From: Archangium violaceum
GTDB taxonomy: Bacteria; Myxococcota; Myxococcia; Myxococcales; Myxococcaceae
NCBI RefSeq assembly: GCF_016859125.1
Contig: NZ_CP069338.1
Location: forward strand, 4,775,501 to 4,839,500
Reading direction: 5' to 3'
DNA: 64,000 nt
Under the pieces are notes generated by a model. It ran no database searches. It was not told the origin of the DNA and saw nothing but the letters and a program-made list of their open reading frames with translations. This document shows positions 1 through 64,000 of the stretch, one piece after another. How positions within the stretch are numbered: the first letter of the stretch is position 1; each line of letters starts with the position of its first letter. Both the position numbers and the translations under genes were made by a program.

Positions 1-45
1 ACTTCCACCTCCCTGACGGTGCCCGCGTCCACGGGGGCTCGCACG

Positions 46-1965
46 ATGACGCAGACGGGGAGGGGCACTTCGCTCCCCCTGTCGTCCCCCACGCGCGTGA
101 TGCGCGCGCCGCGCCGCAAGCTGGGGGAGATGCTGGTGTCCGCCGGCAAGCTGTCGGAGACGCAGCTCAAGGGCGCGCTGGAGCGTCAGAAGCGCACCGG
201 TGGACGCATTGGCGAGCTGCTCGTCGCCGAGGGCCACATCACCGAGGAGGACGTGGTTCGCGTCCTGGGCGAGCAGGCCGGCATCCCGTTCATCGCCGAC
301 CAGGTGCTGCGCACCATGCCGGTGCCCAAGGCGCTGCTGGGGCTGCTGCCGCTGGAGAAGGCCGAGCGGCTCGAGGCGGTGCCGGTGACGCAGCAGTCCA
401 AGGAGCTCGTCTGCGCCATGCGCGAGCCGCGAGACCTGGCGCGGCTGGACGAGCTGAAGTTCATCACCGGCTGCCCCGTGCGCGGCATCTACGCCACCGA
501 GGGGGCCATCCGCCGTGCCATCGGCCGCTTCTACCGGGGAGATGACCCGGACCAGATGGACGACTGGTCCCACATGATGCCGTTGGCGAGCGCGGAGACG
601 CCGTCGGGTGTCACGCCCTACGCCGACAAGCACACCCGCACGCGCGAGCGCATGCTGGACGAGTCCGCCTTCGAGGAGGTCGCGGCGGCTCCTCCGCCTC
701 CGCCCGCGTCGCCTCCGCCCGTGCCCGAGCCGGCACCCGCGACGCCCGCGCCCGCCTCGTTGGCGCGCACCATGCTGGTGGTGTCGGATGACGCGGAGCT
801 GCGCGAGGCGGCGGTGCGGCTGTTCACGCGGCAGGGCGTGGCGGCCTCCGGCAGCAGCGCGGTGGACGTGGAGCGGGCGGTGGCGCTCGGTGGCACCGAG
901 GTGGCGCTGGTGGCCGCGGACACCGTCCGGGACGCGCCCTCGGTGGTGTCGCGGCTGATGAAGGTGGCGCCCTCGGTGGAGGTGCGCGTGTTGCCCTCGC
1001 TGGCCGAGGCCCTCGGGGGTGAGGCGGGTCCGCTGGGCCGCGCGTCGCGGTTGCATGCGCGCGTGGTGGACGCGGCGCTCGCGGCGCTCGGTGGAGTCGG
1101 GGTGCAGGGGGCCTCGCTCGCCAAGCTGGCCCGGCGTGTGGCCCGGCGACTGGGAGCGGGGTGCGCGGAAGCCGAGCGGGCCTCCGCGGTGGCCTATGCG
1201 TTGGCGCTCGCGGCCTTCCAGGAGTCGAGTGAGCGCTTCTCGCGGCCCTCGTGCGAGGCGGTGCGGGCCATTCTCGGCCGGGACGCGGGCGAGCTGGCCA
1301 GCCTCATTGGGGCGTGTACCCGGGAGGCGCCGCTGCTCACCGAGAACGCCAACAAGGCCACGCTGGCGCTGGCCGCGGCGGTGTCGCTGCTCGAGGTGGC
1401 GGGGACGGCCACGCTGGTGGCGTCGAGCGCCTCGCAGGCGCTGGTGAAGCTGCGCACCGAGAGCCGGCTGCCGGGGGTGGCCCTGGAGGCGCTCTCCGCG
1501 GAGGTGATGGAGCTGGTGCTGGGCGACAGGGCCTCGCACACGGTGGTGCTCGCGGAGCCCAACCCGGCGCGGGCCTCGGCGCTCCAGGCGCGTTTCCTCG
1601 CGGATGGGGTGCGGGTGGTGCTCGCCGACTCCGCGGCCCGGGTTCGCACGCTGCTGTCGCAGGGTAGCCAGGCGCTCGTCGTGGCGGCGCGGCTGCCGGA
1701 TGGGGACGGTGCCTCGCTCACCCGCGCGTTGCGCTCCGCGGAGGAGACGACCTCGCTGCCCATCTTCGTGCTGGCGCCCGCGGAGGATCCGGGGCTGGTG
1801 GAAGCCGGGCTGGACGCCGGCGCGGACGACGTCCTCACGTACCCGGTCAACCCGGACGTGCTGGTGGCGAAGCTGCGGCGTGCCCTGCAACCGCGCAGGG
1901 TGTCCGTGACGCCGGCTCCAGCGCCCGTGGCGGCGACGATGACCGCCGCCTTCATGAACGCCTAG
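46..1965 (+). CDS. MshEN-domain protein with two degenerate receiver-like domains
   Basis: The N-terminal part (about residues 25-160) has two tandem copies of the MshEN signature: KLGEMLVSAG...LERQ and RIGELLVAEG...LGEQ. MshEN domains of type II secretion and pilus ATPases bind cyclic di-GMP through such motifs, so a c-di-GMP sensor is inferred. A Pro/Ala-rich linker follows, then a receiver-like stretch starting TMLVVSDD and a second receiver-like domain at the C-terminus (TVVLAEPN...GADDVLTYP). In the C-terminal domain the usual phosphoacceptor Asp is Ala (ALVVAARLPDGDG) and the Lys before Pro is Tyr, so it looks unphosphorylatable. There is no ATPase. The frame is open to the window edge; ATG at 46 was chosen, but GTG 19, ATG 100 or a start outside the window are possible. 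Confidence 0.75.
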   Translation: MTQTGRGTSLPLSSPTRVMRAPRRKLGEMLVSAGKLSETQLKGALERQKRTGGRIGELLVAEGHITEEDVVRVLGEQAGIPFIADQVLRTMPVPKALLGLLPLEKAERLEAVPVTQQSKELVCAMREPRDLARLDELKFITGCPVRGIYATEGAIRRAIGRFYRGDDPDQMDDWSHMMPLASAETPSGVTPYADKHTRTRERMLDESAFEEVAAAPPPPPASPPPVPEPAPATPAPASLARTMLVVSDDAELREAAVRLFTRQGVAASGSSAVDVERAVALGGTEVALVAADTVRDAPSVVSRLMKVAPSVEVRVLPSLAEALGGEAGPLGRASRLHARVVDAALAALGGVGVQGASLAKLARRVARRLGAGCAEAERASAVAYALALAAFQESSERFSRPSCEAVRAILGRDAGELASLIGACTREAPLLTENANKATLALAAAVSLLEVAGTATLVASSASQALVKLRTESRLPGVALEALSAEVMELVLGDRASHTVVLAEPNPARASALQARFLADGVRVVLADSAARVRTLLSQGSQALVVAARLPDGDGASLTRALRSAEETTSLPIFVLAPAEDPGLVEAGLDAGADDVLTYPVNPDVLVAKLRRALQPRRVSVTPAPAPVAATMTAAFMNA

Positions 1966-1971
1966 TGGCAC

Positions 1972-2010
1972 CCTCTCCCTCCGGGAGAGGGCGGGGGGTG
2001 AGGGTAGTCG
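1972..2010 (+). repeat. REP-like palindromic element, copy 1
   Basis: A hairpin (CCCTCTCCC, loop TCC, GGGAGAGGG) is followed by a G-run and TGAGGGTA. It lies directly after the stop of the MshEN gene. The same unit recurs at about 6950 and, inverted, at about 7059. It may serve as a terminator or be a small dispersed repeat. Confidence 0.7.
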
Positions 2011-2041
2011 TCACCCGGATTCCCACCCAGGGCCGCGCGAG

Positions 2042-2896
2042 TCAGTGCCGGGTGCCGTGCTTCCCACCGCGCAACCTGTCGAGGAGCGTGGTGGCCGCTT
2101 CGAGGGGATGGGTCGCGTAATGCCTGACGACCTCGGCGCGAGGCAATCGCACCGTCCGGCCCCAGGGGCCACGCGTCCGGCGCTTCGGCGCGGTGTCCTC
2201 CGCCGATGCCTCGAGCGGTGGGGCAGGGGGCTGCACCTCGGCGTTGCCGGCCTGGTGGGTGGGCTCCTCGGACATCGGCACGTAGCGGGGTGAGCGGACG
2301 GTGCCTCGCTCCACCTGGAGGGGGTACGCCTCGGCATGCTTCGTCGTGGCCACCCGCGGTGCGGTGAGCGACTCCGGCCCCATCCGCTCGTCCAGGGGCC
2401 GCTGTTCGTCGCGCGCGCGTCTGGCGGACCAGAAGACCTCCACGAGGTCCGTTGCCTCCAATCCGTGGCGTGGCTGTGCGGGGGCCTGCTCGAGCACGAT
2501 GCCGTGCTCATCCACCGCGTGGATCTCCTCGAGGCGCATCCGGTGCTCGCGCGTGACGACGATCCTTCGCTCGAGCACGAACCCCTCGCCATCCACGGAG
2601 AGGACGCGTCCAATGGGCTCGCCATCGCGGTTGCGGACGAGCATTCCCACGTGAATCCCCGGCTGGGACGGCTCTGGCGCCGGGAGGGTGTCCGGACGAA
2701 CCTGGCTCGCGTCGAGCGGCTCTGGCAGGGCCTCCACGTGCACCACGTGCCCTCCCTTGTCCGCCGAGCCGCGCACCGCCTCGCTCTCCGCGGGCGTATG
2801 CGGGGCCCGCTCCTCGAAGCCGTCGCCTTCCAGGTTGCGTTGCCGCTGCTCGCTCGTGCTCCCGTAGCCCTCCCGCGGCTTCTGATCGCCTGCCAT
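2042..2896 (-). CDS. Hypothetical protein with PRC-barrel-like segment
   Basis: About 284 residues, hydrophilic, no signal peptide. A central stretch (GMLVRNRDGEPIGRVLSVDG, then a strand-rich segment to about IVLEQ) resembles a small PRC-barrel or DUF2171-like beta domain, the type found in stress and photosynthetic proteins. The rest is charged, low-complexity sequence with a basic C-terminus. ATG 2896 is preferred over the upstream in-frame ATG at 2923 because AGGAG sits 7 bases before it. It is divergent from the lipoprotein gene at 3162 across a 265-bp spacer that probably holds both promoters. The function is not recognised. Confidence 0.6.
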   Translation of the reverse strand: MAGDQKPREGYGSTSEQRQRNLEGDGFEERAPHTPAESEAVRGSADKGGHVVHVEALPEPLDASQVRPDTLPAPEPSQPGIHVGMLVRNRDGEPIGRVLSVDGEGFVLERRIVVTREHRMRLEEIHAVDEHGIVLEQAPAQPRHGLEATDLVEVFWSARRARDEQRPLDERMGPESLTAPRVATTKHAEAYPLQVERGTVRSPRYVPMSEEPTHQAGNAEVQPPAPPLEASAEDTAPKRRTRGPWGRTVRLPRAEVVRHYATHPLEAATTLLDRLRGGKHGTRH

Positions 2897-3161
2897 GGCC
2901 CGCTCCTGGGTGAGAAAGTCCAAGCCCTGACGTTTGGGACGGGGAGGGGGTGTCGCAACCGGGGCCGGACGAGGCCCTCCTCATTGCCCTCCAGGCGAGC
3001 GAGTACCTGGGGCCACGCCACCGTGGTCTGGCACCCACGCCGTCCGAGGCGCGTCCCGGCCCATCCCGGGCTTCCGGGCGGCACGTCTGCTGCAGGACCC
3101 ATCGGCCGGCGAGGGGAATGTTCCCCCCGCTCGGCTGTCGACGGAGACGCGCCCCACTGCT

Positions 3162-5348
3162 ATGCACACCCACACCATGGATGTCCGCCCCTCTCCGCGC
3201 CGCGCACTGCTGGTTGCGCTGACGTTGCTGATGACCGCCTGCAAGACGCCTTCCGCCGTGGGCGGTGGCTCTTCCCCGGGCCATTCTTCTGGTTCTTCCT
3301 CGTCCCAGAAGGGCCGCGACGACGTGCCCCAGGGAGATCCGTTCCCGACGAAGCCCTCCGTCGAGGCCCGCAAGGACGAGCAGGCCGACAGGGCACTCGC
3401 CCAGGCCATCGCCCAGGCCGAGACGGCGCCCCGCAAGCAGGCCGCCGAGTCCTTCCTCGCCGTGCGCAAGGCGTACCCGGAGACGACCGCCGGCCAGGAG
3501 GCCCTCTACCGGGCGGGCGTGCTCTTCTACGACTCGCAGGACTTCGCCAACGCGCGCAAGAGCTTCAACGAGCTGCTCTTCGAGAATCCGCTCCACCCGC
3601 AGGCCGCGGACGCCAAGCGCCGGCTGGGCCGTGCCGCGCTGGAGGTGGGCGCCTACCGCGATGCGTACCAGATGCTCTACAGCCTCGCGGAGAACGCCCA
3701 GGGCGACGAGCGCGCCCAGCTGCTCGAGCAGGCCGCCCAGGCCGCGGAGAAGGCGGGCCTCTTCGGCCAGGCGCTGCAAATCTCCGTGGACCTGGCCGGC
3801 AACGCGCGGACACCCGAGGCGCAGCAGGCCGCGGTGGCCCGGGTGCAGCAATTGGTGGAGGGCCGCGCGGGCTTCATGGACGTGGCCCGGGTGATGGAGG
3901 AGCTGTCTCCGTCCAACCCCGCCTGGCCGGTGCTGAGCTTCAAGCTGGCGCGCATCTACTACCACCTGCGTGACTGGACGCGGCTGGAGGAGACGCTCAA
4001 CCGTTTCCTCGCGGAGGCGCCCAACCATCCGTTCGCCGGCCAGGCCCGCGAGCTGCTGGCGCGCGCCACCCGGCGCGTGGAGGTGCGCTCCAAGACGGTG
4101 GGCGTGCTGCTGCCCATGTCCGGCAAGTACAAGGCCGTGGGCGAGGCGGTGCTGCGCGGCGTGAAGCTGGCGCTGGCCGGCAGTGACGTGGAGCTCGTCG
4201 TCAAGGACACGCAGGGCGACATGAACGTCACCGGGCAGGCCCTGGAGCAGCTCGCCTTCGACGAGGGCGCCATCGCCGTGCTGGGCCCCATCACCTCCGA
4301 CGAGTCCCGGCGCGCCGCGCTGCTGGCCGAGGAGCTCCAGGTGCCCCTGCTCACGCTCACGCGCCAGGAGGACATCACCAACATCGGCCCCTTCATCTTC
4401 CGCAACATGCTGACGAACTCGGCGCAGGCGCAGGCCATCGCCGACTTCGCGATGAAGCAGAAGGGCTTCAAGAGCTTCGCGATGCTCTACCCCAACCTTC
4501 CGTACGGGGTGGAGCTGGCCAACGACTTCTGGGACCACGTGGTGCGGAACGGTGGCCAGGTGCGCGGCGCGGAGACGTACGACCACGACCAGACGACCTT
4601 CACCAGCGAGGCCAAGAAGCTGGTGGGCCGCTACTACCTGGAGGACCGGCTCGACTACGTCGAGGGCGTGCGCGAGGTGCAGCAGCAGACCTCCGGCCAG
4701 GACGCGTTCCGCAGGCGCAAGGCCATGGAGAAGATGAAGGGCAACGTGGAGCCCATCGTCGACTTCGACGCCATCTTCATCCCCGACGAGTGGAAGCGGG
4801 TGAGCCTGGTGGCTCCGGCACTGGCGGTGGAGGACATCGTCACCAACGCGTGCGACGCGCGCGACCTGGAGCGCATCCGCAAGACGACGGGCAAGAAGGA
4901 CCTCAAGACGGTGATGCTGTTGGGCACCAACGCGTGGAGCAGCGGCAAGGGCGCCAGCGGCCTGCCCGAGCTCGTCGAGCGCGGCGGCAAGTTCGTCACC
5001 TGCTCGGTGTATGTGGACGGCTTCTTCGTGGACTCGCAGCGGCCGGCCACGCAGCGCTTCGTGAAGGCCTACCGCAAGGAGTACAACGCGGACCCGAGCC
5101 TGCTGGAGGCCTACGGCTACGACTCGGCGCGCATGGTGCGCCAGCTGCTCGAATCGAAGCAGCCCCCGACGAGCCGCGGCGAGTTCCGCGAGGCCCTGGC
5201 CAACCTGAAGGACTTCGACGGCGCCACCGGCAAGACGGCCTTCGACGAGAAGCGCGAGGCGCGCAAGCCCCTGTTCCTCCTGTCCGTGGACAACAAGGGC
5301 GTCAACGAGGTGCAGCAGGACAAGACGGCGGCGCTGGGGGGCTCGTGA
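3162..5348 (+). CDS. LpoA-like lipoprotein (TPR plus periplasmic binding fold)
   Basis: The signal peptide ends in a lipobox (LLMTACK), so this should be an outer-membrane or periplasmic lipoprotein of 728 residues. The N-terminal third is TPR-like (AESFLAVRKAYPE..., ALYRAGVLFYDSQDF...). The C-terminal part starts with VGVLLPMSGKYKAVGEAVLR and continues as a type-1 periplasmic-binding (Peripla_BP_6) fold. This order matches LpoA-type penicillin-binding-protein activators and ABC-type substrate-binding lipoproteins; a role in cell-wall synthesis is inferred from architecture only. ATG 3162 (or 3177) fits the signal peptide better than the longer frame from 2934. The stop overlaps the GTG of the next lipoprotein gene by 4 bases, so the two are probably co-translated. 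Confidence 0.8.
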   Translation: MHTHTMDVRPSPRRALLVALTLLMTACKTPSAVGGGSSPGHSSGSSSSQKGRDDVPQGDPFPTKPSVEARKDEQADRALAQAIAQAETAPRKQAAESFLAVRKAYPETTAGQEALYRAGVLFYDSQDFANARKSFNELLFENPLHPQAADAKRRLGRAALEVGAYRDAYQMLYSLAENAQGDERAQLLEQAAQAAEKAGLFGQALQISVDLAGNARTPEAQQAAVARVQQLVEGRAGFMDVARVMEELSPSNPAWPVLSFKLARIYYHLRDWTRLEETLNRFLAEAPNHPFAGQARELLARATRRVEVRSKTVGVLLPMSGKYKAVGEAVLRGVKLALAGSDVELVVKDTQGDMNVTGQALEQLAFDEGAIAVLGPITSDESRRAALLAEELQVPLLTLTRQEDITNIGPFIFRNMLTNSAQAQAIADFAMKQKGFKSFAMLYPNLPYGVELANDFWDHVVRNGGQVRGAETYDHDQTTFTSEAKKLVGRYYLEDRLDYVEGVREVQQQTSGQDAFRRRKAMEKMKGNVEPIVDFDAIFIPDEWKRVSLVAPALAVEDIVTNACDARDLERIRKTTGKKDLKTVMLLGTNAWSSGKGASGLPELVERGGKFVTCSVYVDGFFVDSQRPATQRFVKAYRKEYNADPSLLEAYGYDSARMVRQLLESKQPPTSRGEFREALANLKDFDGATGKTAFDEKREARKPLFLLSVDNKGVNEVQQDKTAALGGS

Positions 5349-6973
5349 GCATTGCCGCGCCCCGCGCGCTGCTGGTGGTGGGTTGGTTGGCGCTCGCGGG
5401 TTGTCGGCACGCGGCGCCAGTCCTCGCTCCGGACGTCGCCTCCCGGCTGGAGTCCACGCCGGGGGCGTTCCTGTCGGGTGAGGTGGTGGGACTCGAGGAC
5501 GGCGCCGTCCTCGACCGCAAGGACTTCGTCTGGACGCTGGCCTTCTCGCCGGATGCCTCGCGCGTGGCCTACTCGCACCTGGGCGCGCGCGAGTACCTGC
5601 TCGCCCTGTGGACGCTGCGGCCCGCGCCGGCGCTCGTGGCGAACACGGCCCTCAACTCCTCCGAGTTCGACGTGGAGGCGTTGGCCTTCTCCCCGGATGG
5701 CTCGCTGCTGGCGAGCGCGGGCTGGGACGGGGTGGTGCGCCTGTTCGACGCGTCCACCGGCGCGCGGAAGGCCAGCCTGCGCACCGACGAGCCGCTCACC
5801 GCGGTGGCCTTCCATCCCTCCGGGAACTACCTCGTGGTGGGCAGTGCCCAGGGGCTCGTCACCGTGCTGCGCGTGGCGGACCTGGGCTTCTCCTTCGAGG
5901 CGCGGCCCCATGCGGACCGGGTGAGCGCGCTCGTCTTCTCGCCGGAGGGGACGCTGTACTCGGGGAGCTGGGACAAGCACCTGCGGGTCTTCGACTCGCG
6001 CGAGGAGGCGCTGCGCGGGGAGCAGACGCGGCTGCGCTTCGAGCGGCGCGGCGGCCATGCCGTGGTGACGGGGACCGTGAATGGCAAGGCGTTGGTGGCC
6101 TTCGCGCTGGATGCACGCACCCCGGCCATCGTGCTCGGGACGCAGGCGGCGGCGACGGCGGGCATCGACACGGCCTTCCTGCGGGAGACGGTGTCCCTGC
6201 CCACGGCGCTCGGCACCTCCCTGGCGAGGGTGGCCCGTGGCCAGCACCTGCGCCTCAAGGGATTGGAATTGGACGGGGTGGACGTGGCGGTGTGTGACGC
6301 GTGCCTGCCCCCGGGTGTGTCCGGCGTGTTGGGCGCGCCCTTCTCCGAGCGCGTGGGCGTGGCCTTCGACGACGCCACGGGCGAGGCCGTCCTCACCATG
6401 AATGCGCCCGCGCAGGTGAAGCCGCGGGAGGAGCGGGGACTGGTGCTCGCTCCGCGTGCGGACTTCACCTTCCCGGCGCACGTCAACGACGTCTCCGTGG
6501 ATGGGGCCGGGCGCCGCCTGGGCGTGGCCTTCTCCGAGTCCAGGGCCGAGCGCAACCGCACCATCTACGAGCGCGAGAAGAAGGGCCTCGTCGAGCCGCC
6601 CGCCGAGTGGAACGCCGCTGCGGTGGTGGACGCGGCCTCTGGCCAGGTGCTGCGCAAGTGGACGCAGCACCGGGGCGTGGTGGCCTCGGTGGGCATTTCT
6701 CCGGACGGGCGCGCGCTGGCGAGCGGTGGCTGGGACAAGCGGCTCTACGTGTGGCGCGAGGGCCAGGAGACGCCGGTGGCCGAGCGGGGATTCGGCTGGT
6801 CCGTGCGCCGGGTGCGTTTCAGCCCGGACGGGCGGCAGGTGGGCGTGGCCGCGTGGACGCCGCAGAAGGCCGTGGGCAACCAGGAGAGCGAGCCCGCCGC
6901 GGCGCTCTTCTTCGTGCGCTACTCCGCTCCTACCGTGAACATCCCCTCTCCCTCTGGGAGAGGGCCAGGGTGA
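5345..6973 (+). CDS. WD40-repeat lipoprotein
   Basis: It begins with GTG overlapping the previous stop (GTGA). The signal peptide ends LALAGC, a lipobox. The body has repeated WD40 units, for example LAFSPDGSLLASAGWDGVVR and VGISPDGRALASGGWDKRLY, separated by less regular blades, consistent with a beta-propeller held in the cell envelope. With the upstream LpoA-like lipoprotein it forms a two-gene unit, so a shared envelope task is plausible. The last dozen codons (NIPSPSGRGPG) lie inside a REP-like hairpin, which suggests the original stop was lost or the repeat was captured as the tail. Confidence 0.8.
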   Translation: MSIAAPRALLVVGWLALAGCRHAAPVLAPDVASRLESTPGAFLSGEVVGLEDGAVLDRKDFVWTLAFSPDASRVAYSHLGAREYLLALWTLRPAPALVANTALNSSEFDVEALAFSPDGSLLASAGWDGVVRLFDASTGARKASLRTDEPLTAVAFHPSGNYLVVGSAQGLVTVLRVADLGFSFEARPHADRVSALVFSPEGTLYSGSWDKHLRVFDSREEALRGEQTRLRFERRGGHAVVTGTVNGKALVAFALDARTPAIVLGTQAAATAGIDTAFLRETVSLPTALGTSLARVARGQHLRLKGLELDGVDVAVCDACLPPGVSGVLGAPFSERVGVAFDDATGEAVLTMNAPAQVKPREERGLVLAPRADFTFPAHVNDVSVDGAGRRLGVAFSESRAERNRTIYEREKKGLVEPPAEWNAAAVVDAASGQVLRKWTQHRGVVASVGISPDGRALASGGWDKRLYVWREGQETPVAERGFGWSVRRVRFSPDGRQVGVAAWTPQKAVGNQESEPAAALFFVRYSAPTVNIPSPSGRGPG

Positions 6974-6981
6974 GGGTATTT
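6950..6981 (+). repeat. REP-like palindromic element, copy 2
   Basis: The same hairpin as at 1972 with loop TCT, followed by CCAGGGTGAGGGTA. It encodes the last residues of the WD40 lipoprotein. Together with the inverted copy at 7059 it sits between two converging genes. Confidence 0.7.
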
Positions 6982-7058
6982 CCCTTCCCGTGTTCCTGAC
7001 TGGGAACGGGGACCTGGGGTTCACGCACGAGGCCGAGGGGGGAACACGTGGGGGTCGC

Positions 7059-7093
7059 TACCCTCACCCCCCGCCCTCTCCCAGAGGGAGAGG
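7059..7093 (-). repeat. REP-like palindromic element, copy 3 (inverted)
   Basis: Read on the minus strand this is the same unit (CCCTCTCCCTCTGGGAGAGG, then a G-run and TGAGGGTA). It contains the stop codon of the DNA polymerase gene and faces copy 2 about 80 bp away, a head-to-head arrangement typical of bacterial interspersed palindromes. Confidence 0.7.
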
Positions 7094-9475
7094 GAGCATG
7101 CGCTCGTGCAGCACGGTGAGGATCGGCCGTGCCTGTGCCAGCGATGGCGCGAAGAGCGAGGGCTGTCCAGGGTCCGCGAACACCGCCGCGAAGTCCTCGG
7201 GTGTCAGCGCGCGCACCAGCCGGGCCGCGAATGTCTCGCGCAACAGTCGCACATAGAAGTCGGCGTCATAGTCCCGGGGATCGCTCACGGCTCCGGTGTC
7301 GTCGTCGTCATCCGGGTCGGGCAACAACCCCGCGCGTCCCCCCACCGCTCGATAGACCCGGACGTGCTCGCCGGTAGCCCAGTGCTTCCTCCCGCTCGCC
7401 AGCACGGCCTCGTAGGACAGCTCGCGCCTGCGCCCGCGCGTGGCGAGGTACTGCGCCGGGGTCTTCGTCAGCCGGACACGTGCCGTCACCTCGAGGGTCG
7501 GCACCGCCCGCCGGCGCAGCGCGAGCACGGTCGAGACATAGGCCTCCCTCACGCCCGGAATGTCCCCCGCGAGTAGCAGGGTCAGCGCCCGGCGCAGGAA
7601 GTCCTCGCCGAAGGGCTCCGCGCGACTGGAGCGGAACGCCACGCCCCGCAGGACGAGCGGCCCGTCGTAGGGCTGGAGCGCGTAGTTCTTCGGCTCGTGT
7701 GAGAGCATCGCGGCGTAGCGCCCATCGAACTCGAGCTGGACGCGGGGTGGCAGCAGGGCCGCGACCTCGGAGACCACCCGGCGCTCGTCGGCCTCGCGCC
7801 AGTCGTCTGGGACTGCGAAGTACACGCCGTCCGTGTCCGCCTCCAGCAGCGTGACGCCGCGCCGAGCCAGCTCGCGGCAGAGGAGCCCCAGCACCTCGCG
7901 CCCGCGCCGCGTCACCTCGTTGGCGGCGTGCACGTCCGCGAAGCGCGTGAGGCCCACCGCGCCGAGATAGCCGTAGGCCGAGTTGACCACGATCTTCATC
8001 GCCGCCGAGAGCGCCTCGTGGGTGTGACGTTCCGGCGAGCCGGGTGCCGCGGCACGTGCCCGCGCCTTGGCCGCCAGCCGCTGCTCCACGAGCCGGTCCA
8101 CCAGCGCGAGCAGCACGCCGAGCCGATCCCTCCGCGGCCCTATCCGGTACTCGCGCATCAGCGAGGGATACAGGCTCGCGACGTCGGCCTTCACCACGTG
8201 CCGGGCCACGCCTGTGGCGAACAGGTGGAGCGCCGCTCCGCTGTGGGGAGTCCCGTCGCCCTGCTCGTGCGCGGGCAGCGCGGCTCCCGCTCGGAGATAG
8301 GCGCGCACGAGGAGGGGATCCAACACGCCGGTGGCGGGGCCCGCGTCCGCGAGGCGCTCATAGCGGCGCGGTGCCATGCGGGCGAGCGCGAAGGCGGCAC
8401 CCCCGAGCATGCGCGCGACGCCCGCGGCCTCCGTCACGTCGTCACGGGCGTAGCGCCGCACGCGCTCGGGGTCGCTCCGGTAGACCTCGTACACCCGGGC
8501 CCCTGGAATGTGCTCCCGCTCCGGGCCCGCGAGGCCGAGGTGCCGCGCGACGGCCTTGAGCCCATGCCCCGGCAGCTCCCGGGCCGCGAAGTCGTGCCGC
8601 AGCACGGCGTCCAGCGTGTCGATCAACTCGCGGCCGGGGACCGTGTACCGCGAGCGGCGCATCGGGTCGGCCGAGCGCCCCGCCGTGTCACGCCCGGGAG
8701 TGGCCCCTCGCGAGGCGGGACGTTGCCGCAGGCCCGGTGCGCCGGCTCGTCCCAGCGCCAGGGGCACGCCGAGCCGTTGCGCCCGGCGGGCGAGGAACGG
8801 CAGGTCGAAGCCGTGCAGGTTGTGGTTCTCGATGACATCCGGATCGATGGCGCGGATGCGCGCGACCAGACGCTGGAGGAGCCCGGCCTCGGCCGCGTTG
8901 TCGTCGCCGTGGGCCTCGAGGATGTCGGTCCTGCCCTCGGGGTCGCGAAGCGCCACGAGGAAGATCCGGTCGCGGTCGGGCTCGAGCCCCGTGGTCTCCA
9001 GGTCGAACTGCATGCGGTGCAGGTCGTCGAAGCCGAGCTCGCGGAAGTACGTGCGTCCCGACGCGATGAGGTACTGCTCCTCCGGAGGCGGCGCGAGCAC
9101 CGCGTTCGGACCCAGCTCACGCAGGTGCCCGATGGAACGGCCGAGGCGCCGCGAGGCGCCGTGGAGCACGGCCGCGTTGAGTGCGCGTCCATCATTCGCG
9201 CGGACCACATAGCGAAGCGCGCCGGGTCCCTCGAGCTCCTGGTAGCTCACACGGTGGGGCGCGGGTCCCTCGTGCTCGGGCCGGAGTCTCCCGCCGAGGT
9301 GCGCCAGGTCCTCCAGCGAGGAGAGGACCAGCCAGGGGCGGAAGCGCACATCCTCCCGCACGAGCGAGCCGCTCCCCGGGAGCCTCCGCCAGACGAACGC
9401 ACGGCCGTCGGGCTCCGCCCACACCGAGACGATGCCCGGCGTGGGATCCCAGCCCCAGAGCCACTCGTCCTCCAT
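7064..9475 (-). CDS. polB: Family B DNA polymerase (Pol II type)
   Basis: About 803 residues. The N-terminal 3'-5' exonuclease shows ExoI FDLETTG and a later VIENHNLHGFDLPFL (ExoII-like). The polymerase part has motif A (KADVASLYPSLM), motif B (KIVVNSAYGYLGA) and motif C (EADTDGVYF), so both catalytic aspartate motifs are present. Bacterial family B enzymes act in damage tolerance and replication restart. ATG 9475 (MEDEWLWGWD) is preferred over the longer frame to 9709, whose extra N-terminus is low-complexity and overlaps the next gene. The C-terminal codons lie in a REP-like repeat. It is convergent with the WD40 gene and 17 bp downstream of the reductase gene, possibly in one operon. Confidence 0.9.
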   Translation of the reverse strand: MEDEWLWGWDPTPGIVSVWAEPDGRAFVWRRLPGSGSLVREDVRFRPWLVLSSLEDLAHLGGRLRPEHEGPAPHRVSYQELEGPGALRYVVRANDGRALNAAVLHGASRRLGRSIGHLRELGPNAVLAPPPEEQYLIASGRTYFRELGFDDLHRMQFDLETTGLEPDRDRIFLVALRDPEGRTDILEAHGDDNAAEAGLLQRLVARIRAIDPDVIENHNLHGFDLPFLARRAQRLGVPLALGRAGAPGLRQRPASRGATPGRDTAGRSADPMRRSRYTVPGRELIDTLDAVLRHDFAARELPGHGLKAVARHLGLAGPEREHIPGARVYEVYRSDPERVRRYARDDVTEAAGVARMLGGAAFALARMAPRRYERLADAGPATGVLDPLLVRAYLRAGAALPAHEQGDGTPHSGAALHLFATGVARHVVKADVASLYPSLMREYRIGPRRDRLGVLLALVDRLVEQRLAAKARARAAAPGSPERHTHEALSAAMKIVVNSAYGYLGAVGLTRFADVHAANEVTRRGREVLGLLCRELARRGVTLLEADTDGVYFAVPDDWREADERRVVSEVAALLPPRVQLEFDGRYAAMLSHEPKNYALQPYDGPLVLRGVAFRSSRAEPFGEDFLRRALTLLLAGDIPGVREAYVSTVLALRRRAVPTLEVTARVRLTKTPAQYLATRGRRRELSYEAVLASGRKHWATGEHVRVYRAVGGRAGLLPDPDDDDDTGAVSDPRDYDADFYVRLLRETFAARLVRALTPEDFAAVFADPGQPSLFAPSLAQARPILTVLHERMLPLPLGEGGG

Positions 9476-9492
9476 GGCGTGGGCCCTCACCC

Positions 9493-10185
9493 TCAGTAGT
9501 TGAGGTGGATGGCCTCGCGGGGCAGCCCGCGGAGCCGCAGCGCATCCATGACTTCCTGCACCATGCCCGACTGGCCACAGACGAACGCCACGGCGTCCTC
9601 CACCGATACCTCGCCCAGGTGCGTCTGCACGTAGCCGGTGAGGCCCTGCCATCCACTTTCGCCCGGCTGGCTCACCGTGCGCACCACGCGGATGTTCGCC
9701 GCCTCCCAATGGTGCAACTCGTCCTCGTAGGCGAAGGCCTTCGGGGTGCGCGCTCCGAAGTAGAGCGTCACCTCACCGTAGGCGCTCCGCTCCTGGCGGA
9801 TGCTCTCGATGACGCAGCGGATGGGGGAGATGCCCGAGCCGGTGGCGAAGAGCAGCAGGTTCTTCCCGCGCGCCTGGAGCAGGGGGAAGCCGCGGCCCTC
9901 GGGGCGCGAGCTGTTCACCTTCGCCCCGGGCTGGAGCCGGATCAGGGTGTCCGCCAGCGGGCTTCCCCCCTTGAGGAGGAACTCCCAGCGGGTTCTGAAG
10001 GGCTCGGGTGGCGAGGCGAGGGCGAATATCCCCTCACCCAGCTCGGGTAGGGCCAGGCGTACGTATTGCCCCGGGGTGCGGTGCGTCCCCACCAGGGGGG
10101 TTCCTCCAATATCCAGGACGAGCTCGGTGAGGCCATCCGCGGCGGGGAGGACGTCCGCCACGGTGGTGGGGTGCCAGTCGTTCAT
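9493..10185 (-). CDS. FAD/NAD(P)-binding ferredoxin-reductase-type oxidoreductase
   Basis: About 230 residues with the FNR fold: an N-terminal FAD barrel (HRTPGQYVRLAL, near the flavin-binding site) and a C-terminal NAD(P) domain (LLFATGSGISPIRCVIESI; AFVCGQSGMVQEVMDAL). There is no iron-sulphur or haem domain, so it would need a separate electron carrier. Such stand-alone reductases shuttle electrons between NAD(P)H and small carriers; the partner is unknown. ATG 10185 is preceded directly by an in-frame GTG (10188). It lies just upstream of polB on the same strand. Confidence 0.75.
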   Translation of the reverse strand: MNDWHPTTVADVLPAADGLTELVLDIGGTPLVGTHRTPGQYVRLALPELGEGIFALASPPEPFRTRWEFLLKGGSPLADTLIRLQPGAKVNSSRPEGRGFPLLQARGKNLLLFATGSGISPIRCVIESIRQERSAYGEVTLYFGARTPKAFAYEDELHHWEAANIRVVRTVSQPGESGWQGLTGYVQTHLGEVSVEDAVAFVCGQSGMVQEVMDALRLRGLPREAIHLNY

Positions 10186-10242
10186 CACGGACCTTGTTTA
10201 ACCTGGACCCGGGCCGCCGTCCCCCTTTGATAACCTGGGGGG

Positions 10243-11007
10243 GTGAAGACCCTGCTCTGGTTGGTGTTGTTCCTCATCGGGCTGGCGGGCGTGGCGCTGC
10301 CGGCCGTGTACATCCATGCCGCCAGCAAGCTGCCCCAGCTGGAGACGGAGTTCGACCTGGAGAAGCAGCTGCGTCACTCCATCGAGGGCGAGCGGATGAG
10401 CCTGGTGGCGGGCACCTTCGATCGCTCGCGCTCCACCGCCTACAAGCGGCCGGACTTCGCGAACCTGCCCAAGGATCTGGTGGCGCTCTACATCGCGCAG
10501 CTCGGGTGCCCCACCTACTTCCAGACGCCGCGCGAGGACGGCCCGAAGTGGGCCTGGCGGCTCTTCTCCGTGGTGGCCTTCGGCACCGAGCCCCGGGGCG
10601 ACGGGCGCTGCGAGCGGCTGATCTCCATCCGGCTCGCCTCGGCGCTGGGCATCCAGGGGACGCTGGAGCAGGTGGTGGCCGCCAACCGCCTGCACTCCTT
10701 CCTCCAGAAGGACCAGCTGATCGCCTATGACCTGTCCGCCCTCTACTTCGCCCGGGGGGTCGTGGGCGTGGAGGACGCGGCGTTCAAGATTTTCGGGCGC
10801 GAGCTGAACACGCTCCAACTGCCGCAGCTGGCCGAGCTGGCGCTCACCCTGCCGCCGCACTACATGTACGAGGATACCGCCGCCTGCCGGAACGCGAGCC
10901 TCATCCGGCAGAACCGGGACGTGCTGCTGTCGGACCTGGCCGGCTACAAGCTCGTCACCGAGGAGCGGGCGCGTACCGCCATGGCCCAGCCGACCGTCTG
11001 CCGCTGA
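10243..11007 (+). CDS. Degenerate GT51-like transglycosylase-domain membrane protein
   Basis: 254 residues with a GTG start. One N-terminal membrane segment (LLWLVLFLIGLAGVALPAVY) anchors a domain whose second half resembles the GT51 peptidoglycan glycosyltransferase: KDQLIAYDLSALYFARGVVG, then AAFKIFG and LPQLAELALTLPP, matching the family's YLN..YFG and AA..yFgk blocks. In active GT51 enzymes an ED pair with the catalytic Glu lies early in the domain; here the corresponding region reads YIAQLGCP, so the catalytic acid appears absent. A regulatory or binding role in wall synthesis is inferred. Confidence 0.55.
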   Translation: MKTLLWLVLFLIGLAGVALPAVYIHAASKLPQLETEFDLEKQLRHSIEGERMSLVAGTFDRSRSTAYKRPDFANLPKDLVALYIAQLGCPTYFQTPREDGPKWAWRLFSVVAFGTEPRGDGRCERLISIRLASALGIQGTLEQVVAANRLHSFLQKDQLIAYDLSALYFARGVVGVEDAAFKIFGRELNTLQLPQLAELALTLPPHYMYEDTAACRNASLIRQNRDVLLSDLAGYKLVTEERARTAMAQPTVCR

Positions 11008-11056
11008 GGCGCGGGGGCTGGGCGTGAGTGGGGGCCTGGCGCTGGCCGGGCCCTCG

Positions 11057-12814
11057 TCACTTGCGCCTGAGGAACAAGCGCTTCCAGTCGTCCAACTCGG
11101 TGGCGATCTGTCGGCGCTCTTCCGGGGTGCTCGCCGCCTGGGCCCTCGCGCGCAGCCCGTCGAGCGTGGTGCGCGTGGCGCCGCTCAGCGTCTGGTGGCT
11201 CTCCAGCTCATCGATCTCGCGAGCGTACTGCCGGATCCTGCCGAGCAGCGCGGTCCGGGTGGGGGCGGAGGACTCGGGACGCTTCTGCGCCACCTGCTGC
11301 GCGTCCGGATTCTCGCCACGGGCGACCGCCGGCACCGTGGTGCCCTGCTGCGCCGTCGCGCTGTCCGGGGTGCCGGTGCCCGCATCGGGAGCCACTGCCG
11401 GGGGCGTCGTCTGCTGGGCCTGGGCCGCGTCCGGCGTGGGGACCGCCGGCTGCGGCTTGGGCTGCACGGGCTGCGGAGGCGTGATGCTCACCTGGGGCGG
11501 CGGGGTGGACGCCGGGCCGCGCAGGGCGAACACGATGCCCCCTCCGAGCGCCACCAGCGCGAGCGCTCCCAGGCCCATGGGCACCAGACGCCGCGGGGAC
11601 GAGTCCGCTCCCCTGGCGCGCGGCGGCTCGGACCTGGGCTCCGGCTTCACCGCCTCGGTCGAGCGCGGGGTGGGCGCGGACGTCGCGTTCTCCGGAGCCG
11701 GCTGGACCTCCGGACGCACCGACACGGCGGGCTCCGGGACGGTGGGTTTCGTCGGGGGAGCGATCGGGGCCGGCGGCTGCGTCGCGAGGGTGTCGCGCAG
11801 CCGCTGGAGCTGGCGGCGCAGCTGCTCGGCGGAGCCGGGGCGGGACTCCGGATCCTTGGTGAGCATCTGCAGGATGAAGGCATCGAGCGCGGCGGGCAGG
11901 CTGGGGACGAAGTCCGAGGGCCGCGGAGGCCGCGCGTCCACGTGCTTCATCAGCAGGTCCACCGGCGAGGTGCCGGTGAAGGGCAGCCGGCCGGTGACCA
12001 TCTCGAAGGCCACCACGCCCAGGGCGTAGAGGTCCGTCATGGGCCCCACCGGCTGGCCACGGGCCTGCTCGGGAGCCATGTACTCCGGAGTGCCCACCAC
12101 CATGTCCGTGCGTGTCTGCGCGGTGCGCCCGGTGGGCAGGCCCATCTTCGCGAGGCCGAAGTCCAGCAGCTTCACGTAGCGCGAGCCGTCCGGCTGCTTC
12201 ACGAGGAAGATGTTGCTCGGCTTGAGGTCGCGGTGGACGACGCCCGCCCCGTGCGCGGCGCCCAGCGCGCTGAGCACCTCGTCGAGGATGTCCAGCACCT
12301 CGGCCACCGGCAGCTTGCCCTTCTCCGCCAGGTACGCGTCGAGGGCCACGCCCTCGAGGTACTCCATGATGATGTACTGGCGGCCGTCGGGGACCTGGCC
12401 GAAGCCGAAGATGTCGACGATGCCGCGGTGGCGGATGGCGTTGACGGCGCGGGCCTCGGCGAGCAGTCGCGCCACCTGCTCCTCGGCCGCGGCCAGCTCC
12501 GGGCGCAGCACCTTCACCGCCACGCGCTTGCCGATGAGGGGCTGGATGCCTTCGTACACCAGGCCCATGCCGCCCACGCCGATGCGCTGGCGCAACTCGT
12601 ACTCGCCAATCTTCAGGCCGGTGAGCGGATCTTGTGTGGAGGAGTCATCCATGACGTGCACGGCCCTCCCGGGCGATGTCCGCCGCGCACCTCCGGGATC
12701 GCCAGGGGACGGCGAGGTGGAGGAGTCGAGCAGCACGGTCCCATCGCGCGGGCAGATGTCGGTGTCCGCCGGCACGGCAAGGCCGCAGGTTTCGCAGGAA
12801 CGGGAGTCAGCCAT
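11057..12814 (-). CDS. Membrane Ser/Thr protein kinase with N-terminal zinc ribbon
   Basis: 585 residues. The N-terminus has a zinc ribbon (CETCG...CPRDG). The kinase domain carries HRDLKPSNIF and DFGLAKMG, and GTPEYMAPEQ in the activation segment, so it looks active. A Pro-rich linker leads to one membrane segment (MGLGALALVALGGGIVFAL) and an extracytoplasmic tail rich in Pro/Ala ending in a predicted helical region. This is the common myxobacterial Pkn layout. It is the last of three consecutive minus-strand genes with the secreted proteins at 12902 and 14515, so it may respond to or regulate an envelope process. Confidence 0.9.
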   Translation of the reverse strand: MADSRSCETCGLAVPADTDICPRDGTVLLDSSTSPSPGDPGGARRTSPGRAVHVMDDSSTQDPLTGLKIGEYELRQRIGVGGMGLVYEGIQPLIGKRVAVKVLRPELAAAEEQVARLLAEARAVNAIRHRGIVDIFGFGQVPDGRQYIIMEYLEGVALDAYLAEKGKLPVAEVLDILDEVLSALGAAHGAGVVHRDLKPSNIFLVKQPDGSRYVKLLDFGLAKMGLPTGRTAQTRTDMVVGTPEYMAPEQARGQPVGPMTDLYALGVVAFEMVTGRLPFTGTSPVDLLMKHVDARPPRPSDFVPSLPAALDAFILQMLTKDPESRPGSAEQLRRQLQRLRDTLATQPPAPIAPPTKPTVPEPAVSVRPEVQPAPENATSAPTPRSTEAVKPEPRSEPPRARGADSSPRRLVPMGLGALALVALGGGIVFALRGPASTPPPQVSITPPQPVQPKPQPAVPTPDAAQAQQTTPPAVAPDAGTGTPDSATAQQGTTVPAVARGENPDAQQVAQKRPESSAPTRTALLGRIRQYAREIDELESHQTLSGATRTTLDGLRARAQAASTPEERRQIATELDDWKRLFLRRK

Positions 12815-12901
12815 CGGGGAAGTGCCCCCAGGGTAGCAGACCGGGAGCGGATTCCCACAAGCGGGCGAGCAGGCGGGGTCCTCCCGCCCGCATCCAACCC
12901 A

Positions 12902-14506
12902 TCAGGATGTCGGATCGCACCCGTGGTACTGCTCCTGGATGCCGTCATGGCCTCCAGGAGCGGGTCCTCTTCCGGGCTTGCCCGCGGGGCCGAGGGAGAA
13001 GGTCGTCCCCGTCTGGGAGACGGAGCCGTCGGGGCCGCACCAGACGCCCACGGAGGGGCCCCCGCCGCCATTACCGCCCGGACCGCCATCCCCACCCTTG
13101 CCTCCCGTACCTCCCCTACCTCCCGGACCTCCGGTGGCCTTCGTGGTGGGGTCCGACGGATCCGCTATCGTGGTGGTGGACGGGCCTCCGGGGCCTCCCT
13201 GGCCGCCAGGGCCACCGGTCCCCCCTTTTCCGCCGGCACCTCCGTCGCCTCCCCGGGTCGTCTTCAACGAGCAGGACTCCATCTCCACGTGCGCGTCGAT
13301 GAGCAGCAGGGCGATGGATGCGCCACCCCCCTTGCCTCCGTTCCCTCCCTGGCCCGGGCAACCGCCAGCACCCCCGCCTCCGCCTCCGCTCCCCTGTGCG
13401 ATCGCGGCACCGTATTGGGACGAGCAGGCACCCCCTCCACCTCCACCGCCCCCTCCGCCACCCATGAAGCCGGGCTGACCGGCCTCTCCCGAGGTCGGGC
13501 TCCAGGTGTCGGTCACCAGCGTGCCAATTCCGTCGCCCGCATGACCGCTCGGTCCGCTCTCCCCCTCGAGGCCGTCCTGTCCGTCGTGACCCGGATCCCC
13601 AATGCATACACAGGCCTCGCCCGAGCAACCCACGGGCGTCTCCCGGAACGTTCCACCATCACCCCCCGGCGCGGACGGAGTTCCCGCCACGCCTTGGCCG
13701 CCCACTCCGAAATTCACTTTCACGTCACCGCCGGTGCCACCCGTTCCGCCCTTGTTCTGGACGGAGCCGCAACTGCTGATGCCAGGCGAACCTCCATCGA
13801 GACTCGGTGGGGTCCCTCCGGTGCCGCCATCCGCACCGCCCGGGGCCGTGGCGGGCGTGCTGCCCTCCGAACCGGGTGCTCCAGCCCCGGCCACGATCTG
13901 CACATGGCGCAGGCGCACGCCCTTGGACTGCAGCACCCTCAACCCGATGGAGGGATCGCCTGCCCCGGTGCTGTTCCCGGAGGTGATGTGCAGCCACTCC
14001 AGGCTCACACCGGCGTCCTCACCCAGCCCGCTCACCGTCAGACCGATGCTGCCTCCAACGATCTGAGTGATGTAGGTGGCGTCGCGCTTCCAGCCTCCGT
14101 CCAGGCCGGCATAGCCGCCGTGGAACGAGATGGGCCTGTCCAGCCTCAGCATGGGTTCCTGGTAGACGCCCCGGGCGAGGTAGACGGCCTGGGTGTTCGC
14201 GGAGATGCGCTCCAGGGCGTAGGAGATCGTCTGGTAGGGGGCATCCATGGTGCCGGAGTTGACGTCGTCCCTGCCGTTGGCGGGGTCCACGAAGACGCCG
14301 TGCTCGGCGACGCCGTCGATGCCGTCGCAGTTGCTGTCCAGGAACCTGTCATCCGGGGGATCCGCCCACTCGGGCTTGCATCCATCGGGCGCGCAGCGTC
14401 CGGTGGCCACGCAGTCGTCGTACGCCTCCTGGAAGTTGTAGCAACCCACGGCGGTGAGCAGCGCCACCGCGGCTCCCACGGCGAACAGCTTCGTCGTCTC
14501 GTGCAT
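12902..14506 (-). CDS. Glycine-rich repeat lipoprotein with beta-helix-like (DUF1565) region
   Basis: 534 residues from ATG 14506; the longer open frame to 15181 has no support. The lipobox is TAVGC. A Cys-rich patch (DDCVATGRCAPDGCKPEW) is followed by a DUF1565/pectate-lyase-like beta-helix start (VFVDPANGRDDVNSGTMDAP). The C-terminal half is built of GG-rich repeats (GGTGGTGG, GGKGGTGGPGGQGG), like mycobacterial PGRS tails. It is probably a surface-exposed structural or adhesive lipoprotein. Eight bases separate it from the upstream gene at 14515, indicating an operon. Confidence 0.75.
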   Translation of the reverse strand: MHETTKLFAVGAAVALLTAVGCYNFQEAYDDCVATGRCAPDGCKPEWADPPDDRFLDSNCDGIDGVAEHGVFVDPANGRDDVNSGTMDAPYQTISYALERISANTQAVYLARGVYQEPMLRLDRPISFHGGYAGLDGGWKRDATYITQIVGGSIGLTVSGLGEDAGVSLEWLHITSGNSTGAGDPSIGLRVLQSKGVRLRHVQIVAGAGAPGSEGSTPATAPGGADGGTGGTPPSLDGGSPGISSCGSVQNKGGTGGTGGDVKVNFGVGGQGVAGTPSAPGGDGGTFRETPVGCSGEACVCIGDPGHDGQDGLEGESGPSGHAGDGIGTLVTDTWSPTSGEAGQPGFMGGGGGGGGGGGACSSQYGAAIAQGSGGGGGGAGGCPGQGGNGGKGGGASIALLLIDAHVEMESCSLKTTRGGDGGAGGKGGTGGPGGQGGPGGPSTTTIADPSDPTTKATGGPGGRGGTGGKGGDGGPGGNGGGGPSVGVWCGPDGSVSQTGTTFSLGPAGKPGRGPAPGGHDGIQEQYHGCDPTS

Positions 14507-14514
14507 GTGCTTTC

Positions 14515-15414
14515 TCACGGCAGCGTCCCCACCAGACCCACCATGCCGCCCCCGTTGCCCACGGAGGCGGTGGGCCGCACCTTCGGCTCGGCCTCGGGCT
14601 TGCCGGACATCAGGTAGATGACTCCGGTGGTCACCACTCCCGCCGCGCCCAGCGCGAAGGACGCCGCGCTCAGGTTCTGGGACAGCTTGCCGGAGTCCCT
14701 CAGCCGCGCGGCTTCCTGGGGATCTCCAATCGTCTGCTGCGTCAGGGCGCGATAGTTCTTCCCCGCCTGCAGGTACAAGAGCGTCCCCGCGCCCAGCAAC
14801 ACCACGCCACCGGCGGCGGGCATCCAGGCCCAGCTCCGCGCGTTCGAGCCGGAGGCCGTCACCTCGGGCCTGGGCAGCAGGGGCTGGGCCGGAGCCGTCG
14901 TCGTCGGCGGCGCCTGGACGACGGAAGTCCGTGCCGGGCGCAGGGCCCGCTGCACCGTGGGCACCACCTTCTCGCTGGCCTGGGTGAGCGCGTCGAGCAG
15001 CTGGTCCTCGCGGACTCCAGGCACGTAGTGCTCGGAGAGCAGCTCGCCGTCGCGCGTGGCGTAGGCCTTCAGGGCCACCCGGTAGCCGCTGAGGAACTGC
15101 ACCAGCTCGGCGATCAACACCACGTCGGCGGGGGCGGCCTCGCCCATCGTGATGCGGCAGGCGGCCTCCAGGCGGTTGCACCCGAGCACCGTCTTGCGCT
15201 CCGCGGGTGACAGCAGCTGGGACAGCTCCGAGGCGCGGATCACCTGCAGCCCCTGCGTCTTGAGCTGCTCGTAGACGTGCTCCTGGGCGAAGGAGACGAT
15301 GTGAGAAGGCACGCCCGCGGCATCGGGTGGGGCGATGAGCACGGTGAGCGGTGCCTCGGAGGACGCGGGTGCCTGGCCGAGCACGACGAGCGTGGCGAGG
15401 AGTGTGAGGAACAC
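14515..15414 (-). CDS. Hypothetical exported protein with two membrane segments
   Basis: 299 residues with a GTG start; an in-frame stop lies close upstream. An N-terminal signal (FLTLLATLVVLGQAP) precedes a domain LTVLIAPPDAAGVPSHIVSF...VLGCNRLEAACRITMGEA, which resembles the nucleotide-independent TolB/FlgO-like domains that myxobacteria encode next to surface lipoproteins. After a Pro linker come two hydrophobic stretches (MPAAGGVVLLGAGTLLYL and FALGAAGVVTTGVIYLM), so the C-terminus is likely in the inner membrane. It leads the operon with the glycine-rich lipoprotein (8 bp gap) and perhaps the kinase. The specific function is unknown. Confidence 0.65.
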   Translation of the reverse strand: MFLTLLATLVVLGQAPASSEAPLTVLIAPPDAAGVPSHIVSFAQEHVYEQLKTQGLQVIRASELSQLLSPAERKTVLGCNRLEAACRITMGEAAPADVVLIAELVQFLSGYRVALKAYATRDGELLSEHYVPGVREDQLLDALTQASEKVVPTVQRALRPARTSVVQAPPTTTAPAQPLLPRPEVTASGSNARSWAWMPAAGGVVLLGAGTLLYLQAGKNYRALTQQTIGDPQEAARLRDSGKLSQNLSAASFALGAAGVVTTGVIYLMSGKPEAEPKVRPTASVGNGGGMVGLVGTLP

Positions 15415-15510
15415 GATGGTGTCACTTTCCCCTCATGTCGGGCCTACCGCAAGGTCACGCACTCGCAGTAGCGCCCGCTGAGTGACATCGGTGTGCCCGG
15501 CCAGGCGGGC

Positions 15511-17304
15511 TCAGCGGCGGGGCTTCTCGGGCATGGGGCGGATGTGTGTCTTCTCCGAGTTGTCGAGCTCCGGCGGCTCGTCGTCCACCAGGTCCTCGGA
15601 GGGGACGGGGGGCGGGAGGGGCCGGGTAGGCGCCTGGGGCATGGGCCGGCGGGCGGGAGGTGCCGCCACGGCGGGGCGGGTGCCGGTGACGGGCATGTTG
15701 GGGCGCGACGGGGTGGGACGGGCGGCCGGACGCGGCGGCGGCGTGATGCCCCGGCCCTGGGTGTCGAGTTCGTCCGCCAGGAGGTCCGCGGACACCTGCA
15801 CCTTGGGCTCGTCCGCGGGGGCGCCGAGCCCGTCCTCCGTCTCGTCGGCGAAGGGGTTGCGGGTGGGGGGTGGAGTCCGGTCGTCGTCCAGGTCCGGGGG
15901 AGGGGGAGGACGATTCGCGGGCAGGTTGGGCCGGAGGGCGGGCCGCGCGGGAGGGGTCTCGGCGGGCTTCGGCCGGGCGGGCGTGGGGAGGCTCGCGGGC
16001 ACCTGTACCTGCACCGGAGAGGAGGCGGGCGCGGTGGGCTTGCCGTCCCTGGCGTCGCGGGCCTCGTCCTTCAGGCGCTGCTCGAAGGCCTGCCACTCCT
16101 TCTTGAAGCTCGCCGGATCGGGCTCGCCGCGCTCGCGGTGTTTGAGCGAGGGGGCCCAGCGCAGGGCGTAGCTCTCTCCGGCGTGGAAGGCGGGCGGGGG
16201 CGGCACGCCGTAGGTGGCCGGATCGAAGAAGGACTCGTCCAGGTCCGTGAAGCCGTATGCGCGCGCCCGGGCGACGAAGTTGGGGATGATGCCGGTGGGC
16301 GCGTGGTAGCCGAGGATGTGGCCCTCCTCGTCCTTCGTCACCGGCGTGAAGACGAAGATGTCCTGGGTGCGGTAGTCGCCCTTCTCGTTGAGGGGGAGCA
16401 CCTCGGAGAGGGCGATCGTCTTGCGGCTGCCGTCGTGGAGGCGCTCGCAGCAGATGATGAAGTTGATGGCGCTGGCCACCTGGGCGCGGATGGCCACCAT
16501 GGGCAGGTCGATGCCGGACATGAGGCACAGCGACTCGATGCGGCGCAGCGTGTCCGTGGGCGTGTTGGCGTGGGTGGTGGCCAGCGAGCCGCCGTGGCCG
16601 GTGTTCATCGCCTGCACCAGGTGGAAGGCCTCGCCGCCGCGCACCTCGCCCACCACGATGCGGTCCGGGCGCAGACGCAGGGCCGAGTGCAGCAGGTCTC
16701 CCATGTCCACGCCGCCCTTGCCGAACTTGTCCGGGGGCCGGCTCTCGAAGGGGACGATGTGGGACTGGTTGAGCTGGAGCTCCGCCGAGTCCTCGATGGT
16801 GAGGATGCGCTCCTCGTCGGGGATGAGGGAGGAGACGATGTTGAGCAGCGTCGTCTTGCCCGAGCCCGTGCCGCCGGACACCAGCATGTTGAGCTTGGTG
16901 TGGATGCCCGCGTCGATGAGCCGCGCCATCTGCGGCGTCATGGACTTGAACTTGATCAAGGACTCGATGGTGAGCTTGTCCTTGAAGAACTTGCGGATGG
17001 AGATGGTGGTGCCCTTGCGGGCGATGGGCGGGATGACGACGTGGATGCGGCTGCCGTCGGGCAGGCGCGCGTCCAGCCGGGGGCGCTCGTCATTGAGCAG
17101 GCGGCCGACGAACTGCGCCATGTTGCGCGCGGCGCCGAGCAGGCCCTCCTCGGTGAACGAGGCATCGGTCTTGGAGACCTTGCCCTTGCGTTCGATCCAG
17201 ACATCGGTGGGCCCGTTGATCATGATCTCGGTGACGGAGGGGTCGTCGAGATAGGGGAGGACGGGCTTGAGGAACGCGCGGAGCGACTCGGAGTACATCG
17301 ACAT
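15511..17304 (-). CDS. CpaF/TadA-type secretion ATPase with long Pro-rich tail
   Basis: 597 residues from ATG 17304 (or the second Met at 17298). The N-terminal domain (VTEIMINGPTDVWIERKGK) and the Walker A motif (VSGGTGSGKTTLLN), Asp box (ILTIEDSAELQLNQ) and Walker B region (RIVVGEVRGGEAFHL) identify a CpaF-family type II/IV secretion ATPase, which powers Tad pilus assembly or protein export. About 200 extra C-terminal residues are Pro-rich and acidic, longer than standard CpaF. No other tad genes are in the window, so its secretion partners must be encoded elsewhere. Confidence 0.88.
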   Translation of the reverse strand: MSMYSESLRAFLKPVLPYLDDPSVTEIMINGPTDVWIERKGKVSKTDASFTEEGLLGAARNMAQFVGRLLNDERPRLDARLPDGSRIHVVIPPIARKGTTISIRKFFKDKLTIESLIKFKSMTPQMARLIDAGIHTKLNMLVSGGTGSGKTTLLNIVSSLIPDEERILTIEDSAELQLNQSHIVPFESRPPDKFGKGGVDMGDLLHSALRLRPDRIVVGEVRGGEAFHLVQAMNTGHGGSLATTHANTPTDTLRRIESLCLMSGIDLPMVAIRAQVASAINFIICCERLHDGSRKTIALSEVLPLNEKGDYRTQDIFVFTPVTKDEEGHILGYHAPTGIIPNFVARARAYGFTDLDESFFDPATYGVPPPPAFHAGESYALRWAPSLKHRERGEPDPASFKKEWQAFEQRLKDEARDARDGKPTAPASSPVQVQVPASLPTPARPKPAETPPARPALRPNLPANRPPPPPDLDDDRTPPPTRNPFADETEDGLGAPADEPKVQVSADLLADELDTQGRGITPPPRPAARPTPSRPNMPVTGTRPAVAAPPARRPMPQAPTRPLPPPVPSEDLVDDEPPELDNSEKTHIRPMPEKPRR

Positions 17305-17555
17305 GGCGCCCCGAGGGTAGCCCGACACCGGCCAGGGCCCAAGGGGAAGGCCTGTCCGTCCGCCCGCTCCCCCGCCTTTCGTGCCCGGGCCCGTGCGGCT
17401 CGGGTGTTCACCACCCGCCATCCCGCGTGAGTTGCCGCGGCGGGAGTGCGCTTCCCCGGACACCCTCGCCCTACCCGAGAAAGTTACTGACGCCATCCGA
17501 CCGCGAAAGTAGTGTGGCGCGGTTGCCTCGATGAGGCACGAGACTCGGAGGCGCG

Positions 17556-18239
17556 ATGGGCTCGATGAAGGACCGGCTGCCGGCGGACTGGAAGAAGGTG
17601 CTGAAGGACGTGCTGGAGGGCCCGGAGTTCGCGGAGCTGGAGGCGTTCGTGGCGCGGGAGCGGCGCGAGCACACGGTGTACCCCTCCGAGGAGGATCTGT
17701 TCTCGGCCTTCCGGCTGACGCCGTACGAGAAGGTGAAGGTGCTGCTGCTCGGACAGGACCCGTACCACGGGCCGGGGCAGGCGCACGGGTTGGCCTTCTC
17801 GGTTCAGCCGGGAGTGAAGCCACCGCCCTCGCTGGTGAACATCTTCAAGGAGCTGCAGAGCGACCTGGGCGTGCCGAGGCCGAAGGAGGGCTCGCTGGTG
17901 CCGTGGGCGGAGCAGGGGGGGCTGCTGCTCAACGCGGTGCTGACGGTGCGCGAGGGGCAGGCCAACGCCCACGAGGGACACGGTTGGGAGCACTTCACCG
18001 ACGCGGTCATCCAGAAGGTGAGCGACAAGGAGGACACGGTGGTGTTCATCCTCTGGGGCAGCTACGCGCAGAAGAAGGAGGCGCTCATCGACACCACCCG
18101 GCACGTCATCCTGAAGGCACCGCACCCCTCGCCGCTGTCGGCGAAGAAGGGCTTCTTCGGCAGCAAGCCCTTCAGCAAGACCAATGAGGTGTTGGAGGAG
18201 CGGGGGCGCGGCGCCATCGACTGGCGGCTGCCGTCGTAG
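17556..18239 (+). CDS. ung: Uracil-DNA glycosylase
   Basis: 227 residues, the usual family-1 length. The water-activating loop GQDPYHGPGQAHG and the minor-groove loop HPSPLSA are both present, along with the Phe-containing uracil pocket (GLAFSV). It removes uracil from DNA at the start of base-excision repair. A GGAGG lies a few bases before ATG 17556. It is monocistronic, between the divergent CpaF gene and the TssB-TssC fusion. Confidence 0.95.
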   Translation: MGSMKDRLPADWKKVLKDVLEGPEFAELEAFVARERREHTVYPSEEDLFSAFRLTPYEKVKVLLLGQDPYHGPGQAHGLAFSVQPGVKPPPSLVNIFKELQSDLGVPRPKEGSLVPWAEQGGLLLNAVLTVREGQANAHEGHGWEHFTDAVIQKVSDKEDTVVFILWGSYAQKKEALIDTTRHVILKAPHPSPLSAKKGFFGSKPFSKTNEVLEERGRGAIDWRLPS

Positions 18240-18318
18240 GCCGGAGGGCACCCGGGAACTGTCCGGAGGACCACGACTCGGGCTAACGTGACGCCCTCTC
18301 CAAGAGGGGGATGTCGAC

Positions 18319-19971
18319 ATGAGCGGTGAAGCTGCATCGGGTTCGCAGGTGAGGTGGTGGGTCGCGGGGGCTTTCACGCCGAACCCGTCGGGCAGGCGCT
18401 TCCGCATCACTCCGGACACCTACGCCGAGGAGTTGGCGCGAGCCGCGACCGGGCTGCGCGTGAGCGTGGCGGACCGGCTGGGGGCGGGGGAGACGCGCAC
18501 CTTCGAGCTGTCCTTTCCCAAGCAGCGCTCCTTCACGGTGGCGGAGGTGGTGTCGGCCGTCCCCGAGCTGCGCGCGCTCAGGGCGCTGATGGATGGGCTG
18601 GACAAGCTGCCCGCGGACGCGGCGGAGAAGAGCCTCGAGGCGGTGGTGGGCGCCGGGCGACTCTCCGAGGCGGTAGGCACGCTGCTGCGCGAGAAGCAGT
18701 CGCCTCCCGCGCCGAAGGGGAGCAACGGGGTGGCGCCTCAGACGCCCTCCGCACCCAAGCAGCCGGACCTCGTGGATTCCATCTTCGCCCAGGCGGAGAC
18801 GGCCCGTCCCACGCAGGCGGCGAAGGCGGGAGTGGATGCCTTCCTGAAGGCCGTCGGGCCCCGCTCGACGTCCCCGGCGAATCCCGCCTCGGTGACGGCC
18901 CCGGCGAAGGCCCTGGTGGAGGAGGCGGTGCAGGCCACGGCCCGGGACGTCCTGGCCCATCCGCTCGTCGCGCGGCTCGAGTCGGCCTGGCGCGGCGTGA
19001 AGATGCTGGTGGACCTGTGCCCCACGTCGTCCGGAATGGCCGTGGAGGTGCTCGACGTGGAGGGGCCCGCGGGAGTGGAGGGCGTGGAGCAGCAGCTTCC
19101 CATCGACCGCTTCGAGCGCCCCGATGCCCTCTTCGTCCTGGATGCGGTGGATGACGTGGCCGTGCTGCGACGACTGGCGGAGCTGGGCGAGCGCGCGCAG
19201 CTCCCGGTGGTGGTGGACGTGCCGCCGTCGCTCTTCGGGGTGAAATCGGCGGCGGAGGTGGCGACGCGGGTGGAGGAGGAGGTCAGCGGGCTCCCCGAGG
19301 CCTGGGCGGCCCTGCGCGCCGAGGAGTCCTCGCGATGGCTGTGCGCGGCGCTGCACCGCGTGGTGGTGATGGTGGACGGGCAGGGCGCGCGGAGGCGGGC
19401 GTGCTTCACCAGCGCGTCGTTGGGCGTGGCGTCGATGCTGGCGTCGAGCTTCCGGGAGACGGGGAGCTTCGCGCGAATCCTCGGAGGGACGGGCGGAGTG
19501 CAGGCGCCCTCGGTGTGGCAGTTGCCGCCGGGGCGGGACGGGGGGACGTCGGTGCCGACGGAGGCGTTCTTCCCCATGCGGACGCAGTCGAAGCTGGCCG
19601 AGTTGGGCGTGCTGGGACTCGGGAGCGGGAAGAACTCGGACGTGTTGCAGCTCACGGCGGCGCCCATGGTGTACGGGGGCGAGCACAAGGTGCCGTTGCC
19701 GGCGCAGATCCTCACGGGCCGCATCGTCCGCTTCGCGCAGTGGGTGAGGGATCAGCTCCCTCCGAGCGCGGGAGACGCGGAGGTGTCGACGCTGTTCACC
19801 CAGGCGGCGGACATCTTCCTCTTCGGCGGCGCGACGCCGGCGGGCCGGGTGCGTGGCGAGGTGGTGTCCACCGGAGAGGGCACCCGGGGCGTGCAAGTGA
19901 CGGCGCTGGTGAGGCCGGAGTACGCGGGCATGCCGCTGGAGCTGGGCTTCGTCCTGCCGATGCGCGGGTGA
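18319..19971 (+). CDS. TssB-TssC fusion-like contractile sheath protein
   Basis: 550 residues. Residues about 25-110 resemble the small sheath subunit TssB/VipA (RFRITPDTYAEEL..., FELSFPKQRSFTVAEVVSAV..LRALRALMDGL). After a linker, residues about 205-550 resemble the large subunit TssC/VipB: DVLAHPLVARLESAWRGVKM, then VLDAVDDVAVLRRLAEL, and the C-terminal arm RIVRFAQWVRDQ...GMPLELGFVLPM. In ordinary type VI systems these are two genes. No other tss gene, spike or effector is adjacent, so this is an orphan. Alternatives are a regulatory decoy or a subunit of an unusual sheath. The assignment rests on motif recognition by eye. Confidence 0.6.
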   Translation: MSGEAASGSQVRWWVAGAFTPNPSGRRFRITPDTYAEELARAATGLRVSVADRLGAGETRTFELSFPKQRSFTVAEVVSAVPELRALRALMDGLDKLPADAAEKSLEAVVGAGRLSEAVGTLLREKQSPPAPKGSNGVAPQTPSAPKQPDLVDSIFAQAETARPTQAAKAGVDAFLKAVGPRSTSPANPASVTAPAKALVEEAVQATARDVLAHPLVARLESAWRGVKMLVDLCPTSSGMAVEVLDVEGPAGVEGVEQQLPIDRFERPDALFVLDAVDDVAVLRRLAELGERAQLPVVVDVPPSLFGVKSAAEVATRVEEEVSGLPEAWAALRAEESSRWLCAALHRVVVMVDGQGARRRACFTSASLGVASMLASSFRETGSFARILGGTGGVQAPSVWQLPPGRDGGTSVPTEAFFPMRTQSKLAELGVLGLGSGKNSDVLQLTAAPMVYGGEHKVPLPAQILTGRIVRFAQWVRDQLPPSAGDAEVSTLFTQAADIFLFGGATPAGRVRGEVVSTGEGTRGVQVTALVRPEYAGMPLELGFVLPMRG

Positions 19972-20026
19972 TGATGCGCGGCAGTGTCCCTGCCGGTCAT
20001 CCCCAGGTGAACCTGGTGGAATCGAG

Positions 20027-20206
20027 GATCAACGGTTCCAGGAGTTCGGCGCCCGGCTTCGAGATGTGCGAAACGAGTTCCCGGCTGGCAAGGGGTGGGC
20101 CGGGCTGTATCTGGAGGAGGCCGGGGGAGATCATCAGGCGGCGATCCTGAGGTTCCTGGATCGCTGCGCGGAGTACGACGCCCTGACGCGGCAGCGAGCC
20201 TCCTGA
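20027..20206 (+). pseudogene. Uncalled gene remnant (C-terminal fragment)
   Basis: A frame different from the sheath gene reads DQRFQEFGARLRDVRNEF, continuing as a protein-like sequence through GWAGLYLEEAGGDHQAAILR to a TGA at 20204. There is no good start codon apart from an internal GTG. Codon choice and composition look genuinely coding. It is probably the surviving 3' end of a deleted gene. The family is not recognised. Confidence 0.4.
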
Positions 20207-20232
20207 GCACCTGGGCCAGGCCCCCTGGCTCC

Positions 20233-20258
20233 GGATGCCGCGGGCTCCCCCGGCATCC
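20233..20258. terminator. Hairpin between gene remnant and lysine-rich TPR gene
   Basis: GGATGCCG and CGGCATCC form an 8-bp perfect stem around a 10-nt loop, without a U tract. It could be a terminator for the sheath gene unit. Confidence 0.35.
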
Positions 20259-20309
20259 CGGGTACACCCGCGAGCAAGCCGCCTCGCGACTGGTTAGAGT
20301 CCTGTCACC

Positions 20310-21116
20310 ATGGCGAAGACCGCACCCCGCAAGGCCCCGGCGAGCCAGAAGAAGGCCGTCCGCGCGGCTCCGAAGAAGAAGAGCGCCGTTCCCGCGAAGA
20401 AGAGCTCCGCGCCCGTGAAGAAGCGTGCGGCTCCGGCGAAGAAGCCCGCCGCCGCGAAGAAGCGCGCCGCTCCGGTGGCGCCCCCCGCTCCCGAGGAGAC
20501 CACCTCCAGCGAGGCGGTCCCCTCCGCCGAGTCCCCTCCCGACGTGAAGGCCCTCCCGGCCGGGGAGCCCGTGGGCGGCCAGGCGTTCCCCTTCGAGATC
20601 GACCCCAAGCGCATCGAGGAAGGACTGCGCAAGCTGCGCGAGGAAGCCGTCCACTGGGCCAACAAGGGCCGCTACACCAAGGTGCGCTTCAAGTTCCGCG
20701 GCAAACAACTGCTGCCGGACCTGCCCCTCGCCGCCGTCGCCGCCGCCGAGGGCCTCACCTTCTACTGGGGCGGCATCCTGCGCGCGCTCGTCGTCACCGT
20801 GGCCGGCGGGAGCCTGCTCCAGGTGGAGCTCGTCAACGACGCGGACAAGCGCGTGCAGGCTGGCAAGGAGGCCCTGCTCGCCGGTGACCTGGACGAGGCC
20901 CTCGCCCTCTTCCGCGAGGCGCTCGCCATGGACCGCGACAACGTCGGCGCGCACCTCAACGTGGGCGTCGCCCTCAAGCTGAAGGGAGACCGCGAGGCCG
21001 CCCTCGCCTCCTTCGAGCGCGCCAAGGCATTGGATCCGGAAGGCCCCCTGGGTATCGAGGCCGAGCGGCTCGCCGCTCCCCTGCGACCCAAGGACACGAT
21101 GGCCCAGGCGGGCTGA
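20310..21116 (+). CDS. TPR protein with histone H1-like Lys/Ala-rich tail
   Basis: 268 residues. The first 65 are an AAPKKK/AKKPAAAKK tail resembling eukaryotic H1 and bacterial HU extensions, likely a nucleic-acid or polyanion binding tail. The middle (FEIDPKRIEEGLRKLREEAV...GRYTKVRFKFRGKQLLPDLP) is a conserved-looking domain I do not recognise. The C-terminus has TPRs (AGKEALLAGDLDEALALFRE, NVGVALKLKGDREAALASFE). It lies 18 bp upstream of the hypothetical gene at 21135, so the two are probably co-transcribed. Function unknown; a scaffold at the nucleoid is one possibility. Confidence 0.7.
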   Translation: MAKTAPRKAPASQKKAVRAAPKKKSAVPAKKSSAPVKKRAAPAKKPAAAKKRAAPVAPPAPEETTSSEAVPSAESPPDVKALPAGEPVGGQAFPFEIDPKRIEEGLRKLREEAVHWANKGRYTKVRFKFRGKQLLPDLPLAAVAAAEGLTFYWGGILRALVVTVAGGSLLQVELVNDADKRVQAGKEALLAGDLDEALALFREALAMDRDNVGAHLNVGVALKLKGDREAALASFERAKALDPEGPLGIEAERLAAPLRPKDTMAQAG

Positions 21117-21134
21117 GCGCTATACTCCCAGAGC

Positions 21135-22292
21135 ATGGGAGCTCCGCCGGTCGAGGACGAATACCGCCTGCGCCTGGAGGGTCGGGCCGCTCTGCTCGAG
21201 CCCTCCCGGGAGCGCTACTACCGCCTGGTGCTGATGCTGGCCGAGTCCCGGTGGCAGGAGCGGCTGCGGGGGGCACTGTCCCTGCTGCGCGAGGTGGCGG
21301 CCCACCAGGAGGCGCTGGACGCGCTGCTCGGTCCCGCCCTGCGCCGCGCCGAGGCCGAGGCCTGGCCCACCAGCAACCCGACCGTCCGCTGCCTGTACGA
21401 GGTGCACTCGCTGCGTGAGCAGCTCGCCCGGGACGTGGCCCGCAAGCTCGGGCGCAGCGCCCGGGAGCCCCTCGGGAACCTGATGAGCGCCCTGGAGGAC
21501 TGGCTGCTCACCATCCCGCGCGTGGTGCCTCCCCACCTGCGCTGGAGCACCGCGCTGGAGGTGCTCCCGGACTCGCTGCCCGCGCTGCGCGAGGCCTCCG
21601 TCTTCGGCACGCTCCTGGAGTCACTCTTCGCCCATCCCATGCTCCTCACGGGCCGCATCCCGCTCACGAGCCCGCAGCGCGAGCAGTTGCGCCAGCGCTG
21701 GGCCAAGGGGGAGGCGGCGCTGGCCTTCCTGTGGAACCGGCTGTCCGGGGTGGACGTGAACCGGGGCATCGTGACGGAGCTCCAGAGGGTGGCCACCCGG
21801 GCGCCTGGCCACCCGCCGCGCAACGGCCCCGAGTGCCTCGTTCACGCCGAGTACTGGCACCAGGAGGCCTGGGCCCGGGTGCGGCAGCTCGTCGGGGTCA
21901 GGCTGGCCCCTCTCGAGCCCGAGCCGCACGAGTACCTGGAGGTGTTCTGGTGGCTGCTCGAGCGCGAGTACGCGCCTCGTGTCCGGCTGAAGGCCTCCCA
22001 CTCCCTGGAGGACGCCCGGGCGGGGCTGATCGAAGTGGCCTACGAGCTGTGGGACGCCCAACGCCCGGATATTCCCGAGGACGAGCGTTGGACGGCCGCG
22101 CGCTGGGCCCGGCTGGAGGAGCAGGCCTGGCGAGCGGATGAGGCTCGGAGCGGGGCGGACAGCGAGCGCGTCCGCGGCGTCCTCCGGGAGCTCATCCAGA
22201 AGCACGGAATCGGCACGGTGTCCCTGCGCGGCTGGAGGGATTCGTCACACCTGGTGAAGTTGGTGCAACAAGCCCGCGAGCTCATCCGTTGA
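21135..22292 (+). CDS. Hypothetical helical protein
   Basis: 385 residues, rich in Leu, Arg, Glu and Trp, predicted mostly helical, no signal peptide or membrane segment. No catalytic motif is recognised. It follows the TPR protein by 18 bp and precedes gyrA after a longer spacer. The first Met (MGAPPVEDEYRLR) is used. Likely cytoplasmic. Confidence 0.6.
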   Translation: MGAPPVEDEYRLRLEGRAALLEPSRERYYRLVLMLAESRWQERLRGALSLLREVAAHQEALDALLGPALRRAEAEAWPTSNPTVRCLYEVHSLREQLARDVARKLGRSAREPLGNLMSALEDWLLTIPRVVPPHLRWSTALEVLPDSLPALREASVFGTLLESLFAHPMLLTGRIPLTSPQREQLRQRWAKGEAALAFLWNRLSGVDVNRGIVTELQRVATRAPGHPPRNGPECLVHAEYWHQEAWARVRQLVGVRLAPLEPEPHEYLEVFWWLLEREYAPRVRLKASHSLEDARAGLIEVAYELWDAQRPDIPEDERWTAARWARLEEQAWRADEARSGADSERVRGVLRELIQKHGIGTVSLRGWRDSSHLVKLVQQARELIR

Positions 22293-22395
22293 AGAGGTAG
22301 AAGAAAACGGCCTGGACGAGTGTCCGATGCCCCCCAACCGGGCAGGCTCGGGCCCCTCTTCCTGGCTCCCCCCCGTCACCCTCGCGTTTCCATTG

Positions 22396-22424
22396 TTGAC
22401 GCAGGAAATTCCGGGGGTTACGTA
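22396..22424 (+). promoter_or_regulatory. Candidate gyrA promoter
   Basis: TTGACG, a 17-bp spacer and TACGTA lie 57-85 bp before the gyrA ATG. The -35 box and spacing fit sigma-70; the -10 is a weak match to TATAAT. No start-site data. Confidence 0.3.
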
Positions 22425-22480
22425 GGCACGTTACCCTGATGGGTCCCCTTCGGGAGGGCCCTCTCCTGACCCCAGATTTC

Positions 22481-25252
22481 ATGGCCGACGACACCACCGA
22501 CAAGCCGGCAACGCCCCCCGCTCCTCCTCAAGGCAGCGTGGGAGAACTCATCCCCGTCAACATCGAAGACGAGATGCGCCGTTCGTATCTCGACTACTCG
22601 ATGTCCGTCATCATCGGGCGCGCCCTGCCCGACGTGCGTGACGGCCTCAAGCCCGTGCATCGCCGCGTCCTCTACGCGATGAACGACCTGGGCAACTACC
22701 ACAACCGCGCCTACAAGAAGAGCGCGCGCGTGGTGGGTGACGTCATCGGTAAGTACCACCCCCACGGTGACACCGCCGTCTACGACGCCATGGTGCGTCT
22801 GGCCCAGGAGTGGAGCCTTCGCTACCTGCTGGTGGACGGCCAGGGCAACTTCGGCTCCGTCGACGGCGACTCCCCGGCCGCCATGCGTTACACGGAAGTG
22901 CGCATGGACCGCCTGGCCGAGGAGATGCTGGCGGACATCGACAAGGAGACCGTCGACTTCGGTCCCAACTACGACGACTCCACCCTCGAGCCGCTCGTCC
23001 TCCCCACCAAGTTCCCCAACCTCCTGGTCAACGGCAGCACGGGCATCGCGGTGGGTATGACCACCAACATCCCGCCGCACAACATGACCGAGGTGCTCGA
23101 TGGGACGCTGCACCTCATCGATCACCCCGAGGCCAGCGTCCGGGACTTGATGCAGTTCATCCCCGGTCCGGACTTCCCCACCGCCGGCATCATCACCGGC
23201 CGCGAGGGCATCCACCGGGCCTACGAGACGGGCCGCGGGCAGATCACCATCCGCGCCCGCACGGAGATCGAAACCTCCAAGAAGGGGGACCGTGAGAGCA
23301 TCATCGTCACGGAGATTCCCTACCAGGTGAACAAGGCGCGGCTCATCGAGAAGATCGCCGACCTGGTGCGCGAGAAGAAGCTGGAGGGCATCAGCGACAT
23401 CCGCGACGAGAGCGACCGCCAGGGCATGCGCATCGTCATCGAGCTCAAGCGCGATGCGCTCTCCGGCGTGGTGCTCAACAACCTGTTCGCCAACACCCCG
23501 ATGGAGACCACCTTCGGGGCGGTGATGCTGGCCATCGACGCGGGCCAGCCGCGCACGCTCACCCTCAAGGAGCTGCTCGAGCGCTTCATCTCGCACCGCC
23601 GCGACGTGGTGACGCGCCGCAGCCGCTACGAGCTGCGCAAGGCGCGCGCCCGCCGCCACATCGTCGAGGGCCTGCTCGTCGCGCAGGACCTCATCGACCT
23701 GGTGGTGAGCCTCATCCGCGCCTCCAAGGATCCGGACGAGGCGCGCTGGGGCCTGATGAACATCCTCTCGCCCGCCCTCTACGAGCACGAGCGCTTCAGG
23801 AACCTGCAGCGCATCGACTACGAGAAGGCGAAGGCGCAGATGGAGCTGCTCGTCTCGCGCGCGCGCAACGAGGTGCCGGCCTACTCGGGCCTGGAGCACC
23901 GCTACGAGGGCTCGGGCTTCAGCGAGGAGCAGGCGAAGAACATCCTCGAGATGCGCCTGCAGCGCCTCACCGGTCTGCAGCGCGAGGAGCTGTTCCGCGA
24001 GCTCGTGGACCTGGTGAAGGAGATCTTCCGCCTGGAGGACATCCTCGCCAACGAGTCCAGCCTGCTCAACGTCATCAAGACGGAGCTCAAGGAGATCCGC
24101 GAGCGCTACGGCGACAAGCGGCGCACGGAGATCACCGGCGCGGCGGAGGAGATCACCAGCGAGGACCTCATCGCCGAGGAGACGATGGTGGTCACGCTGT
24201 CGCACACGGGCTACGTGAAGCGCTCGCCGCTCTCCGAGTACCGGGCGCAGAAGCGCGGTGGGCGCGGCAAGACGGGGGCGACGACGAAGGAGGACGATTT
24301 CGTCACCGACCTCTTCGTGGCGAGCACGCACGCCTACCTGATGCCCATCACCAACAAGGGCCGGTTGTACTCGCTCAAGGTGCACGAGATTCCGCTGGCG
24401 GGCCGCACGTCTCGCGGCAAGGCCATCGTGAACCTGGTGCAGTTCGGCGAGGGCGAGCGGCTGGCGCAGGTGCTGGTGACGCGCGAGTTCGGCGAGAACC
24501 AGTACGTCTTCTTCGTCACCAAGCGGGGCGTGGTGAAGCGCACGGACCTGTCGGCGTTCGCCAACGTGCGCGCGAGCGGCATCATCGCGCTGGGCATCGA
24601 CGACGGGGACGAGCTCGTCGCGGTGAAGATCACCGACGGCACGAAGGACATCCTGCTGTCCACGGCCACGGGCATGAGCATCCGCTTCCCGGAGAGCGAG
24701 GTCCGCTCGATGGGCCGTCAGGCCTACGGCGTGAAGGGAATCACGCTGGAGGACGGTGACGAGGTGGTGGGCGCGGACGTGGTGGAGAAGGACACCACCA
24801 TCCTCACGGTGACGGAGAATGGCTACGGCAAGCGGACGGAGGAGGGCGAGTACCGTCAGCAGGGCCGCGGCGGCAAGGGCATCATCGACATCAAGACCAC
24901 CGAGCGCAACGGCAAGGTGGTGGGCCTGGTCCAGGTGACGGACAAGGACGAGGTGATGTTGGTGACCAACGGCGGCATGCTCATCCGCATGAAGGCCAAG
25001 GAGATCTCCGTCATCGGCCGCAACACGCAGGGCGTGCGGTTGATCGCCCTGGAGAGCGCCGAGGAGAAGGTGACGGGCATCTCGAAGCTGCCGGAGTCGG
25101 ACGAGACGGAGGAGAACGGAGGCGAGGTGGAGCAGCAGGCCGAGGCGTCCGCGTCATCCGAGTCACCCACGTCCGAGTCCACGACGGAGGCGCCGGCCGT
25201 GGAGGCGCCGTCGGAGTCCGGTTCGTCCGAGCCGGAGCCCGAGCAGAGCTGA
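22481..25252 (+). CDS. gyrA: DNA gyrase subunit A
   Basis: About 923 residues from ATG 22481 ([10 protein letters not shown]...). The breakage-reunion domain contains the catalytic Tyr in SPAAMRYTE and the usual quinolone-region context ([17 protein letters not shown]). The C-terminal beta-pinwheel carries the GyrA box QKRGGRG, which separates GyrA from ParC and allows DNA wrapping. The protein works with GyrB (not in this window) to introduce negative supercoils. The C-terminal 50 residues are an acidic Ser/Glu-rich tail ([15 protein letters not shown]). An in-frame upstream start at 22439 would add 14 residues and is less likely. Probably single-gene. Confidence 0.95.
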
Positions 25253-25289
25253 GTCGCCAACCCCTTCTCCTGTCGTGAGAGGGATTGAG

Positions 25290-25327
25290 AGAGGGCTGGG
25301 GCGAGGGTCATCCTCCCCCGGCCCTCT
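25290..25327 (+). terminator. Rho-independent-like terminator after gyrA
   Basis: A 12-bp stem (AGAGGGCTGGGG with CCCCGGCCCTCT, one G-U) and a 14-nt loop, followed by TCGCGTTTC. The U tract is weak. It ends gyrA and may also block convergent transcription from the kinase gene. Confidence 0.5.
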
Positions 25328-25390
25328 TCGCGTTTCGAGGCCAGGGGGCCGCATGTGGCGCGGGAGTCGCCGGCGTCCGCGGACGGTAGC

Positions 25391-28300
25391 CTACGCGAGC
25401 GGCAGCTCCAGGGTGGCCGTGGCGCCCTTGCCCGGCCCCTCGCTGTCCAGGGTGAGCCGTCCTCCCAATGACTTCGCCGTCTGCGCGCTCGAGTAGAGCC
25501 CCAGGCCCTGCCCATCCGCGCGCGTGGTGAAGCCTTGGGAGAATAGCCGCTCGCGGTGCTCCGCGGCGATCCCCTTGCCGCTGTCCACCACCTGGATGCG
25601 CGCCGTGCTCCCCTCCACGTCGAGCCTCACCAGCAGGTGCCGCTGCGCCTGGGCCACGTCGAGCATGGCGTTGCGGGCGTTGGTGATGAGGTTGATGAGG
25701 ATCTGCAGCACCCGGTGCTTGTCCAACCGCGCCCTGGGCCGTGCGCGAAGCTCCCGTGTGACGGTGATGTCATGGCGCTGGAGCGCGGGCAACTGGATGC
25801 TCAGCGCATCCTCGACCAGCTGGCACACCTCGCACTCCTCGGGCAGGAGTGAATGTCTGGCATAGGCCTGCTGGGTCTGGAGGATGGCGCGCATGTGATC
25901 GATCTGCTCCTTCAGCTTCCCCGCGCTCTCCTTCATCGACGCGTGCTCGTTGAGCAGCTCATCGGCCAGGCTGAAGAGGTAGTGCACCAGCTGGGGGCCT
26001 CGCGGCTCCCGCGTCAGGAAGCCGGCCAGATCGTCCCGTTGCTCCTCCAGGAGGGTCGTGAGCTGCTTGAGCCGGACCATGCGGGAGGTGTCCACCTTGT
26101 CGCGAAGGAGTTGGGCGTTGAGGATGGCGCTGGTGAGGACGTTGCCCAGGTTGTGGAGCACGTTGGCGGTCAGATCGCTCACGCTCGACGTGCGCGTCGA
26201 GTCCGCCAGTCGGGCCTGGGCCTGCTTGAGCTCCCACTCGTGCTCCTCCAGGCGCTGGGTGAGCTCGGCGTTGGCGCGGCGCAGGGTGGTCTCGGCGCGT
26301 TGGAGCTCGGAGTGCCGCCGCGCGTTCTCGAGGGAGGTCGCCGCCTGGGTGGCCAGCTGTCCGACCAGCGAGAGGCGCGCCGGGGTGAACGTGTGGGGTG
26401 ACAGGGTGTTCTCCAGGTACAGCACCCCCTGGAGCTCCTTCTGGCGCATCAGCGGCAGGCCGAGCACCGAGCGGATCCTGCCGCTCTCGAAGCATGTGTC
26501 GGACGAGAAGGCGTGCGGCAGGCTGGCGTCGGCGATGAGCACGTGTTCCCGGGTGCGCTTGACGTAGGAGAGCAGACGCCAGGGCAGCTCCTCCTCCCGG
26601 GCTCCCAGGAGCGCCGCGACCGTGAGCGTGTCGTCATGGACGAGCAGCAAGGCGCCGCGTTGGGCGCCCGTGTTCTCGGCGGCCAGGCGCACCAGTGTCG
26701 CCGTCAGCCGTTCGAGCTCCAGTTCTCCCGTGAAGGCCTGCTGCGGCGACCCTGTGTCGGAGAGGGAGTCCTGCTGGGTGAGGGGAATCAGATGAGGCCA
26801 TTGCTCATCCAGGTGCCGGACCTTCCCCATGGCGCCCCACTTCAAATAGGACGCCCGGGCGCATCTGGCATAGGCGTCGGAGAAGGTGGGAACCTGCCGC
26901 TCGCGCCAGAACCTCGCCGCCAGCTCGCACCCGAGGCCGACGTTCTGGATGAAGCCGTGCGCGTGAGCGGAGTGGACGGACTCCTCGTAGGCCCGGAGCG
27001 CGTCCTCCATGCGGCCGGTGAGGCGGGCGAGCTCCGCGAAGACGAGCCGCTCGGGGGCATGGAAGTTCTCGGGGCAATGCTCCGCCCACTCCACCAGTTG
27101 TTGATGGTGCTGGCGGATGGACTCCAGGTATCGCGGTTGCTCCTCCGGCGTCGCCGTCGGGTAGCAGGCCGCCAGGGACAGGGCCCGGTACAGGTGGAAG
27201 CTCAGCAGCTGGATGTGGCCGAGCGAGGTCGAGATGAGCTCCGCGGCCCGGTTCCCCGCCTCCAGCGCCTGCGCGTAGGCGCCGCACATGAAGCGCGACT
27301 GCATCTTGATGAGCCAGTACCAGCACCGGCTCATGTTCTGGGGGGTCAGGCTGGCCTCGAAGGACTCCTCCTCGAAGTCGTCGCCGCTCAGCGTGTCGAA
27401 CGAGCGCGACAGCCCGCGCAGCTGCTGCACGTAGCGCTGGACGTGGTGGATGACGTCCTGCACGGACGGGAAGTCGGCCCGGCGCGCGAAGTCGAGGCGC
27501 GCGATGGACTCCTGGTAGACCTCCTCCAGGGGGTGCCCCAGCACGAGGCGGTCCGTGACGATGTGGTTGCTGCAGTAGCCGGCGACCTGGTAGTCCCCGC
27601 TCCGCAGCGCGTGGAGGAAGCCGTCGCGAACGTGCTCCAGCGAGTGGGCCATGGGCCGGACCCAGTAGCTGGTCAGCTCCAGGCTGTAGAGCGCCCTTCC
27701 CCGTGCGGCGGAGAAGGCGTGGCGCTCGACCACCGCGCATGCGAGCTCAGTGAAGGCATGGCCCTCCCGGTACCGTTTGAAGACGGACCCCAGCATCAGG
27801 CCATACCAGCCGTACCCGTGGACGGATGCCTCGCAGTTGCCGTACCGGAGGCTCAGGGAGACCATGCGGCACAGGTGGAGGACGAGCAGGTTCTGGTCGG
27901 TGTAGATGGCCGGCGTGAACAGCGAGGAGAGCAGATCCATCACCGCCTTCATGCCCGGGTCGGTCATGAGCGGCAGCTCGATGAGGCTCTCGATGGAGCG
28001 CCCCCCCATCAAGGTCCACACCTCCTCGTTGGCGGCCACCATCTCCTCCCGGGACGGATGGGGAGGCATCGGCATGCCCAACTGGGCCAGGCCCTCGAGC
28101 AGGCAGGTCCTGGCGTCGAGGATTTCATTGGCGGCGAGGAGGATGTCGCCCTCCAGGCGGTAGACCGCGGCCTTGTCCTCGCGGGTCTGGGCCCGGGGCC
28201 GGAGTGTCTCCACCAGGCGGCGGGCCTCGGCGGCGTTGCCGCTCATGAACTCGCTGTGCGCCTGGTCCAGCTGGAGCTTGAACGCCAGCTCCGGGTCCGT

Positions 28301-29788
28301 CTCCCAGGGGTCGCCTGGAATGAGCGTGAAGGCCATCGCGAAGAAGTCCGCGGCCGAGCGGAACGCGGTCGAGGCGCGGGCCTTCCAGCCCGCCTCGGCG
28401 TTCAGCCGTGCGACACGGTGGCGCTCCCGCGTGTCACCGAGCAGCTCCGCCGCCGCGTTGAGCTGCCCCACCACATCGAAGATCTTCTCTCGGACCTCCT
28501 CGGGAGGCAGGCTCGCCAGCAGCATGCGGCCGATGCGCAGGTGAACGGCCTTGCGCTCCTGCTCGGGGATGAGCTCATGGGCCGCCTGCTGGATGCGGTC
28601 GTGGAGGAACCGGCATTGCCCCGGACCGCCGCGCACCAGCATGCCCTCGCGGATCGCCTCCTCGAGGCCCGACTCCACCTCGTTCGGCTCCGCGCCGGAG
28701 ATGATGACCAACAGCTGCCGCGAGAAGACGTTGCCCACGCAGGCCGCGAGCTGCAGCAGGTGCTGCGTCCGGACGGGCAGCTGGCGCAGCCGGCTCACCA
28801 TGAAGTCGACGACGTTGTCGGAGTAGTCCTTCGCCCGGACACCCGCGGCATCCCACCGCCACCCTCCATCGGACGTGCGGGTCAGCAGGCCGTCGTGGTG
28901 CAACGTCAACATGAACTGGGTGAGGAAGAACGGGTTGCCGCCCGTCTTCTCGTGGGCCAGGGCCGACAGGGGGCCGACCATGCTCTCCCCGGCACCCGGG
29001 AGCGAGTCCGCGACGAGCTGCTGGATGTGCTCGCGGCTCAGCGGCTCGAGCTGGAGCTCCGTCATCCGCACCCCCTCCTTGCGAAGCTCCGCCAGCGCCA
29101 GCGCCAGCGGGTGGGAGGGGCTCACCTCGTTGTCCCGGTAGGCGCCGATCAGCAGCAGCGGCGGCGTCTCCGGGTGGGGGAGCAGGAATTGGAGCTGCTT
29201 GAGGCTGGCCAGGTCGACCCACTGCAGGTCATCCAGGAAGAGGACGAGCGGGTGCTCGGGCGTGGCGAACACACCGAGGAACTTCTGGCTCAGCCGGTGG
29301 AGGCGGCGCAGGGCCTCGTTGGGAGGCAGCTCGGGGACCGCCGGCTGCCGGCCCACGAGGCGCTCCAGCTGGGGCGCCATCTCGATGATGACCTGTCCCT
29401 GTTCTCCCCAGGCGTCGCGCAGCCGCTCGCGCCACCGGGCGAGCTGCTCCTCGGGACCCTCCAGGAGCTGCTGCGTCAGCCCGGTCACGGCCTGCGCCAG
29501 GGTGGCGTAGGGGACGTCCCGCTGGAACTGCTCGGCCTTTCCACTCAGGAAGAATCCCTGTCGCCGCGCCACGGACTCCCGCAGCGCATGCACCACCGAG
29601 GACTTTCCGATGCCGGAGTAGCCGCGGACCAGGATGAGCTCCGCGCGGCCTCCCTGGGCCACCCGCTCGAGGCCCCGCTGCAACGTGGCGACGTGCGTGT
29701 CCCGTCCGTAGAGGCGCTGGGGGAGCAGGAAATGGCCGCGCGTGTCCTGTGCGCCACCGCGGAGGGGAGCTCCGGGAAAATCTTGCAT
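25391..29788 (-). CDS. STAND ATPase-TPR-GAF hybrid sensor histidine kinase
   Basis: 1465 residues. The N-terminus is a STAND-type NTPase (Walker A GYSGIGKSSVVHAL, Walker B LVLFLDDLQWVDLASL), followed by a long helical TPR-like region, a GAF domain (AAENTGAQRGALLLVHDDTL...VLGLPLMRQKELQGVLYLEN), a coiled coil, and a histidine kinase with H-box VLHNLGNVLTSA, N-box ILINLITNARNAM and G boxes (DSGKGIAAEHR, GLGLYSSAQTAKSLGG). Related proteins often begin with a Ser/Thr kinase domain; here it starts directly at the ATPase and the ATG at 29788. No response regulator is adjacent, so its partner is unlinked. Likely cytoplasmic signal integration. Confidence 0.85.
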   Translation of the reverse strand: MQDFPGAPLRGGAQDTRGHFLLPQRLYGRDTHVATLQRGLERVAQGGRAELILVRGYSGIGKSSVVHALRESVARRQGFFLSGKAEQFQRDVPYATLAQAVTGLTQQLLEGPEEQLARWRERLRDAWGEQGQVIIEMAPQLERLVGRQPAVPELPPNEALRRLHRLSQKFLGVFATPEHPLVLFLDDLQWVDLASLKQLQFLLPHPETPPLLLIGAYRDNEVSPSHPLALALAELRKEGVRMTELQLEPLSREHIQQLVADSLPGAGESMVGPLSALAHEKTGGNPFFLTQFMLTLHHDGLLTRTSDGGWRWDAAGVRAKDYSDNVVDFMVSRLRQLPVRTQHLLQLAACVGNVFSRQLLVIISGAEPNEVESGLEEAIREGMLVRGGPGQCRFLHDRIQQAAHELIPEQERKAVHLRIGRMLLASLPPEEVREKIFDVVGQLNAAAELLGDTRERHRVARLNAEAGWKARASTAFRSAADFFAMAFTLIPGDPWETDPELAFKLQLDQAHSEFMSGNAAEARRLVETLRPRAQTREDKAAVYRLEGDILLAANEILDARTCLLEGLAQLGMPMPPHPSREEMVAANEEVWTLMGGRSIESLIELPLMTDPGMKAVMDLLSSLFTPAIYTDQNLLVLHLCRMVSLSLRYGNCEASVHGYGWYGLMLGSVFKRYREGHAFTELACAVVERHAFSAARGRALYSLELTSYWVRPMAHSLEHVRDGFLHALRSGDYQVAGYCSNHIVTDRLVLGHPLEEVYQESIARLDFARRADFPSVQDVIHHVQRYVQQLRGLSRSFDTLSGDDFEEESFEASLTPQNMSRCWYWLIKMQSRFMCGAYAQALEAGNRAAELISTSLGHIQLLSFHLYRALSLAACYPTATPEEQPRYLESIRQHHQQLVEWAEHCPENFHAPERLVFAELARLTGRMEDALRAYEESVHSAHAHGFIQNVGLGCELAARFWRERQVPTFSDAYARCARASYLKWGAMGKVRHLDEQWPHLIPLTQQDSLSDTGSPQQAFTGELELERLTATLVRLAAENTGAQRGALLLVHDDTLTVAALLGAREEELPWRLLSYVKRTREHVLIADASLPHAFSSDTCFESGRIRSVLGLPLMRQKELQGVLYLENTLSPHTFTPARLSLVGQLATQAATSLENARRHSELQRAETTLRRANAELTQRLEEHEWELKQAQARLADSTRTSSVSDLTANVLHNLGNVLTSAILNAQLLRDKVDTSRMVRLKQLTTLLEEQRDDLAGFLTREPRGPQLVHYLFSLADELLNEHASMKESAGKLKEQIDHMRAILQTQQAYARHSLLPEECEVCQLVEDALSIQLPALQRHDITVTRELRARPRARLDKHRVLQILINLITNARNAMLDVAQAQRHLLVRLDVEGSTARIQVVDSGKGIAAEHRERLFSQGFTTRADGQGLGLYSSAQTAKSLGGRLTLDSEGPGKGATATLELPLA

Positions 29789-30002
29789 GGTGATGGAACG
29801 GCTGGGTCGAGGCGTTTGATGCGGGGGAGATCATGCCATCTCCCACGCTCTTCCGCCTGGGGGGGCGGCCTGTCCCCCGGTACAACACCGCGTTCCTCTG
29901 AGCTCATAAGGACGGCGCCACTTCCCCGTGGGCCCGGAGTACGCTGCCGTGCGAGCAGCGGGCCTCGAGCCCGCGGCCCCTACCCCCGGAGTCCTCCCTG
30001 AC

Positions 30003-31043
30003 ATGAAGACGAACGCTGCTGGGCTGTTCGCGGTCGGTGCTCTCCTCCTCCTCCAGGCGTGCGCGGCGCACGCCCCCTCCAGCTCCCGCTACTTCGATTC
30101 GAGCGGGCGTCCCGACGTCCTGAGCGGTGGCGCGCGGCGCATCGAGATCTCCACGCCGCAGGGTCGGTTCAACGTCTGGACGAAGCGCGTGGGGAACAAC
30201 CCCACCATCCGGGTACTGTTGCTACACGGTGGCCCTGGCGGCACGAGCGAGTACTTCGAGGCCTTCGACAGCTACTTCCCCGGCGCGAGCATCGAGTATT
30301 ACTACTACGACCAGCTCGGCTCCTTCCGCAGCGACCAGCCAGACGACGCGAAGCTCGCGGCGCTCCTCGGCACGGAGCGCTCCGTGGAGGAGGTCGAGCA
30401 GGTTCGCCAGGCGCTCGGTCTGGATCGGAACAACTTCTACCTGCTCGGCCACTCCTGGGGCGGCATCCTGGCGATCGAGTACGCGCTCGAGTACCAGCAG
30501 CACCTCAAGGGCCTCATCATCTCCAACATGATGGCGAGCATCCCCGCGTACAACGAGTACGCGAAGAACGTGCTGATGCCGCGGATGGATCCAAAGGTGC
30601 TCGCCGAGGTGCAGGCGCTCGAGGCGGCGAAGGACTACACGAACCCGCGCTACATGGAGCTGCTGGTGCCCCACTACTATGAGCACCACATCCTGCGCAT
30701 GCCGGCGGACCAATGGCCCGAGCCGGTGTCGCGCTCCTTCGCGCACACCAACCAGAAGGTCTACGTGCCCATGCAGGGCCCCAGCGAGATGGGCGCCAGC
30801 GGCATCCTCGAGAAGTGGGACCGAACGAAGGACCTGAAGGCCATCACGGTGCCCACGCTGACCATCGGTGGGCAGTTCGACACCATGGACCCCAAGCACA
30901 TGGAGTGGATGGCGAGCCAGGTCCAGCGCGGCCGTTACCTGCACTGCCCGCAGGGCAGCCACATGTCCATGTACGACGACCAGCAGACGTACGTCACCGG
31001 CCTCATCCGCTTCATCCAGGACGTGGACGCGGGCCGCTTCTAG
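30003..31043 (+). CDS. Proline-iminopeptidase-like alpha/beta hydrolase lipoprotein
   Basis: 346 residues from ATG 30003. The signal peptide ends in lipobox LLQAC, so it is envelope anchored. The oxyanion motif LLHGGPGGTSEY and nucleophile elbow GHSWGG (Ser) are those of S33 proline iminopeptidases; His in QGSHMSMY completes the likely triad. It would release N-terminal proline or act on related amides outside the cytoplasm. It is followed 33 bp later by another alpha/beta hydrolase, suggesting a small scavenging operon. Proline specificity is inferred from the family. Confidence 0.8.
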   Translation: MKTNAAGLFAVGALLLLQACAAHAPSSSRYFDSSGRPDVLSGGARRIEISTPQGRFNVWTKRVGNNPTIRVLLLHGGPGGTSEYFEAFDSYFPGASIEYYYYDQLGSFRSDQPDDAKLAALLGTERSVEEVEQVRQALGLDRNNFYLLGHSWGGILAIEYALEYQQHLKGLIISNMMASIPAYNEYAKNVLMPRMDPKVLAEVQALEAAKDYTNPRYMELLVPHYYEHHILRMPADQWPEPVSRSFAHTNQKVYVPMQGPSEMGASGILEKWDRTKDLKAITVPTLTIGGQFDTMDPKHMEWMASQVQRGRYLHCPQGSHMSMYDDQQTYVTGLIRFIQDVDAGRF

Positions 31044-31076
31044 CGCTCGAGCCATCCACGAGAGGAACCCACCTTC

Positions 31077-31841
31077 ATGTCATACGTCGATCCGAATCTG
31101 CGCCGGGAGCTCTTCGGCTGGTACAGCCACCGGCTGGGCATGGACATGCCCATCGTCCGCTACGGCCACTGGGGCCCGGCGATGCTGCTCTTCCCCACCG
31201 GCGGAGGCGACTTCCTCGAGGCCGAGCGCATGGGGCTCATCCAGTCCGTCGCGCACCACCTGTTCGCCGGCCGGTTCCAGATCTTCAGCATCAACAGCAT
31301 CAACCCCTGGGCGTGGATGAACCCGGGCATGCCCCTGCACGAGAAGGCCCGCAACCAGGCGCTCTTCTCGGACTACGTCGAGCAGGAGGTCGTCCCGCAC
31401 ATCCGCCGCTGCCTGGGGAACGACCACGCGCGCATCGGCGCGGCGGGTGCCAGCTTCGGGGCCTTCCACGCCGCCAACGCCTTCTTCCGGCGCCCGGACC
31501 TGTTCGAGCTGCTGCTCGGGCTGGGCGGCTTCTACGACCTCCAGCCGGAGTTCCTCCACGGCTACTGGAGCGACGACATCTACTTCAACAACCCTGTCTC
31601 CTACGTCCCGAACCTGCCCGAGGGCCCGGGCATGGACCTCATCCGGAACCACAGCCGGATCCACCTGGTGACGAGCCGCGGCGAGTGGGAGAACCCGGGG
31701 TATTCCGAGCACCTCAGCCACCTGCTGCACCAGCGGGGTGTTCCCCACAACCTCGACATCTGGGGCCACGACATGCCCCATGACTGGCCCACCTGGTACC
31801 GGCAGCTCGATCACTACGTGGCGGAGCGGCTCGGGTATTAG
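31077..31841 (+). CDS. Alpha/beta hydrolase, esterase family
   Basis: 254 residues, no signal peptide. The nucleophile elbow is GAAGASFGAFHAA (Ser in GASFGA) and the late His is in WGHDMPHDWPTW, as in small esterases of the esterase-D/Fes-like group. The sequence PTGGGDFLEAERMGLI is typical of that family. Downstream of the lipoprotein hydrolase by 33 bp; the two are probably co-transcribed. Substrate unknown. Confidence 0.75.
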   Translation: MSYVDPNLRRELFGWYSHRLGMDMPIVRYGHWGPAMLLFPTGGGDFLEAERMGLIQSVAHHLFAGRFQIFSINSINPWAWMNPGMPLHEKARNQALFSDYVEQEVVPHIRRCLGNDHARIGAAGASFGAFHAANAFFRRPDLFELLLGLGGFYDLQPEFLHGYWSDDIYFNNPVSYVPNLPEGPGMDLIRNHSRIHLVTSRGEWENPGYSEHLSHLLHQRGVPHNLDIWGHDMPHDWPTWYRQLDHYVAERLGY

Positions 31842-31863
31842 GGCGCACCGAGGCGCTGTCCGC

Positions 31864-32539
31864 TCAGGTCCGCGCCTTCAGCTCGGCTTGCGCGCGGCTG
31901 ATCACCCCCGGGTATCGCTTCCCGGGGTACCACGGCAGCTCATGGAGCTTGTCGAAGCCCGGGATGGACTCCATGTACCGGACCATCCGGGCGCGCATCT
32001 CCCGGTCCGGCAAGGTGGTGAAGGTGGCCTGCCCGCCGGCCTCGGTGGTGGGGCCGCTGACCGCGCTCACGGTGATACCCGCCGAGTCGTTGTCCTTGTT
32101 CTGCAACTCGACCGAGGCCGGGTCGAGCTCCGCGTAGGCCGAGTCCTCGCTGGTGACGGAGTACGTCACCGCGTAGGTCTGGCTGCCGTCGGCGATGTCG
32201 TCGTCGACGCCCGTCACCAACACCTCCTGGGGCGCATTCCAGTTGTCAGGGGTGAAGGTGAGCTCCGGATTGCCCACCGTGCCTTCCGTGGTGTCGTTGC
32301 TGGTGAAATGAAGCGTGACATGGGCGGTGGGCTTTTCGGTCAGGGCCACCGTGAAGGTGGCCTGTCCCCCCCGCTTCCGTCGTCTGAGCGCTCGGGGCAC
32401 CGAGCTGGACACCGGCATTGCGCACGGGGTTGCCGGGGTCGATCGGAGTGTCGCCGCAGTTGCCGCAGCCCGCGAGTGCGGAGGTCATGACGAGGGCACC
32501 CAACGGCCGTAGAAAAGAGGATGGACGACGTGGACTCAT
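31864..32539 (-). pseudogene. Frameshifted Calx-beta-like lipoprotein gene
   Basis: A lipoprotein N-terminus (MSPRRPSSFLRPLGALVMTS then ALAGCGNCGD) begins at 32539 and reads to QTTEAGG, where a run of seven C (32366-32372) breaks the frame. In the frame one base away the protein continues GQATFTVALTEKPTAHVTLH with Calx-beta/cadherin-like strands, to a stop at 31864. Dropping one C restores QTTEAGGQATFT, identical in pattern to the second repeat (PTTEAGGQATFT). The C-terminus after the second TEAGGQATF switches abruptly to LPDREMRARMVRYMESIPGF, which looks like the tail of another protein. So it is a frameshift (real, phase-variable or sequencing error) plus a likely deletion fusion. Confidence 0.7.
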
Positions 32540-32852
32540 AGGGAATGTGGTCCAGAAGACGTTTGGAAGGTGCGCTGGAGTGCTGGCCAGCTGCGTGCCT
32601 GGGCCCGAGAACCCCCCTGACCCGTCTTTCCACGGGTGAAAAATCTCGGCTCCCAGTACGCGAGAGTTACACGGGGATTGTCGGATGTAAGCCAAATTGG
32701 CGAAAGCAGCCAGGCCCCGGACCGGGAGTGGTGCTCCTTGCGCACGCTCGGCCACTGTGGTCCGCCTCGGGAAAAGGTGCGATCCTCGTTCAGGATTGGC
32801 ATGCCATCGAAGGGGCGCGGGGGGAGTTCCGGTGGGAACGAGGTGAGGAGAG
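32540..32852. other. Divergent intergenic region
   Basis: 313 bp without a supported gene, between the start of the frameshifted lipoprotein and the histidine kinase. It is less GC-rich than its surroundings (around 32640-32700), as expected for a promoter region serving both genes. No clear operator is seen. Confidence 0.5.
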
Positions 32853-34523
32853 ATGTTCACCAAGGGGCGTGGGCGCGACCTGGCCAGGAGCCCGGGCGTG
32901 GAGCAGGTGCGGCGGGTCCCTCCGGACGTCGCACTCCAGGCCCTGCTCACGAGCACCGGAGCGGAGGTTGGCCCTGGGTTCTTCCGGACCCTCGTCCGGA
33001 GTCTGGCCGAGGTCTTCCGCGTCACCAGCGCCGTGGTGGGTGAGCGCAAGCCCGGTCAGGACAGCCTCCACCCACTCGCCATCTGGAGCCAGGGAGACTT
33101 TCGCGAGGAGCAGCCCCTGGCGTTGTCCGGCACCGCTTTCGAGCAGGTTCTCACCCAGGGGGTCTTTCACTGCCCGGAGGTCGAGCCCTCGCGCTTCCCC
33201 GAGGACGGGTGGCTTCGCCAGCTCGGCCCGAGCGGGTTGCTGGGCATGGCCCTGAGGAGCTCGCGGGGGGAGGTGCTCGGCGTGCTGGCCCTCCTTCATG
33301 ACGCGCCGCTCGAGGTGGGCTCGCTGGACGTCGCGCTCCTGGGTGCCTTCGCCTCGCGCCTGGCCGCGGAGCTGGAGCGCCTCCAGGCACGAGCCGGGAT
33401 GGAGCAGGCGCGGGACTTCCTGCGCAAGGTCCTCGACTCCGTTCAGGATCCCCTCTTCGTGAAGGACCGCGCGCATCGGTGGATCATCGCGAACGACGCG
33501 TTCTGCCGCTTCATGAACCACCGCGAGGAGGAGCTGCTCGGCAAGTCCGATTACGACTTCGTTCCCGCCCATGAAGCGGATGTCTTCTGGCGTCAGGACG
33601 AGCTGGTCTTCGGCACCGGGCAGCCCAACGAGAACGAGGAGTCCATCACGGATAGTGCCGGGCTCACCCATACACTCGTCACCAAGAAGGCCGTCTTCAC
33701 CGGCGCGGACGGGCAGCCCTACCTCGTCGCCGTCATCCGCGACATCACCGAGTACACGCGCCTGGAGACGCAGCTGCGGCTGGCGGACCGGCTGGTGACG
33801 GTGGGGACGATGGCCTCCGGAATCGCGCACGAAATCAACAACCCGATGGCCTACGTCAGCGCCAACCTCTCGTTCCTGCGCGAGCAGCTATCGCAGGAGG
33901 ATGTGACGGCGCTGGACCTCGTCGAGCTGCGCGAGGTGGTGGCCGAGGCGCTCGAGGGCGCCGGGCGGGTCCGTGCCATCGTCGAGGATCTGAAGGGCTT
34001 CACGCGCTCGGACGAGAAGCGTTTTGGTCCAGTGGAGCTTCCGCAGGTCATCGATGGCGCGCAGCGGCTGGTGCGCCACCAGCTGCAGAACCACGCCCGC
34101 CTGGTGCACGCGCTGGAGCCGGTGCCGCCCGTCTTCGGCAACGCGGCGCGCCTGGGCCAGGTGCTGGTGAACCTGTTGGTGAACGCGCTGCAGTCCTTCT
34201 CCGTGCGCGACCCCGAGCGCAACCTCATCCGCGTCTCGTCCCGGACGAGTGGGGCGGCGCATGTGGTGCTGGAGGTGGAGGACAATGGACGGGGCATGGG
34301 GCCCGAGGTGCTGAAGCGCCTCTTCAGTCCCTTCTTCACCACCAAGCCGGTGGGAGAGGGCACGGGCCTGGGTCTGGCCATCAGCCACGCCATCATCCAA
34401 TCCATGGGCGGGCAGATCGAGGTGCGCAGCACGCCGGGACGGGGAAGCACCTTCCGGCTGGTGCTGCCAGTCTTCTCGGAAGGCGTGCCCCCCATTGCCC
34501 GAGGATCTCGAGAGGACCCATGA
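32853..34523 (+). CDS. GAF-PAS sensor histidine kinase
   Basis: 556 residues. Residues about 40-180 resemble a GAF domain, followed by a PAS domain (FLRKVLDSVQDPLFVKDRAH...DITEYTRLETQLR). The kinase core has H-box GIAHEINNPMAYV (His phosphoacceptor), N-box VLVNLLVNALQSF, and G boxes DNGRGMGPEVLKRLF and GEGTGLGLAISHAI. No membrane segment, so a cytoplasmic sensor. No response regulator adjoins it. Its stop overlaps by 4 bases the start of a truncated ORF (34520), so its downstream partner has probably been deleted. Confidence 0.88.
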   Translation: MFTKGRGRDLARSPGVEQVRRVPPDVALQALLTSTGAEVGPGFFRTLVRSLAEVFRVTSAVVGERKPGQDSLHPLAIWSQGDFREEQPLALSGTAFEQVLTQGVFHCPEVEPSRFPEDGWLRQLGPSGLLGMALRSSRGEVLGVLALLHDAPLEVGSLDVALLGAFASRLAAELERLQARAGMEQARDFLRKVLDSVQDPLFVKDRAHRWIIANDAFCRFMNHREEELLGKSDYDFVPAHEADVFWRQDELVFGTGQPNENEESITDSAGLTHTLVTKKAVFTGADGQPYLVAVIRDITEYTRLETQLRLADRLVTVGTMASGIAHEINNPMAYVSANLSFLREQLSQEDVTALDLVELREVVAEALEGAGRVRAIVEDLKGFTRSDEKRFGPVELPQVIDGAQRLVRHQLQNHARLVHALEPVPPVFGNAARLGQVLVNLLVNALQSFSVRDPERNLIRVSSRTSGAAHVVLEVEDNGRGMGPEVLKRLFSPFFTTKPVGEGTGLGLAISHAIIQSMGGQIEVRSTPGRGSTFRLVLPVFSEGVPPIARGSREDP

Positions 34524-34609
34524 ACGCTTCGGAGATTCTGGCGGCGCTGGACGTGGCGGCGGCGCGGTTCACGTTCCCGGTGCTCGACAACGGCTTGGAG
34601 GCAGTGTGA
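34520..34609 (+). pseudogene. Truncated N-terminus of a DUF7003-like gene
   Basis: Starts ATGA-overlapped with the kinase stop and encodes MNASEILAALDVAAARFTFP followed by VLDNGLEAV and a stop. The MNASEIL...FPVLDNG block matches the conserved start of a small family I recall as DUF7003 (usually followed by GYVYLAATRLS). Only 29 codons remain, so the body of the gene is deleted. A further 29-codon ORF at 34609-34698 overlaps its stop and is not trusted. Confidence 0.5.
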
Positions 34610-34740
34610 TGGCCGGAGTGGGATTGCTCGGCTGCATCTGGGCCGGCTATCAGCGGTGGAGGCGTGCTCCGGTCTCCGTCGCATCCCACCCGGGTTGATG
34701 GAGGCGCGGAGGGACGGCTTGCCCCACGAGCGGCCGAGCG

Positions 34741-34785
34741 CCTACGGTGGAGGGGTCGCAATGGAAATCGGCCTCCCACCGTAGG
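34741..34785. repeat. Perfect 10-bp inverted repeat upstream of ykvA-like gene
   Basis: CCTACGGTGG (34741-34750) and CCACCGTAGG (34776-34785) are perfectly complementary with a 25-nt spacer, ending 7 bp before the ATG at 34793. It could be an operator or an RNA hairpin over the ribosome-binding region. Confidence 0.55.
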
Positions 34786-34792
34786 AGTGGAC

Positions 34793-35098
34793 ATGAACGT
34801 CGCTGGCCTTCGTGCAATGGGGACCCGGTTCTTCCGCTACGTGCGAGATCCGCGCGTGCCGCTGTGGCGGCGGCTCGCCGGGTTGTTCGCCATCATCTAC
34901 TTCGTCGTCCCCGTGGACGTGCTTCCGGACTTCCTCCCCATCCTGGGGTGGTTGGATGACGTGGGTGTGCTGTCCGCGGCGGCCTTCTTCATGGTTCGCG
35001 AGGTGCAGCGCTACCAGCCGGAGGCTTCCGCGTGGCCGACGCCCGTCGCCCCGGGCGAGGAGCATCGCGCGAGCACTCCGCCGCTCCGCGATCGCTGA
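34793..35098 (+). CDS. YkvA/DUF1232 membrane protein
   Basis: 101 residues. The conserved DUF1232 core is present: RDPRVPLWRRLAGLFAIIYF, VPVDVLPDFLPILGWLDDVG and then a second hydrophobic stretch. These small membrane proteins have two short helices flanking PxDxxPD; function is unknown. ATG 34793 follows a strong inverted repeat, so expression may be controlled there. The C-terminus is a variable hydrophilic tail. Confidence 0.8.
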   Translation: MNVAGLRAMGTRFFRYVRDPRVPLWRRLAGLFAIIYFVVPVDVLPDFLPILGWLDDVGVLSAAAFFMVREVQRYQPEASAWPTPVAPGEEHRASTPPLRDR

Positions 35099-35172
35099 CC
35101 GCTTTCTTCGGCGCCGCCTTCGCGGCTCTGCCGGGTTTTGCCTGTTGCGCGTGCATTGTGTACACCGCACGC

Positions 35173-37560
35173 ATGAGCATCTTCCCGAAGTACGTGGTCA
35201 CCGCACTCCCCGCGCTGGCGCTGGTGGTGCTGTGCGCGGGTTGTGGTGAAGAAGTCGAGCCGCCCCAGTGCCAGTCGGGCACCCACCTGGAAGGGACGAA
35301 ATGCGTGCCCGATGTCACGCAGCCGCCCGCCAACGCATGCGTGCCCAATCCCTGCACCGCGCCGAACAAGACGGTCTGCTCGGTGTCCGGGGGAACCGCC
35401 GTCTGCTCGTGCAACGCCGGGTACATCCCCGACGGTGAGGGCTGCCGGGAGGAGTCCGCGCCCGACTGCGCGCGCCGGCATACGCTGGGGGATGCCTTCG
35501 AGCCCGATGAGTGCCCGTCTCTCGCGCACCCGGTGAGCACCTCGGACATGCCGGAGTCGCACACGATGAGCTCCGGCACGGACGAGGACTGGTCCCGTTT
35601 CACCGCCGCCGAGGGCCGCATCTACGGGGTGTCCGTGCTCGGCGACTCGGAGCTGAGGCTCCGGGTGGACCTGTATGGCGCGGATGGCACCACCCTGCTC
35701 GCCTCGGAAGCTGGTTCCCGGGAAGGGACGGAGCTGGCGTACAAGGCGCGTACGGCCGGTGAGCTCTTCGCCCGCATCCGCTCCGCGGATCGCTCCTCGT
35801 CGGGGGCCTATCAGGTCTCGTTCTCCGACCTGGGGACGGATGACTTCGCGGACGAGCCAGCGCAGGCCGTTGGTGTCACGCTCCCGGGGAAGATGGGCTC
35901 CGGCGCGCTGCAGTTCCACGGAGACGTGGACGTGGTGCGGGTGCGGCTGGAGGGTGGGGGGCACACCTATCGCTTCAACTCGGCGTGGTCCTGGCCCACC
36001 TCGGGAATCCTGCGGCTGGAGTTGCTTGGCACGGATGGGGCGAGCGTGCTGGCCTCCGGCGAGTCGACCGCGCCACAGTTCATCTTCCGCGTGACCACCC
36101 CGGGCGAGTACTTCCTGCGCCTGAGTGAGACCACCGGTTCGCGGCGCGCGAGCTACGACTTCTCGGTCGTGGACCTCGGGGTCGACGACCATGCGAACAC
36201 GCCCACGCAGGGCACCGGGATTTCCCCCAGCGAGACGTTCACCGACGGCGAGCTCGACTACGCGGAAGACGAGGATGTGTTCACGTTCGAGGCCCAGGCG
36301 CACCACGTCTACCAGTTCGAATGCGATAGCACCGCTCCCACCACGCCTGTCACCACGCGCTTCCCCTGCCGGGTGTCCTTCGTGGACACCCGGGGCGCGG
36401 TGTGGCGGCCCGGCACCACGCCCGCTGGGAAGTCCGCGGTGGGGTACGAGTTCGACACCGCGAGCACGGTCTACGTGAAGCTCTCCTCCACGGCGCCCTT
36501 CACCGACGGCGTCTACAAGTGGCGCCTCAGGGACCTGGGAGGGGATGACCACGGCGACACGGAGGATGCGGCCACTCCGGTGACGGCCTCGCCCACCGCC
36601 TCGACGGAGGGGCGCTTCGAGCTCCCCGAGGACCAGGACGTGCTCTCGTTCCAGGCGCAGGCGGGCCACATCTACCAATTCACGTGCGCCAGCGACAACG
36701 CCACCTGCAACGTGTCCTTCCTGGATGCCGACGGTTCGATGCTGCGCTCCATCTCGGCCCCACCCCCGCCGTCCGATGGGACTCCGGCGATGCGGACCGC
36801 AGTGCTGCAATACAAGTTTGGCAAGGCGGGCACCTACTTCGTGAGGCTGTTGGGGGCGAACCCCAAGTCCCTTACCTCCCAGTACCATTGGACCCTGATG
36901 GACCAGGGCGTGGATGACCACGGTGACTCCCTGGCCTCGGCGACGGCCATCAACCCCGCCACCACCCCGACCGGCGCGACGCTGGAGTTCGTTGGGGACG
37001 AGGACTGGTTCTCCTTCCAGGCCCAGGCCACCCAGACGTTCCGCCTGTCCTGCGATCCCTCCGGCCGCTTCGACTGCAACATCTACCTGATGGATGACTC
37101 GGGGAGGCTGCTGGCGTCGGACACCCGGAGCAACCAGGTGGGCGAGCTCTTCTACCGGGTCGCCACCACGGGCACGTACTACATGCGGATCAGCTCGGGC
37201 GACGGCGGCATCGGCGACTATTCCTTGCAGCTCCAGGACCTGGGCGTGGATGACCACTCCGACACCTTCACGGGCGCCACCTCGCTCACCCTCGGCGCCG
37301 CCACCGCCGGCAAGCTGCAGGTCTCCACCGACGTGGACTACTTCGTCGTGACGCTGGCCGCGAGCACGGAGTACTCCGCCACCGTGACCGCGGACAGCAG
37401 TGTCGTGTTCACGGTCTACGGGCCGGACAGGCTCAGCGTCCTCGCCAGTGGCCAGGGCACGAAGGCCTTCAACAGCGGCGACGCGGGCACCTACTACGTG
37501 AAGGTGTCCTTCCAGACTCCGCGGGACGTCGTCACCTCGTACACGGTGACGGTGAAGTAG
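35173..37560 (+). CDS. Large secreted lipoprotein with EGF-like and repeated pre-peptidase (PPC-like) domains
   Basis: 795 residues. Lipobox VLCAGC. A Cys-rich EGF-like segment follows (CVPNPCTAPNKTVCSVSGGT...CSCNAGYIPDGEGC). The remainder is about six similar beta domains, each with a DEDWF/DVFTFEA-type core (for example DEDVFTFEAQAHHVYQFECD and EDWFSFQAQATQTFRLSC), a Y-rich final strand (TYYMRISSG) and a linker of the type DLGVDDHGDT. This matches bacterial pre-peptidase C-terminal repeats found on secreted proteins. No protease domain is present, so it is likely a surface binding or structural lipoprotein. Confidence 0.8.
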   Translation: MSIFPKYVVTALPALALVVLCAGCGEEVEPPQCQSGTHLEGTKCVPDVTQPPANACVPNPCTAPNKTVCSVSGGTAVCSCNAGYIPDGEGCREESAPDCARRHTLGDAFEPDECPSLAHPVSTSDMPESHTMSSGTDEDWSRFTAAEGRIYGVSVLGDSELRLRVDLYGADGTTLLASEAGSREGTELAYKARTAGELFARIRSADRSSSGAYQVSFSDLGTDDFADEPAQAVGVTLPGKMGSGALQFHGDVDVVRVRLEGGGHTYRFNSAWSWPTSGILRLELLGTDGASVLASGESTAPQFIFRVTTPGEYFLRLSETTGSRRASYDFSVVDLGVDDHANTPTQGTGISPSETFTDGELDYAEDEDVFTFEAQAHHVYQFECDSTAPTTPVTTRFPCRVSFVDTRGAVWRPGTTPAGKSAVGYEFDTASTVYVKLSSTAPFTDGVYKWRLRDLGGDDHGDTEDAATPVTASPTASTEGRFELPEDQDVLSFQAQAGHIYQFTCASDNATCNVSFLDADGSMLRSISAPPPPSDGTPAMRTAVLQYKFGKAGTYFVRLLGANPKSLTSQYHWTLMDQGVDDHGDSLASATAINPATTPTGATLEFVGDEDWFSFQAQATQTFRLSCDPSGRFDCNIYLMDDSGRLLASDTRSNQVGELFYRVATTGTYYMRISSGDGGIGDYSLQLQDLGVDDHSDTFTGATSLTLGAATAGKLQVSTDVDYFVVTLAASTEYSATVTADSSVVFTVYGPDRLSVLASGQGTKAFNSGDAGTYYVKVSFQTPRDVVTSYTVTVK

Positions 37561-37618
37561 CGGGGCGGGGGGGCTGCTTGCATCCCCCCTGTTCACGAGG
37601 AGCTCGCTGCGCCTGGCC

Positions 37619-37644
37619 GGCCAGGGTACGACCGGACCCTGGCC
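37619..37644 (+). terminator. Hairpin terminator before the purine operon
   Basis: GGCCAGGGT and ACCCTGGCC form a perfect 9-bp stem with an 8-nt loop, then CTTTGCG. It insulates the lipoprotein gene from the operon starting at 37719. Confidence 0.5.
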
Positions 37645-37718
37645 CTTTGCGTTGATGGGAGTCAGCTCCCGCTCCTCCCCATTGGCGAAGAGGGGGCGGA
37701 GCGTGATTTGACTACCCC

Positions 37719-39188
37719 ATGCGCTCCTCGTCGTCTCCGAGTCCCGCCGCGAATCCGGGTCCCGTCGCGAAGTCCGGACCTGGACTCGCTGTGCTCGAAA
37801 CCCTGCTCCGGAAGGACCTGGAGCGGCTCGAATACCCCAAGCGCTCCTGGGTGCTGCCCCGGCACCTGCGTGATGGGACGCCCCTCCTGGACGTGCTCAT
37901 CATCGGCGGCGGACAGAGCGGGCTGGCCGCGGCCTTCGGGCTGATGCGCGAGAAGGTGACGAACGTCCTCGTCGTGGACGACAGCGCGCCCGGGCTCGCG
38001 GGGCCATGGAAGACGTTCGCGCGCATGCACACGCTGCGCACGCCCAAGCACCTCACCGGCCCCGACCACAACATCCCCAACCTCGGCTTCCAGAGCTGGT
38101 ACGAGGCCCAGTACGGAGAGGCCGCCTGGCAGCAGTTGGGCCTCATCCCCAAGGAGCTGTGGGCGGACTACCTCAACTGGTACCGCCACTTCCTCGGCAT
38201 CCCCGTGCGCTGCCACACGCGCGCGGGCGCCATCTCCTGGCTCGACGAGGACCGCTGCTTCGCCGTCCCCGTGCAGCCCACGGACGGCGACGGTCAGCCG
38301 GGCACGCTCTTCGCGCGCAAGGTGGTGCTCGCCACGGGCATCGACGGCTCGGGCCGCTGGGAGACGCCCGCGATGGTGGCCCGCCTGCCGCGCGAGCTGT
38401 GGGCCCACACGCGGGATGACATCGACTTCGACGCCCTGCGAGGCAAGCGCATCGGCGTCCTGGGCGCGGGGGCCTCCGCCTTCGACAACGCCTCCGTGGC
38501 GCTGGAGCGCGGCGCCGCCGAGGTGCACCTCTTCTACCGCCGCAAGTCCCTGCCCACGGTGAACGCGTACCGCTGGGCCGAGTTCGTGGGCTTTCTCAAA
38601 CACCACGCGGACCTGCCGGACGCGGACCGCTGGCGATTCATCCGCCGCATCCTGGAGATGGGGCAGCTGCCGCCACACGACACGTACCACCGCGCGCGCG
38701 CCTTCCCGGGCTTCCACCTCCACGGGGAGAGCCCGTGGCGGGACGTGCGAGCCGAGGGAAGCACCGCCGTCGTCACCACGCCGCACGGCACGTACTCCTT
38801 CGACAAGCTCATCGTCGGCAGTGGCACCGTGACGGACCTGTCTCTGCGCCCGGAGCTGGCGAACTTCATCGGGGACATCGCGCTGTGGAAGGATCGCTAC
38901 ACGCCTCCGCCCGCCGAGGCGCACGAGGACCTGGCGCGCCACCCGTACCTGGGCCCCAACTTCGAGTTCCAGGAGAAGGTGCCCGGCCGCGCGCCGTACC
39001 TGGGTTCTCTCTTCAACTACACCTTTGGATGCCTGCTCTCGCTGGGCTTCGGCGGAGCGAGCATCTCCGGTATGAAGTACAGCCTGCCGAAGCTGGTGTC
39101 GGGCCTCACGCGGCAGCTCTACTGTGAGGACAAGGACGCGTACTTCGAGTCCCTGATGAGCTACGACGTCAAGGAGTTCGAGCCGTGA
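37719..39188 (+). CDS. FAD-dependent NAD(P)-binding oxidoreductase, candidate urate/purine step
   Basis: 489 residues. A Rossmann FAD motif (VLIIGGGQSGLAAAFGLMRE) and a second dinucleotide motif (IGVLGAGASAFDNASVAL) resemble flavin-containing monooxygenases (CzcO/TrkA group). It is not a known uricase family (no UaZ, PuuD membrane or class-A HpxO sequence is recognised). It overlaps allB by GTGA and heads a six-gene purine operon that otherwise lacks a urate-oxidising enzyme, so it may oxidise urate or another purine. That function is inference from context. Its N-terminal 30 residues are Ser/Pro-rich. Confidence 0.75.
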   Translation: MRSSSSPSPAANPGPVAKSGPGLAVLETLLRKDLERLEYPKRSWVLPRHLRDGTPLLDVLIIGGGQSGLAAAFGLMREKVTNVLVVDDSAPGLAGPWKTFARMHTLRTPKHLTGPDHNIPNLGFQSWYEAQYGEAAWQQLGLIPKELWADYLNWYRHFLGIPVRCHTRAGAISWLDEDRCFAVPVQPTDGDGQPGTLFARKVVLATGIDGSGRWETPAMVARLPRELWAHTRDDIDFDALRGKRIGVLGAGASAFDNASVALERGAAEVHLFYRRKSLPTVNAYRWAEFVGFLKHHADLPDADRWRFIRRILEMGQLPPHDTYHRARAFPGFHLHGESPWRDVRAEGSTAVVTTPHGTYSFDKLIVGSGTVTDLSLRPELANFIGDIALWKDRYTPPPAEAHEDLARHPYLGPNFEFQEKVPGRAPYLGSLFNYTFGCLLSLGFGGASISGMKYSLPKLVSGLTRQLYCEDKDAYFESLMSYDVKEFEP

Positions 39189-40546
39189 GCGGAGAGCAGG
39201 TGCTGCGCAGCAAGCGGGTCGTCACCGCGAGTGGCGTGCGCGAGGCGGCGGTGGTGATTCGGGAGGGCAGGGTCGCCGCGGTGCTGGCCCCGGCGGACGT
39301 GCCCGCGGGCCTGCCCGTGGAGGACCTGGGCGACAAGGTGCTCATGCCCGGCGTGGTGGATTGCCACGCGCACATCAACGAGCCCGGCCGCACCGAGTGG
39401 GAGGGCTTCGAGACGGCCACGCGCGCGGCGGCCGCGGGCGGTATCACCACCGTGGTGGACATGCCGCTCAACTCCATCCCCGCCACGACGACCCTGGCTG
39501 CGCTGCGCGAGAAGGCCGCCGCCGCCGAGGGCCGCTGCGCCATCGACCATGGCTTCTGGGGCGGCGTCATCCCCGGCAACGCGGGCGAGCTGGACGCCAT
39601 GATCGACGCGGGCGTGACGGGCTTCAAGTGCTTCCTCATCCACTCGGGCGTGGACGAGTTCCCCCACGTCACCCGCGAGGATCTGGCGCGCGCCATGCCC
39701 ATTCTCGCCCGGCGCGGCGTGCCCCTCATCGTCCACGCGGAGATGACGCCGGACGAGCGCCCGCCCCAGGGCGACACGCGCACCTACCGCAGCTACCTGG
39801 AGTCGCGCCCCCGCCGCTGGGAGGACGACGCCATCCGGATGATGATCGAGCTGTGCCGCGAGCACCGGGGCCGCGTGCACATCGTCCACCTGTCGTCCTC
39901 GGACGCGCTGCCGGACATCGCCGCCGCCCGCCGCGAGGGCCTGCCCTTCGGCGCGGAGACGTGCCCCCACTACCTCACCTTCGACGCGGAGCACATCCCG
40001 GACGGCGCCACCTGGCTCAAGTGCGCGCCGCCCATCCGCGAGGCGGAGAACCGCGAGAAGCTGTGGGCCGGGCTGGCGCGCGGGGAGATCGACATGGTGG
40101 TGTCGGACCACTCGCCCTGCACCCCGGGCCTCAAGCACCTGGACCGAGGGGACTTCGCCGCGGCGTGGGGCGGCATCGCCTCGCTCCAGTTCAGCCTGCC
40201 CGCCGTGTGGACGGGGATGCGCGAGCGCGGTCACGGGCTCGAGTCCCTGGTGCGGTGGATGTGCCAGAACCCGGCCCGGCTCATCGGCCTGGAGGGTGTG
40301 AAGGGCTCGCTCGTGCCCGGCGCGGACGCGGACCTGCTCGTCTTCGATCCGGAGGCCTCCTTCACGCCGGAGCCGTCACAGGTGCTCCACCGCCATTCGC
40401 TCACGCCCTACGCGGGCCGCTCGCTCACGGGCGTGGTGGAGCGCACGTACGTCCGGGGTCAGCGGGTCTACACGCGCGGCGAGCCCGCTCCGCGCCCGGT
40501 GGGCCGGTGGGTCCGCCGTCCCGTCACCACGCGTCCGGTGGCATAA
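39185..40546 (+). CDS. allB: Allantoinase
   Basis: 453 residues with GTG start overlapping the previous stop. Amidohydrolase metal motif VDCHAHINEPGRTEWEGF, the carboxylated Lys in TGFKCFLIHSG, further His ligands (IVHAEM, HIVHLSSSDALP) and the catalytic Asp (VVSDHSPC) are all present. It hydrolyses allantoin to allantoate. The C-terminal hydrophobic beta strands (SLTGVVERTYVRGQRVY) are typical of dihydropyrimidinase-like enzymes. It is followed by allantoicase 25 bp later. Confidence 0.93.
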   Translation: MSGEQVLRSKRVVTASGVREAAVVIREGRVAAVLAPADVPAGLPVEDLGDKVLMPGVVDCHAHINEPGRTEWEGFETATRAAAAGGITTVVDMPLNSIPATTTLAALREKAAAAEGRCAIDHGFWGGVIPGNAGELDAMIDAGVTGFKCFLIHSGVDEFPHVTREDLARAMPILARRGVPLIVHAEMTPDERPPQGDTRTYRSYLESRPRRWEDDAIRMMIELCREHRGRVHIVHLSSSDALPDIAAARREGLPFGAETCPHYLTFDAEHIPDGATWLKCAPPIREAENREKLWAGLARGEIDMVVSDHSPCTPGLKHLDRGDFAAAWGGIASLQFSLPAVWTGMRERGHGLESLVRWMCQNPARLIGLEGVKGSLVPGADADLLVFDPEASFTPEPSQVLHRHSLTPYAGRSLTGVVERTYVRGQRVYTRGEPAPRPVGRWVRRPVTTRPVA

Positions 40547-40571
40547 GTCTCTTCGAGGAGAAACTCCCAGC

Positions 40572-41588
40572 ATGCACACACCCGAGGAAGGCAAGGTGCG
40601 AGTCGCCTTCGCCGAGCTCATTGATCTCGCGGCCGAGAAGGTGGGGGGCCGCGCCCTCTATGCCAACGACGAGTTCTTCGCGCCCAAGGAGAACCTGCTC
40701 AAGCCGGGCCGCGGCGTCTTCATCCCGGACAAGTACACGGAGTTCGGCAAGTGGATGGACGGCTGGGAGACGCGGCGCAAGCGCGTCCCGGGCTACGACT
40801 GGTGCCTCATCCAGCTCGGCCTGCCCGGCGTCATCCGCGGCGTGAACGTGGACACCAACCACTTCATCGGCAACTTCCCCGAGTACGCCTCGGTGGACGC
40901 GCTCGAGGTCCAGGGCCAGCCCTCGCCCGAGGAGCTGACGAAGGCCACGTGGACGGAGATCGTCCCCCGGACGAAGCTGGCGGGCGGCACGCAGAACTAC
41001 CTCCCCGTCGCGAGCGAGCGGCGCTGGACGCACCTGCGCCTCAACATCTACCCGGACGGCGGCGTGGCGCGCTTCCGCGTCCACGGCGTGGTGAAGCCGG
41101 ATATGGAGAAGCTGCGCTCCGCGGACCTGGTGGACCTGGCCGCGGCGGAGAACGGTGGCATCGTCGTCACCTGCAACGACGCCTTCTTCGGGCCCAAGGA
41201 CAACCTCATCCTCCCCGGCCGCGCGGCCACCATGGGCGAGGGCTGGGAGACGCGGCGCAAGCGCGTGCCCGGCTTCGATTGGATTGTCGTGAAGCTGGCC
41301 GCCCCCGGCACCGTGCACCGCGTGGAGGTGGACACCCACCACTTCAAGGGCAACTACCCGGACATGTGCTCGCTGGAGGGGTGCTTCCTGAAGGAGGACA
41401 TCCTCGACTTCGCGAACGCGAAGGACATCGTCTGGCAGGAGATCCTCCCGCGCACGAAGCTCCAGGCGCACCACCGGCACTTCTACGAGGCCGAGCTGCA
41501 GGCCAGGGGGCCCTTCACCCACGTGCGGCTCAACATCTTCCCGGATGGCGGTATCAGCCGGCTGCGCGTGCACGGGCGGGCGGTGTGA
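40572..41588 (+). CDS. alc: Allantoicase
   Basis: 338 residues made of two similar halves, each with ANDEFFAPKENLL or CNDAFFGPKDNLI, then GWETRRKRVPG, VDTNHFIGNFPE or VDTHHFKGNYPD, and LRLNIYPDGGVARFRVHG or VRLNIFPDGGISRLRVHG. This duplicated jelly-roll layout is that of allantoicase, which splits allantoate to ureidoglycolate and urea. The stop overlaps the GTG of the next gene. It implies the window's pathway uses allantoicase rather than allantoate amidohydrolase. Confidence 0.95.
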   Translation: MHTPEEGKVRVAFAELIDLAAEKVGGRALYANDEFFAPKENLLKPGRGVFIPDKYTEFGKWMDGWETRRKRVPGYDWCLIQLGLPGVIRGVNVDTNHFIGNFPEYASVDALEVQGQPSPEELTKATWTEIVPRTKLAGGTQNYLPVASERRWTHLRLNIYPDGGVARFRVHGVVKPDMEKLRSADLVDLAAAENGGIVVTCNDAFFGPKDNLILPGRAATMGEGWETRRKRVPGFDWIVVKLAAPGTVHRVEVDTHHFKGNYPDMCSLEGCFLKEDILDFANAKDIVWQEILPRTKLQAHHRHFYEAELQARGPFTHVRLNIFPDGGISRLRVHGRAV

Positions 41589-42097
41589 GCAGGCTCGCGT
41601 GGCTCAACGGCCTCCCCATCGAGGAGGCCCAGGCGGAATTCCTGCGCTGCTGCGGCTCCACCCGCTGGGCGGAGGCCATGGCCCGCGCGCGACCCTTCGT
41701 CAGCGAGGCCGCTGTGTATACGGAGGCCGATTGGCTCTGGTCCCAGACGGGGCCGGATGACTGGCGTGAGGCGATGACGCACCACCCGCGCATTGGGGAC
41801 GTCTCCCAGCTGCGGGAGAAGTACAAGGCCACCGCTACCTGGTCCTCCCAGGAGCAGCGCGGCGTGCAGGAGGCGAGCGAGGAAGTGCTGCAAGGGCTCG
41901 CCGATGGCAACCGCGAGTACGAGGCGCGCTTCGGCTTCATCTTCCTGGTGTGCGCCACGGGCAAGAGCGCCGGGGAGATGCTGGCCTTGCTGCGCGAGCG
42001 CATGAACAACGAGCCGGAAGCGGAGCTGCGCATCGCGGCCGGCGAGCAGGCGAAGATCACCCGCATCCGATTGGAGAAGCTCCTCACCTCGCCATGA
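41585..42097 (+). CDS. uraD: OHCU decarboxylase
   Basis: 170 residues from GTG 41585, overlapping allantoicase by 4 bases. The signature HHPRIGD and the downstream block GIQEASEE-like (GVQEASEEVLQGLADGNREY) identify 2-oxo-4-hydroxy-4-carboxy-5-ureidoimidazoline decarboxylase, with E, H and R catalytic positions in place. It makes (S)-allantoin from the UraH product. The stop overlaps the ATG of uraH, so expression is coupled. Confidence 0.93.
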   Translation: MSRLAWLNGLPIEEAQAEFLRCCGSTRWAEAMARARPFVSEAAVYTEADWLWSQTGPDDWREAMTHHPRIGDVSQLREKYKATATWSSQEQRGVQEASEEVLQGLADGNREYEARFGFIFLVCATGKSAGEMLALLRERMNNEPEAELRIAAGEQAKITRIRLEKLLTSP

Positions 42098-42435
42098 GCA
42101 CCCTGTCCACCCACGTCCTCGACACGCAGTGGGGCCGCCCGGCGGCGGGCGTCCCCATCACCCTGGAGCAGCAGGCCGGCGACGGCTGGCGGGAGCTGGC
42201 GCGCGGCACGACCAACGCGGATGGCCGCGTGCGCGACTTCCTGCCCACGGGCACACGCCTGGAGGCGGGCATCTACCGGATGACGTTCCACACGGCGGAG
42301 TACTTCCGGGCCCACTCCGTCCGAGGCTTCTACCCGTACGTCTCGGTGGTCTTCGAGCTCTCCGCCGTGGACGAGCACTACCACGTGCCCCTGTTGCTGA
42401 GCCCCTTCGGCTATTCCACCTACCGGGGGAGCTGA
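42094..42435 (+). CDS. uraH: 5-hydroxyisourate hydrolase (transthyretin-like)
   Basis: 113 residues. STHVLDTQWGRPAAGVPI at the start (His) and the C-terminal YRGS motif are diagnostic of the transthyretin-related HIU hydrolase (PucM/UraH). It opens 5-hydroxyisourate to OHCU for the UraD gene directly upstream. ATG 42094 overlaps the uraD stop. No signal peptide, so cytoplasmic or peroxisome-free location. Confidence 0.93.
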   Translation: MSTLSTHVLDTQWGRPAAGVPITLEQQAGDGWRELARGTTNADGRVRDFLPTGTRLEAGIYRMTFHTAEYFRAHSVRGFYPYVSVVFELSAVDEHYHVPLLLSPFGYSTYRGS

Positions 42436-42446
42436 CCGACTCCTAT

Positions 42447-43790
42447 ATGAAGACGACCCTGAAGCCGGAGCGCATCTCCACCGCGCGCGAGGCGCTGAAG
42501 AAGGCCAATCAGGCCTACGCCCGCACGTACCCGGGCGAGTCCTCCCGGCGCCAGCCCGTGCACGTCGTGTACGGGGGCGCTCACCTGTTCAAATCGGACA
42601 CGGCCCGGAAGATGGGACAGCTGGCCCTGGCCTCGCTGCGGGAGTACGCGCCGGACGCGGAGACCCTCGCCGGGTGCCTGGGCGTGCCGGGCGGCGAGCT
42701 CGCGAAGCGCGTCCACGAGCGCGTGGAGGCGAAGCTCCAGCGTGAGGCGGTGGAGGACTTCCGCATCGACTTCGAGGACGGCTACGGCCACCGGCCGGAC
42801 GCGGAGGAGGACGGCCACGCGGTGTCCACCGCCGAGCAGGTGGCGAAGGGCATGACGGAGGGCACGCTGCCGCCCTTCATCGGCATCCGCATCAAGTCCT
42901 TCACCGAGGAGTTGTTCGACCGGAGCGCGCGCACGCTGGACCTCTTCGTGACCGCGCTGCTGGAGCGCACGGGCAACAAGCTGCCGGACAACTTCGTCGT
43001 CACCCTGCCGAAGATCACCTCGCCCGAGCAGGTGACGGCCCTGACTCGCATGCTGGAAGTGCTGGAGCAGGAGCGGGGTCTGCCAGCGGGTGCGCTGCGT
43101 CTGGAATTGATGGTGGAGACGCCCCAGTCCATCTTCGACCGGGAGGGGCGCCTCGCGCTGCCGGGGCTGGTGGCGGCGGCACGGGGGCGCTGCGTCGGGG
43201 CGCACCTGGGCGTGTATGACTATACGGCGGCGCTCGGCATCACCGCCGCGTACCAGAGCATGACGCACCCGGCGAGCAACCTGGTGCGAGGAATGATGCA
43301 GATCTCCCTGGCGGGCATGGACGTGGCGCTCTCGGATGGCGCGACCAACGTCATGCCGGTGGGCCCGCACAAGAAGGGCGCGAGCCCGCTGACGGAGGCG
43401 CAGCAGAAGGAGAACCGCGAGGTGGTGCATCGCGCGTGGAGGCTGGCGTACGAGCACACGCGCAACTCGCTGGAGCGGGGCTTCTATCAAGGGTGGGACC
43501 TGCACCCGGCCCAGATCCCGGTGCGCTACGCGGCGGTGTACGCCTTCTTCCTGGAAGGGCTGGGGGCGACGTCGGCCCGGCTGAAGTCCTTCATCGAGAA
43601 GGCGGCCCAGGCGACGCTGCTCGGGGACGTGTTCGATGACGCGGCGACGGGCCAGGGACTGCTGAACTACTTCCTGCGTGGCATTGCCTGTGGTGCGATC
43701 ACCGAGGAGGAGACGCGCGCCTCGGGGCTGACGTTGGAGGAACTGCGCAGCCGCTCGTTCCTGAAGATTGTCGAAGGCCGCCGGAAGTGA
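42447..43790 (+). CDS. DUF6986 aldolase/citrate-lyase-like protein
   Basis: 447 residues, 11 bp after uraH. It has HpcH/CitE-superfamily features: an acidic metal-site block (RIDFEDGYGHRPDAEEDGHA), LRLELMVETPQSIFD (Glu ligand) and GAHLGVYDYTAALGI (Asp). It resembles the plant and bacterial family called DUF6986. CitE-like TIM barrels condense or split C-C bonds, often with glyoxylate or acyl-CoA (as malate synthase does). The last gene of a pathway that must end in ureidoglycolate or glyoxylate, it may handle that product; this is inference. Its 3' end is duplicated, inverted, at 49049-49091. Confidence 0.75.
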   Translation: MKTTLKPERISTAREALKKANQAYARTYPGESSRRQPVHVVYGGAHLFKSDTARKMGQLALASLREYAPDAETLAGCLGVPGGELAKRVHERVEAKLQREAVEDFRIDFEDGYGHRPDAEEDGHAVSTAEQVAKGMTEGTLPPFIGIRIKSFTEELFDRSARTLDLFVTALLERTGNKLPDNFVVTLPKITSPEQVTALTRMLEVLEQERGLPAGALRLELMVETPQSIFDREGRLALPGLVAAARGRCVGAHLGVYDYTAALGITAAYQSMTHPASNLVRGMMQISLAGMDVALSDGATNVMPVGPHKKGASPLTEAQQKENREVVHRAWRLAYEHTRNSLERGFYQGWDLHPAQIPVRYAAVYAFFLEGLGATSARLKSFIEKAAQATLLGDVFDDAATGQGLLNYFLRGIACGAITEEETRASGLTLEELRSRSFLKIVEGRRK

Positions 43791-43809
43791 CGTAGCGACG
43801 CGCGGGGGA
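43767..43809 (+). repeat. 43-bp segment duplicated inverted at 49049
   Basis: Covers the end of the DUF6986 gene and its stop (ATTGTCGAAGGCCGCCGGAA and the following bases). The reverse complement reappears at 49049-49091 with a few mismatches, the first 21 positions being identical. Confidence 0.75.
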
Positions 43810-43992
43810 GCGCTCCTTCTTCCTTCTGTTCTCGCTCGACCTCGGATGGGCTGTGCCGCCGACGCAGAGGTGATTCGAGGAGTGGAGGCTCAGGCTGCCT
43901 CCGCAGCCACACCTCGCCAGGGCATGCTCTACGGCCAGGCTCCAACGTGCTTCTGCTGGAGCGCTTTCGCCGGAAGCCTCCGGCGGCGCGGC

Positions 43993-44012
43993 TTCGATTC
44001 CCGCCGCCTCCA
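43993..44012 (+). repeat. tRNA/tmRNA 3'-end-like repeat (att-like), copy 1
   Basis: TTCGATTCCCGCCGCCTCCA is a T-loop, T-stem and acceptor end, matching the 3' end expected of a tmRNA or tRNA. About 40 bp downstream (CCCGCCGCTTTGAGCCAAGT) also match copy 3 at 52723. It marks the left edge of the island. No complete tRNA precedes it. Confidence 0.65.
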
Positions 44013-44053
44013 CTGGAAGCAACCCGCCGCTTTGAGCCAAGTCTGCTCCTAAC

Positions 44054-44300
44054 GAAGGAGGGCCGCTGACGGGGGCCGGCCGAGCAGTGCGCCAGGTTGG
44101 TGGAGAGGCCGCGCAGCTAACTCTCACAGCGCACCCGCGCGAAGCCGTGCGCCAACACTCTACGCTCCAAGTATCTGGCGAAGTCCCGCTCCACGTACCG
44201 GGGCAGCCCGCGCCCCACCTCACTCGCCTCCGCCAGCAGCATGAGTAGAGGTTGCCCGCCACTCTGAGCCGAGCCTCCGCCCAACTGGGGGAGCTCCGCG
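44054..44300 (-). pseudogene. IS91-family transposase remnant A
   Basis: Minus-strand reading gives LLMLLAEASEVGRGLPRYVE, then RDFARYLERRVLAHGFARVRC and a stop, matching the N-terminal part of IS91/IS801-type Y2 transposases just before their zinc-binding cysteines. It is joined at about 44117 to a 65-bp segment (44054-44118) similar to the 3' flank found in the 451-bp repeats at 48466 and 51938. So an internal deletion has removed the catalytic part. The 627-bp gap between DUF6986 and the toxin gene holds only this, the att-like repeat and a short upstream match (43860-43960) to remnant C. Confidence 0.55.
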
Positions 44301-44417
44301 CGATGTTCACGGGTGCCGGGTTCTGGACTTTCCCGTCCGTACGAGCCACAGGGTCCTCTTCGGCCCGACGTAAGGTTGCCGTTGGTTCCAATGCAAGCGG
44401 CCATATTGGGAGGTCCC

Positions 44418-45212
44418 ATGTTCCAACCAGCGCGGTGGGCGCTCATGTCCAGCATGTTGCTGGCTGCCTGCGCGGGAGTCCCTGGGCGTGGTGCTCCGGA
44501 TCGCTACGCCCAGTCCTTCGACTCGGCGACGAGCGCCTGTCGGCAGAACCCGGCGCTCTGTGCACAAGTGGCTGGGGAGGAAACCGTGGTACCGCAGGCC
44601 GCGCGACGGCTCGCCGAGACTGGAGCCTCGGTCGCCGCGGTCGGGATGGCACTGAATGGGGACTTGAAGACTCAAATCGAGCAGGCCCTGCAGCAGTGTG
44701 CCGAGCATGCTCGTACCAAGGTGCTCAGTGATAAGCGTCAAGGGAAGATTCCCACGCAGGCTGAGTGTGACCAGCCGGCTCCTGGCATGGCCGTGAAACT
44801 GGCCATCTATCTCGGTGACGAAATGCACAAGGAGGCGTTCCAATGTACTGGGGAGAGACTGAGCCAGTTGATTCCAGGTCGATTCAGCCTGGGGCCGCGT
44901 TACCGCTACGACAGGATTACGAAGCAGACGACGTTCATCAGCGAAGAGGAGGCGCAATCTCTTCTGCGACAGTGGCGGGGCGATGAGCTGAAAGGCACGC
45001 TCAGGCCCGATGTCCTCATCCACTCGGGCAATCCGCTCCAGGTCAGGGCTGTCTATGATCTCAAATTTCCTTGCGCGGACGGAAGCAGGCCTACTCCGTG
45101 GACCCGCTACACAGAGGGGCCACATCAAGGCTTCGATCAGAAGCAGGTGTACTGGGACGCTCTGGGGGTGGAACCCTTTCGCATCGTACCGTGGCTGGGG
45201 ATTCTCAAATGA
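44418..45212 (+). CDS. Lipoprotein with PD-(D/E)XK nuclease-like C-terminus, candidate toxin
   Basis: 264 residues. A lipobox (SSMLLAAC) anchors it. The C-terminal block GTLRPDVLI...VRAVYDLKFPC has Asp198 and D214-L-K216, the spacing of a PD-(D/E)XK nuclease core, and a later FDQKQVYWDAL gives Gln and Tyr at the usual Q-x(n)-Y place. This pattern recurs in myxobacterial lipoproteins that precede DUF3396 immunity genes. The stop overlaps the immunity gene ATG by 4 bases. A lipid-anchored toxin delivered between kin cells, as for Sit toxins, is proposed; the N-terminus (Cys-rich, about 20-170) is not recognised. Confidence 0.6.
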   Translation: MFQPARWALMSSMLLAACAGVPGRGAPDRYAQSFDSATSACRQNPALCAQVAGEETVVPQAARRLAETGASVAAVGMALNGDLKTQIEQALQQCAEHARTKVLSDKRQGKIPTQAECDQPAPGMAVKLAIYLGDEMHKEAFQCTGERLSQLIPGRFSLGPRYRYDRITKQTTFISEEEAQSLLRQWRGDELKGTLRPDVLIHSGNPLQVRAVYDLKFPCADGSRPTPWTRYTEGPHQGFDQKQVYWDALGVEPFRIVPWLGILK

Positions 45213-46120
45213 GTGAGCGCTACCCAAAAATTCGGATTCGCGCGCGGAACGGGGCCGTTTTGCTGCGAGAGGGAGTGAGCATCAGCTTCTACATGCGCCG
45301 CTCTCATCAAGACGTGGTGCACCGGGTGATGCAGTCCCTGGAGTCCTACCTTCGTGTGGTGGGCACGAAGGCGCTCGGCTGGTACGACGATGGAGAGGGC
45401 ACCTGGCGGGAGTTGGATGCGGTGGGGTGGGCGCATACCCGGCGTGAGTTGCTCGAGAAGCGCTGGCCCCTGGTGACCCTCCGCGATGCCCTCGACGGAG
45501 AACTCCGATACGGGTTTGACTATCGTGGCAAGGCGCTCGATGAGCCCCCGGCGGCGGACGAGCCGGGCGCCGTGAGCGCGGTGAGCTTCTGGCTACCGAC
45601 GGAGTTCTTGGAGGAGCACGGGCCGAATCACGTACGAGAGCTGGCCTTGGAACTGGCGGCCCCATTGCCCTTCTGCTCTGGCCACGCGGGTCTCTCCTTC
45701 ATCGGTGAATTTGATCTGCCAGGCGTTCTCCGTGAAATCCGCGAGCGATGCTTCCGCCACCCGGGCTTGGACCTCCCAGACCTGGGGGAGCACTCGTGGA
45801 AGGTCGGTACGAGGATACGGGCACCGCATTGGCTGACGTTCCTGGGCTTACCCGTGTTGGGAGAGGTGGGTGGCACGGAGGGGCTTCGCTCTCGCCTCTT
45901 TTCCGCGGAGACGACCGTTCAGGAGATGGAGGGCGGACGCGCGGTCGTGACTCTAGGGCCCTGGCCCGAGGCAGGGGACACCGAGCAGGGGCAGGTTCTC
46001 CCGTCCTATCGGGAGCTGGCGTGTTTGTTGGAGCCCTGGCTGTATCACGAGGAACGTGGCCGTAATCTCGATTTCACCCTTGAGGACGTGCGGCACTGGG
46101 ATCGGCGCTTCCTCGGCTGA
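45209..46120 (+). CDS. DUF3396 type VI/Sit-type immunity protein
   Basis: 303 residues, no signal peptide. It has the DUF3396 layout: PKIRIRARNGAVLLREGVSI, SFYMRRSHQDVVHRVMQSLE, VSFWLPTEFLEEHGPNHVRE, LPFCSGHAGLSFIGEFDLPG, and WLTFLGLPVLGEVGG. Members act as cognate immunity proteins (TsiV-like) to effectors. The ATG overlaps the lipoprotein stop, so toxin and immunity are co-translated. It would sit in the cytoplasm and block a nuclease that acts there. Confidence 0.8.
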   Translation: MSERYPKIRIRARNGAVLLREGVSISFYMRRSHQDVVHRVMQSLESYLRVVGTKALGWYDDGEGTWRELDAVGWAHTRRELLEKRWPLVTLRDALDGELRYGFDYRGKALDEPPAADEPGAVSAVSFWLPTEFLEEHGPNHVRELALELAAPLPFCSGHAGLSFIGEFDLPGVLREIRERCFRHPGLDLPDLGEHSWKVGTRIRAPHWLTFLGLPVLGEVGGTEGLRSRLFSAETTVQEMEGGRAVVTLGPWPEAGDTEQGQVLPSYRELACLLEPWLYHEERGRNLDFTLEDVRHWDRRFLG

Positions 46121-46185
46121 TCGCCCATCCACTCCGGGGCACCGACGCGCTCGCCCCCTTCCAGAGACGAAGTCGAGGCGGCGGC

Positions 46186-46205
46186 TTCGATTCCCGCCGC
46201 TTCCA
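46186..46205 (+). repeat. tRNA/tmRNA 3'-end-like repeat (att-like), copy 2
   Basis: TTCGATTCCCGCCGCTTCCA, one base different from copy 1, followed by a Rho-independent terminator and the C-terminus of an integrase. This is the classic order of attP next to int. Confidence 0.65.
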
Positions 46206-46214
46206 CACTCAGAA

Positions 46215-46247
46215 GCCCAGTAATCCCGAGGGGTTACTGGGCTTTTT
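46215..46247 (+). terminator. Rho-independent terminator next to att-like site
   Basis: GCCCAGTAA and TTACTGGGC form a perfect 9-bp stem with a 10-nt loop containing a further CCC/GGG, followed by TTTTTCTTT. The right arm contains the inferred stop codon of the integrase on the minus strand. Confidence 0.8.
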
Positions 46248-46647
46248 CTTTGCCCTCGTTTTCGCATGTGCCCTCAGTGTGCGTGCGCCGTGAAGGTGCA
46301 CTTGACCAGCGGGTGGAAGTCCCGCCCGAGGAGGAAGTCGACCCCCTCGGTAGCTATCTGGCGGGGACGAGGGGTGACCCTCGGACTCGAAGCCCAGAGA
46401 CAGAAGGCCTCGAAAGGAGGTCGAGCGAGCTTGCAGGCCGCAACATGAGTGAAGCCCGAGCAGGCCCCGAAAGGGCAATCGTGGGAGCCGACCTGACGCA
46501 CATACAGGGAAGGCCAGGCACCCGGCGAGAAGGTCGACACCAACATCGCCGGGTGGACCACCGGGGTAGTGGGGCGCGGCATGTGAGCACGGTGAAGTGC
46601 GCAACACGGGAGACCTGGTCCGAGCGGGGTAGCGACCCGAACACGCC

Positions 46648-48069
46648 GTGAGGGCGTGGCGACGGCCAGGAGTCGGAAGGGCCCGTACTACCGATGAAGC
46701 GGGTAACGACCGTGGAGGGAAGGGGCCCTGGTTCAGGGTGCTTCGTGAGGAGTGGACGCAGCGGGAGATTGGCGTGAGCCTGACAACCCCTACAAAGCTC
46801 GAAGAGCTCCGAGCGAAGCTGTACGCGAAGGCCAAGGCGGAGCCGACGTTCCGGTTCTACGCGCTGTACGACAAGCTCCATCGGTGGGATGTCCTGACGG
46901 AGGCGCTCAGGCAGTCGAAGCAGAAGAAGGGCGCCGCAGGAGTGGACGGACAGACCTTCGAGCAGCTCGAGGCGTACGGCGAGGAGCGCTGGCTCGAGGA
47001 GGTGCAGCGAGAGCTGCAAGGGAAGACGTATCGGCCCCAGCCAGTACGGAGGGTGCTGATACCCAAGCCAGGAGGAGGCGAGCGGCCACTGGGCATACCC
47101 ACGAGCAAGGAGCGGGTGGTCCAGACGGCGGCGAAGCTCATCCTGGAGCCCATCTTCGAGGCCGACTTGAGCGAGGCTGCATACGGGTACCGACCCGGAC
47201 GCAGTGCGGTCGATGCGGTCCAAGAGGTCCATCAGAAGCTGAAGCGGGGGCGGACCCAAGTGGTGGATGCGGCTCTCTCGAAGTACTTCGACACGATTCC
47301 CCACGCGGAGCTGATGAAGAGCGTCGCGAGGAGGGGTGCGGACAAGGCGGTGCTGCATCTGGTGAAGATGTGGCTGAAGGTGCCAGTGGAAGAGAGGGAC
47401 GAGCAAGGACGCCCGAGGTACAGCGGAGGCAAGCGCTCGAAGCAGGGGACACCGCAGGGGGGTGTCATCTCACCGCTGCTGGCGAACATCTACATCAACC
47501 GGCTGCTGAAGGTGTTCGCCAAGAGCGAGCTGATGAAGAGGAGCGGAGCGAAAATCGTCAACTACGCCGATGACTTCGTGGTGGTAGCCCGCAGGGGCGC
47601 CGCGGAGGTGTTGGTGCAGGTGAAGCGCTGGCTCGATGGGATGAAGCTGACGCTCAACGAGACGAAGACGAGCATTCGCGATGCGCGGAAGGAGCACTTC
47701 CGCTTTCTCGGGTACGAGCTGGGGCCACTGGTCTACAAGAAGACCGGCCAGAAGTACCTGGGAGCCCGACCTTCGAAGAAGGCGATGGAGCACGCCCGAG
47801 AGGAAGTGAGCCGAATCCTCCGACGAGGCAGGACGGAGCGCTGGGAGGAGATAGCGGGCGAGCTCAACCGGTTCCTGCGAGGGTGGGCGACGTACTTCGT
47901 CTACGACTCGCCGGTGCACGCGTTCAACGTGCTGGACTGGCACGTGACCGAACGGGTGAGGAACTTCCTGAGCAGGAGGCACAAGGTGGCGCGAGCAACG
48001 TCACGCTTCAAGTACAACGAGGTGCACCGGAGCCTCGGAGTGCTGGAGGTACGTGCACTCCTGCGCTGA
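46648..48069 (+). CDS. ltrA: Group II intron reverse transcriptase/maturase with mutated motif A
   Basis: 473 residues from GTG 46648; GTG 46774 (V-S-L-T-T-P) is an alternative start closer to the first conserved block. RT blocks are clear: LIPKPGGGERPLGIPT, AAYGYRPGRSAVDAV, GTPQGGVISPLLANIYINR and YADDFVVVAR (the YADD box intact). Motif A reads VVDAALSKYFDTIPHAEL, whereas this family has DADLSKYFDTIP; the catalytic Asp is replaced by Ala209 (GCT at 47272-47274). The thumb/maturase X region (FLRGWATYFVYDSPVHAFN...) is present, no En domain. It could still splice, but DNA synthesis should be lost. Confidence 0.85.
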   Translation: MRAWRRPGVGRARTTDEAGNDRGGKGPWFRVLREEWTQREIGVSLTTPTKLEELRAKLYAKAKAEPTFRFYALYDKLHRWDVLTEALRQSKQKKGAAGVDGQTFEQLEAYGEERWLEEVQRELQGKTYRPQPVRRVLIPKPGGGERPLGIPTSKERVVQTAAKLILEPIFEADLSEAAYGYRPGRSAVDAVQEVHQKLKRGRTQVVDAALSKYFDTIPHAELMKSVARRGADKAVLHLVKMWLKVPVEERDEQGRPRYSGGKRSKQGTPQGGVISPLLANIYINRLLKVFAKSELMKRSGAKIVNYADDFVVVARRGAAEVLVQVKRWLDGMKLTLNETKTSIRDARKEHFRFLGYELGPLVYKKTGQKYLGARPSKKAMEHAREEVSRILRRGRTERWEEIAGELNRFLRGWATYFVYDSPVHAFNVLDWHVTERVRNFLSRRHKVARATSRFKYNEVHRSLGVLEVRALLR

Positions 48070-48094
48070 CACGCGTCGCGTGAAACCTGTCCGA

Positions 48095-48127
48095 GAGCCG
48101 GATGCAGGAAATCTGCACGTCCGGTTC
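48095..48127 (+). ncRNA. Group II intron domain V
   Basis: GAGCCGGA pairs with TCCGGTTC (8 bp, one G-U), a CG bulge lies on the 3' side, and TGCAG pairs with CTGCA around a GAAAT loop; AGC of the catalytic triad is at the base. It looks intact. Confidence 0.85.
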
Positions 48128-48465
48128 GATGAGCGGCGTGGAGGAAACGGACCGTGGGTGAGACTCGGCGAGGAGGCGAGCGAGAGCGGACCTTCGCAGC
48201 AGGCTCCGACGAGCCCGAGCGGCACCGCGCCTCCCGTCGACTCTACCCCTTTGGCGCTTCTGGCCGGAGCGGCTTGGATGTAGGGCACAGGAAGGTCGAG
48301 CTGATGCACGGCGCTCGCCCGAGTCTCGGGCAGGTGGGCATAGCGCTCTGTCATCTCGATGGTCGCGTGCCCCATCAACTCCTGGATCGCCTTGAGCGGT
48401 ACGCCACGCATCAACACGTAGGGGCCGCGCAGGTGCCTGTGAGCCCCGAGCGCTTCCACTGCCGA

Positions 48466-48916
48466 GGCGCATAAGAGGGATGGGGGCCCTGTTGAGGGGG
48501 AGAGAGGGTGCAGAGGGGCCGAGGAGGGCCGCTGACGGGGCCGGCCGAGCGATGCGCCCGGCCGGTGGACAGGCCGCGCAGCGCGCTTGGGGTACACGCC
48601 TGCCCAGGCCGCGCTCCTATCAGGTGCGTGGCAGGGGCCTGTTGGCTGTCTTGAGCCTCAACACCACGCGGCCTGGGGTGGCCCTCGTGCCGGGGCCAAC
48701 CTCGCACATGCCGTGGGCAAGCCCAGGTGCTCCAGAATGGCCCGCCCCCCGGAAGCCCCCATCTCGTACGCCAAGACCCGCCGCCGGCCTCCACACCTCA
48801 CGCAGGCGAACACGTCGAAGTCGAACGTCCGTCCTCCTGAGCAACTCTGCCTGGTCCACTCGCGGTGTCCTCTCCTTCATCCACTCCTTCCTGGCCGCTG
48901 CCTCAAGCCCCGCGCT
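48466..48916 (-). pseudogene. IS91-family transposase remnant B (451-bp direct repeat)
   Basis: The minus strand encodes the C-terminus of an IS91-type transposase: [20 protein letters not shown], then [20 protein letters not shown] and a stop at about 48660, followed by its 3' flank. A four-base duplication (GGAC in AGGAGGACGGACGTTC) shifts the frame, so the upstream part ([20 protein letters not shown]) reads in another frame. The 451 bp match 51938-52388 without gaps and with six mismatches counted by eye. No catalytic tyrosines remain. It truncates the integrase on its left. Confidence 0.65.
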
Positions 48917-49048
48917 CGCCTCCTCCGCACCTGCTTGAGGGAGCAGATGTCGTCCCCAGGACGAGCAGCACCGAACGCACAGGAATGACGGAGTCGTATT
49001 CAAAGAGATGGAGACCCGCTGAGCCTGACGCCGGGGTACATCACAATC

Positions 49049-49091
49049 CCCCCGCGTGTCGCTACGCTACCTTCCGGCGGCCTTCGACAAT
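49049..49091 (-). repeat. Inverted copy of the DUF6986 3' end
   Basis: Reverse complement of 43767-43809 with few mismatches, in the 207-bp gap between IS91 remnant B and the small immunity candidate gene. The rest of that gap holds nothing recognisable. Confidence 0.7.
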
Positions 49092-49123
49092 CGGGGCAAG
49101 CCCAGGTGGCCTTCGAGCGTGCG

Positions 49124-49387
49124 TCATTCGCCAATCTGGCGACGTACCCATGGGGCACCCACGTCGTGACGTTCTGCCTCCCAGCCTTGTCGCAGTTCCA
49201 GAATCTCGACGATGCTTGGATCCCGCTCGATCAGATGGTTCAAGCCGACGACTCGCGGCCCATCACCGGGCTCATGCTCTTCTCCACAAAGGAACTGCCA
49301 ATCGCCATCCTCATGCGCGACCAATCGAATGGATCGGCTTCCTTCAAACACATGGCGACACACGAATGCAGCACGTTCGCGCTCCAA
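49124..49387 (-). CDS. Small immunity-candidate protein downstream of HNH toxin
   Basis: 87 residues. It reads with TTG 49387 preceded by GGAG at a good distance; the frame opens after the toxin's stop codon, 27 bp upstream, so no ATG start exists. Sequence: FVCRHVFEGSRSIRLVAHED, then GDWQFLCGEEHEPGD and LIERDPSIVEIL, a compact domain with paired Cys resembling DUF2185-like small proteins. Position directly behind a SitA5-like toxin gene suggests it is the cognate SitI. Cytoplasmic. The plus-strand frame 49106-49510 is a shadow of this and the toxin gene. Confidence 0.6.
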   Translation of the reverse strand: MERERAAFVCRHVFEGSRSIRLVAHEDGDWQFLCGEEHEPGDGPRVVGLNHLIERDPSIVEILELRQGWEAERHDVGAPWVRRQIGE

Positions 49388-49414
49388 GCTCAGCTCCAGA
49401 TCGTTGCTCTTGAA

Positions 49415-50677
49415 TTAACGTTCCTTTGGAGGAATCCAGTCGGTATCCAGTTCCTTGGCCCCTTTCTCGCGGTTGCAAGTTCGGCAGGAGGGTGCCAGAT
49501 TCTCGGATGAAGAGGGTCCACCTTTGCTGTACGGCTTTCGATGATCCGCCTCATAGGATTTCGACTGCCCCGATTCTCGCGTCAGCTCCTCGTCGCAGTA
49601 CTCACAACGAGTTCGGCCTGTTGCATCCTGGCTCTTTTCGTAGGCCGCGTCGCGGTCTGCCTTACTGAACCGACGCGGCCTCCCTGTATCCGCGGTCATG
49701 GCTACTGCACCCGGAGCCAGGGTCAGGGTCAAACTCTCGGCGGATACGGAGACCGTCTCCACTTCCCCAACCGCCGCGAGACGGATACCCACCTGCGTCT
49801 CCGCCTGTGCTTCCGCCTGCACCGCACGGGGAAACGTCGGCACCTTTGCGGCCAGCCCCGGTGCCGTGTTGCCGATGGCAGTCAGGGCCAGCACGGCGAA
49901 GGCTCGCGCCGCGTTGCGACCCATGATCTTGCCGTACCGCTCGCCCGCCTCGCGCAGTTCGCTGAACGTGGTGGCCCGGTCCGCCTCGACCATCAACCGC
50001 TTGAAACCCAGGATGAGACCCCAGAAGGTGTCCACGCCCACATAGGCAATGAGCGTGGCGGTCATCACGGCGGCGAGGCCCTTGGAGACTGTCACGTCGG
50101 GAATGGTGAGGAGGAGCATGTACGTGGTCCACGTCCAGAGCACCGCAGCCACCATGGCGTGTGGGTCAGCCATGTCCCTGAAGGCCTCGAGCATCTCCTC
50201 CAGCACGGCGCCCTTGGCGAGGGCCATGGCCAGGGCGAAACGACCATCTCCGTTGACGATGGGGCTTTCCTCCAGCAGGCGCAGGCAATCTCCGGGCCTA
50301 CCAGTGCGCTCACACCAGCGCAGATACGCGCGCGTCAACTCGACCTCCGCCGCCGTTGGCTCTCCCTCCAGGTGCTCGCTCGACTCGAGCGGAGTGACGC
50401 GGCGGCCGCGTATCTCATACGTGTACGAACCACTCCGAGCATCGACCTCGAACAGTCGCCGGGCGGCTTCCTGGGGCTGAGCGGGAGGCCGCACCTCCCG
50501 AGCCAACTCCGACACGGCCACCTCGAACTCGCTGTCGCCCATTGCCACGGCCTTGGCACTGGAACGCGGGGTGAAGACGATGATGTTGGTTCGGCCCGTG
50601 TCCAGGCGTACGACCCGAGAGGAAGAGCCACACCCAGCGAGGAGAACCAGCACCACGGCCGTGCAGCACAGCTTCAT
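49415..50677 (-). CDS. SitA5-like polymorphic toxin lipoprotein with HNH nuclease domain
   Basis: 420 residues from ATG 50677, with AGGAGG just upstream. Lipobox VLLAGC. The body (SSSRVVRLDTGRTNIIVFTP...AREVRPPAQPQEAARRLFEV, and LTRAYLRWCERTGRPGDCLR) matches what I recall of the SitA5 family of Myxococcus outer-membrane-exchange toxins, including hydrophobic helices (VLWTWTTYMLLLTIPDVTV; GLAAVMTATLIAYVGVDTFWG). The C-terminus is a CxxC-type HNH nuclease (CEYCDEEL...EADHRKPYSKGG...ENLAPSCRTCNREKGAKEL). Known biology: SitA lipoproteins pass between kin cells by TraA/B-dependent exchange and kill cells lacking SitI. No SitB gene is next to it. Confidence 0.78.
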   Translation of the reverse strand: MKLCCTAVVLVLLAGCGSSSRVVRLDTGRTNIIVFTPRSSAKAVAMGDSEFEVAVSELAREVRPPAQPQEAARRLFEVDARSGSYTYEIRGRRVTPLESSEHLEGEPTAAEVELTRAYLRWCERTGRPGDCLRLLEESPIVNGDGRFALAMALAKGAVLEEMLEAFRDMADPHAMVAAVLWTWTTYMLLLTIPDVTVSKGLAAVMTATLIAYVGVDTFWGLILGFKRLMVEADRATTFSELREAGERYGKIMGRNAARAFAVLALTAIGNTAPGLAAKVPTFPRAVQAEAQAETQVGIRLAAVGEVETVSVSAESLTLTLAPGAVAMTADTGRPRRFSKADRDAAYEKSQDATGRTRCEYCDEELTRESGQSKSYEADHRKPYSKGGPSSSENLAPSCRTCNREKGAKELDTDWIPPKER

Positions 50678-50808
50678 GGGGACTCCTCCTGGTCCTGGCC
50701 CCTGCTTCCGTGAGAACCCACTGACGGGCTGGCGGCTGGCAGGGTGGCGTATCGGCGAAGCTGAGCATAGTGGCTTGCCGGGACGTGCGGTCACGGTTCG
50801 CTCTGCAC

Positions 50809-51937
50809 ATGTCCACTACCGAGAACGGTGCACGCAAGGTCCGCGTGGTGATCCTGACCGCGATCACGCTGGAGTACCAAGCGGCACTTCAGGTGGAGGC
50901 TGGCGCCTGGGAGGGCAGTCACTGGGAGGAGGAAACAGGCCCTAACGGTCTTCCGGTGGCGTTCCGCACGCTTCGTGGCAAGGGAGGGCGGCCTCTGCGC
51001 GTGGCGGTGGCACAGGCGGGGGACATGGGGGCGGTATCGGCGACGAATGCATTGCTGCCCCTGGTGCAGCGCCATGGCCCGCGGTGCGTGGCGATGTGCG
51101 GCGTGTGCGCGGGCCGCCCCCAGAAAACGAATCTGGGCGATGTGATCGTGGCAGAGAGGCTGTTCTTCCACGACACCGGCAAGAAGATCCCAGACAAGGT
51201 GCAGCAGGATCTCAAGACGTACAACCTCCGCGAAGACTGGAAGGTAGCGCTCGAGCACTTCGACTTCGCCGGGCGCTTCCGAAACGAGGCGTGGTGGAAG
51301 TCACGCCCCGTGTCCTACGAATGGCAAGAGAATTGGGTCCTGGCGAAGCTGAACGAGGGCATCGCGAACCCGGCGGAACTCCCCGAGTGCGATGAGCACT
51401 GCCCTCAGTGGGAGAAGGACATGCTGGATGGCACGCTCAGCCTGACCGACAAGGGGCAGAAGCGAATCGGTCGCATCCTCATCAAGCACCGCAACCGCCT
51501 GCCTGACACCTCTCCATCGGGGGAGCTGATTCCCTTCAAGGTCCACGTCGCACCGATGGGAAGCGGTAACCAGGTCGTCGAAGACGAGGCTGTCTGGAGC
51601 TTCATCTCCGAGCATATGCGCAAGACGCTGGGCGTGGAAATGGAGGCCGCAGCCCTCGGTGCGCTGGCCCATGCCCAGAGAGACTGGAAGCTCAATGCGC
51701 TGGTGATGAAGGGAGTGATGGACTTCGCCAACCATGGCCGCGACGACCATTTCAAGGAGTTCGCCGCCCGGGCCTCGGCTGAGTGCTTGATTGCGTTCCT
51801 TCGCGAGCAGCTCGACGTGGAGGTGGAGCCCGATGTCAACGACCTTCTGGTGCCAGGAACCGAAACATTGCCGGACAATCCGCCTCCCTCAGCGCTCCTC
51901 AATGCGCGCTACGAGGTCGTCCCCTTCCACGAACGGG
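50809..51937 (+). pseudogene. Truncated PNP-STAND-type defence protein
   Basis: From ATG 50809, VRVVILTAITLEYQAALQ begins a purine nucleoside phosphorylase-like domain (MCGVCAGRP..., VEMEAAALGALAHAQRDWKL, KGVMDFANHGRD). After residue about 350 comes a linker and PPSALLNARYEVVPFHERGR, the typical entry to a STAND NTPase. At 51938 the IS91 repeat begins and the reading frame runs into non-homologous sequence up to 52617. So the PNP effector survives without its sensor ATPase. PNP-STAND proteins are antiphage NLR-like sensors. It is divergent from the SitA5-like gene; the 131-bp spacer carries both promoters. Confidence 0.65.
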
Positions 51938-52480
51938 GGCGCATAAGAGGGATGGGGGCCCTGTTGAGGGGGAGAGAGGGTGCAGAGGGGCCGAGGAGGG
52001 CCGCTGACGGGGCCGCCCGAGCGATGCGCCCGGCCGGTGGACAGGCCGCGCAGCGCCCTTGGGGTATACGCCTGCCCAGGCCGCGCTCCTATCAGGTGCG
52101 TGGCAGGGGCCTGTTGGCTGTCTTGAGCCTCAACACCACGCGGCCTGGGGTGACCCTCGTGCCGGGGCCAACCGCGCACATGCCGTGGGCAAGCCCAGGT
52201 GCTCCAGAATGGCCCGCCCCCCGGAAGCCCCCATCACGTACGCCAAGACCCGCCGCCGGCCTCCACACCTCACGCAGGCGAACACGTCGAAGTCGAACGT
52301 CCGTCCTCCTGAGCAACTCTGCCTGGTCCACTCGCGGTGTCCTCTCCTTCATCCACTCCTTCCTGGCCGCTGCCTCAAGCCCCGCGCTGCCGCGTACAGC
52401 ACCGTCCCCTCGGGCTGCCTTCGCCGGTACTCCCCCCCGCGCTCCTCCACGAGCCCCTCCCCAGCCGCACCTTGCCAGGG
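51938..52480 (-). pseudogene. IS91-family transposase remnant C with internal deletion
   Basis: 51938-52388 is the second copy of the 451-bp repeat (transposase C-terminus and flank). It is fused at 52388/52389 to a short N-terminal piece, whose minus-strand frame reads [20 protein letters not shown] and ends AAAR, the entry of IS91-type transposases. All catalytic parts are gone. The plus-strand gene to its left (PNP-STAND) is cut by it. To its right, up to about 52650, the minus strand reads [20 protein letters not shown], resembling another integrase tail. Confidence 0.6.
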
Positions 52481-52662
52481 CACACGCTACCGTCAGCCTC
52501 CCACGGGCTTCTCGCGAGCCCTGGGATACCGGGGAACTCTGGCCGCTCACGTTCGCGAGTGGCTTCACCCAGCTGGGCTGCATGTGCCCCCAGTGTGCCC
52601 CTCCAGCGGGGAATTGACCGGGACGAAACGGGATGGGGTGGGATGACGAACCCAAGGAGAAT

Positions 52663-52714
52663 CAAGGCGATAGCGGGTAACAGCGCGTCCTGCTTAGGGT
52701 TTTCTATCGCCTTG
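52663..52714. repeat. 11-bp inverted repeat beside att-like copy 3
   Basis: CAAGGCGATAG (52663-52673) and CTATCGCCTTG (52704-52714), perfect, 30-nt spacer, ending 9 bp before the att-like repeat. It could be an integrase or excisionase arm site, or a stem of a degraded tmRNA end. Confidence 0.5.
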
Positions 52715-52722
52715 TTCACGGG

Positions 52723-52742
52723 TTCGACTCCCGCCGCCTCCA
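52723..52742 (+). repeat. tRNA/tmRNA 3'-end-like repeat (att-like), copy 3
   Basis: TTCGACTCCCGCCGCCTCCA, one base from copy 1, followed by CACCCGCCGCTCTGAGCCGA, which also matches the downstream side of copy 1. Probable right end of the island. The gap 52481-52961 otherwise holds only the integrase-tail-like stretch and the inverted repeat. Confidence 0.65.
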
Positions 52743-52961
52743 TGCGGAGTCACCCGCCGCTCTGAGCCGAGTCCACTCCTGAAGATGAGGCTCGGATCGT
52801 TTTGGGGGACCAGCTCGGTTCTTGTCGGACCAAATCTGGACCAAATCCGGAGGCAGAACGGCAGCGTATAAGACGGACAAGGCCCACGGTCGTCATGAGC
52901 CTATCAGCCCCTCATGATTCCCTCCCCGACCTTACACCGCACCGGGAGGAGCAAGTCGGAC

Positions 52962-53705
52962 ATGAAAAACAGTGGAAGCAGGACGAGGAGCACCTTGGGG
53001 CTGGCGGGTTTTCTCCTGGTGCTCGTGGCGGCCCTTGGCGCCCAGGCGGAGCCTCCCTCCTCCAAGCTCCCGGGCCGCAAGCCGGACTCCACGGAGCCCT
53101 GGGGCGCTTTTCTTGGCCGGGCCGCACACTTCGCCATTGGCAGGCAATACAGCGTGCAGCACCCCACCAACGCCGTCTTCCTCGACACCGTCAACCTCTA
53201 CAGAATTGTGGAGGAGGGGAAGTTGGGCAATCCCAAGCGTCTTTCGGAGCTCGTGAGGCTCTTGCGCCCGGACATCACCGATACCCGAGCCCTCGTGCTC
53301 TTCGAGATCAAGCCGGACAATGAGGAGGGGCGCAAGGAAGGGAGAGAGCAGGCGGGGCGCTACCTGGCGGCGCTCAATGAGGCTGTCGAGCCTGACAAGA
53401 AGCTCGCGGGAGGCACCGGCTTCGAGGGGTCGCTCTTCCTCGAATTCGAGAACGGGGGAGCACTCTGGCAGTTGTCCTGGCGCACGCCAGAGCCCGGAGT
53501 GACGCTCTACCGCTGGAGCTACCGGCGCAAGAAGTCCAACGTTTCCTGGAAGGAGCGCGCGGCCCAGAAGGAAGAGGCGTTGCCCAGGGAAGAAGGAGAG
53601 CAGCGCGGTGAGGTGGCCGAGCAGGCGCTCCGGGCTGCCTATGAAGGGGGCGAATTGCCCAGCGACTTCCAGAGCCAGGTCTACCTGCCCGTGGACTGCC
53701 GCTGA
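52962..53705 (+). CDS. Secreted protein with D...EIK...QxxxY nuclease signature, candidate toxin
   Basis: 247 residues from ATG 52962 (RBS GGGAGGA). A signal peptide (TLGLAGFLLVLVAALGAQA) precedes a domain with RPD (Asp104), FEIK (Glu115, Lys117) and EQAGRYLAALN (Gln130, Tyr134). This D-ExK-QxxxY order is that of PD-(D/E)XK nucleases. A basic, charged C-terminal region follows. It lies just beyond the right att-like repeat and 86 bp before a gene of unknown function, so it could be a toxin-immunity pair; that is inference. The longer frame from 52914 adds no signal-peptide support. Confidence 0.55.
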   Translation: MKNSGSRTRSTLGLAGFLLVLVAALGAQAEPPSSKLPGRKPDSTEPWGAFLGRAAHFAIGRQYSVQHPTNAVFLDTVNLYRIVEEGKLGNPKRLSELVRLLRPDITDTRALVLFEIKPDNEEGRKEGREQAGRYLAALNEAVEPDKKLAGGTGFEGSLFLEFENGGALWQLSWRTPEPGVTLYRWSYRRKKSNVSWKERAAQKEEALPREEGEQRGEVAEQALRAAYEGGELPSDFQSQVYLPVDCR

Positions 53706-53791
53706 GCGGGCGGCAGGCGTCTGACGCCCTCGGAGCGAGCGCGGGTCCTGACGCTTGAGGCGCAAGTGACCGCTGTGGTAGGGCCCGCGTT

Positions 53792-54598
53792 ATGACCGTG
53801 CCACAGTCCCCGGTGCTTGAGTTCCCCGCGATGCTCCACGGTCCTATCGGCGCCATCCGCCGCGAGGTGAGGGCCAAGGGCCAGGGGTGGGCCCGGGAGT
53901 ACCTCAAGACCGGTGCCTTTACCCAGCCCCGGCGGATGCTCCAGGTGCCGCCCGGCGAGCCTCTGGTGATGCACTCGGCGGCCGAGTTTGAATTCATCCG
54001 CCGCTCGAGCTGGCGGATTCACATGTTCGGCGACGTCTTCATGAGCTTGGATGAAGGCGTCTCGGAGGAGGAGCACCAGCGCATGAGGGACGCCTTCGAG
54101 TCCTTCTGCCTGAGCACCCCATGGGGCGCTCTCTACCATGCCGTGTCTCCTCCCCCGCCGCGGAGCGCGGAGCGCATGGCCAGGCGGTTCGCCGCGCTGC
54201 TGCGCTTCTGGGATGTGCTCCAAGGCCCGCGCTATGCGTACAGGGTGCCCGACACCCACCACACAATCGACGGCCTCATGGACTACATCTACCGCAAGAC
54301 GCTGGAGGCGTGGTGCCCCAGGGGGCCCGCCTCGGTGCGCGAGCACATGGCCCTGACGGTGGAGCGCATGTCTCGCGCTACCCGAGAGGATTGCATGGAG
54401 GCCGTGCTCCGGGTGATTCCTGTCCTGGTCGAGGTGGACACCGAGTTCAAGCACCGCGAGAAGCTCAGCGACCCGGGCTTCCTGCGCGAGCGCCTCGCCG
54501 CGCTTCCCCCGAAAGACTTCGAGGATTTCTCCAGCGCCTACAAATACACGGTGACCATGCAGTTGGCTGACTGGGACAGGGCGTTGGGGCGGCATTAG
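53792..54598 (+). CDS. Hypothetical cytoplasmic protein, possible immunity partner
   Basis: 268 residues, no signal peptide or membrane segment, mostly helical, with Trp/Arg-rich stretches (RRSSWRIHMFGDVFMSLDEG, RFWDVLQGPRYAYRVPDTHH). The family is not recognised. Downstream of the signature nuclease by 86 bp on the same strand, so an immunity function is a guess. The duplicated fragment at 54606 starts only 8 bp after its stop. Confidence 0.5.
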   Translation: MTVPQSPVLEFPAMLHGPIGAIRREVRAKGQGWAREYLKTGAFTQPRRMLQVPPGEPLVMHSAAEFEFIRRSSWRIHMFGDVFMSLDEGVSEEEHQRMRDAFESFCLSTPWGALYHAVSPPPPRSAERMARRFAALLRFWDVLQGPRYAYRVPDTHHTIDGLMDYIYRKTLEAWCPRGPASVREHMALTVERMSRATREDCMEAVLRVIPVLVEVDTEFKHREKLSDPGFLRERLAALPPKDFEDFSSAYKYTVTMQLADWDRALGRH

Positions 54599-54605
54599 CA
54601 TCCTA

Positions 54606-54794
54606 AGGTGGTCGATGTAGCGCACGCCCTCGAACACGACGTCGGGCCTGGCGGCCGCCACGCTTCCACGGACCTCCACCTGCAGAATGCGCCAAGGGCT
54701 CGCGCGGTCCTGCACCCCCGCGTCCTGTTTCTCCGCGTAGCGGGCCGCCGCCTCGGAGAGGGTCACCCACGAGAAGGGCACCCCCTCGACGTGC
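54606..54794 (-). pseudogene. Duplicated fragment of the SnoaL-like lipoprotein gene
   Basis: These 189 bp match 61483-61671 (part of the lipoprotein gene at 61410-62255) without gaps and with about six mismatches. The minus strand reads SWVTLSEAAARYAEKQDAGV, as in the intact gene. It has no start or end of its own. The 343-bp gap 54599-54941 holds this fragment, a 22-bp repeat at 54833 and two tandem copies of ACACCTGGGGCCGG. Confidence 0.75.
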
Positions 54795-54832
54795 CCTGGG
54801 AATGTGTCAAAGGACTCGTTTCGGTACCTCGT

Positions 54833-54854
54833 CTCCTACGAGTCGTCTGACACC
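54833..54854 (+). repeat. 22-bp dispersed repeat, copy 1
   Basis: A 22-bp segment starting CTCCTACGAGTCGTCTGACA that recurs exactly at 60461-60482. A 17-bp core (AGTCGTCTGACACCCTG in the other copies) is also at 58976-58992. Confidence 0.75.
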
Positions 54855-54941
54855 TGGGGCCGGACACCTGGGGCCGGGGCGAGGAGTGCCAGTCACCTGG
54901 GTGGGGTTTTGGTGTCACGGTGGTTGTGGTGGAATCGGGCC

Positions 54942-56054
54942 ATGCGCTCCAATTTCCGGTGGGTTGCATGGGCGTTGCTCGCGGGTTGTGCCCCGTCCCC
55001 TCACCTCATGGCGCCCTCGCCCGAGGCTCCGGCGGCTGCTCCCGCCGCGAAACCCACGGAGGCGCCCGCGCCCTCGCGCTACCGGCTGGTGAGCGTCGAG
55101 GTCTTCGGCTCACGTCGCTACTCGCGCGAGGAGGTGCTTGCCGTCTTCGGTGTCCCGGAGGGCCGGGACGTGGACCTGTCCGGAGGCGAGCTGCTCCGTG
55201 AGGCGAAGCAGGGCAAGGATCGCCTGTTGTCGCGCTTTGCCTTCGCGCAGGTCCGCGTTGGCATCACCAACTACGAGGACACGCACACCGTGGAGGTGAT
55301 GGTGAGCCTCGTGGACGTCGGGGACGAGTGGCGCCTCGACTTCGCGCCCAAACCAGACGGGACACCGGAGGACCCGGATGGACTGGTTGCCGCCTGGGCC
55401 GCCTATGAGGAACAGGCCGGAAAGCTGTACCTCGCGGGAGTGATGCCGGTGGGGGATGGCCCCTGCCGTGCCTTCCACTGTGGAGCCGGGTTCGGCCACC
55501 CGACGCTCGCGTCCCTGGAGGTGCGGTTCATCACCGGCGTGCCCGCGCACTTCGAGGCGCTGGTGAAGGTGCTGCGCACGGAGAAGGATGAGCACCGCCG
55601 CTCGCTGGTGCCCTTCCTGCTGGCCTACGGACGCACGCGCGAAGAGGTCGTGGAGGCGCTGCTGCCTGCGCTGCGGGATCCGAGTAGCGCGGTGCGCAAC
55701 AACGCGATGCGGGTCCTCTGGCAGACGCAGCGCGGGGCCTCGAAGGCGCTGGTACCGCTCGCGCCGGTGCTGCGCGCGTTGCATGGCCCGTCCCTGACGG
55801 ACCGGAACAAGGGCTCGGTCCTGCTCGGAGCCGTGGTGGAGAAGGACTCCAGCCTGCGGCTCGCGGCCCTGAAGGACGCTGGGCCGGTGCTGCTGGAGAT
55901 GGTGGCCATGCGGCAGCGGACGGACCGGGAAGGGGCCCTGCTTGCGTTGCGAGCCCTGGCGGGACGTGATCTGGGCGAGGACCCTCAGGCGTGGAGGGGT
56001 TGGGTCGCGGAGTCACTCTCCAGGGCCGGAGCAGGGGAGGCGGCCCGGAAGTGA
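54942..56054 (+). CDS. Lipoprotein with POTRA-like N-domain and HEAT repeats
   Basis: 370 residues. Signal peptide with lipobox LLAGC (from ATG 54942), a Pro/Ala linker, then a domain RYRLVSVEVFGSRRYSREEV with a POTRA-like beta-alpha pattern, a middle domain (YEEQAGKLYLAGVMPVGDGP) and C-terminal HEAT/ARM-like helices (SLVPFLLAYGRTREEVVEAL; LRDPSSAVRNNAMRVLWQTQ). It is likely a periplasmic scaffold on the outer membrane. The longer frame from 54804 is not supported. A TonB or BamA partner is not seen nearby. Confidence 0.7.
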   Translation: MRSNFRWVAWALLAGCAPSPHLMAPSPEAPAAAPAAKPTEAPAPSRYRLVSVEVFGSRRYSREEVLAVFGVPEGRDVDLSGGELLREAKQGKDRLLSRFAFAQVRVGITNYEDTHTVEVMVSLVDVGDEWRLDFAPKPDGTPEDPDGLVAAWAAYEEQAGKLYLAGVMPVGDGPCRAFHCGAGFGHPTLASLEVRFITGVPAHFEALVKVLRTEKDEHRRSLVPFLLAYGRTREEVVEALLPALRDPSSAVRNNAMRVLWQTQRGASKALVPLAPVLRALHGPSLTDRNKGSVLLGAVVEKDSSLRLAALKDAGPVLLEMVAMRQRTDREGALLALRALAGRDLGEDPQAWRGWVAESLSRAGAGEAARK

Positions 56055-56238
56055 GCCGAGACGTCGGCCAGCCGGAAGATGTCCACGTGCTCCGGCAGCG
56101 ATGCGGCGTCGAGCCAATACGGATCCGGGACGCTGTAGCTCGAAGCCATTCGCGTTCGGTGCTGGTCGTCCTGGGGACGACATCTGCTAGGGTGGACTTC
56201 GGAGGTATTCCGCTCTGGCGCGACGTCTACAGTGGTTA

Positions 56239-57108
56239 TTGCTCGCTCTCCTCCTGACGGGGTCGACAGCGGCAGCACAGCAGCCCCAGCTCCCGGCTCG
56301 CGAGCAGCAGCAGCGGCAAGTCGTCGTCCCCAGCGGGCCCAACGACCCGGTGCCCGAGGTGCGGGTGGCGGCCAAGGTCACCACCTGGCTGCGCTTCAAC
56401 GCCCCCATCGACAAGGCCTCTTTGGAGGTGGAGGGACGGGCGACGCGCTTCAAGCTGGTGGACCCGGGTGAGTACACCCTCGCCCTCGAGGTCGCTGTTG
56501 AACCGGGCCCCGGGGAGAAGCTGGGCGTGCGGGTGCGCTACAAGGAGGCCGGCAGTCCGGCCTACGCCACCCTCGCGCTCGTCTCCCACCCCACGTGGGT
56601 GGACAAGGAGCTGGAGGTCGTTCGCCGCCCACGCACCGTCGAGGCGTTGGAAGCAAGGCTGGCCCACGTGGAGGCCGAGCTCGTCGCCCTGAAGGCCCAG
56701 TGCGCGCGGAGCGGGCTTCCCAACCTCGCGTTCTCGGGGCTGCTGGACTCGAAGAACGTCCGGGCCAGGCCCTTCTGGGGGAAGGCGGCCCCCGGCCACA
56801 AGAGCGGCCTCGTGCCGGGGAAGGGCATTGGCTACCGGGCCACGCACTGGGGCATGGTGGTTTTCCGCGTCCGCAACCTCCCTGGACAGTCGGCCTGGGC
56901 GCCCGGTACGGCCCGGCTCACCAGCACGAAGGGCACCTCGGTGAAGGTGCTGTCGGTGCACATGGAGAAGCCGCAACTCGAAGCAGGGGAGTCCGCTCTG
57001 GTAGCGGTGCTGGTGGAGCCACCTGTTTCCACCGAAAGACTCTTCCAACTGGAGCTTGTGGACGCCGAGGGCGGGCGGCTCCTTCCCATGACCGAAGTCG
57101 AATTCTAG
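56239..57108 (+). CDS. DUF2381-like secreted protein
   Basis: About 289 residues beginning with a signal-like stretch (LALLLTGSTAAAQQ). The frame opens after a TAG at 56188; only TTG 56239 or an upstream CTG (56215) could start it, so the start is uncertain. The layout (EVRVAAKVTTWLRFNAPIDK, then a beta-rich body and a coiled stretch ALEARLAHVEAELVALKAQC) fits the myxobacterial DUF2381 family (TIGR02268). It lies 11 bp before a Ser/Thr kinase gene, the usual pairing in myxobacteria, so the two may form a sensor-kinase unit. Confidence 0.65.
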   Translation: MLALLLTGSTAAAQQPQLPAREQQQRQVVVPSGPNDPVPEVRVAAKVTTWLRFNAPIDKASLEVEGRATRFKLVDPGEYTLALEVAVEPGPGEKLGVRVRYKEAGSPAYATLALVSHPTWVDKELEVVRRPRTVEALEARLAHVEAELVALKAQCARSGLPNLAFSGLLDSKNVRARPFWGKAAPGHKSGLVPGKGIGYRATHWGMVVFRVRNLPGQSAWAPGTARLTSTKGTSVKVLSVHMEKPQLEAGESALVAVLVEPPVSTERLFQLELVDAEGGRLLPMTEVEF

Positions 57109-57119
57109 GAGGCCAGCCC

Positions 57120-58973
57120 ATGACGGAAGTTCTTCACCCGGACCATCTCCAGTCCGGCGATAGGGTGGGCGCCTGGCGGGTTGTGGGAAGGCTGGGCGTC
57201 GGCGGCTCGGCTCGTGTCCTCAAGGTGGAGCGCGCGGGCCTTTTCTACTCGATGAAGGTGTCGCTGCGGCCCGTGTCGCCCGAGGAAGAGGTGCCGGGGA
57301 CAGAGGAATCCGCCACGCGGATGGCACGCGAGGCAGGCGCTCTTCTCACGTGCGCGCCCCACCCCAACCTGGTGCGTGTGCATGCGGTGGACTGCTGGCC
57401 CCACCCTGGCAACGGTTACCCTTTCATCGTTACCGACCTGGTGGAAGGAGACGACTGGCACGTGTGGCGTTGGAGGACGAACCCCAACGTCGCGCGGCTG
57501 GTGGACTGCTTCTCCGAGGTGGTGCGCACCGTCGGCTCGCTGCATGAGCACGGTGCGTATCACCGCGACTTGAAGGCAGAGAACCTCCTCATCCGCCGGG
57601 AGGATGCGCGCGTCTTTCTCATCGATTTTGGCAACGTGCGCATGCCGGGCACCTTCGCGCAGACCCTGGGCGTCCCGCCAGGCGTGTTCCACCTGCTGCC
57701 ACCCGAGCTCCTCGAGTACACCCGCAGCAACGTGTGGACGAAGGGGATTCCCTTCCGGGGCGGCGTGCCGGCGGACCTCTACGCCCTGGGCATCCTGCTC
57801 TACCAGGGCCTCACGGACAGGCATCCCTTCGACCCCCACCTGTCGGACGAGGCGCTGACGACAGCCATCGCCACCGTGCCGCCGATGGCACCCCACCTCG
57901 TCAATCCACGGGCACCGCGCTCCCTTGGTGACATCGCCATGAAGCTGCTGGAGAAGCAGCCCGAGGCACGCTACCCCGACACCCAGGCGCTGCTGCAGGC
58001 CCTGTGGATGGCGGGCAAGGAGCGCACCGCTCCTGCCTGGAAGGTGCCGCTCATTGCGTCCACCGCGGAAGCCCCGGTGGAGGCCGCGGTCGAGGAGAAG
58101 GAGGCGTGGCTGGCCCGTCGGCAGCAGGAGGCGCCCAAGGCGGAAGAGGCTCCACTTCCGGAGGATTCCCAACCGCAGCAGGAGGAGGCATCCAAGAAGG
58201 AGGAGGCTCCACCTCTCGGGGATGCCGAGCCACAGGAGAAGGCCCCCCAAGAGGTGCCGCCGCCCAGGGAACGACGCACGTGGCGGACGTGGCACCTGGT
58301 CGCGGTGGGGGTGCTTCTCCTTTCGGTCCTCTTCCTTGCCTCATGGCTGGTGCGATCCACACTCCGGTCGCCCCTCATGGCGGAGCCCACCGCCTCCGTC
58401 GCCATCGAGAAAGGAAGCGCGCCCGTGCCCACCTCCACCTCGCCCCAGGACTCGGCTCCCACCCGCGGCAGCTCGAGCCTCAAATTCCTCGCCGTGTGGC
58501 TGTGCACCGCCACCGGCCTGGGCTGTCCCGCCGCCCAGGTACGGCCGGAGTCCGAGGCCTGTTCCGATGAGGCCAGTCGCAACATGTTCGAGGTGCTGAA
58601 GCTCAACGAGGGCATGGAGCTTCAGGCCGTCGTGGATATCAACCAGCCTGGGGAGCCGACCGAGGATGGGACCTACCGCGACGGGCCCATCGTTGGTCTC
58701 GTGGTGCAGCGCGACTGGTCCCCTCCAGAACTGCCCGGTGGCACCATTTTGTACGGGAGGCTCTGGACGAGCCCCGGCATCCAGAATCAGGATGGTGAGG
58801 AGGCTGTCCTGGGGCGCTACACCGAGGCCCTGCTACCGGACGGCCGCAAGCTGCCAGTGTGCATCGTTCTCGGCGGACCCGAGGGCCGCTGGCGCAAGCT
58901 GCCCGGCTCCAAGCCTGGTGCTGTTCGGCTACCGAGGGAACTCCCGGTGGCTGCCGTCTGGCGCTGGCCCTGA
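57120..58973 (+). CDS. Transmembrane Ser/Thr protein kinase with extracytoplasmic C-terminal domain
   Basis: 617 residues from ATG 57120 (RBS AGGAGG). Kinase motifs: GRLGVGGSARVLKV, SMKVSL (Lys), YHRDLKAENLL, and LIDFGNVRMPG in place of the common DFG-then-APE context, typical of this myxobacterial subgroup. A charged Glu/Pro linker leads to one membrane helix (LVAVGVLLLSVLFLASWLV) and a C-terminal domain of about 200 residues after the linker, with paired Cys (WLCTATGLGCPAA, SEACSD), likely periplasmic. Paired with the DUF2381-like gene. Its 3' end overlaps the convergent lipase gene by 45 bp. Confidence 0.85.
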   Translation: MTEVLHPDHLQSGDRVGAWRVVGRLGVGGSARVLKVERAGLFYSMKVSLRPVSPEEEVPGTEESATRMAREAGALLTCAPHPNLVRVHAVDCWPHPGNGYPFIVTDLVEGDDWHVWRWRTNPNVARLVDCFSEVVRTVGSLHEHGAYHRDLKAENLLIRREDARVFLIDFGNVRMPGTFAQTLGVPPGVFHLLPPELLEYTRSNVWTKGIPFRGGVPADLYALGILLYQGLTDRHPFDPHLSDEALTTAIATVPPMAPHLVNPRAPRSLGDIAMKLLEKQPEARYPDTQALLQALWMAGKERTAPAWKVPLIASTAEAPVEAAVEEKEAWLARRQQEAPKAEEAPLPEDSQPQQEEASKKEEAPPLGDAEPQEKAPQEVPPPRERRTWRTWHLVAVGVLLLSVLFLASWLVRSTLRSPLMAEPTASVAIEKGSAPVPTSTSPQDSAPTRGSSSLKFLAVWLCTATGLGCPAAQVRPESEACSDEASRNMFEVLKLNEGMELQAVVDINQPGEPTEDGTYRDGPIVGLVVQRDWSPPELPGGTILYGRLWTSPGIQNQDGEEAVLGRYTEALLPDGRKLPVCIVLGGPEGRWRKLPGSKPGAVRLPRELPVAAVWRWP

Positions 58974-60278
58974 AAAGTCGTCTGACACCCTGCGCGGCCA
59001 AGGGCAAGGGCAGACCGATTTCGGCCGTTGGAGGTTGACCAGCAGGCGCTGGAGCACCGCTTCGTTGCCGGGCAGCGCGAAGTGATCCACTCCGGGGTTG
59101 TCCGTCAGCTCGAACCGGAAGCAGGGCATGTTCTGCCAGACGGCAATCGAGTCGTTGGTGATGTCCTCCTGATTGAGATCCCCGTCCGGACGGGTGAAGA
59201 AGACCGTGGTGTCCGTGACGAGCTGCCCGACGCTCAGGTCCTGCAGTTCCATGCCCACCACCGTCTCGAACCCCGAGCCCTTCTCCGCATAGACATCGAC
59301 GTTGGGGAAGAAGGCCGGATCGGCGAACTCGACGAAGCCGGTGTAGTAGGCCGCCAGGTGCCTCGCGAGGGGGAGGCCCGCGTCCTCGAAGATCCGCAGG
59401 TTGTCCGCCGGCGTGTAGCTCCTGCCCCCATCAATAGTAGCCAGCACGATCTCCGCATCGCCAAAGACCGCTGGATCGGCGGAGCTCATGTAACTGGAGG
59501 GGTGGCTCTGGTACATGGCGGCACTGCTGGCCGCGTTCGCCGCATCCACCGGGAAGGTGAAGTCGCGGGTGTTGAGCCCCGTGAAGTACACGGGATACAG
59601 CAGGCCCTGTCCCGGCCAGTTGCCAGCGATCGGGGTGAATCCGTGGATGTACCGGTTCTTCCAGGCCTGGCTGGTGTGGGTCAGCAGGTACTGGGCATAG
59701 AGCGGCCCGTTGGAGTGACCCACCAGGTGCACGGGGGTGTTCCCGTTCTCGCGGTAGACCTCCTCGATCAGCTCGATGGTGCGCTCGAGGAAGCCATCCA
59801 TATCCGGAGTCAGGCGGGAGTCATAGCCGGCGACGCGGATGTTCACGTCCCGCGTGTAACCGGCCGCTTCCAGGAATTGGTACAGGGGTTCGTAGAACGG
59901 CGCGCTCGCTGTCTTGCCGAAGTGCAGGAGCTTGACCTTGACGCCCCGCTGGTTGGTGAAGCGCTTCGCCATGGGCCTGTCGGCATGGGGCTTGTAGACC
60001 AGGGTAAGAAGCTTGTCCTGACAGACCTGGCTGAAGGTGCTGCTGGGAGAATCGTTGAGGAACCAGTCCTCGAAAGTTCCGTAACGGGGGCACTCCGGGA
60101 AGGCGGTCTGGTTCACCACCTTCACCAGGAGGCGAGTGAAATGGAAGGCTGGGAACAGGACGACTGGAGTGTGCGGTGGACTCGTGTTCCCGCCGCCGGT
60201 CGTGGCGAGAACGGTGCTGCTCCACAAAAAGGTGAACAACGCGAGGACACCACCAAGGCGCATCGGCGCGTTCTTCAT
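58929..60278 (-). CDS. LCAT-like lipase/acyltransferase, secreted
   Basis: 449 residues from ATG 60278; the upstream frame to 60422 is not needed. An N-terminal signal (RLGGVLALFTFLWSSTVLA) is followed by an alpha/beta hydrolase: VVLFPAFHFTRL near the start, VHLVGHSNGPLYAQYLLTHT with the GHSNG elbow (Ser), a later Asp (GDLNQ region) and His (GVDHFALPG). This matches the lecithin:cholesterol acyltransferase/phospholipase family. Secreted. The last codons run through the short repeat AGTCGTCTGACACC and overlap the kinase 3' end by 45 bp on the other strand, so the terminal tail may be non-native. Confidence 0.75.
   Translation of the reverse strand: MKNAPMRLGGVLALFTFLWSSTVLATTGGGNTSPPHTPVVLFPAFHFTRLLVKVVNQTAFPECPRYGTFEDWFLNDSPSSTFSQVCQDKLLTLVYKPHADRPMAKRFTNQRGVKVKLLHFGKTASAPFYEPLYQFLEAAGYTRDVNIRVAGYDSRLTPDMDGFLERTIELIEEVYRENGNTPVHLVGHSNGPLYAQYLLTHTSQAWKNRYIHGFTPIAGNWPGQGLLYPVYFTGLNTRDFTFPVDAANAASSAAMYQSHPSSYMSSADPAVFGDAEIVLATIDGGRSYTPADNLRIFEDAGLPLARHLAAYYTGFVEFADPAFFPNVDVYAEKGSGFETVVGMELQDLSVGQLVTDTTVFFTRPDGDLNQEDITNDSIAVWQNMPCFRFELTDNPGVDHFALPGNEAVLQRLLVNLQRPKSVCPCPWPRRVSDDFSGPAPDGSHREFPR
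58976..58992. repeat. Dispersed repeat core, copy 2
   Basis: AGTCGTCTGACACCCTG, matching 60469-60485, located just after the kinase stop within the lipase 3' end. Confidence 0.65.
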
Positions 60279-60460
60279 GGGCTTCTCCGGCGGATTTTTC
60301 GGAACGGGGACTCGGCAGGATGAAGTGTGCGAGTCCTCCCGTAAACCGCGCGCCAGTACGATGCGGTATCGACAAATCCACAATCTTGGCGTCATCTTCT
60401 CGCGACAACTACGTTGACTCACTGGCGCCGCCGGGGTGTGCGCCGGGGTCTTCGCACCTG

Positions 60461-60482
60461 CTCCTACGAGTCGTCTGACACC
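60461..60482 (+). repeat. 22-bp dispersed repeat, copy 3
   Basis: Identical to 54833-54854; lies in the space between the lipase and the lipoprotein at 60495, just outside the latter's stop. Confidence 0.75.
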
Positions 60483-60494
60483 CTGAGCGCTGGT

Positions 60495-61211
60495 TCAGCG
60501 CTCCTTTTTGTGCCGGGCGTTCACCTTCTTCACCCAATCGAGCTCGCGAAGCCGGTCGGTATTCGGCAGCCCGAACCCGAGGCTGGCCGGGACGCGGAAC
60601 GAGAGCCCCGCGGTGACTCCCCACCGGGGCTGAGTCCCCTGGAAGCCCGTGCTGGCCTCGATGAAAACGCCCGTCGCCTGATAGCCGGCCCAGAAGGCGC
60701 CGCTCCGCATGAGGCTCTTGGGCTCCGTGCCCGTCTCTCCGTTCACGTAGCGGGCCCACTCCAGCGAGAAACGGGCGGCGGCCTCCACTCCCGCTCCATC
60801 CCCGAACAGGCCGCGTACCTGCCCATGCAGGCCGTAACGGCGGAAGACGACGTTCCAGTTGCTCGGGCCGAGGCATCCACGGTCGGGCTTGATGCTGCCG
60901 GGCTTCGGGTCCGTCTGCTCCACGGGAAACAGGACGCCCAGCTCGAGCGTGGGGCCATGCACCACCCGCTCATCGTGTAGGGGTTGCAAGAGGTAACCCG
61001 CCTGCGCGTCCCACGCGGGGCCCGACTGTGGAGCCCTCAATCTCCAGCCCGAGACGGGAATGGTGGCCTGGTAGTTCGGGACGGGTCGTACCGAGCGCGT
61101 GCGCCCATCCCACGCCGGGCCGAATCCCATCCGCGCCTCGATCGGGGGCGTGACCCACGCGAAGCACCCGGTCTGCGCGAGTCCCAGCACCACCAGCATC
61201 CACCGTCGCAT
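60495..61211 (-). CDS. Outer-membrane-type lipoprotein, hypothetical
   Basis: 238 residues from ATG 61211. The signal peptide (RRWMLVVLGLAQTGC) ends in a lipobox Cys. The rest is beta-rich with alternating aromatic and small residues (LELGVLFPVEQTD, RFSLEWARYVNGETG, FWAGYQATGVFIEASTGF), as in small outer-membrane barrels. No motif is recognised. The tail (DWVKKVNARHKKER) is basic. Confidence 0.6.
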   Translation of the reverse strand: MRRWMLVVLGLAQTGCFAWVTPPIEARMGFGPAWDGRTRSVRPVPNYQATIPVSGWRLRAPQSGPAWDAQAGYLLQPLHDERVVHGPTLELGVLFPVEQTDPKPGSIKPDRGCLGPSNWNVVFRRYGLHGQVRGLFGDGAGVEAAARFSLEWARYVNGETGTEPKSLMRSGAFWAGYQATGVFIEASTGFQGTQPRWGVTAGLSFRVPASLGFGLPNTDRLRELDWVKKVNARHKKER

Positions 61212-61409
61212 GTGTCCCTCCCGCTGGACTCTAGCCGATATCACGCGTCCCCCACCGGTTGGGCACCTCGGGCGGCCGGTTCTGGACGGCATCGGGGTTC
61301 TTCAGTGGAGGTCCGACAGATGGAGCCAGGAGATGAGTGGTTTCAAGCGCGGCCTTCCCTTGGCGGCAGTCTACCGCGAAGGCACGCGGACAACTCCAGC
61401 TGGCGTGCT

Positions 61410-62255
61410 TCAGGGAACAGGCCGTGGGTTGCCCCAGGCCGCCGCGGCAATCCTCCACTGTCCCCCGGTGTGCACGAGCAGCAGGTGGTCGATGTAGCGC
61501 ACTCCCTCGAACACGACGTCCAGCCTGGCGGCCGCCACGCTTCCACGGACCTCCACCTGCAGAATGCGCCACGGGCTCGCGCGGTCCTGGACTCCCGCGT
61601 CCTGTTTCTCCGCGTAGCGGGCCGCCGCCTCGGAGAGGGTCACCCACGAGAAGGGCACCCCCTCGACGTGCACGCGGTAGTAGAGGCAGTTGGGGGTGTG
61701 CGTCTGGTGCAACAGTGCGGGGCTGTAGGCGGCGTGCGCCTCGATCTTTCCGGCGAGCACCGCGCGAATCTCCTCCTGCGCGGAGGGGGACCCGGTCGCG
61801 CGCTCACCGGGCTCGAGCCGCTGGAACACCTTGCCCACGATGCGCCAGCCCGCGGGCGAGTCCACCACGAGCAGCAGATCATCGAACGTGTGGCCGGGCC
61901 AATGAGAGACAGCCTCCACCAGGGCGAACGGGCCCTCACGGTCGAGCACCGTCATCCGGCGCTCGGTCGCGGGCTCCGGGTGGTTCGCCTTCGCGTCCAG
62001 CACTTGCCACCACTCCAGCTGTGTGCGCGTCCGCAGCTCTCCGCTGCCCTCCACCCAATGCATGACGGTACCGGGATGGAAGGCCGAGCGCAGCAGACGG
62101 CTGGAGCTCGTGTCGGACGCGCGGAAGTACGTCCGCACGGCTTCCTCGGGCGTGAGGTTCTGACGAGGGGGCGGGGCGAAGGAGGACATGGGGCGGGTGT
62201 GCGTGCAGGCCGAGAGCAATGCGAGGGTCGCCAGCACGAGGAGTGACCTGGGCAT
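61410..62255 (-). CDS. Tandem SnoaL/NTF2-like lipoprotein
   Basis: 281 residues from ATG 62255. Lipobox LALLSAC. Two SnoaL/NTF2-like (lumazine-binding-like) alpha-beta cones are seen, one starting TPEEAVRTYFRASDTSSSRL with GWRIVGKVFQRL at its end, another starting GSPSAQEEIRAVLAG and ending HTGGQWRIAAAAWGN. Such double-NTF2 proteins bind small molecules. A 189-bp piece of it is duplicated at 54606-54794. It is divergent from the LysR regulator (72 bp between starts), so the two may be linked. Confidence 0.7.
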   Translation of the reverse strand: MPRSLLVLATLALLSACTHTRPMSSFAPPPRQNLTPEEAVRTYFRASDTSSSRLLRSAFHPGTVMHWVEGSGELRTRTQLEWWQVLDAKANHPEPATERRMTVLDREGPFALVEAVSHWPGHTFDDLLLVVDSPAGWRIVGKVFQRLEPGERATGSPSAQEEIRAVLAGKIEAHAAYSPALLHQTHTPNCLYYRVHVEGVPFSWVTLSEAAARYAEKQDAGVQDRASPWRILQVEVRGSVAAARLDVVFEGVRYIDHLLLVHTGGQWRIAAAAWGNPRPVP

Positions 62256-62326
62256 GGCGGGAACATGCGCCCGGACCCGACCGGACACCATTTGATAGTT
62301 CCAGGCGGAAGCCATAGAAAGGTTCG

Positions 62327-63193
62327 ATGGACTTCCCGGAGCTCCCCTTCCTGCGTACCTTCGTGACCGTCTACGAGGCGCGCAGCATCACAGCGGCCTC
62401 GGCGCGCCTGCATCGCACCCAGCCCACGGTGAGCTATCAGCTGCGCCGCCTGGAGGAGGCGCTCGGCGCGCCGCTATTCGAGCGCCGCTCGGCGCGTCTC
62501 GTCCCCACGCCCGTGGCGGCTCGGCTCTTCCGGTTCCTCGGAGGCTTCGCCCGTGATTTGCAGGCCGTGCTGCAGGGAGATGAGGAGGGCCGGCCGCTGG
62601 AGATCGCGGCGGTGTCTGGCTTTGGCCGCTACGTGCTCTTTCCTCGGGTGCTCGAGTCGGAGCGGCTGCGGCGGGCGCTGACGCTGCGCTACCCGTCAGC
62701 CGAGGGCGTCTTCCGCCAGGTGCTCGAGGGGCAGGTGGATGTGGGCTTCTCCTTCAGGGCCACGGTGCACCCGGGCCTCGTACTGGAGCCGGTCTACGAG
62801 GAGAAGTTGGTGCTCGTCGCGGGGCCGGCCTGGGCCCGCCGGCTGCGTGTCCAGGCGGACTTCCAGGACGTGCCGCTCGTGACCTACGACGAGGGCGACT
62901 ACGTGGTGGGCCGTTGGCTCGGCCATCACTTCGGCAGGCGCCATCCGCGTTGGTATAGCACCGCGCATTTCGAGGAGCTGGAGGAGGTGCTGGAACTGGT
63001 GGCGCGCGGGCAGGGCGTCGCCGTTGTCCCCGACTTCTGCATTACCCAGGGACGAGCCCTGCGGGTGGTGGGTTGGGGCAAGGCCGCCCTGACGAACACG
63101 GTCTACGTGGTGCAACGGGCCCACGCGCCCGTGCGTCCGGCCGTCGTGGAGTTGCTCGGCCGCCTGCGCGGGCCCGGGGGCGGCACGACGTGA
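62327..63193 (+). CDS. LysR-family transcriptional regulator
   Basis: 288 residues. N-terminal winged helix (LRTFVTVYEARSITAASARLH...PTVSYQLRRLEEALGAPLFE) and a substrate-binding-like domain (EIAAVSGFGRYVLF, LVTYDEGDYVVGRWLG, VPDFCITQG). Divergent from the NTF2-like lipoprotein gene. LysR regulators usually control the divergent gene and themselves. The inducer is unknown. Confidence 0.9.
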   Translation: MDFPELPFLRTFVTVYEARSITAASARLHRTQPTVSYQLRRLEEALGAPLFERRSARLVPTPVAARLFRFLGGFARDLQAVLQGDEEGRPLEIAAVSGFGRYVLFPRVLESERLRRALTLRYPSAEGVFRQVLEGQVDVGFSFRATVHPGLVLEPVYEEKLVLVAGPAWARRLRVQADFQDVPLVTYDEGDYVVGRWLGHHFGRRHPRWYSTAHFEELEEVLELVARGQGVAVVPDFCITQGRALRVVGWGKAALTNTVYVVQRAHAPVRPAVVELLGRLRGPGGGTT

Positions 63194-63305
63194 CGCGTGC
63201 CGGGCGGGCTGCCCCAAAGCTGAGCGAGGACATGTCAGACGCTCTGGAGAAGGTGGGCCCCTTCAACCAGCGGCATCACGACATGAAACCTCGGAGGCTT
63301 GGAAC

Positions 63306-64000
63306 TTGGAAACCCCTGGACGCGGATTCGGAAGGGCCGTGGTCATCGGCAGCAGCATGGCGGGGCTTTTGAGCGCGCGGGTGCTCGCGGACCATTTCGA
63401 GAAGGTCATCCTCCTGGAGCGGGACCATCGGCCGGAAGGGCCCCAGCCTCGAAAAGGAGTCCCTCAGGGTCCGCACATCCACGTCTTGCTGGACACGGGC
63501 CGGCGGCTCCTGGACGGGTTCTTCCCCGGCCTCTTCCAGGACCTGCGAGAGCAGGGCGCCGAGCTCATCGACTCGAGTGGGGACCTCGCCTGGCACCACT
63601 TCGACGTCTGGAAGGCGCGTTACACCAGCGGCATTCCCTTGCTGCTATGCACCCGCACCTTCCTGGAGTGGAACGTGCTGCGCCGCGTGCTGGCGCTGCC
63701 CAACGTCGAGCTGCGAGAAGGGTGCTCCGCCGAGAGGCTGCTCACGGACCCGGCCCGGCAGCGCATCACGGGAGTCCAGCTGAAGGGGCCTTCGGGAGAA
63801 GAGCCGTTGGAGGCCGCTCTGGTCGTGGACGCCAGCGGCCGAGGTTCGCGAGCGCCTCAGTGGCTCGAGGCGCTCGGCTATGGCCGTCCCGAGGAGGAGC
63901 AGGTGGGAGTCGATCTCGCCTACACCTCTCGCCTCTACGCGCGCCCCGCGAGCTTCCAGGGGGAGTGGAGCGCGCTCATGCAATACCCTTGTCCGCCGTC
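63306..64000 (+). CDS. FAD-dependent monooxygenase, partial (window edge)
   Basis: The first 231 codons of a gene that continues past the window. The start is TTG 63306, with GGAGG 8 bases upstream; no ATG fits the frame before the FAD motif. FAD motif: AVVIGSSMAGLLSARVLADH; then VPQGPHIHVLLDTGRRLLDG and later LVVDASGRGSRAP, as in squalene-monooxygenase/geranylgeranyl-reductase-like flavoenzymes. It is tandem with the LysR gene (113 bp), which may regulate it. Confidence 0.75.
   Translation, partial: METPGRGFGRAVVIGSSMAGLLSARVLADHFEKVILLERDHRPEGPQPRKGVPQGPHIHVLLDTGRRLLDGFFPGLFQDLREQGAELIDSSGDLAWHHFDVWKARYTSGIPLLLCTRTFLEWNVLRRVLALPNVELREGCSAERLLTDPARQRITGVQLKGPSGEEPLEAALVVDASGRGSRAPQWLEALGYGRPEEEQVGVDLAYTSRLYARPASFQGEWSALMQYPCPP

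Follow-up and report, generated by a model that had tools for sequence, protein, structure and literature searches.

How does a purine operon start from urate, and proceed beyond ureidoglycolate, when none of its genes is recognisable as a urate oxidase or a ureidoglycolate lyase? This question is raised by six consecutive genes on the same strand within a 64,000-nucleotide stretch (the window) from the genome of the soil myxobacterium Archangium violaceum, which encode an FMO-like flavoprotein (FMO), AllB, Alc, UraD, UraH and a DUF6986 protein in that order (Table 1). The first-pass annotation had described a tight purine operon, and all five junctions (-4 to +25 bp) agree with this; its identification of AllB, Alc, UraD and UraH was likewise upheld, with all four exceeding the TIGR cut-offs. 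A profile search recognised no urate oxidase or AllA domain within the six genes, and the annotation had proposed that the two end genes fill these gaps. The study of gene neighbourhoods that it had suggested supported the proposal, as both the FMO and the DUF6986 families proved to be recurrently linked to purine genes. Among 20 Myxococcota stretches, hand-chosen around DUF6986 or Alc, the FMO was present in eight; the order FMO-AllB-Alc-UraD-UraH was kept in all eight, and DUF6986 lay in the same stretch in seven.

Table 1. Genes of the purine operon, with positions in the window.
Gene and product	Position	Strand	Details
FMO-like flavoprotein, HpyO-group FAD-dependent urate hydroxylase (predicted)	37719..39188	+	489 aa; over cut-off only general FAD/NAD(P)-binding matches
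allB, allantoinase	39185..40546	+	453 aa; TIGR03178 576.7 bits vs cut-off 357.85; 4-bp overlap with FMO
alc, allantoicase	40572..41588	+	338 aa; TIGR02961 453.0 bits vs cut-off 277.9; 25-bp gap after allB
uraD, OHCU decarboxylase	41585..42097	+	170 aa, GTG start; TIGR03180 185.0 bits vs cut-off 139.4; 4-bp overlap with alc
uraH, 5-hydroxyisourate hydrolase	42094..42435	+	113 aa; TIGR02962 152.9 bits vs cut-off 87.45; 4-bp overlap with uraD
DUF6986 protein, malate synthase / CitE-like TIM barrel, predicted glyoxylate-handling enzyme	42447..43790	+	447 aa; PF22484 614.7 bits vs cut-off 27; 11-bp gap after uraH

A search of the whole A. violaceum genome (the sole genome searched for UaZ) gave no match to UaZ (PF01014) or PuuD (PF06181). 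Judged from its sequence, the FMO is very likely a urate oxidase of a known but seldom recognised kind, the HpyO group. Over ~467 residues it is 44.0% identical to P0282 (HpyO), 46.7% to P0324 (HpyO) and 46.5% to P0244, where the labels HpyO and FAD-dependent urate hydroxylase are depositors' names rather than the outcome of assays. The domains over cut-off were PF13454, PF13738, PF07992 and PF13434, the glycine-motif residues were invariant across 30 aligned rows, and the protein is predicted to fold like the NADPH-dependent flavin N-hydroxylases and FMOs. No match at E ≤0.001 was obtained to PF01494, which we take to be the HpxO family. HpxO, the FAD urate hydroxylase of Klebsiella, shares with the window FMO the same predicted reaction (FAD, NAD(P)H, O2), but HpyO is described in PMC4562309 as belonging to a different hydroxylase family. 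HpyO itself, the FAD-dependent urate hydroxylase of Xanthomonas (Michiel et al, 2012, as cited in PMC4562309), resembles the window FMO in being a flavoprotein of the FAD and NAD(P)H type that is linked to uraH/uraD and replaces other urate oxidases; the 44-47% identity is to the so-named proteins rather than to the Xanthomonas protein, and the FMO of the examined Myxococcaceae heads an AllB-Alc-UraD-UraH operon. A protein search with a Sphingobium FMO returned HpyO-named proteins and no Xanthomonas name among the 120 matches listed.

Relatives of the FMO adjoin UraH in Priestia, Niveispirillum, Sphingobium and Novosphingobium, and UraD too in Priestia, while P0275 is a natural UraD-FMO fusion protein. 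In a tree with a midpoint root, the UraH-linked forms made up one group without the Pantoea and Burkholderia paralogues (support 100/100); one Mesorhizobium row inside this group is without UraH/UraD and adjoins molybdenum-hydroxylase genes. Because the FMO belongs by its named relatives to the HpyO group, published in 2012, there is no call to propose a new kind of urate hydroxylase, and the annotation's suggestion of one is rejected.

The distribution of the FMO is that of an alternative to PuuD. Allantoicase was found in 89 of 193 Myxococcota genomes; 49 of these have the FMO and 39 a full PuuD, none has both, and the single genome with neither (G067) is 82% complete. All 49 FMO genomes have allantoicase. 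Within one genus, the arrangement FMO-AllB-Alc-UraD-UraH-DUF6986 (window, G193, G205) alternates with PuuD-AllB-Alc-UraH-AllA (G219, G227), so that two unrelated urate oxidases swap cleanly inside one myxobacterial family, and a predicted function can be assigned to proteins often labelled merely as CzcO-like flavoproteins. It is very improbable that the FMO is some other hydroxylase or reductase carried along in the operon: although the wider family has paralogues outside purine settings (Pantoea, Burkholderia plasmids), the closest solved folds are amine N-hydroxylases and the comparison was made with depositor-named relatives, such a role sits poorly with the mutual exclusion of FMO and PuuD, the fusion to UraD and the position of those paralogues outside the UraH-linked group.

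The last gene of the operon belongs to a large family (all 8000 scored candidates were relatives, hence at least 8000) that was named in no paper found in the open-licence PMC literature. Its predicted fold is a TIM barrel of the malyl-CoA lyase / malate synthase type. The top VIA-align row for the model was 4l9y, solved with Mg, glyoxylate and propionyl-CoA, whereas the top ten Foldseek rows all belonged to two uncharacterised lyases, 3qqw and 3r4i; identity to the structural matches was 11-19% in the 50 rows listed. At E ≤1, PF03328 (HpcH_HpaI) was matched by 11/11 scanned DUF6986 sequences and PF01274 (malate synthase) by 8/11. The window protein falls under both Pfam cut-offs (PF01274, 20.6 against 26.4; PF03328, 20.6 against 25), and some relatives pass PF01274 weakly (≤34.2 bits).

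Residues D108, E110, D111, R148, E224, D258 and D397 were invariant in all 132 rows of a DUF6986 alignment in which the window and some genomes are each represented twice. In a local hhalign alignment the first six of these aligned to residues of a CoA-ester lyase, and E224 and D258 were matched in addition with malyl-CoA lyases and with malate synthase G; the six are the counterparts of Asp42, Glu44, Asp45, Arg76, Glu141 and Asp168 of R. sphaeroides malyl-CoA lyase. D397 was left unaligned by hhalign; its D-x-(A/P) motif and spacing make it the candidate counterpart of the lid residue Asp299. DUF6986 thus has in common with malyl-CoA lyase (4l9y) and other CitE-like enzymes the predicted fold, the metal ligands, the second-shell Asp/Glu/Asp and the Arg, and PMC3832036 describes a matching catalytic set that CitE-like enzymes and malate synthases have kept throughout. 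Immediately before the metal Asp, 131/132 rows have Tyr; according to the same source this position is bulky in malate synthases G and A (Leu or Trp) and is Ala in malyl-CoA lyases. DUF6986 therefore resembles malate synthases A and G in predicted fold, catalytic set and bulky residue, but differs from them in falling under the PF01274 cut-off; from the malyl-CoA lyase 4l9y it differs in its 447-aa length, its 15% identity and its Tyr in place of Ala. The family also has its own conserved N-terminal motif, and an invariant K150 where, by position, the compared CoA-ester lyase has Asn.

Genes for AllB, Alc, UraD, UraH or UGHY lay near DUF6986 in 57 of 80 loci (kept out of 577), over more than 10 phylum labels, and purine genes were near it in 41 of the 49 loci having at least 5 kb on both sides. 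DUF6986 adjoins Alc in Nocardia and overlaps UGHY in Tsukamurella; it accompanies both the Alc and the UGHY routes, which meet at ureidoglycolate. This tie to uricolysis narrows its function to two testable options, glyoxylate consumption or ureidoglycolate cleavage, and with either answer a gap in the recycling of purine nitrogen would be closed for bacteria without AllA. The first-pass annotation had proposed a new enzyme of just these kinds: the recurrent purine linkage of an uncharacterised family speaks for it, while an AllA-family gene and a canonical malate synthase elsewhere in the genome speak against it.

From gene order and family membership we infer a route in which the operon breaks urate down to ureidoglycolate and adds a later exit step; we hold the FMO part with high confidence, and the DUF6986 part stands near even. 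Using FAD, NAD(P)H and O2 in the manner of HpyO, the FMO would hydroxylate urate, yielding 5-hydroxyisourate; UraH and UraD would then yield allantoin, AllB allantoate, and Alc ureidoglycolate plus urea. Ureidoglycolate would give glyoxylate and urea either through an AllA-family protein whose gene lies outside the operon or by decaying spontaneously, as PMC3793230 reports for this compound. DUF6986 would consume the glyoxylate: Mg2+ on E224 and D258 would bind it, D397 would deprotonate acetyl-CoA (or a close acyl-CoA), R148 would steady the oxyanion, and the product would be malate (or malyl-CoA). The most likely reading of DUF6986, to which we give about an even chance, is accordingly that of a Mg-dependent, purine-dedicated glyoxylate-condensing enzyme of the malate synthase type, acting alongside the glyoxylate-shunt enzyme.

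A role for DUF6986 as the malate synthase of the shunt itself was not supported. In the A. violaceum genome a canonical malate synthase adjoins isocitrate lyase. Isocitrate lyase was present in 20 of 50 searched DUF6986 genomes, all 20 of which also have canonical malate synthase, so that DUF6986 is not seen replacing the shunt enzyme; isocitrate lyase without canonical malate synthase (PF01274 over 100 bits) was found in none of 51 genomes searched. A 50.8-bit PF01274 match in one further genome, L065, was left uncounted.

The main rival to the condensing reading makes DUF6986 a ureidoglycolate lyase that releases urea and does the work of AllA without being its homologue; we regard this as a serious though unlikely candidate. 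Ureidoglycolate, HO-CH(COO-)-NH-CO-NH2, is an aza-analogue of malyl-CoA, HO-CH(COO-)-CH2-CO-SCoA; since both would give metal-bound glyoxylate and a resonance-stabilised leaving anion, the Arg, metal and Asp with which malyl-CoA lyase works could cleave a C-N rather than a C-C bond. DUF6986 has no PF04115 match and is unrelated to AllA (PF04115), which is nickel-dependent according to PMC3793230, but the two fill the same purine-cluster slot in related genomes, also within one genus. Near allantoicase, AllA was found in 21 genomes and DUF6986 in 23, and never together (0/89; Fisher p 7e-4, uncorrected for kinship). Fifty DUF6986 genomes were hand-picked for searching, with preference given to isolates and to loci that have purine genes nearby; a full AllA match was found in 0/43 of those with DUF6986 in a purine cluster (two had weak ones, 58-61 bits) and in 5/7 of those with it outside. 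As only 27 of the 43 are missing a canonical malate synthase, the step left open in all 43 is ureidoglycolate cleavage, which argues against the condensing reading. The association of DUF6986 with both the Alc and the UGHY routes, and its place directly upstream of the urease operon in Gordonia, also favour a lyase.

At the level of whole genomes the picture is different. The annotation had reported no ureidoglycolate lyase; this holds for the operon, but the A. violaceum genome has an AllA-family gene elsewhere (G000:C1:8886653-8887138; PF04115, 171.5 bits against a cut-off of 23), which stands by itself, flanked by genes for a PLP enzyme and a thymidylate kinase, and falls below the NCBI AllA cut-offs (best 143.3 against 160). 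The operon is therefore not the sole candidate for ureidoglycolate cleavage. Of what the annotation had said would count against its proposal, namely a standard uricase and AllA elsewhere in the genome with no recurrent linkage, only AllA was found, UaZ and PuuD being absent and the linkage recurrent. Exclusivity of AllA and DUF6986 across Myxococcota genomes was looked for and not found: among the 89 allantoicase genomes, 67 have both, 10 AllA only, 10 DUF6986 only and two neither (Fisher p 0.80). AllA is kept elsewhere in 16/23 genomes with DUF6986 near Alc, and DUF6986 elsewhere in 11/21 with AllA near Alc. The coexistence in 67 genomes is a point for the condensing reading.

Further evidence comes from 18 DUF6986 Myxococcota genomes without Alc and AllA, of which 14 reach 90% completeness or more. 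Allantoinase over the cut-off was found in 0/18 (positive controls 3/3), so the substrate of DUF6986 would not be solely purine-derived ureidoglycolate, which favours glyoxylate condensation over the lyase. The aligned copies from these genomes share the invariant residues, and AllA, unlike DUF6986, always accompanies Alc (77/77; one weak 40.7-bit match, in G051, was left out). It also tells against a lyase that ureidoglycolate decays unaided, and that the better-known superfamily members use CoA thioesters (PMC3832036).

The condensing reading in turn has to accommodate K150, with CoA binding being predicted, and the canonical malate synthase already present in 84/89 allantoicase Myxococcota genomes, in 8/10 of those with DUF6986 but without AllA, and in 16/18 of the DUF6986 genomes without Alc. 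Malate synthase was found in each of the 10 allantoicase genomes that have AllA and are without strong DUF6986, and it adjoins AllA-type purine clusters in G138 and G156; since it is present in these 10 and in 8/10 of the DUF6986-only genomes, the item missing in the latter is AllA. Were the lyase reading correct, which we put forward only tentatively, DUF6986 would add a third type to the enzymes that cleave ureidoglycolate, a lyase that releases urea, depends on Mg2+ and uses the malate synthase / malyl-CoA lyase barrel. Bacteroidota, Acidobacteriota and other ureidoglycolate-making phyla without AllA would then have it as their main ureidoglycolate lyase, and it would perhaps also hand its bound glyoxylate to acetyl-CoA.

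Less probable again is that DUF6986 makes another C-C bond, as an aldolase that detoxifies glyoxylate by coupling it to a 2-oxoacid or a longer acyl-CoA. That it shares only a fold with the structural matches, is kept where allantoinase and allantoicase are gone, and in Gordonia shares 4 bp with a PaaI-type thioesterase gene would fit such an enzyme; the strong purine linkage suggests a route-specific role instead, and on the argument made in PMC3832036 the bulky Tyr before the metal Asp disfavours larger acyl groups.

Other genes recur around DUF6986. Two recurrent unmatched families were discarded, as their members (9/9 and 5/5) overlap PuuD and Uox and are antisense shadows of these genes. 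At two Myxococcaceae loci where DUF6986 stands alone, the nine neighbouring frames scanned encode an M1 peptidase, a LEA_2 protein, an alpha/beta hydrolase and six unmatched products. A deaminase recurs in seven loci, an aldehyde dehydrogenase in five and a 561-aa family in four.

Profile scans of the window's ORFs bore out the six-gene purine operon described in the first-pass annotation: AllB, Alc (allantoicase), UraD and UraH all scored above curated cut-offs, and the junctions are tight (-4, +25, -4, -4 and +11 bp, in order). The last gene matched DUF6986 with 614.7 bits, and the first, the flavoprotein gene FMO, matched general FAD/NAD(P) families only. The implication that standard enzymes are missing held for the urate oxidases, neither UaZ nor PuuD being found in searches of the window's own genome (G000; a single contig of 12.68 Mb), but not for ureidoglycolate lyase, as an AllA-family gene lies distant from the operon. 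In the same genome, isocitrate lyase adjoins a canonical malate synthase.

FMO is a further member of an already known kind, rather than the new urate hydroxylase first proposed. The same 193 Myxococcota genomes were searched for allantoicase (present in 89), FMO (E up to 1e-60; 49) and PuuD (full-length in 41, short in 11). All 49 FMO genomes carry allantoicase; the 89 allantoicase genomes comprise 49 with FMO, 39 with full PuuD, none with both and one, 82% complete, with neither. Full PuuD occurred without allantoicase in two genomes, and the exclusivity of FMO and PuuD gave a Fisher p of 1.5e-24, uncorrected for kinship. The two genes are swapped within the window's genus (G000, G193 and G205 vs G215, G219 and G227) and within another (G072, G131, G135 and G141 vs G197, G203 and G235). 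The order FMO-AllB-Alc-UraD-UraH-DUF6986 is shared by the window, G193 and G205, and PuuD-AllB-Alc-UraH-AllA by G219 and G227, where the Alc frame is longer and a separate UraD was scored in neither cluster. The G219 cluster (locus L158, 5736-15367) has urease further along; that of G227 is locus L172. Short PuuD-like proteins (134-187 bits) were seen in eleven allantoicase-less Myxococcota genomes (G206, G195, G147, G230 and others); in G206 a broken-up one adjoins DUF6986.

A scan of genome contigs returned at least 577 DUF6986 relatives, and the best 80 of these were kept. Linkage to purine genes recurred in other taxa: one or more of AllB, Alc, UraD, UraH and UGHY (a gene of the alternative route to ureidoglycolate) turned up in the fetched DNA of 57 of these best 80 loci, and in 41 of the 49 loci flanked by no less than 5 kb on either side. 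A urate oxidase was found in 43 of the 80 (PuuD 31, Uox 12). The same fetched DNA contained AllA in none of the 80 loci and FMO above 50 bits in none, so DUF6986 is untied to FMO outside Myxococcaceae. The UGHY route takes the place of Alc in Hymenobacter and Niastella, the DUF6986 and UGHY genes overlap in Tsukamurella, and Alc adjoins DUF6986 in Nocardia. In Paenarthrobacter a nucleobase symporter adjoins DUF6986 and none of the scored purine genes is present; these were also looked for and not found at the Nonomuraea locus. Gordonia has the order thioesterase gene, DUF6986, urease; on the Gordonia plasmid (locus L003, 7510-9197) the PaaI-type thioesterase and DUF6986 genes share 4 bp, and the urease operon follows directly. 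On a 102-row DUF6986 tree, cluster (67) and stand-alone (35) labels need at least 20 changes, some stand-alone rows being on short contigs.

The superfamily of DUF6986 is already known. The literature searched yielded no paper on DUF6986 by name or related wording and no description of a purine role or a reaction for it; papers elsewhere are possible.

We favour, at roughly even confidence, a glyoxylate-condensing reaction for DUF6986 over ureidoglycolate cleavage, which we consider about half as likely. DUF6986 has the predicted fold and catalytic set of enzymes joining glyoxylate or pyruvate to acyl-CoA. Cleavage would accord with 50 hand-picked genomes from the 80 loci, favouring isolates and purine neighbours, of which 43 have DUF6986 in a purine cluster: full AllA was found in 0/43 (two weak matches) vs 5/7 stand-alone genomes, and canonical malate synthase in 16/43. 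It would also accord with the 89 allantoicase Myxococcota genomes, where AllA lies near allantoicase in 21, DUF6986 in 23 and both in none; 84 of these genomes encode a canonical malate synthase, among them 8 of the 10 that carry DUF6986 and no AllA, so this enzyme is not what the eight are missing. PMC3793230 describes a coupled urea assay for ureidoglycolate and states that the compound decays spontaneously. AllA and DUF6986 are nevertheless hardly interchangeable, because they coexist in 67 of the 89 genomes, AllA being kept elsewhere in 16 of the 23 with DUF6986 near Alc and DUF6986 elsewhere in 11 of the 21 with AllA near Alc. Glyoxylate use is also favoured by eighteen Myxococcota genomes (14 at least 90% complete) that have strong DUF6986 without Alc or AllA; allantoinase exceeded its cut-off in none of the 18 (positive controls 3/3). 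Sixteen of them encode a canonical malate synthase as well, which counts against a simple substitute role for DUF6986. Escherichia coli has two malate synthases with separate roles, aceB and glcB. For glyoxylate condensation, a parallel for a dedicated glyoxylate exit is offered by G138 and G156, where a canonical malate synthase adjoins an AllA-type purine cluster.

Further genes of the window are listed in the table; a frame without a family match lies between the operon and the TsiV-type immunity gene.

Purine operon and other annotated features of the window
Feature	Coordinates	Strand	Remarks
GAF-PAS histidine kinase	32853-34523	+	resembles Myxococcus EspA/EspC kinases, below their cut-offs
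Purine operon, six ORFs	37719-43790	+	head-to-tail
TsiV-type immunity family protein	45071-46120	+	PF11876, 199.7 bits; downstream of operon
Group II intron reverse transcriptase/maturase	46648-48069	+	TIGR04416, 358.2 bits; ~3 kb downstream of purine operon
SitA5-family polymorphic toxin domain match with C-terminal HNH domain	49418-50794	-	NF050093, 358.7 bits
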